IMG/VR virus record: IMGVR_UViG_3300044695_008713
Coordinates: 1-27,638 of that record
Direction: 5' to 3' (one strand)
Length of the DNA stretch: 27,638 nucleotides
Origin: a virus
Part shown: in pieces, positions 1-27,638 of the stretch
Layout: each line of letters begins with the position of its first letter
Numbering within the stretch: position 1 is the first letter of the stretch
The notes under the pieces: model-generated
Database searches by the model: none
What the model saw: the letters and a program-made list of their open reading frames with translations, nothing else
Told to the model about the DNA's origin: nothing
Position numbers and translations under genes: made by a program

Positions 1-2
1 TT

Positions 3-800
3 TTCTACTCTTTTAGGGAGCAGTTGCTGGCAATTCCTAATCTCGCCCTTGTGGTCATCGACCCCATCAGTTGTTTCTTTTACGCTGATATTAACAAAGA
101 CCCGGTTGCTGGATCCTTCGCCACCGCGCTGATTGCCTCATTGGCCAGCGAAACAGGCGCGGCGTTTGTCATCGCCCACCATATGCGCAAGCCGGGCAAC
201 GCCATGCCCATCAAAACCCCGGAACAGGCACGCGACGCCATTCGCGGCACCACGGCGCTTGTGGACGGCGTGCGCGCCGCCTACGCCCTGTGGCCTGCGG
301 AAGAAAAAGAGGCACGGCAGGTTTGCCGCCAACTGGAACTGGATTTCCTGCGTGGGCGCGTCTTCTATGGCGCCGTCGTCAAGAGCAATGGTCCGGCAGA
401 TCGTAATATCCACACCTATGTGCGTGACCGTAACACAGGTCTGCTTATCGACCGCACCCCGGATCTCAAGACAAAAACGGATCAAGATGGCCATTTTCTC
501 GAGCTGATCGTTGACAGCGTCACCGCCCTGGCGCGGGTGGGTCGTCCCCTTACCCATACGGGTGCCAATGGCATTTTCAAGCGGCGTGCTGAGCTTCCCG
601 AAACGCTGCGTGACGTTTCCAGGCACGTTTTGGAAACGCTGGTAAGCCAGCTTTTGGATGATCAGCGCATCGTCAAGTGCCTCGCGGGTGGATCAAAGAC
701 CGTACAGTGGCTGGACGTCCCCAATGGCCCATTTGCCTTGGGTCAGGGGGTCTTTGTTGAAGGCGCAAGCCATGCTATCCGCGCCCCGCCAAGTACATAA
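3..800 (+). CDS. RecA-fold (AAA_25/RepA-like) phage replicative helicase, 5'-truncated by window edge
   Basis: The frame is open to the left edge, so the N-terminus with Walker A lies outside the window; the first in-window start-like codon (TTG at 24) is probably internal. Visible are a Walker B strand, LALVVIDP, near codon 15, then a helix carrying SLASETGAAFVIAHHMRK, a typical post-Walker-B strand with paired His as in RepA-like hexameric helicases, and IRGTTALVDGVRAAYALW, which resembles the conserved segment after it. The last 100 codons look like a winged-helix tail. Family knowledge: such proteins unwind DNA at phage or plasmid origins using ATP. The iteron-like repeats that begin inside its 3' end and continue downstream suit a replication role (inference). 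It could also be a general AAA ATPase of another DNA-processing pathway. Confidence 0.7.
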   Translation, partial: FYSFREQLLAIPNLALVVIDPISCFFYADINKDPVAGSFATALIASLASETGAAFVIAHHMRKPGNAMPIKTPEQARDAIRGTTALVDGVRAAYALWPAEEKEARQVCRQLELDFLRGRVFYGAVVKSNGPADRNIHTYVRDRNTGLLIDRTPDLKTKTDQDGHFLELIVDSVTALARVGRPLTHTGANGIFKRRAELPETLRDVSRHVLETLVSQLLDDQRIVKCLAGGSKTVQWLDVPNGPFALGQGVFVEGASHAIRAPPST

Positions 801-973
801 AATGCAATCTACCGTTTCCGCGTTTCCAGATTTCCATGGAAACGCTTCACCCCGGAAAGGCTATAACACTATGAAAAACCTAGATTTTACCATTTCCATT
901 TCCGGCGTTTCCAAAATGGCGTTGGAAACGATTAACTATATGATTTTAAAGGCGTTTCCGCGTTTCCGGAAAC
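614..973. repeat. Iteron-like cluster of CGTTTCC / GGAAACG boxes
   Basis: Exact CGTTTCC or its complement occurs at 614, 632(-), 813, 821, 838(-), 906, 924(-), 953 and 961, with a partial copy at 968 that makes CGTTTCCGGAAAC. Degenerate TTTCC boxes fall at 831, 893 and 899. Boxes occur in both orientations, the densest part lies between the helicase and the resolvase gene, and an AT-rich tract (971-990) follows directly. Iterons plus an AT-rich tract beside a helicase gene is the usual look of a replication origin; a multi-site operator is the alternative. No gene is supported between 801 and 1064. Confidence 0.6.
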
Positions 974-985
974 CTATATATTATA

Positions 986-1020
986 TATATGGGTATACAC
1001 TGGAAATGTATACCCATATA
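986..1020. promoter_or_regulatory. Perfect 14-bp inverted repeat with 7-bp spacer
   Basis: Arms TATATGGGTATACA (986-999) and TGTATACCCATATA (1007-1020) match perfectly around CTGGAAA. It lies next to the iteron-like cluster and 45 bp upstream of the resolvase start. The length and symmetry suit a dimeric protein site (origin, repressor or activator). The AU-rich stem without a following U tract argues against an intrinsic terminator. Confidence 0.6.
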
Positions 1021-1064
1021 GCCAAATGGGTTGTGCGCCGGAAATCTTGGAAAGGGGGTATGCA

Positions 1065-1547
1065 ATGATCTCTCCTATCATTCTTGCCCTCGACCTTGGC
1101 ACCATTACGGGTTGGGCATTGCAATCAGCCAAGGGTTTAATCACCAGCGGGACAGTATCGTTTAAACCCAACCGCTTCGAAGGCGGTGGCATGCGCTACC
1201 TGCGCTTTGAACGTTGGCTGAGTGAGATCTTATTCCCATTGGACTGGATCGATGCCGTCTACTTTGAAGAAGTCCGCCGCCATCTCGGTGTCGATGCCGC
1301 CCATGCCTACGGGGGTTTCCTCGCCCACCTTACCGCTTGGTGTGAACATCATGAGATTCCCTACCAAGGCGTCCCTGTGGGCACCCTGAAGCAATTCACC
1401 ACCGGAAAAGGCAATGCCCCCAAAAAGGCCATGATCAAGGCTGTACAGGCCCTCGGCCACGCCCCTGCGGACGACAACGAAGCCGATGCCCTAGCCCTGC
1501 TGCACTGGGCCATAAAACACCACAAAGGAGACCTGAACCATGCCTAA
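1065..1547 (+). CDS. RuvC-like Holliday junction resolvase (phage type)
   Basis: A 160-residue protein of the RNase H-fold RuvC superfamily, expected to cut branched recombination or replication intermediates before packaging. The fold signature is visible in order: first acidic residue in LALDLGT (Asp10), second in AVYFEE (Glu68/69), and the C-terminal DDNEADAL (Asp137/138 and Asp141). The start at 1065 is chosen because GGAAAGGGGG (1049-1058) gives a good ribosome site 6 nt upstream; the longer in-frame ATG at 1026 has none and would add a non-conserved leader. The 3' end overlaps the next start by 8 nt, so the two are co-translated. Confidence 0.8.
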   Translation: MISPIILALDLGTITGWALQSAKGLITSGTVSFKPNRFEGGGMRYLRFERWLSEILFPLDWIDAVYFEEVRRHLGVDAAHAYGGFLAHLTAWCEHHEIPYQGVPVGTLKQFTTGKGNAPKKAMIKAVQALGHAPADDNEADALALLHWAIKHHKGDLNHA

Positions 1548-2076
1548 AAAGAAAAATCTCCACATCCTGCCGAGTGGGCTTTACGCCGACCTTGGCACAC
1601 CGGAAATGCAGGCACGGGTGACGTTCGAGCCGATCAAGACCGATCTGGGCTACGCCAACCGCATCAAAGACCAGCGACCGATTGATAAATACTACCGCTG
1701 GTACTGCGAGGATGAGGCCAAGGACATCGCCCCCGACCGCTGCCGAGGCATCAACCACGACCAGTACCGCATCGCGGACCGCCTCTACACCCTGTTCATG
1801 CGCACCCACCGCAGCCCCGGGCAACAGTGGGAACCTCGCGTGGATCAAAGCAGCGCCAGCGATGAGGCTTGCCACCGAACATTGCAGGCCGTGCATGACT
1901 ACCGCGCCCTGATGGACAGGGTGAATGCCGAATCCCAGCGCATCCTGGAAGCCATCTGCTGCGTGTGCCACAGCGTGGTGGCGTACGAAGAACAACGCGG
2001 CTGGCGCAAGGGCTACGCCATCATCCGCCTGCGGGAGGCATTGGATGAGATGAACGAGGGAGGGTGCAAACGATGA
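1540..2076 (+). CDS. DUF6456-like phage protein of unknown function
   Basis: 178 residues. The segment around residues 140-170 (ICCVCHSVVAYEEQRGW, then a basic stretch and RLREALDEM) resembles the C-terminal core of DUF6456 proteins, where a helix ends in E-x-x-x-GW and is followed by LRxALDxL. The middle contains DRLYTLFMRTH, also consistent with that family. No catalytic motif or membrane segment is seen. AAAGGAGA at 1524-1531 sits before the ATG, which overlaps the resolvase stop. Its place in the early operon suggests a DNA-related or regulatory role, but that is inference and the family assignment is tentative. Confidence 0.5.
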   Translation: MPKKKNLHILPSGLYADLGTPEMQARVTFEPIKTDLGYANRIKDQRPIDKYYRWYCEDEAKDIAPDRCRGINHDQYRIADRLYTLFMRTHRSPGQQWEPRVDQSSASDEACHRTLQAVHDYRALMDRVNAESQRILEAICCVCHSVVAYEEQRGWRKGYAIIRLREALDEMNEGGCKR

Positions 2077-2077
2077 C

Positions 2078-2137
2078 CTACGCATCTCTACGCACGGCTA
2101 CGCAGGACTACTTTTGTAGCCGCACGGCTACGATACG
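2078..2137 (+). repeat. Six-unit 10-bp periodic repeat (CTACGCANNN)
   Basis: Units begin at 2078, 2088, 2098, 2108, 2118 and 2128: CTACGCATCT, CTACGCACGG, CTACGCAGGA, CTACTTTTGT, AGCCGCACGG, CTACGATACG. CGCACGGCTACG occurs exactly twice (2091-2102 and 2121-2132). The fourth unit forms a small hairpin CTAC-TTTT-GTAG (2108-2119). A period close to one DNA turn would put all units on one helix face. Confidence 0.7.
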
Positions 2138-2327
2138 TGCATTTTTTCTCTTGACGGTTGGTACACCAAAACCATAACCTCATAGGTAGAGTGAACAATT
2201 GGCAAATGAAAATAGACATCAAGATCCGAATCATTAAAAACACCCCAAAAAACAGGGTCCTCCCTGCCCCAAAACCTATGCGGGTGGGCTAAGCGCGCGG
2301 GTTTTTTAGCGTCAGCCAAAAACACAA

Positions 2328-2445
2328 GGTTGACACGCGGTTGACAACCGCCCCCTAAATGCCCGTTTTTCCCGCGTTTTCTTGTCAACCAAAACTGTCA
2401 ACCAAGCCCGTTTTTGTCAACCTGGTTGACGCGGTTGGTTGACAC
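2328..2445. repeat. Cluster of seven GGTTGAC boxes in both orientations
   Basis: GGTTGAC(A) occurs on the plus strand at 2328, 2339, 2424 and 2437 and on the minus strand at 2382-2390, 2396-2403 and 2414-2422. The 2339 copy is part of a near-palindrome GGTTGACAACC; the 2414-2430 pair is divergent with one base between. The cluster ends about 37 bp before the methyltransferase start. It is a candidate operator array or second iteron set; some boxes also look like -35 elements (TTGACA). Confidence 0.6.
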
Positions 2446-2481
2446 AATCTTCATCCACAGAAATTATTCTCGGAAATCATT

Positions 2482-3435
2482 TTGAATGTCTTGGCTTTAT
2501 GTGCCGGCGCTGGCGGGCTTGAGCTTGGCCTGCGTCTCGCCGTGCCTGATGCCCGTGCCGTTTGTTATGTCGAGGGGGAAGCCTATGTTGCCAGCCTCCT
2601 TGTTGCGCATATGGAAGCAGGACGGTTGGATCCGGCGCCTGTCTGGTCTGATGTTAGAACCTTTGACGGCCAGCCATGGCGTGGCAAAATTGATTGTATC
2701 ACTGCCGGATACCCCTGCCAGCCCTTCAGCATCGCAGGGAAAAAACGCGCTGCCGATGACCCACGGCATTTGTGGCCACACGTTGCCCGCATCGCCCGTG
2801 AAATCCAACCCCAGTGGTGCTTTTTCGAGAACGTTGCCCACCATTTATCGCTGGGATTTGAACAGGTCTGCCATGACTTGGGCAATATGGGTTATGCGGT
2901 TGCGGCAGGCTTGTTTAGCGCGGAAGAAGTGGGTGCGCCGCACCGCCGCGAGCGGTTGTTTATCGTGGCCTACCGTGCGCGTGTCATCGGCGAACGGGCC
3001 GTCATCGCGGGAGATTGCAGCGGGCAACCCGAAACAGCGGCTGGAAGTGGATGTGGTGCATTGGATGCAGAATCTCTGGCCGACCCCACGGGCGCAGGAG
3101 CCAGGCAGCACCAGCGACAATTACAGCATGGGGTTGGCCGAAACGACAAAAGTTTGGCCAACCATCACGGCGCAGGATGCGAAGAACAATGCGGGGGCGA
3201 GCCAGTTTCAGCGCAACACCAAGCCGCTGAATGTGGAGGCGGCCTTACACTGTTCCCGCCCCACCCCGACGGCGACTGGAGTAGCGTCCCAGCCCACCTT
3301 AAACCCAGCGTTCACCGAATGGCTGATGGGCTGGCCCATCGGGTGGACCGCATCCGCGCCTGCGGTAACGGGGTGGTACCGCTGGCAGCAGCATATGCGT
3401 GGCGCACTCTCCGCGCTTGTTTCGATCAGGACTGA
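2482..3435 (+). CDS. DNA (cytosine-5-)-methyltransferase, Dcm family
   Basis: 317 residues with the C5-MTase motif order: AdoMet-binding ALCAGAGGLELG (residues 5-16), catalytic PCQPFS with Cys79, ENV at 116-118, the QxRxR-type HRRERLFIVA (154-163), a variable target-recognition region, and a late motif RVDRIRACGNGVVP close to the C-terminus. It methylates cytosine in a specific site; in a phage this usually protects against host restriction. The start is TTG at 2482, since no in-frame ATG precedes motif I; ribosome site is weak. The region after residue 164 is Gly/Ala/Gln/His-rich, and the +1 frame over the same DNA encodes another methyltransferase-type C-terminus (see finding). Confidence 0.85.
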   Translation: MNVLALCAGAGGLELGLRLAVPDARAVCYVEGEAYVASLLVAHMEAGRLDPAPVWSDVRTFDGQPWRGKIDCITAGYPCQPFSIAGKKRAADDPRHLWPHVARIAREIQPQWCFFENVAHHLSLGFEQVCHDLGNMGYAVAAGLFSAEEVGAPHRRERLFIVAYRARVIGERAVIAGDCSGQPETAAGSGCGALDAESLADPTGAGARQHQRQLQHGVGRNDKSLANHHGAGCEEQCGGEPVSAQHQAAECGGGLTLFPPHPDGDWSSVPAHLKPSVHRMADGLAHRVDRIRACGNGVVPLAAAYAWRTLRACFDQD

Positions 3436-3472
3436 CTATGAACGACTTGCACATCCAGCAGTATCCCCTTGA
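2975..3472 (+). CDS. Alternative-frame methyltransferase-type C-terminal region (WPTP repeats)
   Basis: This frame is open from 2486 to 3472; only the part after about 2960 looks protein-like. It reads WPTVRVSSANGPS, then NLWPTPRAQEPGS, VWPTITAQDAKNN, RNTKPLNVEAAL, RPTPTATG and LNPAFTEWLMGWPIGWT. WPTP-type repeats ending in LNPxFxEWLMGxPxGWT are, from family knowledge, the C-terminal region of a set of phage cytosine methyltransferases, normally fused directly to the catalytic domain. Here they lie +1 to it. GTG at 2975 is given only as the first start-like codon in this part; no ribosome site is seen, so expression would need frameshifting or a weak internal start. It may be non-expressed overprinting. 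Confidence 0.4.
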   Translation: MRVSSANGPSSREIAAGNPKQRLEVDVVHWMQNLWPTPRAQEPGSTSDNYSMGLAETTKVWPTITAQDAKNNAGASQFQRNTKPLNVEAALHCSRPTPTATGVASQPTLNPAFTEWLMGWPIGWTASAPAVTGWYRWQQHMRGALSALVSIRTDYERLAHPAVSP

Positions 3473-4685
3473 ACGCTTGATCCCCTACGCCCGCAATGCG
3501 CGGACACACGCGGATGAACAGATCAGCCAGATTGCGGGCAGCATTGCGGAGTTCGGCTTTGTGAACCCGATTCTTATCGGGGATGACAACGTCATCATCG
3601 CTGGGCATGGGCGCTTGATGGCTGCGCAGCGATTGGGCTTGCCGACAGTGCCAGTGATTATGCTGGCGCATCTCAGTGAAACCCAGCGGCGGGCACTGGT
3701 CATTGCCGATAACAAAATCGCCGAAAACGCAGGCTGGGACGAAGAGATGCTCCGCATTGAGTTGCAAGCCCTTCGGGAAGCGGATTTTGATCTGGACATT
3801 ACGGGGTTTGATTTTGAGGATATCGACAGGCTTCTGAACGGTGAATCGGCTGAAAACCAACCTCTTACCGACGATGACGCCGCCCCTGAAGTTCAAGAAA
3901 ACCCGATATCGCAGCCCGGTGACCTGTGGTTGCTCGGTGATCACCGTGTGCTTTGCGGCTCGGCCACGGTGTTGGCGGATCTGGAAAAGGTTATGAACGG
4001 CCAACTGGCCGACATGGTCTTTACCGATCCGCCCTACAACGTGGATTATGGCAATACGGCAAAAGATAAAATCCGGGCCAAAGGCGGCAAAAAAGCGGGC
4101 CGCACCATCATGAACGATAACCTCGGTGAGGGATTCGAGCAGTTTTTGTACGATGCCTGCGTCAATTTTCTCTTGGTCTGCAAGGGTGCGGTGTATGTGT
4201 GCATGAGTTCCAGCGAGCTGGACACGCTGCAATCTGCCTTTCGCAAGGCAGGCGGCAAATGGTCAACCTTCGTCATCTGGGCGAAAAATACCTTCACGCT
4301 GGGACGCTCTGATTACCAGCGGCAGTATGAGCCGATTTTGTATGGCTGGAAGGAAGGCGCAGAGCATTTCTGGTGCGGCGCACGCGATCAAGGCGACGTC
4401 TGGTTTTTTAACAAACCCCAGAAAAACGATCTGCACCCCACCATGAAGCCGGTGGAACTGGTGGAACGGGCGGTGCGTAATTCCAGCAAGACGCGTGACA
4501 TCGTGCTCGATCCGTTCGGCGGTTCTGGTTCTACCCTTATCGCTTGTGAAAAAACCGGGCGGCAGTCGCGGCTGATTGAACTTGATCCCCGCTATGTCGA
4601 CGTGATTGTGAAGCGGTGGCAGGATTTTACGGGGAAAACGGCGATCCGCGAAGACGGAACGCCGTTTTCTTCCGGGTCACTTTAG
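3438..4685 (+). CDS. ParB-domain DNA methyltransferase (N6-adenine/N4-cytosine type)
   Basis: 415 residues in two parts. Residues 1-95 form a ParB/sulfiredoxin-like N-domain (LIPYARNARTH, GFVNPILI, IIAGHGR). From about 155 comes a beta-class N6/N4 methyltransferase with motif IV DPPYNVDYG (197-205) and AdoMet motif DPFGGSGST (358-366) at the C-terminal end. DPPY favours adenine over cytosine as substrate. Such fusions are common in phages and mobile elements and are orphan modifiers without a restriction partner; none is seen here. The start at 3438 lies 3 nt after the upstream stop with AGG at 3428-3430; the extended frame from 3399 only reads through the previous gene. Confidence 0.88.
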   Translation: MNDLHIQQYPLERLIPYARNARTHADEQISQIAGSIAEFGFVNPILIGDDNVIIAGHGRLMAAQRLGLPTVPVIMLAHLSETQRRALVIADNKIAENAGWDEEMLRIELQALREADFDLDITGFDFEDIDRLLNGESAENQPLTDDDAAPEVQENPISQPGDLWLLGDHRVLCGSATVLADLEKVMNGQLADMVFTDPPYNVDYGNTAKDKIRAKGGKKAGRTIMNDNLGEGFEQFLYDACVNFLLVCKGAVYVCMSSSELDTLQSAFRKAGGKWSTFVIWAKNTFTLGRSDYQRQYEPILYGWKEGAEHFWCGARDQGDVWFFNKPQKNDLHPTMKPVELVERAVRNSSKTRDIVLDPFGGSGSTLIACEKTGRQSRLIELDPRYVDVIVKRWQDFTGKTAIREDGTPFSSGSL

Positions 4686-5008
4686 GCTTGGGCTTGGGCT
4701 TCAGCTTCGGCTTCAGATTCATCTTCAGATTCGGCTTCTTCAGCTTGCGCTTCGGCGAGGTCCCCTGCATCTTCTTTCTGCATTGCAGAGTTTTGGGTTT
4801 GCAGAGCATAAAAACGCACCCCCTCACGTTTCTCAGAAACGATCGTCAAACCACGTTTTTTCTTGATAAATCCGCTGATGAACCCCCGTACGCTGTGCGC
4901 CTGCCAGCCCGTCGCATCCATGAGTTGACCAAGGTTAGCCCCCTCGGGTTGGCCCAGTAAATCCAGAAAAATGGCCTGTTTGCTTGGGATTTTGGAAGAG
5001 TGTGTCAT
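4682..5008 (-). CDS. DUF3489 family small protein with acidic Ala/Glu-repeat tail
   Basis: 108 residues. Residues 8-70 match the DUF3489 pattern: KQAIFLDLLGQPEGANL, then MDATGWQAHSVRGFISG, KKKRGL and a short strand EGVRFYAL. This is a winged-helix-like domain common in Alphaproteobacteria, of unknown role. After residue 78 a low-complexity tail of E/A/S/D/Q is encoded by imperfect GCTTSN-type tandem repeats (4684-4760). AGGAG lies just upstream of the start on the minus strand. It converges on the ParB-methyltransferase gene with a 4-nt overlap and is transcribed against all neighbours, suggesting separate control, perhaps lysogenic expression (inference). Confidence 0.8.
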   Translation of the reverse strand: MTHSSKIPSKQAIFLDLLGQPEGANLGQLMDATGWQAHSVRGFISGFIKKKRGLTIVSEKREGVRFYALQTQNSAMQKEDAGDLAEAQAEEAESEDESEAEAEAQAQA

Positions 5009-5037
5009 AAAAAGCTCCTGATTAAGGTGAACAAAAT

Positions 5038-5052
5038 AAGCGGTGTCCGCTT
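5038..5052. promoter_or_regulatory. Small palindrome upstream of the DUF3489 gene
   Basis: AAGCGG-TGT-CCGCTT is a perfect 6-bp inverted repeat with a 3-bp spacer, 29 bp upstream of the DUF3489 start in the divergent region shared with the XRE regulator. Position suits an operator or transcript hairpin, but such a short palindrome can occur by chance. Confidence 0.3.
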
Positions 5053-5131
5053 GGGATCCACCAAGGCTTCGTTTTTACGGCTTATCAAGTCATAAAAACA
5101 TTTATTTTCAAGTGTGTAATCGTTATTTCTC

Positions 5132-5160
5132 TTGAGATCCGCCTGTCGTTACGCTAAAAA
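5132..5160 (+). promoter_or_regulatory. Possible sigma70-type promoter for the XRE regulator
   Basis: TTGAGA (5132-5137), a 17-bp spacer, then TAAAAA (5155-5160). The -35 box has five of six consensus bases and the -10 box is poor. It lies 50 bp before the regulator start, and the -10 overlaps the dyad at 5155-5188, as expected for autoregulation. Confidence 0.35.
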
Positions 5161-5188
5161 ACAAAATGCCATTAGTGCATTGTTTTTA
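5155..5188. promoter_or_regulatory. Operator-like dyad before the XRE regulator
   Basis: TAAAAAACAAAATGC (5155-5169) faces GCATTGTTTTTA (5177-5188), complementary except for extra A residues on the left side. It lies just upstream of the XRE gene and overlaps the possible -10. An autoregulatory site is the simplest reading; a terminator is less likely because the stem is AT-rich. Confidence 0.45.
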
Positions 5189-5209
5189 ATGTAAAAAATA
5201 GGATTATGG

Positions 5210-5557
5210 ATGGAAGATCAAGAGCGCGCCTTAAGTGGGATCATCGGGCAAAAAATCAAACATCGGCGAAGGGCTATTCGTTTGACCCAAAAGGATCTTG
5301 GGCACCATTTGGGCATCACGTTTCAACAACTGCAAAAAATTGAGCGGGGTGTGAACCGCATTTCGGCGGCCCGCCTGATGTTGCTGGCCCCTTTGTTACA
5401 GGTGGGCATGGATTATTTTTGGGAACCGCTGCCGGATGCCGTCCACCTCACCGAGATTGAACAGGAACTTATCGCAATGTTTCGTACCTTATCTCTTCAT
5501 GAGCAACACCACGTTCTGGCAGCCATCCCCGTCATCGCCGCAAAAAATACTTCTTAA
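5210..5557 (+). CDS. XRE-family (Cro/C1-type HTH) transcriptional regulator
   Basis: 115 residues. The HTH lies at about 10-65: IGQKIKHRRRAIRLTQKDLG, then LGITFQQLQKIERGVNRIS, with the glutamine-rich recognition helix and KIERG turn typical of the HTH_3 family, followed by a short C-terminal helical domain. There is no peptidase domain, so it is not a LexA/CI-type self-cleaving repressor. Variants with FQQLQKIERG are common in Alphaproteobacteria, both in prophages and as housekeeping regulators. TAGGA at 5199-5203 precedes the start. Placed directly upstream of the packaging genes, it could control the late operon or lysogeny; the target is unknown. Confidence 0.8.
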   Translation: MEDQERALSGIIGQKIKHRRRAIRLTQKDLGHHLGITFQQLQKIERGVNRISAARLMLLAPLLQVGMDYFWEPLPDAVHLTEIEQELIAMFRTLSLHEQHHVLAAIPVIAAKNTS

Positions 5558-5562
5558 AAACA

Positions 5563-6042
5563 ATGATCCTTACCCCGTCTGAATGGGCACGGCAAAAAGG
5601 ATTCTCACGGCAATATGCCGCCAAGCTGATCAAACAAGGCACGATTCGTCTCGCCAATGGCAAGGTGGATACGGTGCAGGCGGAAGCGGCGCTGGCTGCC
5701 CTGCGGGAACCACTGCGGCAAGTTTCCAGCGATGAATTAGTGGATGGTGGTGGCCAAAGCCTCTCAACCTTGCTGCTCAAATCCCGCATCAAAACCGAGG
5801 TTGAGCGCGGGCGGCTGCTGGAAGCCAAGGCCAAAGCAGAAACCGGCAAGCTGGTGAGCGCCGATGAGGTCAAAATCGCCGCCTTCCGCCGCGCCCGAAT
5901 CGTGCGGGACGGGATGCTGAACCTGCCGGATCGACTGGCGGCAATACTCGCCACCGAACATGACGCCACCAAAGTACACACTCTGATGACCACTGAAATC
6001 CGTACTATCTTGGTGGAATTATCTGATGCCGACAACGGCTGA
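5563..6042 (+). CDS. Terminase small subunit, Nu1-like
   Basis: 159 residues. The N-terminus ILTPSEWARQKGFSRQYAAKLIKQGTIR is a winged-helix DNA-binding start of the lambda Nu1 type, followed by a long charged helix (KSRIKTEVERGRLLEAKAKAETGKLVSADEV) and an Arg-rich segment, the usual layout of this family. It recognises the packaging site and recruits the large subunit. It ends 17 nt inside the large-subunit gene, the standard pairing. No clear ribosome site; the gene begins 5 nt after the regulator stop, so translational coupling is possible. Confidence 0.8.
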   Translation: MILTPSEWARQKGFSRQYAAKLIKQGTIRLANGKVDTVQAEAALAALREPLRQVSSDELVDGGGQSLSTLLLKSRIKTEVERGRLLEAKAKAETGKLVSADEVKIAAFRRARIVRDGMLNLPDRLAAILATEHDATKVHTLMTTEIRTILVELSDADNG

Positions 6043-7900
6043 AGTTTACAACGCCGCCTTCAGCGATGGTCTGCGGCCCGATCCGCTGCTGACGGTGTCG
6101 CAGTGGGCGGATCAGTACCGCATGCTGTCGCAAACCGCTTCCGCCGAGCCGGGGCGTTGGCGCACTGACCGCACACCGTATCTGCGGGAAATCATGGACT
6201 GCCTGTCACCCTCCAGCGGGGTTGAGAAGGTGGTATTCATGAAAGGTGCCCAGGTGGGCGGCACGGAAGCGGGCAACAACTGGATCGGGTATGTTATCGA
6301 CCAAGCGCCAGGGCCGATGCTGGTGGTGCTGCCCACCGTCGAAATGGGCAAGCGCTGGAGCAAGGGACGCTTTGCACCACTGATCGACGACACACCTGCC
6401 ATTCGCGCCAAGGTCAAAGACCCGCGTTCCCGCGATGCGGGTAACACGGTGCAATCGAAAGAATTCCCTGGCGGGATCGTCGTCATTACCGGAGCCAACA
6501 GCGCCGTGGGACTGCGCTCCATGCCGGTGCGGTATCTGTTCATGGACGAGATCGACGGCTACCCCGGCGATGCAGACGGTGAAGGTGATCCGGTTTCGCT
6601 GGCGGTCCAGCGCACCGCGACCTTTGCGCGACGAAAAATATTAGAGGTTTCTACACCGACCGTCAGCGGCCTCAGCCGCATTGAAAAGGAATTTGAATCC
6701 TCGGATCAGCGCTTCTTTCATGTGCCGTGCCCTGTTTGTGGGCATATGCAGGTGCTGAAATGGGCGCAATTGCGCTGGCAGGACAATGACCCATCAACAG
6801 TGCGTTACCACTGTGAAGCGTGCGAAACGCCGATTCCCAACCACGGCAAAAGCCGGATGTTGGAGGGCGGCGAATGGCGCAGCACCGCCGTGGGTGATGG
6901 AAAAACACGCGGGTATCACCTGTCATCGCTCTACAGCCCGGTCGGCTGGTTTTCGTGGGAACAGGCGGTGCGGGGTTTTCTGAAAGCCAAGAACGATGAA
7001 GCACAACTGAAAGTCTGGGTGAACACCGTTCTGGGGGAAACTTGGGTGGATCGCGGCGAAGCGCCCGACTGGCAGCGACTGTATGAACGTCGGGAGAATT
7101 ACCCTCTTGGGATTATCCCCCCATCTGGCCTGCTGCTCACCGCCGGTGCCGATGTTCAAAAAGACCGCATCGAGGTTGAGGTTGTTGCTTGGGGCAAGGG
7201 TAAGGAAAGCTGGTCGGTGGATTACCGTGTTTTGTACGGCGATCCTTCCCAGGAGGCTGTCTGGCAGCAATTGCAAACGCTGCTGACCGAACCCTTCCGC
7301 CATGCCAGTGGCGTTGATCTAATGATCCGCGCCCTGGCGGTGGATACGGGCTTTGCCACCCAGGATGTCTACGCGTGGTGCCGCCGGCAGGAAACCGGCC
7401 GCGTGCTGGCGGTGAAGGGCGTGGAACGGGCCATTGCGCCGGTGGGAGCCCCCACGGCGGTAGACGTAAACCTTGGCGGCAAACGCCTGCGGCGGGGCAT
7501 CAAAGTCTGGCCGGTGGGCGTCTCGCTGCTGAAATCCGAACTCTATCAGTGGCTGAAGCTCCAGTGCGGTGAAGACGGACAGTTTCCCGCTGGATACTGC
7601 CACTTTCCGCAGTATGAAGCCGAATACTTCAAACAGCTGACCGCCGAACAGCTGGTGACCAAAACCGTCAAGGGCTACCCCAAACGCGAGTGGCAAAAAC
7701 TGCGGGAACGAAACGAGGCCCTCGATTGCCGGATTTACGCCCGCGCTGCCGCCATTACCCTTGGCATCGAGCGCTTCACCGACCGCCATTGGCAGAATCT
7801 GGAAGCGCAACTGATACCTGCCGAGCGCCGTGCCATTGAACCTGTGACAACAAACAAACCTGGGCGCCCCCGCGTAACGCGGTCGCGCTGGATGACCTGA
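6026..7900 (+). CDS. Terminase large subunit, GpA family
   Basis: 624 residues, close to lambda GpA in length. The ATPase half shows a Walker A-like VVFMKGAQVGGTE (residues 69-81) and Walker B YLFMDEIDGY (about 168-177). Next comes a GpA-type zinc-binding pair CPVCG (about 235) and CEAC (about 263). The C-terminal nuclease half begins near residue 370 with LTAGADVQKDRIEVEV and contains AVDTGF (about 437). The protein powers DNA packaging and cuts the concatemer. Order and overlap with the small subunit match lambda-like phages. Confidence 0.92.
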   Translation: MPTTAEVYNAAFSDGLRPDPLLTVSQWADQYRMLSQTASAEPGRWRTDRTPYLREIMDCLSPSSGVEKVVFMKGAQVGGTEAGNNWIGYVIDQAPGPMLVVLPTVEMGKRWSKGRFAPLIDDTPAIRAKVKDPRSRDAGNTVQSKEFPGGIVVITGANSAVGLRSMPVRYLFMDEIDGYPGDADGEGDPVSLAVQRTATFARRKILEVSTPTVSGLSRIEKEFESSDQRFFHVPCPVCGHMQVLKWAQLRWQDNDPSTVRYHCEACETPIPNHGKSRMLEGGEWRSTAVGDGKTRGYHLSSLYSPVGWFSWEQAVRGFLKAKNDEAQLKVWVNTVLGETWVDRGEAPDWQRLYERRENYPLGIIPPSGLLLTAGADVQKDRIEVEVVAWGKGKESWSVDYRVLYGDPSQEAVWQQLQTLLTEPFRHASGVDLMIRALAVDTGFATQDVYAWCRRQETGRVLAVKGVERAIAPVGAPTAVDVNLGGKRLRRGIKVWPVGVSLLKSELYQWLKLQCGEDGQFPAGYCHFPQYEAEYFKQLTAEQLVTKTVKGYPKREWQKLRERNEALDCRIYARAAAITLGIERFTDRHWQNLEAQLIPAERRAIEPVTTNKPGRPRVTRSRWMT

Positions 7901-7901
7901 T

Positions 7902-8129
7902 ATGGCCTACATCGAACAAGACCTGACCGACATCGAAACCGCCATCCGCAAGCTGCAAAGCGGTGAGCGGGTGGCGTCCGTTGCCTACGACGGCAAAACC
8001 GTGAGCTACAGCCAAGTGCAGTTGGGTGAGCTGATTTCCCTACGGGATCGGATGCGGCAAGAGGTTAAGGCGGTGTCTGGCACCCGGACACGGCAAATCC
8101 GAGTCTTTACCAGCAAAGGTGTGGAATGA
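7902..8129 (+). CDS. Head-tail joining protein gpW
   Basis: 75 residues, the normal gpW size. An N-terminal helix (DLTDIETAIRKLQSGERVASVAYDGKTVSY) followed by a second helix (LGELISLRDRMRQEV) and a basic tail matches the lambda gpW fold. gpW closes the portal after packaging and prepares it for the tail. It sits between terminase and portal as in lambda and overlaps the portal start by 4 nt. Confidence 0.85.
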   Translation: MAYIEQDLTDIETAIRKLQSGERVASVAYDGKTVSYSQVQLGELISLRDRMRQEVKAVSGTRTRQIRVFTSKGVE

Positions 8130-9610
8130 GCATTTTTGGCTGGTTGAAACGTCCTAAAGCCAAGGCTTTGGGCTACGATGCGGCGGGCACGGGCAGAAGG
8201 CTGCAGACATGGGTGCCGACTACCAATTCCGCCAATGCCATTTTGTTTCAGGATGCGGCGTTGTTGCGTTCACGCAGTCGAGATATGGCGCGGAAAAACG
8301 CCTACGCCGCCAACGGCATTGAGGCGATTGTGGCCAATGCTGTCGGCACCGGCATTAAGCCGCAATCCAAAACAGCAGATGCAGACATCCGCAAAACCAT
8401 TCAGGAACGCTGGTTGGAATGGACGGATGAAGCCGATAGTTCTGGATTGACAGACTTTTACGGTCTGCAGGCACTGATCTGCCGCGCCATGGTGGAAGGC
8501 GGCGAATGCTTCGTGCGCCTGCGGGTGCGTCGCCCAGAAGATGGGCTATCGGTGCCGCTGCAACTGCAAACGCTGGAAGCGGAACACTTGGATGCCAGCA
8601 ACAACAAGCCACTGGCAAACGGCAATTTTATCAGGGGCGGCATTGAGTTTAACCGCCTTGGGCAGCGCGTGGCGTATCATTTGTACCGCGAACACCCCGG
8701 CGATGAGATGTTGTTCGGCACGGCCAAGGAAACGGTGCGCGTGCCCGCCGAGGAAGTGCTGCATATCTTCAAGCCGCAACGCCCAGGACAGATTCGCGGC
8801 GAACCTTGGCTGGGGCGGGTGTTGCTGAAGCTCTATGAGCTGGATCAATACGATGATGCTGAACTGGTGCGCAAGAAAACCGCCGCCATGTTCGCCGGCT
8901 TCATTACCAAAAACGATCCCGACACGCCGTTCATGGGGGAAGGCACCCCTGATGATAAAGGCGCGGCGCAGGCGGGCTTGGAACCCGGCACGCTGCAACT
9001 GCTGGAGCCGGGCGAGGATGTGAAATTCTCTGAACCCGGCGACGTTGGCGGCAGTTACGAGGCGTTCTTCCGCCAGCAACTGCGCATGATTGCTGTCGGG
9101 CTGGGGATTACCTACGAACAGCTCACCTCCGATCTGACCGGCGTCAACTATTCCAGTATTCGCGCCGGTCTCATCGAATTTCGTCGCCGCTGCACGATGC
9201 TGCAACATCAGGTGCTGGTGTATCAACTGTGCCGCCCCGTTTGGCAGCGATGGCTGGAACTGGCGGTGTTGGCGGGCGCTTTACCTATCCGTATTGGTGA
9301 CTTTCAGAAAAACCGCCGTGCCTATCTTGCCGCAAAATGGATTCCCCAAGGCTGGGATTGGGTTGATCCGCTCAAAGACCAACAGGCCGAGCAACTCGCC
9401 GTGCGCAACGGCTTCAAGAGTCGTTCCGAAGTGGTGTCCGAACTTGGCTATGACGCTGAAGAGATCGATGCGGAAATCGCTGCTGATAATGAGCGTGCCG
9501 ACAACCTCGGCCTGATTTTAGACAGTGACCCACGCAAGGTCGCCAAAACCGGCGTGGCACAGGCTGGGGCGCAGGGTTTAGGGGGTAGGTTGGAGGGTGG
9601 AGAAACATGA
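8126..9610 (+). CDS. Lambda-family portal protein
   Basis: 494 residues. Features of the lambda gpB portal family include SRSRDMARKNAYAANGIEAIVANAVGTGI near residue 50, LQTLEAEHLD near 155, an RPGQIRGEPWLG segment near 220, and the conserved GLGITYEQLTSDLTGVNYSS near 325. The protein forms the dodecameric ring through which DNA enters the head. The last residues (QGLGGRLEGG) are encoded by the G-rich repeat at 9573-9602, so the natural C-terminus seems replaced or extended by that element. Stop and next start overlap (ATGA). Confidence 0.9.
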   Translation: MSIFGWLKRPKAKALGYDAAGTGRRLQTWVPTTNSANAILFQDAALLRSRSRDMARKNAYAANGIEAIVANAVGTGIKPQSKTADADIRKTIQERWLEWTDEADSSGLTDFYGLQALICRAMVEGGECFVRLRVRRPEDGLSVPLQLQTLEAEHLDASNNKPLANGNFIRGGIEFNRLGQRVAYHLYREHPGDEMLFGTAKETVRVPAEEVLHIFKPQRPGQIRGEPWLGRVLLKLYELDQYDDAELVRKKTAAMFAGFITKNDPDTPFMGEGTPDDKGAAQAGLEPGTLQLLEPGEDVKFSEPGDVGGSYEAFFRQQLRMIAVGLGITYEQLTSDLTGVNYSSIRAGLIEFRRRCTMLQHQVLVYQLCRPVWQRWLELAVLAGALPIRIGDFQKNRRAYLAAKWIPQGWDWVDPLKDQQAEQLAVRNGFKSRSEVVSELGYDAEEIDAEIAADNERADNLGLILDSDPRKVAKTGVAQAGAQGLGGRLEGGET

Positions 9611-9722
9611 CAACATTACACGGCAGCTATTGGCTCAATAAACCCTTGTTGCTGGCGCCGCACGCGCTGCATCAACTGCAACATCCTTTTGCTAAAACCT
9701 CCACCCTAACCCCTAAAACCTC
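9573..9722. repeat. Pair of inverted G-rich repeats spanning the portal/protease junction
   Basis: The left copy (9573-9602) contains TTTAGGGGGTAG and GGAGGGTGGAG; the right copy (9694-9722) is its imperfect inverse, containing CTCCACCCTAACCCCTAAAA. The left one encodes the portal C-terminus and supplies the GGAG ribosome site for the protease start at 9607; the right one encodes part of the protease N-terminal linker. They belong to the same family as the ends of the 11095-11498 element. Confidence 0.65.
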
Positions 9723-10704
9723 GCATCAGCGCATTGCCGTGGTGCCCGTGCTGGGGCCAATGGTTAAACGCGGCTCGTTCCTCGATGCACTGTTCGGCTT
9801 TGGAAATTATGAAGACGTGCAGGCACGATTCGATTCCGCCCTCAATGATCCATCGGTAGATGCCATTCTGCTGGAAATTGACAGCCCCGGCGGTGAAGCG
9901 GCAGGCGCGTTTGATCTGGCCGACCGTATTTTTGCCGCCCGTGGCAGCAAACCCGTCTGGGCAATGGCCAATGACAGCGCGTTTTCTGCCGCCTATGCCA
10001 TTGGCAGTGCCGCCGATAAACTGTTCCTCACCCGCACGGGCGGTGTGGGTAGTATCGGCGTGCTGGCCGCCCATGTGGATCAGTCTGGCTATGACGAAAA
10101 GCAGGGCGTGAAGGTCACAACGCTGTTTGCGGGCAGCCGTAAAAACGATTTTAACGCCCATGAACCCTTAAGCGAAGACGCCGCTGGCTTCCTGCAAGTC
10201 GAGGTCAACCGCCTGTACGGCTTGTTTGTCGATACCGTATCCCGCAACCGCAGCCTTTCCAGCGATGCTATCCGCGCCACCGAAGCTGGTCTGTTTTTTG
10301 GCGAGGATGCCGTGAAAGCGGGTCTTGCCGATGGTGTTGGCACTTTTGAAAGCACACTCCAAGCCCTTGCCTCGACCCTAACCCCAACCACCAAAAGAAA
10401 GGAAACCCGTATGCTTGATGAAAAACCACCGATTGATCTGGAGGCTATCCGAAAAGAAGCCGCCGAAGCCCTGAAAACCCAGCATCTGGAAATCATCCAC
10501 GCCTGCCGTTTGGCTGGCAAGCCCGATAAGGCGGCTGATTTTATTGAGCAGGGCGCATCGCTGGATGTTGCCCGCAGGGCACTCCTCGAGATGGCCGCGC
10601 AACAGGCGGAAATCCAATCCCAAATCCAGCCTGCCAGCGGCACCGATGCGCCAAACCCCATGCTGGCCGAAGCGCAGAAACGCGCCGCCCAAGCCAAACA
10701 CTAA
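9607..10704 (+). CDS. S49-family prohead protease with C-terminal scaffold region (lambda gpC-like)
   Basis: 365 residues. The first 40 are a linker, then a ClpP/SppA-fold protease: LLEIDSPGGEAAGAFDLAD, catalytic Ser127 in FSAAYAIGSAAD, GGVGSIGVLAAHVD, and a probable general-base Lys179 in AGSRKNDFN. After residue 269 the sequence changes to a helical, Gln/Ala-rich scaffold-like tail. In lambda, gpC processes the prohead and the 3' part of its gene encodes scaffold Nu3 from an internal start; the same layout is visible here (separate entry). A degenerate CCCTAACCCC tract (about 10376-10385) lies at the protease/scaffold boundary. Confidence 0.88.
   Translation: MTTLHGSYWLNKPLLLAPHALHQLQHPFAKTSTLTPKTSHQRIAVVPVLGPMVKRGSFLDALFGFGNYEDVQARFDSALNDPSVDAILLEIDSPGGEAAGAFDLADRIFAARGSKPVWAMANDSAFSAAYAIGSAADKLFLTRTGGVGSIGVLAAHVDQSGYDEKQGVKVTTLFAGSRKNDFNAHEPLSEDAAGFLQVEVNRLYGLFVDTVSRNRSLSSDAIRATEAGLFFGEDAVKAGLADGVGTFESTLQALASTLTPTTKRKETRMLDEKPPIDLEAIRKEAAEALKTQHLEIIHACRLAGKPDKAADFIEQGASLDVARRALLEMAAQQAEIQSQIQPASGTDAPNPMLAEAQKRAAQAKH
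10411..10704 (+). CDS. Nested scaffold protein (Nu3-like), internal start in the protease gene
   Basis: An in-frame ATG at 10411 is preceded by AAAGGA at 10398-10403 with 7-nt spacing, a stronger ribosome site than the parent gene's. It would yield 97 residues beginning MLDEKPPIDLEAIRKEAAEAL, helical and charged, with an Ala/Gln-rich middle, as expected of a scaffold. The position at the protease/scaffold domain boundary copies the lambda C/Nu3 arrangement. Expression from this start is inferred. Confidence 0.65.
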   Translation: MLDEKPPIDLEAIRKEAAEALKTQHLEIIHACRLAGKPDKAADFIEQGASLDVARRALLEMAAQQAEIQSQIQPASGTDAPNPMLAEAQKRAAQAKH

Positions 10705-10716
10705 GGAGCCCCCATC

Positions 10717-11091
10717 ATGCCTGCTTTAAACGAATCGAATTATCTCGGCGATTTCCTGAAATACGAAGCGCCGAACCTGTTTTCTAGGGAAAACGCAGTG
10801 ATCGGCACAGGGGCCAACTTAACCCTGGGGGCTGTTCTGGGACGCATCACGGCAACGGGGAAGTATGTTCTGCTCGCCCCGGCCGCCGTGGATGGCAGCC
10901 AGACGGCGGCGGCGATTTTGCTGGCGGATGCCGCTGCGGCTACAGCGGATGTTAAGGGCCTCATTCTCGCCCGCCATGGCATTGTCGCCGATCACGGCCT
11001 TGTTTGGCCAGGCAGTGCCACACTGGCGCAAAAAAATACGGCCATTTCACAACTGGAAACCAAGGGCATTCTTGTCCGTAAAGGAGTGTGA
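10717..11091 (+). CDS. Head decoration protein, lambda gpD family
   Basis: 124 residues, near lambda gpD length (110). Visible family features are an N-terminal arm (LNESNYLGDFLKYEAPNLFSRE), GTGANLTLGAVLGRIT, and a C-terminal strand segment with LILARHGIVADHGLVW. gpD-type trimers cap the expanded capsid and stabilise it. AAGGAG (10703-10708) overlaps the upstream stop. In lambda the capsid gene follows directly; here a 404-bp element separates them. Confidence 0.85.
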   Translation: MPALNESNYLGDFLKYEAPNLFSRENAVIGTGANLTLGAVLGRITATGKYVLLAPAAVDGSQTAAAILLADAAAATADVKGLILARHGIVADHGLVWPGSATLAQKNTAISQLETKGILVRKGV

Positions 11092-11094
11092 GGA

Positions 11095-11498
11095 AGGTTT
11101 TAGGGTGTAGGGTTTAGGGGGTAGAAAGTTTGAGGCGCAGTGTGTGCAGCATTTTTTGTACCTCTTCAATCAGCAGAAACAATTTTGTGCAATTTTCGCG
11201 CTCTGCATACCGCAACCGCAGGCAGATCAACATCTGCGTTTCCACTTCGGCCAACGATCCGATAGCGATGGAAAGAAACCGAACATAGTCCTTATCCCCT
11301 GTTCTTGAATGGCCTTCCGCGATGTTGGAGGGCACCGAAACAACCGCTCGGCGCAGCTGCACCACCAAGCCAAATTTCTCCTCGGCAGGAAACCGTGATG
11401 TCAGACGATACACATCCTCCACCAAATCCATGGATTTTTGCCAAACAATCAAGTCTTTGTAATTTTTAATCATCACTACACCCTACACCCTAAAACCT
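11095..11498. mobile_element. 404-bp element with 19-bp perfect inverted ends carrying a four-helix-bundle ORF
   Basis: The left end AGGTTTTAGGGTGTAGGGT (11095-11113) is repeated exactly in inverse orientation at 11480-11498. Further G-rich units (TTTAGGGGGTAG, TTGGAGG) extend the likeness. The only gene inside is on the minus strand, against the late operon. Related G-rich repeats occur without the gene at three other places in the window. Mobility is inferred from structure; no target duplication was identified. Confidence 0.6.
11114..11473 (-). CDS. Four-helix-bundle protein, 23S rRNA intervening-sequence (S23/IVP) family
   Basis: 119 residues from ATG 11473 (a GTG one codon upstream is also possible). 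The family signature is plain: YKDLIVWQKSMDLVEDVYRL, FPAEEKFGLVVQLRRAVVSV, SNIAEGHSRTGDKDYVRFL and GSLAEVETQM. Members fold as pentameric four-helix bundles, are often encoded within intervening sequences of 23S rRNA genes or as scattered orphans, and have unclear function; the distant relative Avd acts with retroelement reverse transcriptases. Both gene ends lie in the inverted repeats, which encode the last residues (STP) and the start region. There is no reverse transcriptase nearby. Confidence 0.88.
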   Translation of the reverse strand: MIKNYKDLIVWQKSMDLVEDVYRLTSRFPAEEKFGLVVQLRRAVVSVPSNIAEGHSRTGDKDYVRFLSIAIGSLAEVETQMLICLRLRYAERENCTKLFLLIEEVQKMLHTLRLKLSTP

Positions 11499-11517
11499 CC
11501 AACCTCAAGGAATCACC

Positions 11518-12522
11518 ATGCAAAACCCGTTTCAAAACCCCGCCTTCAGCATGACCAGCCTGACGTCGGCCATCAATATCTTGCCCAATACCTACGGGCG
11601 CTTGGAACAATTGAACCTGATGCCCCCCAATCCGGTGCGGTTTCGGGCCATTACCGTTGAAGAGCAGAATGGCGTTTTAAACCTGCTGCCCACGGCGGTG
11701 CTGGGATCCCCTGGGACGCTGGGCAAGCGCGGCAAACGCACCGTGCGCTCGTTCACCGTGCCCCACATTCCCCATGACGATGTGGTGTTGCCCGAAGAAA
11801 TTCAGGGCATCCGCGCCTTTGGGTCGGAAGACACCACCCGCGCCTATGCGGATGTCTTGGCCACGCATTTGCAGAATATGCGCAACAAGCATGCCATCAC
11901 GCTGGAGTATCTCCGCATGGGCGCTCTTAAAGGCGTGATTCTCGATGCGGATAGCTCGACGCTGTTTGACCTTTACACGGAGTTTGGCATCACCGCTAAA
12001 TCCGTCAACTTTCAGCTGGGCACGGCGACCACGGACGTCAAAAAGAAATGCCTTGAGGTCATTCGCCACGTCGAGGACAATCTGAAAGGCGAGGTCATGA
12101 CCCGCGTCCATGCCTTGGTAAGCGCGGAGTTTTTCGATGCCCTGACCAGTCATCCGTTGGTCAAAGAAGCCTATCAACGCTGGCAGGACGGCGCGGCGTT
12201 GCGGGACGATATGCGCTCTGGGTTCCCTTTCGGCGGCATGATGTTTGAGGAGTATCGCGGCGTAGCCACCGATGCCGACGGCAACGTGCGGCGGTTTATT
12301 GCCGCGAACGAGGGGCATTGTTTCCCCATCGGCACGCTGGGGACGTTCACCACGTATTTCGCGCCGGCTGATTTTAATGAGACGGCCAACACCCTGGGGC
12401 AACCGCTCTACGCTAAACAGGAACCCCGCAAGTTTGAACGCGGGACGGATCTGCACACCCAGAGCAATCCCCTGCCCATGTGTTTGCGTCCCGCCGTTTT
12501 GGTCAAATTGACGAACACGTAA
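11518..12522 (+). CDS. Major capsid protein, lambda gpE family
   Basis: 334 residues, near lambda gpE (341). Recognisable features are the N-terminal TSLTSAINILPNTYGRLEQL, VEEQNGVLNLLPT, the FTVPHIPHDDVVLPEEIQGI segment, and the C-terminal QPLYAKQEPRKFERGTDLH followed by NPLPMCLRP. It forms the icosahedral shell with the decoration protein. AAGGA at 11507-11511 gives the start. The S23 element ends 19 bp upstream, leaving the capsid ribosome site intact. Confidence 0.92.
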   Translation: MQNPFQNPAFSMTSLTSAINILPNTYGRLEQLNLMPPNPVRFRAITVEEQNGVLNLLPTAVLGSPGTLGKRGKRTVRSFTVPHIPHDDVVLPEEIQGIRAFGSEDTTRAYADVLATHLQNMRNKHAITLEYLRMGALKGVILDADSSTLFDLYTEFGITAKSVNFQLGTATTDVKKKCLEVIRHVEDNLKGEVMTRVHALVSAEFFDALTSHPLVKEAYQRWQDGAALRDDMRSGFPFGGMMFEEYRGVATDADGNVRRFIAANEGHCFPIGTLGTFTTYFAPADFNETANTLGQPLYAKQEPRKFERGTDLHTQSNPLPMCLRPAVLVKLTNT

Positions 12523-12526
12523 AACC

Positions 12527-12862
12527 ATGCCTGACCTTATCAAAACCCCCTTGGCAGGACCCAATGTTGAGCCCCTGCCGTTTATCCAGCCAAATTCAGC
12601 GGCGGATGTGACGTTGACGCTAACGGCGACATCAGCACAAACCGCCGCGTTGACGGCAGTCTTGGTGCGGGTGGTGGCGACGGTGGCCTGTCATTTGGCC
12701 ATTGGTACCAATCCCACCGCCACCACCAACAATCTGTACCTGCCCGCGAACCTGCCGGAATACTTTTTGATCGACAGCGGCCAGAAGATTGCGGCGGTCA
12801 AAGCCGCCGCGTCTTTGGATGGGCAATTGTTCATCACCCCCGCGTTGCTGGCCACCCAATGA
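12527..12862 (+). CDS. Small phage head-region protein of unknown function
   Basis: 111 residues, Thr/Ala-rich, with a beta-rich look (DVTLTLTATSAQTAALTAVLVRVVATVACHL) and a C-terminal part FLIDSGQKIAAVKAAASLDGQLFITP. No motif, signal peptide or clear membrane helix. It lies between the major capsid gene and the FII-like gene and overlaps the latter by 4 nt, so a minor head or surface role is plausible. I do not recognise the family with certainty. Confidence 0.7.
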   Translation: MPDLIKTPLAGPNVEPLPFIQPNSAADVTLTLTATSAQTAALTAVLVRVVATVACHLAIGTNPTATTNNLYLPANLPEYFLIDSGQKIAAVKAAASLDGQLFITPALLATQ

Positions 12863-13170
12863 GTGCTTTTCAGGAGATGATCGATGCCTTATTTTCTAAT
12901 TCTTCTCTGGCTCAAGATATCGTGTATACGCCTGTGGCGGGCACTGCGCGGACGATTCGGGCGGTGATTCAATCCCCTGACCGCATTGTGGATGTGCGCG
13001 AAATGGCCATTCACACCCCCACGCTGGTGGTGGATGTGCGGGTGTCGGATGTTCCTGACCCTAATCAAGGTGATACTCTGACCATCGACACGTTTTTGTA
13101 CGTTGTGCAGGGCGAGCCGGTGCGCGATACGGAAAACCTTGTCTGGACATTGGATTGTTATCGCCAATGA
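12859..13170 (+). CDS. Head-tail attachment protein, gpFII-like
   Basis: 103 residues, similar in size to lambda gpFII (117). The C-terminal half reads DVRVSDVPDPNQGDTL, YVVQGEPVRDTENLVWTLD, which is the GDxL-YxVxGEPxxDxxxLVWxL pattern of phage attachment proteins. It binds the completed head and offers the site for the tail. Order after the capsid gene and before tail genes fits. It overlaps both neighbours. Confidence 0.65.
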   Translation: MSAFQEMIDALFSNSSLAQDIVYTPVAGTARTIRAVIQSPDRIVDVREMAIHTPTLVVDVRVSDVPDPNQGDTLTIDTFLYVVQGEPVRDTENLVWTLDCYRQ

Positions 13171-13805
13171 GGATTACCGCCGCGATCCAAGGCTCGCTGA
13201 CCGAAACCATGGCCGCCGAAGTGCGGGCAGCGGAAACCGCCGTCACGGCGGGGGTAAAACAGGCCACCGATGGCTTGAAAGGGGCCATGCGGCGGCAGGT
13301 AACCTCAGCGGGACTTGGCCAGCGGCTGGCGAATACATGGCGGGGGAAGGTCTATCCGCAGGGGCAAGTGAGCCTCAAGGCGGCGGGTTTGGTGTATACC
13401 AACGCGCCAGAAATCATGATGGGCCTCGAAACCGCCACAACAATACGCGGCAAAGACGGCCTGTGGCTAGCGATTCCCACGCCCAACGCCCCCAAGCGCG
13501 GTATGGGCGGCAAACGCATCACGCCCAGCAATTTTCCTGAACAAAGCCTTGGGCGACTGCGGTTTGTGTACCGTCCCAGCGGCGTATCCTTGCTGGTGGT
13601 GGACAACGTGCGCACCACCGCACGCGGCATTCGATCCGCCAGCGATAAGCAGAAAGCATCGGGGCGCGGGTTAAGCACTGCCGTGATGTTCTGGCTGGTG
13701 CGCCAAGTACGAACCAAGAAACGCATTGATCTGAAACGTGAAGCGGAAACCTGGCAGAACCGCTTGCCTGCGTTGATTGTGAACAACTGGAAAGACCCCA
13801 AATGA
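13167..13805 (+). CDS. DUF6441-like minor tail/neck protein
   Basis: 212 residues from ATG 13167, which overlaps the upstream stop as ATGA (an in-frame TTG at 13155 is less likely). A long N-terminal helical region (ETMAAEVRAAETAVTAGVKQATDGL) is followed by GLGQRLANTWRGKVYP, GLVYTNAPEIM and a terminal helix ending LPALIVNNW. This layout, in this slot, is what I recall for DUF6441 proteins of alphaproteobacterial phages and recalls lambda gpZ (tail completion). The domain name is tentative; the structural role is better supported. Confidence 0.55.
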   Translation: MRITAAIQGSLTETMAAEVRAAETAVTAGVKQATDGLKGAMRRQVTSAGLGQRLANTWRGKVYPQGQVSLKAAGLVYTNAPEIMMGLETATTIRGKDGLWLAIPTPNAPKRGMGGKRITPSNFPEQSLGRLRFVYRPSGVSLLVVDNVRTTARGIRSASDKQKASGRGLSTAVMFWLVRQVRTKKRIDLKREAETWQNRLPALIVNNWKDPK

Positions 13806-14233
13806 GCAGCATTCGTGAAACCGCTTTGCAAGCTCTGTTTACCCTGTTGCAGGGTGTGGCGGGCGTGACCGTGAAACGTGGGGAAATTCTGCCCGTTAAA
13901 ATTCCCGATAATGGCCTGATCATCCTGTTTGATGGCGAGGTGACCTTGGCGGAAACGCTGCTCTCGCCGCTGCGTTACCTGATTCAGCACCGCGCTGAAG
14001 TGCAGGTGGCGGTACAGAAACCATCGACCAGTGCCAGAAATGCTCTCCTTGATGGGATTTTAACGGCAATCGCCACCGCGTTCACCGCCAACCCGACCCT
14101 TTCCGGCACTGTCGATGTCGCTGTGTTGGAAGCCCCGCAAGTAACCGACGAACCCATCGAAGGGGCCTCTGGCCTGAAGATCGCCAGCATTCCCGTGCTG
14201 CTGGAATACATCGCAAACACCCCGATTTCGTAA
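13802..14233 (+). CDS. Tail terminator-like protein (gpU position)
   Basis: 143 residues with ATGA overlap to the upstream gene. The pattern of an N-terminal helix (IRETALQALFTLLQGV), a short strand and GEILPV, a middle RAEVQVAVQ strand, a helix (RNALLDGILTAIATAF) and a final IPVLLEYI strand matches the alpha-beta fold of tail terminators such as lambda gpU. It would cap the finished tail and bind the head. Sequence similarity alone is weak; position just before the tube gene is the main support. Confidence 0.55.
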   Translation: MSSIRETALQALFTLLQGVAGVTVKRGEILPVKIPDNGLIILFDGEVTLAETLLSPLRYLIQHRAEVQVAVQKPSTSARNALLDGILTAIATAFTANPTLSGTVDVAVLEAPQVTDEPIEGASGLKIASIPVLLEYIANTPIS

Positions 14234-14245
14234 GGAGAAAACCCC

Positions 14246-15187
14246 ATGGCCCGTGCTTACGGCTGGAACGCCCAACTTTTGCTTGCTTTTGAATCCGCCT
14301 ACGGCACGCCGCCCGTGTCCGGTTTCAAGAAAATGCCCTTTGTCAGTCGGGATATCAGCGCCCAGCAGGGGCTGATTGCCAGTAACGTCATTGGTTTAGG
14401 GCGTGACCCGACCCAGCCGTATCAGGACGCCATTAATGTGGATGGCGATATTGTGGTGCCGGTGGATCTGCGCAACATCGGCCAGTGGCTGAAAGCCCTT
14501 CTCGGCACCCCCACCACCACGGGCAGCACCGCCCCATACAGCCATGCCTTCAAATCAGGGGCGACCAGCCTGCCCAGCCTGTCGTTGGAGACGGGACTGC
14601 CCCAAATCCCCGCTTTTTTCATGGTGGCCGGCGTGCGTGTCAATTCCATGGCGTTCAATTTTACCCGCTCGGGCGAAGCCATCGCCACCATCAACTGCAT
14701 CGGTCAGGGCGAAACGCGGAATGCGACCACCCAAGGCGGCACGCCAACCCAGGCCAATTACACCCGCTTTTCCCAGTTTCAGGGGGCGATTAAACAAGGC
14801 GGTTCAGCCTTGGCGAACGTCACGTCCGCCTCCGTCACCTATAGTAACAACCTCGAGAAAATCGAAACCATCCGCAGCGACGGCAAGCTGGACGGCGTCG
14901 ATCCTGGCATCGCCGCGCTCACAGGGTCCGTGGCGGTGCGCTACGCCGATAACACGCTGATTGACCTTGCCAGCGCAGGCACGGCGGTGGACTTGGAGTT
15001 TTCCTACACCATTGATGCCAACAATAAGCTGATCATCCTGTGCCACGAGGTGTACCTGCCCAAACCCAAAATTGGCATCCAAGGCCCCGGCGGTGTGGAA
15101 GCCTCCTACGATTTCCAAGGGGCTAGAAACACAGCGGCCAACGCCATGGTGACTGTCACCTTGGTGAATGATGTGGCCAGTTATTGA
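14246..15187 (+). CDS. Major tail tube protein (Phage_tube_2 type)
   Basis: 313 residues. Starts with AYGWNAQLLLAFESAYGTPP, a common start of this tube family, then VDLRNIGQWLKALLG, YSHAFKSG, SLSLETGLPQIPAFFMVAGVRVNSMAF and later SYTIDANNKLIILCHEVYLPKPKIG. This two-beta-sandwich type is common in siphoviruses with GTA-like tips. AAGGAG immediately precedes the ATG with good spacing. It polymerises into the tail tube around the tape measure. Confidence 0.78.
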   Translation: MARAYGWNAQLLLAFESAYGTPPVSGFKKMPFVSRDISAQQGLIASNVIGLGRDPTQPYQDAINVDGDIVVPVDLRNIGQWLKALLGTPTTTGSTAPYSHAFKSGATSLPSLSLETGLPQIPAFFMVAGVRVNSMAFNFTRSGEAIATINCIGQGETRNATTQGGTPTQANYTRFSQFQGAIKQGGSALANVTSASVTYSNNLEKIETIRSDGKLDGVDPGIAALTGSVAVRYADNTLIDLASAGTAVDLEFSYTIDANNKLIILCHEVYLPKPKIGIQGPGGVEASYDFQGARNTAANAMVTVTLVNDVASY

Positions 15188-15221
15188 TTCATCTTTCACA
15201 TTAAAAAACAGGAAAAAATCC

Positions 15222-15677
15222 ATGTTATCACTTAAAATCCCCACAGAACCCTATTGGATTGATTTAAAACTGGGTGTGCGTGTGCAGGTGCGCCCGTTCA
15301 CCAGCGCGGTGTTTTATGCGGCGCAATCGGTGGCGCGACAAAAGCTGGGCGATACCCCATCAGAAAATACCGCCCTTGAGGAAGGCCGCCGCATCGCTGC
15401 CTTCACCACGGCGCTGGCGAAAGTGGGCATTCTGGCGTGGGAGGGGGTGCTGCTCCCCGATTCCGAAGAGCCCGCCCCCGTCAATAACCAAACCGTGGCC
15501 GATTTGATGAGTTTCTGGACACTGGCCGATGAGTTTCGCACCCAGTATACGGGGTTAAAGGAGCTTCTCGACGCCGAAAAAAAGCCCTGTTTGAGCGCTG
15601 CCAATGGCATTTTGGCGGCGGCGCCCGTTACTGCGCCGGATGCGCTGAACAGCGACTCCCCTGTGCAAGTGAGCTAA
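15222..15677 (+). CDS. Tail assembly chaperone, short (gpG-like) form
   Basis: 151 residues from ATG 15222 with CAGGA upstream; the in-frame extension from 15168 overlaps the tube gene and lacks a ribosome site. The protein begins SLKIPTEPYWIDLKLGVRVQVRPFTSAVFYAA, typical of chaperones in this slot, continues with a helical region and ends in a Pro/Ala/Asp-rich tail. Tail chaperones coat the tape measure before tube assembly. Codons 119-121 contain the probable slip site A AAA AAG, giving a longer product (next entry). Confidence 0.75.
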   Translation: MLSLKIPTEPYWIDLKLGVRVQVRPFTSAVFYAAQSVARQKLGDTPSENTALEEGRRIAAFTTALAKVGILAWEGVLLPDSEEPAPVNNQTVADLMSFWTLADEFRTQYTGLKELLDAEKKPCLSAANGILAAAPVTAPDALNSDSPVQVS

Positions 15678-15892
15678 CCAAGGATTGCCCTTACCAGCGC
15701 TACGAACCCCAGACGCTGGAGGGCTGGCAGGCGTGGGATACAGGGGTCAGGTTACAGGTGACGGGTGACAGGTCACTGAGTGTGGCCTTGAATCTTGCGG
15801 AAGCCCTCGGCTACGACCTGCCCATTCTCGCAGAACTGTTACCCTTTGTTCTCGCCAACTTTCATCCCGCTGACCCGTCACCTGTCACCTGA
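15222..15892 (+). CDS. Tail assembly chaperone, -1 frameshifted (gpGT-like) fusion
   Basis: Reading shifts by -1 at 15578-15584 and continues through an unbroken 102-codon frame to TGA at 15890-15892, giving about 223 residues. The added part starts ALFERCQWHFGGGARYC, contains several Cys, then YEPQTLEGWQAWDTG and the helix LSVALNLAEALGYDLPILAELL. It fills the whole 230-bp gap before the tape measure, has no strong start of its own, and lies exactly where lambda T and its relatives lie. Frameshifted chaperones are a conserved feature of long-tailed phages. Expression by frameshifting is inferred. Confidence 0.72.
15578..15584 (+). promoter_or_regulatory. Programmed -1 frameshift slippery heptamer A AAA AAG
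   Basis: Codons GCC GAA AAA AAG place the heptamer AAAAAAG in the zero frame as A-AAA-AAG, the same slippery sequence used in E. coli dnaX. It sits in the tail chaperone gene, 91 nt before the zero-frame stop, and the -1 frame beyond it is open for 102 codons. Confidence 0.72.
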
Positions 15893-15905
15893 TTCCTGTC
15901 ACCTG
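15747..15905. repeat. Second repeat family: inverted CAGGTGACAGG-type units
   Basis: The left copy at 15747-15766 and the right copy at 15873-15892 are inverted 20-mers with one mismatch; both consist of CAGGTGACGGGT-like units, and further CAGGTGACAGG and CCTGTCACC units flank them (15767-15775, 15893-15905). They lie inside the -1 chaperone frame, encoding LQVTGD and the C-terminal SPVT with the stop codon. Distinct in sequence from the TTTAGGG family but similar in style. Confidence 0.65.
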
Positions 15906-15907
15906 CC

Positions 15908-18367
15908 ATGGCCACCCGAAATCTCTCCATCCGCCTTGCCACCGAAAATGGCAAAGTCGTCGCGCGGGAGTTGCAGGATATTGGCCGTACCGGCGAACAA
16001 GCCCTAAAGCGGATTGAACAGGCCAGTATCCCAGCATCGAACCAGCTGCAGGCCCTCAATTCGGTTGTGGGTGGTCTGAAGCGTGTCTTTGTGGCTGGGG
16101 CTGCCTTGGCGGCGGGCAACCAGATTTTTGACAGCATCAACCGCGCCGTCATAAAAACGGCGGAGCTGGGCGATTTGGCCCAGAGCATCGGCATCAATGT
16201 CGAGCGGCTTCAGGAATTGCGCTACGCCGCCGAACAAAGCGGGGCATCGGCGGAATTGCTGGATGATGGCATCCGTAAACTCAACCAGCGCCTCGGGGAT
16301 GTCGCAACCGATGGCACGGGTGCGGCGGCGGGGGCGTTTGAGCGATTACAGATTGCGGCCCTGAATACTGACGGCACCATCCGCAACGCCGGCGATGTGT
16401 TCGATGAGTTTGTTCGCAAACTCGAAAGTGTAGGTTCTGAGGCTGAAAAGGCCGCCTTGGCCTCGGATCTGTTCGGCAAACAGGCAGGGCCGCGTCTGGT
16501 GCAATTTCTCTCCGAAGGCGAGGCCGGCATTGCCAGCCTTTCCAAGGAAGCCCGTGCGTTCGGCCTCGTGATGGGCGAGGATCTGGTCAAACAAACCCAA
16601 GCCCTTGAAGATGAATGGAATCGCTTCACCCAGCAGGTAGATACCACCTACAAAACGGTTATCCTACGCACCGTCAATGGTCTGCGGGGATTGTTCAGCG
16701 ATCCCTCGCTGGAAGAGCAGTTTCGGGATTTAACCGCACGATTGCAACGGGCAACGGCGGATTTGAACGCCTCGCAGCAACTGAACAATGATAGCGATGG
16801 CCTGCTGGGTGGGCGCCGCATCGTCCAAGCCCGCGAAGAGGTGAACCGTATCAAAGCGGAACTAGATGTTGTACAGCGGCAGATCCTCGAAAACGCCGCT
16901 ACCGAAGCCGCCAAACAGCGCAAAAAAGAGGAAGCTCAAAAGGCCTACGAAGCCGCCCGTAAGCAACAGGATACAGGCGAAGTCATCGATACCCTGCAGC
17001 GCGAACAGCAGCAGATTGAACAATTAAACGCGGCGATGATCCAAGGCGCAGACGCCGTGGCGCGGGTGAAGGGAGAACAGGCCGCCGAAACACAGATTCG
17101 CAAGCTGGGGATCGATGCCAAAAGCGCGGAAGCCCAGAAAATCCGGGAACTGGCCGTGGCCAATGCCGCGTTAGAACAGGCGGGCAGAGAACAGGCCGAA
17201 GCCCAAAAAAGCACCGTGGATGCCCGTGCCAGCGTCATCCGTTCCTTGGAAGATGAACGGCAGGCGTTGCAACTCAACGAACGCCAGCAGTTTATTTTAA
17301 CGGCGGAACGCCGGCTTTCCAGCGAAGCCACTGCCACCCAACGCGAACGGGTGCGGGAACTGGCAGGGGCGCTCTACGATGAAAAAACCGCGCTGGAAGC
17401 CACCAAAAAAGCGCAGGAAGATTATGCAAAAAACCAAGAGATTCTGGCACGATTAGAGGCCGATCGTTCTGCTGTCGGCAAATCGGATAAGGAAAAATTC
17501 ACGGATCAAGCCGTGGAGAGGCTCTCCCCAGATGCCACCGATGACCAAAAAGCCAAAGCCCAGGAGCTGGCGGCGAAACTCTACGAAGAACAACAAGCCG
17601 CCGATGCCGCCCGGCAGGTGTTCGAAGCCACCCGCACCGATGCGGAAAAATACGGCGCTGAAATCGCCAAACTGAACGACCTACTGGCCAAAGGGGCCAT
17701 TGACCAAGACACCTATAACCGCGCTGTCGCTCAGGCGAAGGAGACATTTCATCAAGCCGAAGATGGCGTAGACGGTTTTGCCACGGGCGCGAAACGGGCC
17801 TTGGAAGACTACGCCAAATCCGCCACCGACGTGGCCGGACAGGTGCAGGACGCCATGAGCCGCAGCCTGCAGGGGCTTGAGGATTCGCTGGTAGATTTCG
17901 TCACCACGGGAAAACTCAACGTTCAAGACCTTGCCAATAGCATTCTACGGGATCTGGCCCGGATTGCCGTTCGCCAAGCCATCACCGCACCGCTGGCACA
18001 GGGGATTTTGGGTGCGGGCATCTTTCACGAAGGTGGAACCGTTGGCGCGGGCGCACCGTCACGCGCTGTCTCGCCGATGCTGTTTGCCACGGCTCCCCGC
18101 TACCACAGTGGCGGCATTGCGGGGCTGATGCCTGATGAAGTGCCCGCTATTCTGCAACGGGGCGAAATTGTTATTCCTAAGGGAGGTTTTAGGGGCGAGG
18201 GTGGAGGGGGTAGTGATGACCCACCCCCTAAAACCTCCACCCTACAACCTATCACGGTCAACATGACCGTGATGACCCGCGACGCCGAATCCTTCCGTCA
18301 AAGTCGGGGGCAGATTATGGGGGATCTTGCCGTGTCTCTGGCGCGGCACAAGGGGAGAAATACATGA
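15908..18367 (+). CDS. Tail tape measure protein
   Basis: 819 residues, the largest protein in the window. The N-terminus (ATRNLSIRLATENGKVVARELQDIG) and the helical heptad-rich centre (about 270-590, dense in E, Q, K, A) are standard for siphovirus tape measures; hydrophobic patches lie near residue 55 and 700. At the usual 1.5 angstrom per residue the tail would be about 120 nm. A G-rich inverted repeat (18182-18250) encodes a Gly/Pro/Ser linker near residues 759-778. It overlaps the DUF2460 gene by 4 nt. Confidence 0.9.
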   Translation: MATRNLSIRLATENGKVVARELQDIGRTGEQALKRIEQASIPASNQLQALNSVVGGLKRVFVAGAALAAGNQIFDSINRAVIKTAELGDLAQSIGINVERLQELRYAAEQSGASAELLDDGIRKLNQRLGDVATDGTGAAAGAFERLQIAALNTDGTIRNAGDVFDEFVRKLESVGSEAEKAALASDLFGKQAGPRLVQFLSEGEAGIASLSKEARAFGLVMGEDLVKQTQALEDEWNRFTQQVDTTYKTVILRTVNGLRGLFSDPSLEEQFRDLTARLQRATADLNASQQLNNDSDGLLGGRRIVQAREEVNRIKAELDVVQRQILENAATEAAKQRKKEEAQKAYEAARKQQDTGEVIDTLQREQQQIEQLNAAMIQGADAVARVKGEQAAETQIRKLGIDAKSAEAQKIRELAVANAALEQAGREQAEAQKSTVDARASVIRSLEDERQALQLNERQQFILTAERRLSSEATATQRERVRELAGALYDEKTALEATKKAQEDYAKNQEILARLEADRSAVGKSDKEKFTDQAVERLSPDATDDQKAKAQELAAKLYEEQQAADAARQVFEATRTDAEKYGAEIAKLNDLLAKGAIDQDTYNRAVAQAKETFHQAEDGVDGFATGAKRALEDYAKSATDVAGQVQDAMSRSLQGLEDSLVDFVTTGKLNVQDLANSILRDLARIAVRQAITAPLAQGILGAGIFHEGGTVGAGAPSRAVSPMLFATAPRYHSGGIAGLMPDEVPAILQRGEIVIPKGGFRGEGGGGSDDPPPKTSTLQPITVNMTVMTRDAESFRQSRGQIMGDLAVSLARHKGRNT
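18182..18250. repeat. G-rich inverted repeat embedded in the tape measure gene
   Basis: GGAGGTTTTAGGGG (18182-18195) pairs perfectly with CCCCTAAAACCTCC (18225-18238), with further G-rich (GAGGGTGGAGGGGGTAG) and C-rich (CCACCCTACAACC) units around it. It keeps the reading frame and encodes a Gly/Asp/Pro/Thr linker. Same family as the 11095-11498 element ends. Confidence 0.7.
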
Positions 18368-18966
18368 GTGGTTTCCACGAAGTCCGCTTTCCCGATGCCA
18401 TTGCATATGGCGCAACGGGTGGCCCCGAATACCTCACCGACATTGTCATCCTGCAATCGGGCTTTGAGCAGCGCAATCAGAGCTGGGACAGTGCCCGGGC
18501 GCGGTATGATGTCTCGACCGGCATCAAAAATCGCACCCAAGCCACAGAAGTCATCAGCTTTTTCCGCGCCCGCAAAGGGCGGGCTTACGGCTTTCGCTTC
18601 AAGGACTGGAGCGATTATCGCGTCATAGGACAGCTGATTGGCACCGGTAACGGCACGCAAACCGCCTTTCAGCTGACCAAAACCTACACCAGCGGCGGTG
18701 AAAACGAGACCCGCCCTCTGAAAAAGCCCGTCTCGGGCACGGTGAAGATTTACAAAGATAGCATCCTGCAAGCGTCCGGCGTTGCCGTGGATCACACGAC
18801 AGGGGTGGTAACGTTTACCACCGCCCCGGCTGCCGGCGTTCTGATCACGGCGGATGCTGAGTTTGACGTGCCCGTGCGCTTCGACACCGACCGCCTCGCT
18901 ATCCGCATCCAGTCCCACGAATTGTTCGTCTGGGATCAGATTCCCCTTATTGAGATTCGCTTGTGA
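18364..18966 (+). CDS. DUF2460 distal tail protein (GTA g12-like)
   Basis: 200 residues of the DUF2460 family: FHEVRFPDAIAYGATGGPEY, WDSARARYDV, EVISFFRARKGRAYGFRFKDWSDY and a C-terminal VRFDTDRLAIRI. In the Rhodobacter gene transfer agent the equivalent gene (g12) encodes the distal tail ring that joins tube to baseplate. It starts the four-gene GTA-like tip module here and overlaps both neighbours by 4 nt. Confidence 0.9.
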   Translation: MSGFHEVRFPDAIAYGATGGPEYLTDIVILQSGFEQRNQSWDSARARYDVSTGIKNRTQATEVISFFRARKGRAYGFRFKDWSDYRVIGQLIGTGNGTQTAFQLTKTYTSGGENETRPLKKPVSGTVKIYKDSILQASGVAVDHTTGVVTFTTAPAAGVLITADAEFDVPVRFDTDRLAIRIQSHELFVWDQIPLIEIRL

Positions 18967-19799
18967 TTCCGGCTTCAACTACCCTGAAAACCCACCTCGC
19001 CAGCGAGGTCACCACCCTTGCGCTGTGCTGGAAGGTGACGCGCAAGGACGGTGTAGCGTCGGGCTTTACCTCGTTCAGCCGTGATCTGGTGGTGGAGAGC
19101 GTTACTTACAAAGCCTCCACGGGCTTTACCCCCACCGCCATTGAAACCAGCGCCGGGCTGGCGGTGGATCAGTTGGAGGTCGAGGCCATCCTCAATGACA
19201 CCAGCATCACCGAGGCGGATTTGCAGGCGGGAAAATACGATTACGCCGCCATTGAGGTTTTTCTGGTCAACTACCAAGACCTTAGCCAAGGTAAGCTGGT
19301 GTTGCGCGTGGGCACACTGGGGGAAGTCACGGTGCGCAAGGGCGTGTTCGTGGCGGAGATTCGCGGGTTATCGCAGGCTTTTCAACGCCAGATCGGCGAA
19401 CTCTATTCTCCCACCTGCCGCGTCAAACGTTTGGGCGATGCCCGCTGCAAGATCGACCTTGCGCCGTACACCCATACATTAACGGTATCAGCGGTGACCG
19501 ATCAGCGCACCTTTGCCCACACCACCAACCTGAAGTCGGACGGATATTTTCAGATGGGGCTGGTGGAATGGCTAACGGGTGCAAACGCAGGGCTTGAGAT
19601 TGAGGTTAAAACCTACACCAGCGGCGTGTTCACGCTGGTGCAGCCCATGCCCTATGCCATTGCGGCGGGCAACACCTTCAAAGCTATTCGCGGCTGTGAT
19701 CGTACATTTGAAACTTGCCGCACGGTGTTTAACAACGTGCTCAACTTTCGCGGCGAGCCCCATTTGCCCGGCATTGACCAGATTCTGAAACTGCCATGA
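18963..19799 (+). CDS. DUF2163 baseplate hub protein (GTA g13-like)
   Basis: 278 residues, GTG start overlapping the upstream stop (GTGA). DUF2163 features: FSRDLVVESVTYKASTGFTPTAIE, AGLAVDQLEVEA, LREGTLGEV-like GTLGEVTVRKGVF, and four Cys in SPTCRVKRLGDARCKIDL (about 151 and 161) and GCDRTFETCRTVF (about 244 and 251). Lambda gpL, a related hub protein, binds an iron-sulphur cluster through C-terminal cysteines; the four Cys here are a likely equivalent (inference). Confidence 0.9.
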   Translation: MIPASTTLKTHLASEVTTLALCWKVTRKDGVASGFTSFSRDLVVESVTYKASTGFTPTAIETSAGLAVDQLEVEAILNDTSITEADLQAGKYDYAAIEVFLVNYQDLSQGKLVLRVGTLGEVTVRKGVFVAEIRGLSQAFQRQIGELYSPTCRVKRLGDARCKIDLAPYTHTLTVSAVTDQRTFAHTTNLKSDGYFQMGLVEWLTGANAGLEIEVKTYTSGVFTLVQPMPYAIAAGNTFKAIRGCDRTFETCRTVFNNVLNFRGEPHLPGIDQILKLP

Positions 19800-20224
19800 A
19801 CCGCGCTGATATTGTGATTGAAGCCCGTTCGTGGCTGGGCACGCCGTATCATCATCAGGCCGCGCTGAAAGGCGTAGGCTGTGACTGTATCGGTTTACTG
19901 CGCGGGATTTATGAGGCGTTTCTCACGCCGCTGAAAGTAGACATCAACTACTCGCCGCACTGGCATTTCCACCGTGCGGAAGAGGTGCTCTACGCCCACG
20001 TCTGCCAGTACGCCGAAGAAATCCCGTTGGAATCGGCCAGCATTGGCGATGTGCTGTTGTTCGGCTTTGGCACGGGGCCAGCGGCGCACGCAGGCATCAT
20101 CGCCAGTACGGACACCATTATCCATGCCTATGCTGAAATCGGCAAGGTGGCGGAAACGCGGCTTTCTAACAAATGGCTGGCCCGCCGCCGTTTTGCCTTT
20201 CGTTTTCCAGGGCTTGAGGACTGA
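19796..20224 (+). CDS. NlpC/P60 cell-wall peptidase of the tail tip (GTA g14-like)
   Basis: 142 residues. WLGTPYHHQAALKGVGCDCIGLLRGIYE carries the catalytic Cys31 (DCxGL), and AAHAGIIAS carries His98; the enzyme cleaves peptidoglycan peptides during DNA entry. Size and neighbours match GTA g14 and lambda gpK. No separate endolysin appears in this window, but this protein is expected to be part of the particle rather than a lysis enzyme. Confidence 0.88.
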   Translation: MNRADIVIEARSWLGTPYHHQAALKGVGCDCIGLLRGIYEAFLTPLKVDINYSPHWHFHRAEEVLYAHVCQYAEEIPLESASIGDVLLFGFGTGPAAHAGIIASTDTIIHAYAEIGKVAETRLSNKWLARRRFAFRFPGLED

Positions 20225-20841
20225 TGGCTCAGTTAGCCCTCGCTGGGGCTGGGGCACTGGTCGGAAGTGCCTTTGGTGCGCCGTACCTGGGCTTTGCGCT
20301 GGGTTCTCTGCTGGGTGGTGTTCTGTTTCCGCAAGACGGCCCACCGGATCAAATCCAAGAAGGGCCGCGCCTGCATGACCTGAAAGTGCAATCCTCCGCC
20401 CACGGCACGATGCTGCCGCTGGTGTACGGCACGGTGCGGATTGCCGGCAACGTCATCTGGGCGGCAGACCTCGAAGAACAGGTGGTCACGGAAACCAACT
20501 CCGGCAACGGCGGTAAAGGCGGCGGCGGATCGGTGACCAGCACCACCCGCACCTATATCTATTTCGCCAGCTTCGCCGTGGGGCTGTGCGACGGACCGAT
20601 TGCCTCTGTGAATCGGGTATGGGCCAACGGCAAATTAGTGCACGATGCCAGCAGCAGTTTGCTGGATATGATGGTGTATCTCGGAAACGAAACACAATCC
20701 CCTGATGATCGCATCGAAAGTGCGCTGGGTGTTGGTTTCGTGCCTGCTTATCGGGGCATGGCTTACGCTGTCATTAACCGCCTCAACCTTACCGATTACG
20801 GCAACCAGATTCCCAATTTGCACTTCGAGGTCACGGCGTAA
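20224..20841 (+). CDS. Megatron/tail-hub N-terminal domain as a free-standing protein (GTA g15-like, split)
   Basis: 205 residues. A hydrophobic Gly/Ala-rich start is followed by QEGPRLHDLKVQSSAHGTMLPLVYG and RIAGNVIWAADL, then a Gly-rich loop, FAVGLCDGPIASVNRVWANG and YGNQIPNLHFEV. This is the standard N-domain of the large GTA g15-like tail protein, which normally continues without a break into the region found here at 23588. The protein stops right after the N-domain, so the large gene has been divided. It abuts a paralogous N-domain (1-nt overlap). Confidence 0.82.
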   Translation: MAQLALAGAGALVGSAFGAPYLGFALGSLLGGVLFPQDGPPDQIQEGPRLHDLKVQSSAHGTMLPLVYGTVRIAGNVIWAADLEEQVVTETNSGNGGKGGGGSVTSTTRTYIYFASFAVGLCDGPIASVNRVWANGKLVHDASSSLLDMMVYLGNETQSPDDRIESALGVGFVPAYRGMAYAVINRLNLTDYGNQIPNLHFEVTA

Positions 20842-22472
20842 TGGCGATGCTGGTACTCGGTGCCGCAGGCGCAGGCATGGGATCAGGCTTCGCCATGGCG
20901 GGGCTTGGTTTAGGCATTGCCGCCGCCGTGGGCGCATTCAGCGCGGCGGGGAGTTTGCCCAACGCCGATGCCTATCAGGTGGGACCGCGCCTGGAAGATT
21001 TGAAAGCTCAATCCTCAGCGCACGGGGCAATGATTCCGCTGGTGTACGGCATCACCCGCGTGGCGGGAAATGTCATTTGGTCAACCGAAATCACCGCCAC
21101 ATCGGAAAACGTGCTGGTGGGCACCACGGTGATTGAGGGCGGCAAGAGCGGGCGAACCCAACCTGTCTACCAAACGCGGGAATTTTATGTGGCCAGTTTC
21201 GCCGTTTCGTTCGCCAATACGCTGGCGTTAGAAGAGGAAGGCAGCGCACGGGAAAGCTTCGAGGATGAGGACGAACTGACCTTCAAACGCCGCCAAGGCA
21301 TCTCGGCGATGCGGCGCATCTGGATGAACCGCAATCTGGTGTATGACTTTCGCGCCAACAATCGCGGCGTGAATGGCCGTGATTTGAATGTGGAGATTTA
21401 CCTCGGCGGCGAAGAGCAAGCCCCCGATGAATTGATCGAAAGCCTTGAAGGCATAGGCTTAACGCCCGCCTACCGTGACCATGCCTATCTGCGGTTCGAT
21501 ACGATTGACCTTTCGCGTTATGGCAACCGTCTGCCCAACGTGGAAGCGGAAGTCATCGACACCCTGGGGCGTGTGTTTACCGAAGAAGGACCCCACGGCC
21601 TCGCCGAAGGGCTGGATGGCGATATCTATGTGGTGAACCGCCTGCAACGCACCGTCACACGGATTGACGGCACAACGTTTCAGGTCAAAGCAACGATTGG
21701 CCGCAGCAACGCGGAGTATTTGGGGTCACTGGACGCACAGCCCGTGCGGACGGCAATCAGCCCCGTGGACAGCCACCTATGGGTGACGTGCCATGCCAAC
21801 AACACCGTGCAGCGCATGAATCCTGCGACAAACGCGATCATTTCCACTGTCAACACAGGGATTTACCCGTGGGGCGTCAAAGTTGCTGCCGATGGTTTTG
21901 TCTGGATCACCTGCCCGTGGGTGGATCTCGTGCAGAAAATCAATCCTGCCACGGGCAGCGTTGTTGCCAGCTATACGGTGGCCGAATGCCCCACCGAAAT
22001 GGCTTTCGGTCTTGACGGCGATCTGTGGGTGACGATCAATGAGGGCGTCGTGCGCCTGAACGCAAGCACGGGGGCGGTCAAAGCCACAATTCCCCTAGGC
22101 TTCTTCCCTTGGGGCATCGCTGTTAATCCCGTTAACGGCTTTGTCTGGGTAGTGGTGAACGGCCAAGACATCCTGCAAGTCATCAACCCCGCCACCAACA
22201 CCATCACCAAAACGCTGAACCATGGCACGGGCGCCATGGATGTCAGCATTCATCCGCTTGATCCTTACGGCATCGTCTGGTCAACCAGCTACGGCGGCAA
22301 CAGGGTGCGTTCTTACAGCCCAAAGGAAGGCTTTGCCAAAGACGGCGGGTATCTCTCGCTCATTCAGTACGGCACGGTGGCCTTTCCGGAGCAGGTGCTG
22401 GCATTGAGAGATGGGCGGTTTGTCGTGACGCAAACGAAATACGATTTTGTGCTCATTGGTGAAGGCTACTGA
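20841..22472 (+). CDS. Second megatron N-domain fused to a Vgb/NHL-like beta-propeller
   Basis: 543 residues. Residues 1-239 parallel the upstream protein: GPRLEDLKAQSSAHGAMIPLVYG, RVAGNVIWSTEI, FYVASFAVSF, RRIWMNRNLVYD and YGNRLPNVEAEV. From about 245 to the end, six or seven propeller blades follow with the pattern W-G-(I/V)-x-V...VWVT...VQRxNPATNAI, as in virginiamycin B lyase/NHL-type propellers. Propellers at tail tips usually bind receptors or glycans; lyase activity is not implied. The duplication plus fusion is unusual. Confidence 0.8.
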   Translation: MAMLVLGAAGAGMGSGFAMAGLGLGIAAAVGAFSAAGSLPNADAYQVGPRLEDLKAQSSAHGAMIPLVYGITRVAGNVIWSTEITATSENVLVGTTVIEGGKSGRTQPVYQTREFYVASFAVSFANTLALEEEGSARESFEDEDELTFKRRQGISAMRRIWMNRNLVYDFRANNRGVNGRDLNVEIYLGGEEQAPDELIESLEGIGLTPAYRDHAYLRFDTIDLSRYGNRLPNVEAEVIDTLGRVFTEEGPHGLAEGLDGDIYVVNRLQRTVTRIDGTTFQVKATIGRSNAEYLGSLDAQPVRTAISPVDSHLWVTCHANNTVQRMNPATNAIISTVNTGIYPWGVKVAADGFVWITCPWVDLVQKINPATGSVVASYTVAECPTEMAFGLDGDLWVTINEGVVRLNASTGAVKATIPLGFFPWGIAVNPVNGFVWVVVNGQDILQVINPATNTITKTLNHGTGAMDVSIHPLDPYGIVWSTSYGGNRVRSYSPKEGFAKDGGYLSLIQYGTVAFPEQVLALRDGRFVVTQTKYDFVLIGEGY

Positions 22473-23584
22473 TGCTCAATTTCATCGAAACCAGCGGCGC
22501 ATTGACAGCGAGGCAACTCACCAGCACCAATGTCGGCCTGTCGTTCCACAACGTGCAGCGCAAACGGTTGGAAAAATACGGCAAGCAGTACATCTCCACC
22601 GACCATCAGCCGGTGCAAAACCTGCTGTCCGAAGGGCAAGCCGACACCAGCAGCGGCGCGGTGAAGAAAAGCCGTCGGGGATTTCAGGATACCCGCCGTC
22701 TTCTGGTCATCAGCCAGTGGTATCGGTATTCTCTCGATACCGCCGCCCGCGACAAAATCCGCCGCGTATTGTTGGACTGGACGAGCCTCAATATCCCCGA
22801 TGGCAACCCCATCAACGAGACGCATTTCGAGGGGTTTTTGAAGGCAATCCGCCTGCACCGTGATTTGTTCAATGCATCCGAAAATGCCATCCTGAATGCC
22901 TGGCTGACCAAGATCCGCAACGCTGCGGAAGGCTTCACCTTCCCCGGCCGCGCCACCCGCTACGGCAACTGGTACACACACCACCTGAAAAAACTGCTGC
23001 TGTGCTATTACGCGCAGGAAGATACCGCCGCTTTTAATGCGCTGTTGCTGACCATTGATGCCCACGCGCTGGTGAATTTTCCTTACGGCAATGCCAGCGT
23101 CATCGTTCCTGCGGTGGGTGTTCCCTTTAACCAATCTATCCACGATATTCCCCGTGGTGCTACCCATGCGGGCGAAAGCATCGACTACATCCGCCGAGAT
23201 TCTCTTCATTACCACGTTTATGACGTGGAACCTTGGCTCGAAATCGCCATCCTCACGGGCAACCGGTACGAGGCGCTGATGGATAATGCTTGGGTGTTTT
23301 TGAAAAACAAGCTGTTCTCATCCACCAAGCACTACGAATTTGCCGCCTCCACCGACCCTTTCGATGCGGAGCGCTGGCTCGCCAGCCGCCCCGAATACCT
23401 CGCGCCAAACGCGATGTTCATTCCCGGCCATGCCTCGCGGGTGGCTCTTGCCTACAGCCATTTCAAGCGGCTTTTGAATTCAAGTTATCAGCCTGAAAGC
23501 CGTATGATCACGATTGCCAGCCGTTCCGAACGCCTCACCACTGACTGGTATTACTGGTTTCGTTTGTTTTTGGGATACGCTTAG
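22472..23584 (+). CDS. Alginate-lyase-like (alpha/alpha-toroid) tail-associated protein
   Basis: 370 residues, no signal peptide. The region from about 165 (NWYTHHLKKLLLCYY) through GNASVIVPAVG to about 240-258 (RRDSLHYHVYDVEPWLEIAI) resembles the PL5/alginate-lyase-type toroid, where an Arg and a Tyr/His in an R-D-x-LHYHxYxxEP segment line the active cleft. A role in degrading an exopolysaccharide during adsorption is plausible. It overlaps the propeller gene by 1 nt and lies inside the split megatron locus. Without a search the family call is moderate; a non-catalytic structural protein is possible. Confidence 0.55.
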   Translation: MLNFIETSGALTARQLTSTNVGLSFHNVQRKRLEKYGKQYISTDHQPVQNLLSEGQADTSSGAVKKSRRGFQDTRRLLVISQWYRYSLDTAARDKIRRVLLDWTSLNIPDGNPINETHFEGFLKAIRLHRDLFNASENAILNAWLTKIRNAAEGFTFPGRATRYGNWYTHHLKKLLLCYYAQEDTAAFNALLLTIDAHALVNFPYGNASVIVPAVGVPFNQSIHDIPRGATHAGESIDYIRRDSLHYHVYDVEPWLEIAILTGNRYEALMDNAWVFLKNKLFSSTKHYEFAASTDPFDAERWLASRPEYLAPNAMFIPGHASRVALAYSHFKRLLNSSYQPESRMITIASRSERLTTDWYYWFRLFLGYA

Positions 23585-23587
23585 ATC

Positions 23588-25225
23588 ATGGCCTTGCTAC
23601 AGGAAGTGTTGGCGAACCTCTGCCAAAAGGCGGGGCTTGCCCTCTCACAAGTGGATTTATCGCTGGTGACGGGCACCATCGAGGGGTTTGTGGTGAGCAA
23701 CCGCGCCAGCGTGCGTTCCAGTCTCGAACACCTGCAGCGGGCGTTTTTCCTCGATATTGTTGAGAGCAGCGGCAAGATTCGCTTTGTGCCGCGTGGGCAG
23801 GCGGTGGCCGCAAGTATCCCGATTGCTGACCTGATCCCCCAAGGGGACGGTAACAGCCGTGAACTCCTCACCATCACCCGTCGGCAGGAAAGCGAATTGT
23901 CGCAGACGCTGAATGTGAATTATCTCAGCAAAGGTTCCGATTACCAGCAGGGCACGCAATTGGCGCAGCGGCAGGTGAACGAGGCCGAGAATGCCAGTAA
24001 CGTCACCGTGCCCATCGTCATGACCGCTGATTATGCGCGGAAAGTGGCGGATGTGCTGCTGTACACCGAGTGGACGGAGCGCACCTCGTACCGTTTCGCC
24101 CTGCCGGTGAAATATGCCTGCCTTGAGCCAGGCGATGTGATTGATATTGTGGCAACCGGTGCCACCCACCGCATTCGCCTGCAGAAAACGGCGCTGTCTG
24201 GCCAGCAGTTGCGCTGTGAGGGTTTTGCCGAGGATGGCAGCGTTTATAACCAGTCTAATCCCGGCGGCGGCGATACCATCCCCGTGCAGGTGGTACCAAA
24301 CGTGGGCGATACGGTTTTATTCCTGCTCGACATTCCGATATTGCAGGATGCCGACGACAACGCCGGCTTTTATCTCGCGGTGGACAGGCAGGAAAACAGC
24401 AGTTGGCGCGGCGCCACCGTATATCGCGCAAGCAACACCACGGATTATGGTTTTCTGGCCAGCAGCCCTGTGGCGGCCACCACCGGTAAAGCCACAACCC
24501 TATTGGCTTCTGGCCGCACCACGCTGTGGGATTATCAGAACACCGTAACGGTGGAATTAAGCCGCACAGGCACGCTGCTCTCATCGCCTCCACTCGATGT
24601 GCTGAATGGTTCCAACGCGGCGCTACTCGGCAATGAGATTATCCAGTGGCAAGCGGCGGAACTCATCGCCCCCAAAACCTACCGTTTGTCAAAATTATTA
24701 CGCGGACGGCGCGGCACGGAAGCCGCCGTTGGCACCCATGCCCTCAATGAACGCTTTGTGGTGCTTTCCAGCGGCACGGTGCAGCGCATTCCCGATGGGC
24801 TGGATCTGATTGGCGCGATGCGTTCCTACAAAGCCATCTCAGCCGGACGGGATATCACCTCCGCCACGGCAGCCAGCTTCAGCAACACCGCCAAGGGCTT
24901 GAAACCATTCTCACCAGTACACCTGAAGGGCAGTCGCAACGGCGCGGGTGATCTTACCCTCACCTGGAAACGCCGCACCCGTATCGGCGGTGGCTGGCGC
25001 GACAATGCCGAGGTGCCGCTTGGCGAAACCAACGAAGCCTACGAGGTTGAGATTTTAAACGGCACAGCGGTGGTACGCACGGTTGCCGCCGCCAGTCCCT
25101 CCATGACCTACACCGCCGTCCAACAAACGGCTGATTTTGGTAGCGTACAGGCGGCAATTGCTGTGCGTGTTTATCAACTGTCCGCCACTGTTGGGCGCGG
25201 AACATCTTTGGAGAAAACGATATGA
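23588..25225 (+). CDS. Megatron/tail-hub C-terminal part (Phage-tail_3 region)
   Basis: 545 residues. LLQEVLANLCQKAGLALSQVDLS, then FLDIVESSGKIRFVPRG, YARKVADVLLYTEWTERTSYRFALP and LEPGDVI are the features of the middle of GTA g15-like proteins (Phage-tail_3), followed by beta-domains with LLRGRRGTE and a C-terminal domain with LKGSRNGAGDLTLTWKRRTR. It begins exactly where the usual protein continues after the N-domain, so with the gene at 20224 it reconstitutes one ancestral megatron. It forms the central tip and DNA exit. Confidence 0.85.
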   Translation: MALLQEVLANLCQKAGLALSQVDLSLVTGTIEGFVVSNRASVRSSLEHLQRAFFLDIVESSGKIRFVPRGQAVAASIPIADLIPQGDGNSRELLTITRRQESELSQTLNVNYLSKGSDYQQGTQLAQRQVNEAENASNVTVPIVMTADYARKVADVLLYTEWTERTSYRFALPVKYACLEPGDVIDIVATGATHRIRLQKTALSGQQLRCEGFAEDGSVYNQSNPGGGDTIPVQVVPNVGDTVLFLLDIPILQDADDNAGFYLAVDRQENSSWRGATVYRASNTTDYGFLASSPVAATTGKATTLLASGRTTLWDYQNTVTVELSRTGTLLSSPPLDVLNGSNAALLGNEIIQWQAAELIAPKTYRLSKLLRGRRGTEAAVGTHALNERFVVLSSGTVQRIPDGLDLIGAMRSYKAISAGRDITSATAASFSNTAKGLKPFSPVHLKGSRNGAGDLTLTWKRRTRIGGGWRDNAEVPLGETNEAYEVEILNGTAVVRTVAAASPSMTYTAVQQTADFGSVQAAIAVRVYQLSATVGRGTSLEKTI

Positions 25226-26418
25226 GCACCCCACGTTTTGCCTTGCCCTACATTCAGGCCAGCCAGGCGCAAAAAGAAGTTACCCACAACGAAGCCCTGT
25301 TGATGGTGGATGCCTTGGTGAGCCTCAGCCTTGAAGACCGGCATTTGAGCGCACCGCCCATCAGCCCGCAAAATGGGCAGGTGTGGTTCATTAACGGGGC
25401 TGGATCAGGGTCTTGGAGCGGGCAATCCAACAAACTCGCCCATTACGACAGCGGCCAGTGGTATTTTTATGTCGTGCCCGATGGTCTGCGGGCGTGGATT
25501 AAAGATGAGGCGGGGTATTTTGTTTACAGCGGCGGTTCGTGGTCCGCGTTCGTGGGTAGCGGGCAGTTTATCACGGTGGCCAGCGTTTCCGCCAATTATG
25601 CGGTGCAAGCCAGTGACCGTGGCAAGCTGATCGCAGTTAACGCTAATACCGCCGCTGTTGAGGTGCGCCTGCCGAGCGCCGCAACCATCGGCAACGGCTT
25701 TCCTGTCACCGTCAAGAAAACCGACAGCAGCGCGAATGCCGTGACCCTGCGGGCGGCGCAGAACCTACTCACCCAAAGCCAGCAGCTCGACAACGTCGCC
25801 TGGACAAAAACCCGCGTTACCGTCACCGCCAATTATGCTGCCGCGCCCGATGGCACCACCACCGCCGACCGTGTGTTGGAAACGGTGGACAATGGCGTGC
25901 ACGAAATCAAACAGGCGTATAGCAAATCTGCGGGTGTTACGATTCTCACCGCCGCCGTGCGCCTCAAGGCCGATGGACGGAGTGAAGCCTACCTGATGCT
26001 GGATGACGGCACAGCGACCAATCGGGCACAAATCCGGGCGAACCTTTCCACTGGCGCGGTGCCCTTCACCGACAATACCGGCACTTACACGTTGTTATCG
26101 AATAGCGTCACCAGCCTTGGCAGCGGTTGGTATCTGCTGCGCATCACCGTCAGCGTGCCCACGGGGGCGGGCAGCGTCACGCAAACCGTGCGCCTTTATA
26201 ATGCAGGCACATCCTACGTTGGCGATACTGCCCTTGGTGTGCAGGCGTGGGGGATGCAACTGCAGGAAGGCAGTTTGCTGGGCGAGTACATGGAAACCAC
26301 CACCGCTGCGCTCACACAAACCATTGATGGTGCCAACGCCCAGAGCCTCACCACCCAGCACCAAGCCGTGCAGGTCGTCTCGGACGGCGCAAACTGGCTG
26401 ATTGCCGCCAAAGCCTAA
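25222..26418 (+). CDS. DUF2793 tail fibre/spike with C-terminal carbohydrate-binding-like domain
   Basis: 398 residues. The N-terminus (TPRFALPYIQASQAQKEVTHNEAL, DGLRAWIKDEAGYFVYSGGSW) is a clear DUF2793 domain, the particle-attached part of alphaproteobacterial phage and GTA fibres. A spacer with VQASDRGKLIAVN follows, then from about 180 a beta-sandwich-like module (NLLTQSQQLDNVAWTK ... VQAWGMQLQEG) of the kind common in phage receptor-binding proteins. It overlaps the upstream stop by 4 nt and is the last large structural gene. Confidence 0.85.
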   Translation: MSTPRFALPYIQASQAQKEVTHNEALLMVDALVSLSLEDRHLSAPPISPQNGQVWFINGAGSGSWSGQSNKLAHYDSGQWYFYVVPDGLRAWIKDEAGYFVYSGGSWSAFVGSGQFITVASVSANYAVQASDRGKLIAVNANTAAVEVRLPSAATIGNGFPVTVKKTDSSANAVTLRAAQNLLTQSQQLDNVAWTKTRVTVTANYAAAPDGTTTADRVLETVDNGVHEIKQAYSKSAGVTILTAAVRLKADGRSEAYLMLDDGTATNRAQIRANLSTGAVPFTDNTGTYTLLSNSVTSLGSGWYLLRITVSVPTGAGSVTQTVRLYNAGTSYVGDTALGVQAWGMQLQEGSLLGEYMETTTAALTQTIDGANAQSLTTQHQAVQVVSDGANWLIAAKA

Positions 26419-26441
26419 CACAACAAACCCTCGGAGAAACC

Positions 26442-26633
26442 ATGAACGCCGACATTTCCAACGAATCCGAACACCTACCCATTCACGTCGCCAAGTGCGA
26501 GGAACGCTACAAGATGCTGGAAATGCGGCTCTCTCGCCTTGAACGCGCGCTCTATTGGATTGCCGCTGTGCTGATGACGGGCATGGCGACCATCATTTTT
26601 AAACTGTTTTTATTGGTACAGGAGATTGGCTGA
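26442..26633 (+). CDS. Small membrane protein, XhlA/holin-like
   Basis: 63 residues: an N-terminal charged coiled-coil ([22 protein letters not shown]) followed by one membrane span ([22 protein letters not shown]). This is the layout of XhlA-type haemolysin/holin-accessory proteins. GGAG upstream supports the start. Placed at the end of the late operon as expected for lysis. Its last 35 nt overlap the convergent arsenite permease gene. Confidence 0.68.
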
Positions 26634-27638
26634 AACGGTGCTGGGTGCGTTTCGCAACCCCCACAAGCCAAAGCATGACTGGCACTTCTACCAGCACCCC
26701 CACCACCGTTGCTAATGCCGCGCCAGAGTTAAGCCCAAACAGGCTGATGGCAACGGCCACCGCCAGCTCAAAGAAATTTGAACTGCTGATCAGCGCAGCG
26801 GGGGCGGCAATGCTGTGCGGGATGTGCGCTTTACACATCCAGACATAAGCAAGCGTAAACATCAGCACACTTTGCAGCAGAATGGGCACAGCAATCATGC
26901 CAATCACCAGCGGCTTTTGTAGCAGAGTTTCGGCCTGAAAGCCAAACAGTAGAACCACGGTGGCCAGTAAGCCCAGCACGGAATATGGTTTGAGATGGTG
27001 CAAAAAAGAAGACAGCCGCTGCTCACTATGCGCCAGCAGTTTCTTGCGCGTTAAGTATCCCGCGATAATCGGCGTTACTACGTATAACGCCATTGAAAGC
27101 ACCAGTGTTTCCCACGGCACTGCAATATCTGCAACCCCTAGCAGCAGCGAGGCAATCGGTGCATAGGCAAAAATCATGATGATATTGTTGAGTGCCACCT
27201 GCACCAATGTATAGGCCGCATTGCCGCCCACTAAACGGCTCCACACAAACACCATCGCCGTGCACGGCGCGGTGCCCAGCAAAATTAAGCCCGCCACATA
27301 CTGCTTAGCATCTTCGGGGGTAATACTTGAGGCAAAAATATGCTGAAGAAACACAACACCGAGTGCCGCCATGGAAAACGGCATCACCAGCCATGTCACC
27401 ACAAAACTGATGGCGAAGGCTTTTGGTTTCTTAAGAGCATCGCCAATCCTTGAAAAATCAACATTCACCATCATCGGGAAAATCATCACCCACACCAGCA
27501 CCGCTACAACCAGATTCACGCTGGCGTATTCCAAATGGGCAATGGCTTGGAAAACACCCGGAATCAGATGACCCAGCCCCACACCTGCGGCAATGGCGAT
27601 GGCAATCCACACCGAAAGATAGCGTTCAAAATAACCAA
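26599..27638 (-). CDS. acr3: ACR3-type arsenite efflux permease, 5'-truncated by window edge
   Basis: The frame is open to the right edge; the first in-window residues [18 protein letters not shown] match the usual N-terminus of ACR3 permeases, so only a few codons are missing. About ten membrane spans are visible, with the conserved [10 protein letters not shown] carrying the Cys required for As(III) transport, and [14 protein letters not shown] near the end. It exports arsenite using the proton gradient. The core ends near TQHRF; the last ten residues ([10 protein letters not shown]) are encoded inside the phage holin-like gene. It is either host DNA at the prophage edge or a carried gene; no other ars gene is in view. 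Confidence 0.88.

Follow-up and report, generated by a model that had tools for sequence, protein, structure and literature searches.

In known C5-methyltransferases, motif IX packs the target-recognition part against the remainder of the enzyme. M.EcoHK31I, which recognizes YGGCCR and is grouped with M.EaeI, has a small subunit of 176 aa. Lee, Kam and Shaw are said to have reported in 1995 that its coding sequence lies within that of the large subunit, in a different frame, and that both subunits are needed. M.EcoHK31I is a two-chain C5-methyltransferase: motif IX is found in the smaller polypeptide, and motifs I-VIII and X are found in the larger (PMC3404938); the title of a 1995 paper, as cited there, speaks of two proteins required for in vitro methylation. 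In M.AquI, motifs IX and X belong to beta, together with the distal variable region (PMC3404938).

Here we analyze a methyltransferase gene in a 27.6 kb IMG/VR virus record, IMGVR_UViG_3300044695_008713 (the whole stretch is called the window below). At the sequence level, this gene and its relatives show selection on both frames, obligate co-occurrence of the two ORFs, a division of the motifs between them and tandem starts. The gene probably encodes a two-polypeptide C5-methyltransferase that works like M.EcoHK31I: an alpha chain (motifs I-VIII and X) and a beta chain (motif IX), read from nearly co-extensive frames with tandem starts. We hold this reading with good confidence.

The two frames and their surroundings

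All features described here are on the + strand. The alpha ORF (frame 1, 2482-3435) begins with TTG and encodes 317 aa, a C5-cytosine methyltransferase with motifs I-VIII and X. The beta ORF (frame +1, 2486-3472) begins with ATG, encodes 328 aa and is co-extensive with alpha. The two start codons stand in tandem in the string TTGAATG (2482-2488), with the beta ATG 4 nt 3' of the alpha TTG and a beta-frame TGA immediately 5' of the beta ATG. The first-pass annotation had described a double reading at 2960-3472 with both frames open for roughly 950 bp. Both are open over that length, and the overlap is wider than 2960-3472: it takes in the entire gene (~950 bp).

Upstream, GGAA at 2472-2475 may, from a reading of the sequence, act as a weak Shine-Dalgarno for both starts. 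A promoter-like TTGACA-17-AATTAT lies at 2439-2467 (10/12 in a consensus scan, a consensus match alone being no evidence of function). The repeats GGTTGAC and GTCAACC cluster at 2322-2447 in direct and inverted orientation, and inverted-repeat arms at 2383-2404 and 2423-2444 are 82% complementary. This cluster overlaps the promoter-like site and is a possible operator of the methyltransferase gene. A short tandem array, CTACGCA..CTAC with 10-nt spacing, is found at 2078-2132, 3' of the upstream ORF. The next gene after alpha (3438-4685) encodes a ParB_N + N4/N6 DNA methylase fusion (Pfam ParB_N 4e-7, N6_N4_Mtase 4e-26). The beta ORF extends ~35 nt into this gene, so that three coding frames nearly meet at 3399-3472.

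Selection on the two frames and their co-occurrence

An open +1 frame may arise from codon bias, base composition or conservation of alpha, with no second protein at all: G+C-rich DNA commonly has long shadow ORFs, and frame-1 conservation by itself yields some frame-2 similarity. We permuted the synonymous codons of frame 1 within each gene, which preserves the alpha protein and its codon usage. For the window alone, about 1 in 300 such shuffles leaves the +1 frame equally open. The counts for sets of homologues rest on regions defined by frame 1 alone; regions trimmed to both ORFs have zero +1 stops by construction. The set found by frame 1 (79 homologues) had 12 internal +1 stops versus 293.5 expected, and the set found by frame 2 had 0 versus 224.7. 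By contrast, 124 single-chain phage C5-methyltransferases spanning 0.3-0.7 G+C had 1740 versus 1892 expected, none of them being stop-free, and the +2 frame showed no stop depletion in the forward shuffle. Nulls that keep the alpha protein and codon usage still predict hundreds of stops, and we consider a mere by-product of alpha to be refuted as an explanation of the sequence and exceedingly unlikely overall.

In the reverse shuffle, which keeps frame 2, frame-1 stops numbered 0 versus 317 expected in the N half and 0 versus 291 in the C half. The depletion of stops in both directions indicates that the two frames are maintained along the whole gene. Depletion of +1 stops is strong in the second and third gene fifths (2 stops observed and 171 expected in the frame-1-found set, 0 and 180 in the frame-2-found set) and in the second fifth alone (2 observed and 95.5 expected, or 0 and 93). 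At the protein level, 75 of the 80 real beta C halves beat all 40 of their shuffles. Between subfamilies, conservation of the beta N half is weak, yet stops are avoided there; the pairwise excess in this half (z 4.1) exceeds that of the single-chain controls (z 2.7) by a moderate margin only. The N half is conserved in the MSWLFSQALV subfamily, where one member (L004) scores 276 bits versus 125 in shuffles. Divergence by codon position, in the 3' part of close pairs, was 0.38, 0.20 and 0.26 at frame-1 positions 1, 2 and 3, with its peak at the position that is third in beta; flanking genes gave 0.21, 0.15 and 0.40, as a control that still contains a few shadow ORFs, and phage mosaicism limits the matched-pair rates. 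Frame 2 is open and constrained beyond what frame 1 imposes, as is the case in a genuine overlapping pair.

A tblastn search with the beta protein returned 57 phage records, and among the relatives fetched the match falls on the methyltransferase gene. Homologues that retain one open frame only, an outcome envisaged in the first-pass annotation, did not appear among 80 viral loci collected from IMG/VR by frame-1 alignment alone: all 80 have both ORFs, in phase +1. The same is true of 80/80 IMG/VR loci collected by the frame-2 protein alone. All 80 loci found by frame 2 in bacterial genomes also have both ORFs; these genomes include Acinetobacter, Pseudomonas, Enterobacterales, Verrucomicrobia and Planctomycetes. 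A start-site pattern, TGAATGAGYTGGCTYTWY, has at least 120 matches, with the ORF pair present in 111 of 120 among the matches listed. Beta was found without alpha in none of the complete loci tested. The arrangement recurs across hundreds of phage and prophage loci, and the real overprinting that had been suspected is borne out by the shuffle tests in both directions together with one-to-one co-occurrence. A plasmid search with frame 2 gave four records only. For one bacterial locus the search was extended to 198 genomes of its family, 12 of which had nested beta ORFs; among the loci returned, all five on the + strand overlap an alpha ORF.

The string NTGAATG, which puts the beta ATG 4 nt after an alpha start codon, was present in 95 of 174 loci, 83 of them with a purine-rich Shine-Dalgarno-like core upstream. 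The alpha and beta ends lie no more than ~20 nt apart in half of the loci. Annotators have chosen differently between the frames. Only beta is annotated in Synechococcus phage Ssp-JY39 (L002, 2998-4113, 'hypothetical protein') and Acidovorax phage Alfacinha1 (L003, 3004-4137, 'cytosine-specific methyltransferase'), where the catalytic ORF in the other frame is left unannotated; elsewhere the choice fell on frame 1 (L004, L006) or on both (L005).

Division of the motifs between alpha and beta

Alpha matches PF00145 (1e-33) over residues 1-167 only and TIGR00675 over residues 4-167 only, both matches ending after motif VIII. Its PHROGs match is phrog_363 (3e-59), whereas beta matches phrog_1008 (7e-28, residues 63-290); both families are labeled DNA methyltransferase. 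No family in Pfam or NCBIfam matched beta, and the literature searched contained no statement that phrog_363 and phrog_1008 are two frames of one gene.

By pattern, motif IV (PCQ with the catalytic Cys, 2713-2721), motif VI (ENV, 2827-2835) and motif VIII (GAPHRRER, 2932-2955) all fall within the alpha ORF. The beta frame carries WPTP, WPTI and RPTP repeats over 3077-3268 (3077-3088, 3155-3166 and 3257-3268), also identified by pattern. Motif IX, LNPAFTEWLMGWPIGWT, is in the beta frame at 3299-3349, and motif X, RVDRIRACGNGVVP, is in the alpha frame at 3340-3381 (GNGVV at 3364-3378), each by HMM and pattern. In a PF00145-type enzyme, one chain has motifs IX and X as well as I-VIII; alpha has X without IX. 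The two motifs share about ten bases, in agreement with the original observation that the same bases encode both end signatures. The methyltransferase-typical C-termini noticed in both frames are likewise real, because X in frame 1 and IX in frame 2 belong to one enzyme.

This division holds across the 174 loci. At least one WPTP-like repeat is present in 165. Motif IX was detected by pattern in the beta frame of 142 loci and in the alpha frame of one; for motif X, the pattern matched the alpha frame in 162 and the beta frame in 7. The strict motif-IX pattern was unmatched in 32 of the 174 beta ORFs, some of which are truncated at contig ends. HMMs of motifs IX and X, built from 124 single-chain C5-MTases, gave the same result: the motif-IX HMM matches frame 2 at LMG[WF]P, with low scores per sequence that cover this core only (median ~2 bits), and never exceeds 5 bits in frame 1, while the motif-X HMM is positive for frame 1 and negative for frame 2, where it exceeds 5 bits in only 2/182. 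In one variant locus (L130, ~2490-3460), motif IX (PDWVEWLMGWP) is now in the alpha frame and motif X is gone from it; this exchange may stem from an indel of natural origin close to the motif-IX codons or from an error of sequencing there.

A catalytic domain and a motif IX in different frames are also what an ordinary gene split by a sequencing error or a recent frameshift would look like. Hundreds of independent contigs, however, show the same division, as do finished phage genomes, and alpha stays open past the supposed shift with motif X in frame. We take such a split to be refuted by the sequences, its probability being practically nil.

Beta might also be made only as a fusion, if a +1 ribosomal frameshift 3' of motif VIII gave an alternative single-chain enzyme with I-VIII from alpha and with the WPTP segment and motif IX from beta. 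In keeping with this, beta is most constrained in its 3' part, and in some phages, for example Peaches (gp77/gp76) and KHumphrey (42/43), an alpha ORF for I-VIII and a beta ORF for TRD-IX-X are distinct and overlap only briefly, at +1. Such a shift leaves unexplained both the stop-free beta frame upstream of it, in the second fifth as elsewhere, and the conservation of a beta ATG 4 nt 3' of where alpha begins; its product would here be without motif X. We thus judge a fusion to be unlikely. The first-pass suggestion that a frameshift yields two proteins differing in their target-recognition regions is not favored either: the frame-2 first half is kept free of stops, and frame 2 has its own ATG in the 95 NTGAATG loci, as would be expected if beta is initiated independently and not reached by a shift within the gene.

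Another reading gives beta a function of its own, for example in regulation or in anti-restriction, with nothing but overprinting to connect it with the methyltransferase. The conserved N half of the MSWLFSQALV subfamily would fit this, as would the failure of beta to match any known domain. Yet beta never occurs apart from alpha in the complete loci tested, and its best conserved block is motif IX, which alpha lacks. A separate function is therefore improbable. We also considered whether beta could be a hidden homing endonuclease, such an insertion in a phage methylase being mentioned for ShiLan in PMC11855218, and rejected this candidate: no nuclease domain was found in beta.

We return to the two-subunit enzyme. 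Each frame holds conserved enzyme parts that are absent from the other, and the two proteins thus probably assemble into one enzyme. Alpha would supply AdoMet binding, catalysis (motifs I-VIII) and motif X, and beta the WPTP segment and motif IX. We infer that beta is translated: ribosomes recruited at one site would initiate either at the NTG of alpha or at the ATG of beta 4 nt downstream. Initiation from a shared site would produce both subunits from one message and would require the first half of beta to remain stop-free. An alpha-beta heterodimer would then assemble, with beta presumably required for activity, and would methylate phage DNA at its target sequence, most likely as a protection against host restriction. 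AlphaFold2 models of beta alone, from two alignments, were of low confidence (pLDDT 59.6 and 52.4); a Foldseek comparison of the beta model with the PDB gave no match and a beta sequence search of the PDB no relative. A low-confidence model would not be surprising if beta needs its partner in order to fold, although it gives no support for that either.

Comparison with known systems

The arrangements found in phages can be placed in a series, which is undirected: the order of the forms implies no direction of change. MM1, SPR and SchottB have a single chain. Peaches gp77/gp76 and KHumphrey 42/43 have an AquI-like split with a short +1 overlap. In SCS44 (the E. coli phage vB_EcoS_SCS44), KpV2811, Vaitephage and Jacopo, beta starts further inside the alpha gene. 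The window, ABMM1 and most of the frame-2-found IMG/VR set have the co-extensive form with tandem starts. A switch between two historical forms of one gene family had been offered as an alternative to overprinting; it is partly right, since among relatives these motifs occur in a single chain, in a split pair or in nested ORFs.

Long, nearly co-extensive overlapping genes on the same strand are rarely kept over large evolutionary distances, and both frames here appear to serve one enzyme. They offer a clean system in which to ask how one DNA sequence satisfies two proteins. They also bear on how an enzyme splits and rejoins, with single-chain, AquI-like, EcoHK31I-like and co-extensive forms all in phages, and they constitute a large natural supply of split methyltransferases. 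Databases label either or both frames 'DNA methyltransferase', so that real subunits go unnoticed, and a single ORF tested for activity would probably fail.

The literature searched, which covered few subscription papers, gave no description of the co-extensive form, of its tandem start or of its wide occurrence among phages and prophages. The two-polypeptide kind is already known from M.EcoHK31I, and the silence on the co-extensive tandem-start phage form is weak evidence of novelty. We lean, by a little, towards a very widespread and undescribed class of overlapping genes, in which tandem starts lead to translation of nearly the whole methyltransferase gene in both frames, yielding complementary subunits of one enzyme, in phages and prophages of several bacterial phyla, and in which the beta N half would have a role of its own in some subfamilies.

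Single-chain phage C5-methyltransferases (SPR, MM1, CcrColossus and SchottB) share this set of motifs and its order along the DNA. They differ in that motif IX is in the catalytic frame and the +1 frame is full of stops. Two of them serve as bridges, with the IX block followed by X in one frame: SchottB (L190) reads 'LSPVFVEWMMGLPRGWVT...MLGNGVVP' and CcrColossus (L193) 'EECEVLMGMPPGYTDI...YAIGNSLAVP'. In Gordonia phage SchottB (L190, 1435-2505), where IX and X are in the catalytic frame, an LPTP-repeat stretch in the +1 frame ends in a stop and looks like a relic of a frame change.

M.AquI resembles the window gene as a naturally split C5-methyltransferase, but motif X remains in alpha here, and the small subunit does not unite IX and X. 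Closer to M.AquI than the window gene is gp77/gp76 of mycobacteriophage Peaches. The AquI-like look of this pair (L185, 1306-2401) and of genes 42/43 of Arthrobacter phage KHumphrey (L007, 2436-3492) may reflect either a dimer or a programmed frameshift.

M.EcoHK31I is nearest in motif layout: the division is the same, with I-VIII and X in one chain and IX in the other. The small-subunit ORF here overlaps the large one in another frame, as is reportedly the case in M.EcoHK31I. The window gene differs in being carried by a phage and in its beta, which at 328 aa extends over the entire alpha gene from a start 4 nt 3' of that of alpha.

Follow-up and report, generated by a model that had tools for sequence, protein, structure and literature searches.

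A heptamer-armed S23 hairpin element, probably mobile, between the decoration and capsid genes of a phage resembling WO

Between the head decoration and major capsid genes of a phage resembling Wolbachia phage WO lies a short segment in which an S23 gene sits within inverted arrays of degenerate heptamers. Our reading, to which we give a probability of roughly two in three, is that this segment is one copy of a mobile hairpin element like the intervening sequences (IVSs) of rRNA, and that it was recently inserted at the junction between the D and E genes. It belongs to an IMG/VR virus record of 27,638 nucleotides, the whole of which is called the window here; the capsid protein is 75-76% identical to the capsids of phage WO, the nearest named phages. 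To our knowledge, genes for S23 four-helix bundles occur commonly in genomes, and no function has been agreed for them. Suspicions that 23S intervening sequences are remnants of mobility go back to the 1990s, and descriptions of heptameric repeats have appeared several times with no owner assigned to them. The features of the junction are listed below.

10717-11091, plus strand: head decoration protein of the lambda gpD family (PF02924, E 8e-41)
11081-11087, plus strand: AAGGAGT, left half of a possible imperfect 7-nt target duplication (direct reading and junction alignment)
11088-11511, no strand: inserted DNA, approximate extent (alignment against the empty relatives L003, L005, L006, L009 and L036)
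11095-11129, plus strand: left arm, five degenerate heptamers AGGTTTT AGGGTGT AGGGTTT AGGGGGT AGAAAGT (sequence, inverted-repeat search)
11114-11476, minus strand: S23/IVP four-helix-bundle gene, intact (PF05635, TIGR02436, PDB homologues)
11476-11505, plus strand: right arm, inverted heptamer copy (sequence, inverted-repeat search, RNA fold)
11507-11513, plus strand: AAGGAAT, right half of the possible imperfect duplication (direct reading, empty-allele comparison)
11518-12522, plus strand: major capsid protein of the gpE family, intact downstream of the insert (PF03864, E 2.5e-119)

A preliminary description of this DNA had placed an S23/IVP open reading frame antisense to the late operon, between the gpD-type and gpE-type genes, with perfect 19-bp inverted repeats overlapping its start and stop regions, and these elements were all recovered. 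The frame has 120 codons from a GTG at 11476, with an ATG at 11473. Its product scores 135.5 bits against PF05635 (23S_rRNA_IVP; cut-off 33.8) and 127 bits against TIGR02436 (cut-off 24), which makes it a member of the family; sequence relatives in the PDB are 2gsc (XCC0516) and 2rld, and a single-sequence AlphaFold model reached a pLDDT of 66. The perfect repeat pairs 11095-11113 with 11480-11498, where about 0.001 such pairs are expected by chance in a random sequence of 27.6 kb (n^2/2/4^19), and it extends to 23 nt with 96% complementarity (11095-11117 and 11476-11498). The left arm contains the S23 stop codon. The right arm, which reads AGGTTGG AGGTTTT AGGGTGT AGGGTGT on the minus strand, overlaps the S23 start and places a G-rich leader before the gene. 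As had also been proposed, the late-operon transcript is predicted to fold into a long stem, with the two arms at its base (plus-strand fold against shuffles, z -6.2; 0/100 shuffles). The earlier account of the ends was right about the inverted repeats; it missed that they are heptamer arrays and that they have non-coding siblings.

S23 is the only gene in the 0.4-kb insert, which encodes no transposase, and the insert protein matched only 23S_rRNA_IVP and bAvd, with no match to the Y1 HUH transposase domain. No sigma-70-like promoter for S23 was found in the sequence, and an Rfam search of the insert region returned nothing meaningful.

Elsewhere in the window, the adjacent frames at 20224-20841 and 20841-22472 share a similar N-terminal part (QIQEGPRLHDLKVQSSAHGTMLPLVYGTVRIAGNVIW and YQVGPRLEDLKAQSSAHGAMIPLVYGITRVAGNVIW), apparently through tandem duplication of a tail-assembly gene, and in the second a Vgb-lyase-like beta-propeller follows. 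A transporter of the sodium/bile-acid-symporter family (PF01758) lies on the opposite strand at 26599-27612, at the right end of the record, and is probably host DNA next to a prophage, or cargo.

The case for insertion comes from a comparison of the D-E junction among the best capsid relatives of the window in IMG/VR. Besides the window, the junction is filled in L002 and L008 (the latter being the same contig as L082), and it is empty in L003, L005, L006, L009, L036, L007, L035 and L065. The first five of the empty relatives are 97-100% identical to the window in D and about 97% in E, and their D-E gap is 5 nt, compared with 426 nt in the window. Empty sites in relatives had been named beforehand as a check on mobility; they are present in close relatives, and the element is not fixed. 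More distant capsid relatives have short D-E gaps, and none of them carries S23 at the junction. The stop codon of the decoration gene (TGA, 11089-11091) lies at the left edge of the insert; empty relatives read GGAGTCTAA/GGAGTATAA at this place. The ribosome-binding site of E is AAGGAGT in empty relatives, and in the filled allele AAGGAAT serves instead.

Between the window and L008, the element differs at 15 positions in 363 nt (96% identity), compared with 83% identity in the flanking phage DNA, and 14 of the 15 differences are synonymous and one is nonsynonymous. Taken together, the empty alleles, the higher identity of the element and the 14:1 synonymous excess mark it as a recent, selected insertion, and the substitution pattern shows strong purifying selection on the phage S23.

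How the element came to be shared by these phages is a separate matter. Because all three phage copies occupy one site, transposition of the window copy is not directly observed, and same-site spread between phages could be homologous recombination. There is a nearly even chance that the element transposed here no more than once, as a one-off insertion that homologous recombination through D and E then carried from one WO-like phage to another. Phage genomes recombine readily, and the flanks of L002 form a mosaic, partly of the L008 type and partly of the window type, which favours this history. However, the flanks of the window and L008 are lineage-specific up to about 4-10 nt from the element on both sides, so very short recombination tracts would be needed. 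This alternative also concerns the spread of the element and not its nature. A search of IMG/VR with the exact ends brought up only the two relatives with the same site.

Target duplications, which the preliminary description had suggested seeking, did not appear in clean form. The AAGGAGT/AAGGAAT pair around the window insert is imperfect and known from one site only, and no consistent duplication was found across this site and a second phage site, in L376. The latter provides another comparison of filled and empty alleles, with L378, L379 and L385 empty. Insertion in L376 was at the start of the terminase gene, where the upstream gene lost its end and the terminase its N-terminus, and a new terminase ATG abuts the arm. 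The junction was thus replaced, and there is therefore no simple target duplication.

Replacement of the L376 junction, along with the lack of a transposase, would suit retromobility, in which S23, as a relative of Avd, would act together with a reverse transcriptase that the host supplies in trans, and RNA of the hairpin would be copied into DNA at gene junctions without target duplications. A weak similarity of the S23 protein to bAvd (E 1.8e-4) and to the Avd profile NF033474 (24.3 bits) leans the same way. Since the Avd score lies far below its cut-off of 80 and no reverse transcriptase was present among the 15 window proteins scanned, we consider this route improbable.

Other hairpins and inserts were seen at or near this junction. 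Strong GC-rich hairpins of other kinds lie between the decoration and capsid genes of L010-L013, L030 and L079. In L035 the major capsid gene is broken by a MITE-like insert of 126 nt (4243-4369), which has 17-bp near-perfect terminal inverted repeats (CAGGGCGATTGCATTAG and CTAATGCGATTGCCCTG) and an apparent 10-bp duplication (GTTCACCGTG).

Among viruses, S23 is rare: 33 loci in 2.9 million IMG/VR contigs at the sensitivity used, and no match among INPHARED phages by tblastn at E 1e-5. Matches on plasmids were mostly cyanobacterial. Arms are present at most of the viral loci, frequently inside late operons. The cassette adjoins the large terminase gene in L332 and L352, lies between tail and terminase genes in L336 and between the tail terminator and head-tail adaptor in L340, and adjoins minor tail or major head genes in L346 and L347. 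Among loci whose two neighbours are co-directional, S23 is antisense at 12 of 13 in viruses (from L331-L352) and at 12 of 75 in genomes (Fisher p=1.5e-7), a count that is approximate because neighbours were called by open reading frame length. In general, cassettes are mostly sense in bacterial operons and mostly antisense in phage operons. At the head-tail-adaptor junction of relatives of L340 (L364, L369, L370 and L371), unrelated non-coding hairpin repeats stand where some phages have S23 cassettes, with nested heptamer arms in L370 and L371.

The heptamer arms extend well beyond viruses. The window S23 protein was used to recruit 80 genome loci from many bacterial phyla and some archaea, and the S23 genes at these loci are flanked by inverted heptamer arrays. 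The mean autocorrelation over 100 nt on each side of S23 in this set shows an excess at lag 7 of +0.13 upstream and +0.11 downstream, with lag 14 likewise in excess and other lags near 0; at 703 flanks of other open reading frames in the same loci the lag-7 value is +0.001. Separate samples (whole-genome sets, one order) repeat the signal on both sides, within a range of +0.06 to +0.13. In a test on 123 redundancy-filtered S23 genes, each arm was matched to its own partner and to swapped partners, and the own-partner match exceeded the 99th percentile of swapped pairs in 68 of the 123 (p=5e-52). These two analyses replaced a lag-7 test on single 35-nt windows against a 99% cut-off, which was weak, as tandem repeats are present in some of the control flanks too. 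The G-rich arm is 5' of the S23 gene in 67 of 70 cases. Heptamer arms are thus a family-wide trait of S23 genes, with some genes lacking recognisable arms.

The suggestion that the element type is mobile and reaches beyond rRNA genes is supported by the empty alleles and by these surveys, which place cassettes built in this way between genes at many other sites in phages and bacteria. Signature words of 23S rRNA were absent from all fetched loci, so that the new copies do not appear to include any rRNA IVS. S23 copy number reaches 23 in one Anaerolineales genome, and S23 is present in 59 of 60 genomes of the genus of Chryseobacterium indologenes, to which G003 belongs. Stop codons interrupt some of the copies, which fits a repeat whose copies come and go.

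Cassette-bearing genomes also hold dispersed non-coding inverted pairs of the cassette heptamer. Thiobacillus genomes with a TCAGG-armed cassette contain many further arrays of the same heptamer, and a reversed control pattern gave zero matches in them. Of 20 dispersed array sites that were fetched, most are about 95-135 nt long and consist of two inverted arms around a small palindromic loop, without S23. The median number of TCAGG arrays per genome is 56 where S23 is TCAGG-armed (n=13), 7 where it has other arms (n=16) and 5 where S23 is absent (n=24), figures that ignore kinship and to which the arms of the cassette itself add a few. A second order shows reciprocal specificity, in that the S23 arm heptamer of each genome predicts its dispersed array: GGGAATC or GGGATTC arrays occur only in G072 and G092, and GAGTGGT arrays only in G030. 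In G072 the cassette arms are GGGAATC, which has 94 pattern matches genome-wide.

At one Thiobacillus site, the junction between the E1b and E2 genes of pyruvate dehydrogenase (PDH), the occupant varies: S23 cassettes whose heptamer differs by species, short inverted arrays that are non-coding, or hairpins of other kinds. Inverted arrays of the TCCGCGAAGGACGCGAAG type, with a longer unit, lie at this junction in L282, L290 and L294-L296 and are perhaps a sister repeat family.

The main rival to our reading starts from such junctions and takes the hairpin as the functional unit and S23 as a passenger. Operon junctions would then select intercistronic hairpins, for mRNA processing or protection from decay, which would arise repeatedly by repeat insertion. 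Cassettes alternate with unrelated non-coding hairpins at the PDH junction and likewise at the phage head-tail-adaptor junction, several relatives of the window carry other D-E hairpins, and the authors who studied the Coxiella burnetii IVS judged the RNA to be more important than the S23 protein (PMC4990558). A passenger would not be expected to show the strong purifying selection seen on the phage S23, or to go together with its arm heptamer genome by genome, and most of the phages closely related to the window do well with no hairpin between D and E. We regard the passenger account as unlikely, though less so than retromobility.

If the segment is instead a mobile hairpin element, as we favour, insertion antisense to the late operon would leave D, E and the ribosome-binding site of E usable. 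The arms would pair in the operon transcript, and the stem may be trimmed by RNase III as in rRNA IVSs, which would let both neighbours be expressed and the insertion be tolerated. The G-rich 5' arm may act as a leader for S23. The S23 protein, a natural candidate for the arm-binding factor, may recognise the arms and promote the upkeep or copying of the hairpin family; the S23 gene would be the long coding form, and the short inverted pairs its non-coding siblings.

A broader proposal, which we put forward tentatively and at somewhat less than even odds, is that S23/IVP genes define a widespread and unrecognised mobile class. Its members would be heptamer-armed hairpins, long ones encoding S23 and short non-coding ones. 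They would settle at gene junctions in chromosomes and phages and in rRNA genes, and an S23 protein specific for the arms would maintain and spread them without a conventional transposase. If this is true, the 23S IVSs belong to one system with the heptameric repeats that stand as orphans in Xanthomonas, Thiobacillus and elsewhere. The comparison joins S23 genes, 23S intervening sequences and heptameric repeats with statistics, and it adds empty and filled alleles, a visible non-coding sibling family and the testable prediction that S23 recognises heptamer hairpins. In the open literature, heptamers have been noted for Coxiella and arrays in several genomes; we found no paper that links S23 generally to heptamer arms or dispersed siblings.

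Among known systems, several share part of this anatomy. Heptameric G-rich repeats have been described in Xanthomonas (GGGAATC) and Nostoc, with 70-75 inverted pairs per Xanthomonas genome, by authors who did not tie the arrays to S23 and found generally no association with mobile elements (PMC4692102); the same GGGAATC forms the S23 cassette arms of G072. Diversity-generating retroelement (DGR) proteins of the Avd/bAvd type belong to the same broad four-helix-bundle superfamily, going by weak profile similarity, but S23 falls far below the Avd cut-offs and the scanned window proteins include no reverse transcriptase. IS elements and transposons share terminal inverted repeats with the window element, which differs from them in encoding no transposase. 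In RAYT/REPIN systems, inverted hairpin repeats enclose the gene, and the same genome carries the repeat in dispersed inverted pairs that are non-coding (PMC3116915, PMC2817692), a layout also found in the bacterial relatives of the window cassette. Unlike RAYT, S23 is a four-helix bundle without a known nuclease motif or Y1 HUH domain, and its repeats are heptamer arrays, not the REP palindromes of REPINs. By analogy, the cassette anatomy resembles RAYT/REPIN or transposon/MITE pairs, with the S23 protein in what would be the transposase's place.

The 23S IVS of Coxiella burnetii has an S23 open reading frame and inverted ends, with two to three copies of the heptamer GACAGAT in tandem, and it is cut in vitro by RNase III near the first repeat (PMC4990558). 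The window element is similar in its S23 frame of about 120 codons, its length of about 400-430 nt, its inverted terminal arms, the tandem heptamers at the S23 start and its patchy distribution, and it has the stem-forming complementary termini of a 23S IVS (23-nt arms, predicted fold). It differs in lying in a phage protein operon between gpD and gpE and not in rRNA, and in having S23 antisense to the late operon, where the Coxiella gene is sense in the host transcript. The window element is thus a member of the S23 family that is not itself a 23S IVS, an ordinary transposon, a RAYT or a DGR. The Coxiella IVS would fit as an rRNA-located example of the same element type, and the window element may work like an IVS set in a phage mRNA operon.

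Follow-up and report, generated by a model that had tools for sequence, protein, structure and literature searches.

The closest described counterparts of the proteins considered here are the megatrons of gene transfer agent (GTA)-type tail tips, and the two solved structures of such tips both contain a single-chain megatron. The megatron of the R. capsulatus GTA (RcGTA; 6tba, 6teh), Rcc01698 (g15), is one chain of 1304 aa divided into an iris/penetration segment (residues 1-46), an adhesin-like domain (47-229), a peripheral domain (230-744), a central domain (745-984) and a fibre-binding domain (985-1304) (PMC7296036). The megatron of Dinoroseobacter phage vB_DshS-R4C (8gtc) has an additional carbohydrate-binding domain inserted in its peripheral region (PMC10276861), indicating that this region accepts accessory sugar-binding parts. 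In T5, the baseplate hub protein pb3 is one protein for what GTAs make as two (PMC10038345), and in RcGTA the tailspike TspA docks on the baseplate, where it contacts the peripheral domain of the megatron (PMC13420450, 2026 preprint). The same preprint moves the 'iris' helices from the megatron N terminus to the tape measure protein (PMC13420450), which leaves the N-terminal segment of the megatron without an assigned place, so that any description of this terminus as the iris needs care. Full-text literature searches found no report of a split megatron. Here we describe a phage locus in which the megatron is divided between genes and accompanied by a propeller and lyase cassette; its parts are of known kinds, and their arrangement is new.

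The window, by which we mean the whole stretch analysed (IMG/VR record IMGVR_UViG_3300044695_008713, 27,638 nt or 27.6 kb), codes for lambda-like terminase, portal, protease and capsid proteins as well as primase/helicase- and RuvC-like genes. This gene content identifies it as a temperate-type phage and not as a GTA, which would be an element without replication and packaging autonomy. Named phages searched at the DNA level with the window gave no match. Before the terminase genes lie two genes for DNA methyltransferases (2486-4685), of which the second includes a ParB-like domain. The tail-tip region, entirely on the + strand, contains genes for a DUF2460 protein of the GTA g12 type (distal tail protein; 18364-18966; PF09343, E 2.9e-76), a hub protein of the g13 type, the partner of the megatron in the tip (18963-19799; PF09931 'Baseplate hub protein', E 7e-58, and PF09356), and an NlpC/P60 peptidase of the g14 type (19796-20224; PF00877, E 8e-7), that is, the order that usually precedes a GTA megatron. 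In the position of the megatron (20224-25225) we found not one continuous chain but four open reading frames, separated by stop codons at every border: a free-standing N-terminal and adhesin-like domain (N1, 205 aa, 20224-20841), a second N-domain fused to a beta-propeller (N2-propeller, 543 aa, 20841-22472), a lyase-like protein (370 aa, 22472-23584) and the central and fibre-binding domains (C-part, 545 aa, 23588-25225), followed by a DUF2793 protein that is a fibre candidate (25222-26418; PF10983, 1e-26). The preliminary description, made from the letters alone, had proposed this layout of a split megatron with a propeller and lyase cassette between N1 and the rest, and the reading frames lie exactly where it had placed them. 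It had also called all these genes tightly overlapped, which applies to N1/N2 (TAATG) and N2/lyase (TGATG), each sharing 1 nt, and not to lyase/C-part, where TAG-ATC-ATG leaves a 3-nt gap without overlap. These three borders follow a pattern typical of translational coupling; the C-part and DUF2793 genes overlap by 4 nt (ATGA).

Profile and structure-database searches assigned N1 and the C-part to opposite ends of the megatron. N1 corresponded to positions 1-203 of the 1309-position PHROGs megatron profile phrog_4271 (E 2.5e-75) and to residues 1-202 of 6tba (E 1e-29), and the C-part corresponded to phrog_4271 positions 754-1306, the final 553 positions (E 1e-148), and to residues 766-1298 of 6tba (E 7e-44), with PF13550 (2e-41) and PF23666 Rcc01698_C (9e-27) both above their Pfam cut-offs. 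Set against the published domain borders of RcGTA, these limits place the cut at domain borders. N2, the first ~243 residues of its protein (20841-21569), matched phrog_4271 up to position 207 (E 1e-43) and the N-terminal regions of 8gtc (8e-16) and 6tba (2e-13). The start of the megatron, a hydrophobic segment followed by the adhesin-like domain, is thus present twice, each copy beginning with a glycine-rich hydrophobic stretch, and the homology of the two N-domains, on which the preliminary description depended, is borne out. None of the four proteins gave a Pfam match to GTA_TIM (PF13547); by this search the entire TIM-barrel peripheral domain is gone, which makes the locus a case of replacement as well as of splitting. 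Rcc01698 and the window share the N-domain, the central and fibre-binding domains and the DUF2460, hub g13 and NlpC g14 neighbours, and differ in that the former is one chain with GTA_TIM whereas the latter has four genes, no TIM, an extra propeller-bearing N-domain, and a lyase. The R4C megatron keeps the same domain order, but its accessory domain sits inside one 1447-aa chain and those of the window are separate proteins. Comparison of T5 pb3 with the GTA hub and megatron provides a precedent for a split hub, although there the division falls between hub and central domain, unlike that of the window.

The remaining half of the N2 protein (21570-22469) matched 1l0q and designed Pizza propellers in the PDB (6e-18) and, in Pfam, NHL above the cut-off and Vgb_lyase (1e-12) just under it, identifying a beta-propeller of the NHL/virginiamycin-B-lyase type and a presumed receptor-binding module. 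One pair of relatives, L068 and L070, shows 80% identity and 14 gaps over the propeller, compared with 98% for N1, 93% for the N2 domain, 98% for the lyase and 98% for the C-part; between L067 and L068 it is 66% identical, compared with 76-85% for the other parts. Such rapid divergence is as expected for a receptor-binding part, and it was clear only in the L067/L068/L070 group, not between the window and L009 or between L071 and L072. A relationship between the window propeller and the ~310-aa middle domain of L020-type single chains was unsupported (hhalign probability 5.5%); that domain has a marginal SMP-30 match only and is not claimed as a propeller.

The lyase-like protein had been described from the letters as resembling alginate lyases, a likeness that is weak in sequence and better founded in predicted structure. 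PF05426 (Alginate_lyase) matched the window protein below the cut-off (E 0.026, 14.4 bits against 22.2; best family member E 1.1e-4), and its sequence found no match in the PDB or among phage sequences. An AlphaFold2 model built from an alignment of 13 sequences (pLDDT 75, pTM 0.79) is all-helical, and nearly all of its leading PDB matches in Foldseek were alpha/alpha-toroid polysaccharide lyases (probability ~1.0, E 6e-4 to 1e-1, TM ~0.4-0.5), including GAGase II (E 6e-4), BACOVA_01668, A1-III, Smlt1473, PL38 and AlgL. The protein is thus predicted to adopt the alpha/alpha-toroid fold of PL5/PL38-type polysaccharide lyases and is presumed to be a depolymerase. N166, H246, Y247 and Y250 are invariant across the 13 sequences and are possible counterparts of the catalytic Asn/His/Tyr set of PL5/PL38. 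N166 is followed by Trp in the window clade and by His in other lineages; should position 167 correspond to the His of PL5 enzymes, activity in the window clade may be altered or lost. TspA offers a parallel as a separate depolymerase on a GTA baseplate, but it is a trimeric beta-helix encoded elsewhere and is unrelated to the window lyase.

About 13 further viral contigs share this architecture, the most distant of them at ~30-56% identity to the window. In relatives that are 92-95% identical, the four reading frames have unchanged lengths, and comparison of the window with five of them gave dN/dS of 0.04-0.10 for all four genes, indicating strong purifying selection on each. The order N1, N2-propeller, lyase, C-part is kept in the distant loci L067, L068, L069, L070 and L180, and partly in L064 and L066. 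Loci with N-propeller, lyase and C-part but no N1 make up a sister group (L059, L065, L071, L072, and the truncated L044 and L178), and no further N-domain was found in the whole G008 assembly, which holds L059. Every locus found with a window-type N-propeller also has the lyase and then the C-part. All cassette loci group together in the C-part tree (SH-aLRT 93), where three-gene (99) and four-gene (97) loci separate into two subclades, and the nearest single chains (L079, L080, L087; 89) all carry GTA_TIM. We rejected stop-codon read-through from the lyase gene into the C-part: the two share a frame in the window and L067, but relatives have various stop codons at the borders (TAG/TGA/TAA), and in L059 and others the frame is not the same.

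We consider it probable, at roughly 0.68, that the products of the four genes come together in trans as a single GTA-type tail-tip hub of three-fold symmetry, in which the propeller and lyase replace the built-in glycosidase-like domain. Three hub and three C-part subunits would form a ring like that of hub and megatron in 6tba and 8gtc, the C-part providing the central ring and a fibre-binding platform beside the hub protein. N1 would most likely fill the canonical adhesin-like position, packed beneath the C-part, and N2, as a paralogous and diverged N-domain, would be an adaptor holding the beta-propeller at the periphery. The lyase-like protein would bring polysaccharide cleavage to the tip and so open a polysaccharide layer. 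Propeller and lyase would together stand in for GTA_TIM, which in intact megatrons is covalently placed between the N-domain and the central domain, and a propeller off the continuous chain could change fast while the core stays constant. The sequences themselves show the homologies, the lack of GTA_TIM, a conserved, coupled and monophyletic cassette, the purifying selection and, in one pair, the faster divergence of the propeller; that the pieces join in one particle, in what stoichiometry, that the propeller binds a receptor and that the lyase is an active enzyme are inferred. On our best reading, this alphaproteobacterial phage lineage can vary its host-recognition parts while leaving the tail core unchanged, and the natural pieces would allow leave-one-subunit-out tests of channel sealing, specificity and host-range change.

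The two N-domains have diverged to different degrees. Positions of the single-chain consensus are kept at 82-85% in N1, 80% in the single chains themselves, 66% in N2 and 59% in the N-domains of three-gene loci, so that N1, which retains the consensus like a single chain, looks like the canonical subunit. An acidic insertion loop (21228-21296, the LEEEGSARESFEDEDELTFKRRQ region) is common to N2 and L059; N1 and most single chains lack it. The N-domain tree unites N1 of both four-gene subgroups in one clade (97/85) and N2 of both in another (98/88), each spanning the deep divide that separates the window group from the L067 group; the N-domains of three-gene loci group with N2 (88/90), and the N1 and N2 lineages jointly stand apart from every single-chain N-domain (80/89). 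Duplication at a late stage, within the four-gene group only, was not rejected (AU p 0.60, likelihood slightly better), and the trees are compatible both with loss of N1 from the three-gene group and with its never having been present there. In either case these loci manage without N1, whose role in the hub cannot then be generally essential, and the N-propeller would function there alone. The suggestion in the preliminary description that the propeller-bearing N-domain could replace the normal subunit thus holds between lineages, in L059, L065, L071 and L072, where it is the sole N-domain. The further suggestion that the two alternate, in competition for one set of three sites beneath the central domain and making the tip mixed or switchable, appears unlikely for the window. 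N1 and N2 are homologous across the whole N-domain and an N2-type domain alone suffices in three-gene loci, as alternation would need, but N2 has lost many residues kept by N1 and single chains and has the acidic loop, which points to different contacts, and both genes are constitutively coupled in one operon in which we noticed no switching element. A more far-reaching version of the trans-assembled hub, possible but less likely than not, would place N1 and N2-propeller at distinct sites on three C-parts, giving six N-domains in pseudo-six-fold arrangement; the fixed peripheral enzyme domain would then have given way to receptor and depolymerase subunits exchangeable in trans, serving phages as well as a resident GTA of the same bacterial order.

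Megatrons outside the cassette clade provide independent precedents for both elements of the window arrangement. Single-chain relatives carry, between the N-domain and the central domain, GTA_TIM (~490-700 aa), a domain of ~290-350 aa without assignment, ~153 aa, or 3-15 aa, so GTA_TIM is not universal, and the slot between adhesin-like and central domains can hold a TIM barrel, a ~300-aa domain, nothing, or parts supplied in trans. The chains with 3-15 residues there (L088, L092, L120, L123, L128, L138) represent a minimal single chain without a peripheral domain. L140, from a lineage other than the cassette clade, has a clean N and C pair with nothing between and no peripheral domain, and L110, L114 and L118 are variants split as N and X-C. 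A related split without the cassette and with unrelated genes in between would have counted against the preliminary description; the first part occurs in L140 and its variants, so that the split alone is not specific to the cassette, and in the cassette lineage itself no member has unrelated genes in the place of the cassette. L131 has a free N gene ahead of an intact TIM-bearing megatron, derived from a separate duplication (100/98). Each of these loci thus takes one of the two steps of the window and neither has a propeller or lyase, and together they indicate that both steps are viable elsewhere. The free N gene of L131, together with the dispensability of N1 in the three-gene lineage, could also suggest a non-structural N1, either a soluble decoy or an assembly factor or plug covering the C-part until N2-propeller docks. 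We regard this as improbable: the conservation of N1 equals that of the N-domain in intact megatrons, and the N1 dN/dS of 0.06-0.10 is as expected of a structural domain. The split N-domain gene of L140 (4951-5997) has a ~120-aa insertion within its adhesin-like domain, as do those of L110 and L114, and two complete megatrons stand in tandem in L111 and in L235/L237, the latter two from contigs of >300 kb.

The split megatron also occurs in bacterial genomes. Contig 7 of G008 (~16-37 kb; L059, L166) contains, between host genes and adjoining bioB and tyrS, an RcGTA-like cluster of terminase, portal, S78 protease, HK97-type capsid, head completion, tail tube, DUF2460, hub, NlpC, N-propeller, lyase, C-part and DUF2793 genes, in which we noticed no integrase or replication gene. 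C-part and DUF2793 likewise adjoin bioB in G001. In G009 and G010 (L060-L061, L162-L165, L168-L170), N-propeller, lyase, C-part, hub and capsid genes stand singly on different contigs, surrounded by housekeeping genes, and in G009 a terminase gene adjoins the C-part; between these two genomes dN/dS was 0.08 for the hub and 0.10 for the lyase, like host genes, and a looser 0.33 for the C-part. Gene content and position suggest that a putative resident GTA with a split megatron is present in the order of G001 and that in two members its genes have become scattered, a situation known for GTA genes in Orientia (PMC10732058). The free-standing lyase homologue in G009 and G010 might instead indicate that propeller and lyase are cargo or morons inserted in the megatron gene, host-modifying and expressed with late genes, with no role in the tip; L007, L045 and L059 do have small foreign genes inserted at these borders. 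But the same two genomes have other head and tail pieces scattered as well, so a lyase standing free there does not point to a host gene. The propeller, moreover, is joined to a tail-tip N-domain, and the cassette is inherited with the C-part and never absent in its clade; we regard cargo, too, as improbable.

Frameshifts, misassembly or gene decay, illustrated by the broken copies L064 and L105, are excluded for the window, where the layout is repeated in many independent contigs with conserved frame lengths and dN/dS of about 0.06, and where no frameshift can create a duplicated N-domain. Among the extra genes at the borders, L007, a close relative of the window, has a small low-GC cupin-like gene (by eye; 10351-10888) between the propeller and lyase genes and an extra ~100 bp separating N1 and N2. 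Opposite-strand toxin-antitoxin-like genes (RelE/ParE-like and VapBC-like, by eye) lie beside the split megatron genes in L045 (1560-1910) and L044 (2969-3711). At the right end of the window (26599-27636, - strand) is a Sodium-bile-acid/ACR3-type transporter gene, possibly host sequence, whose top match among the four genomes of the order of G001 compared is in G009 (60%).
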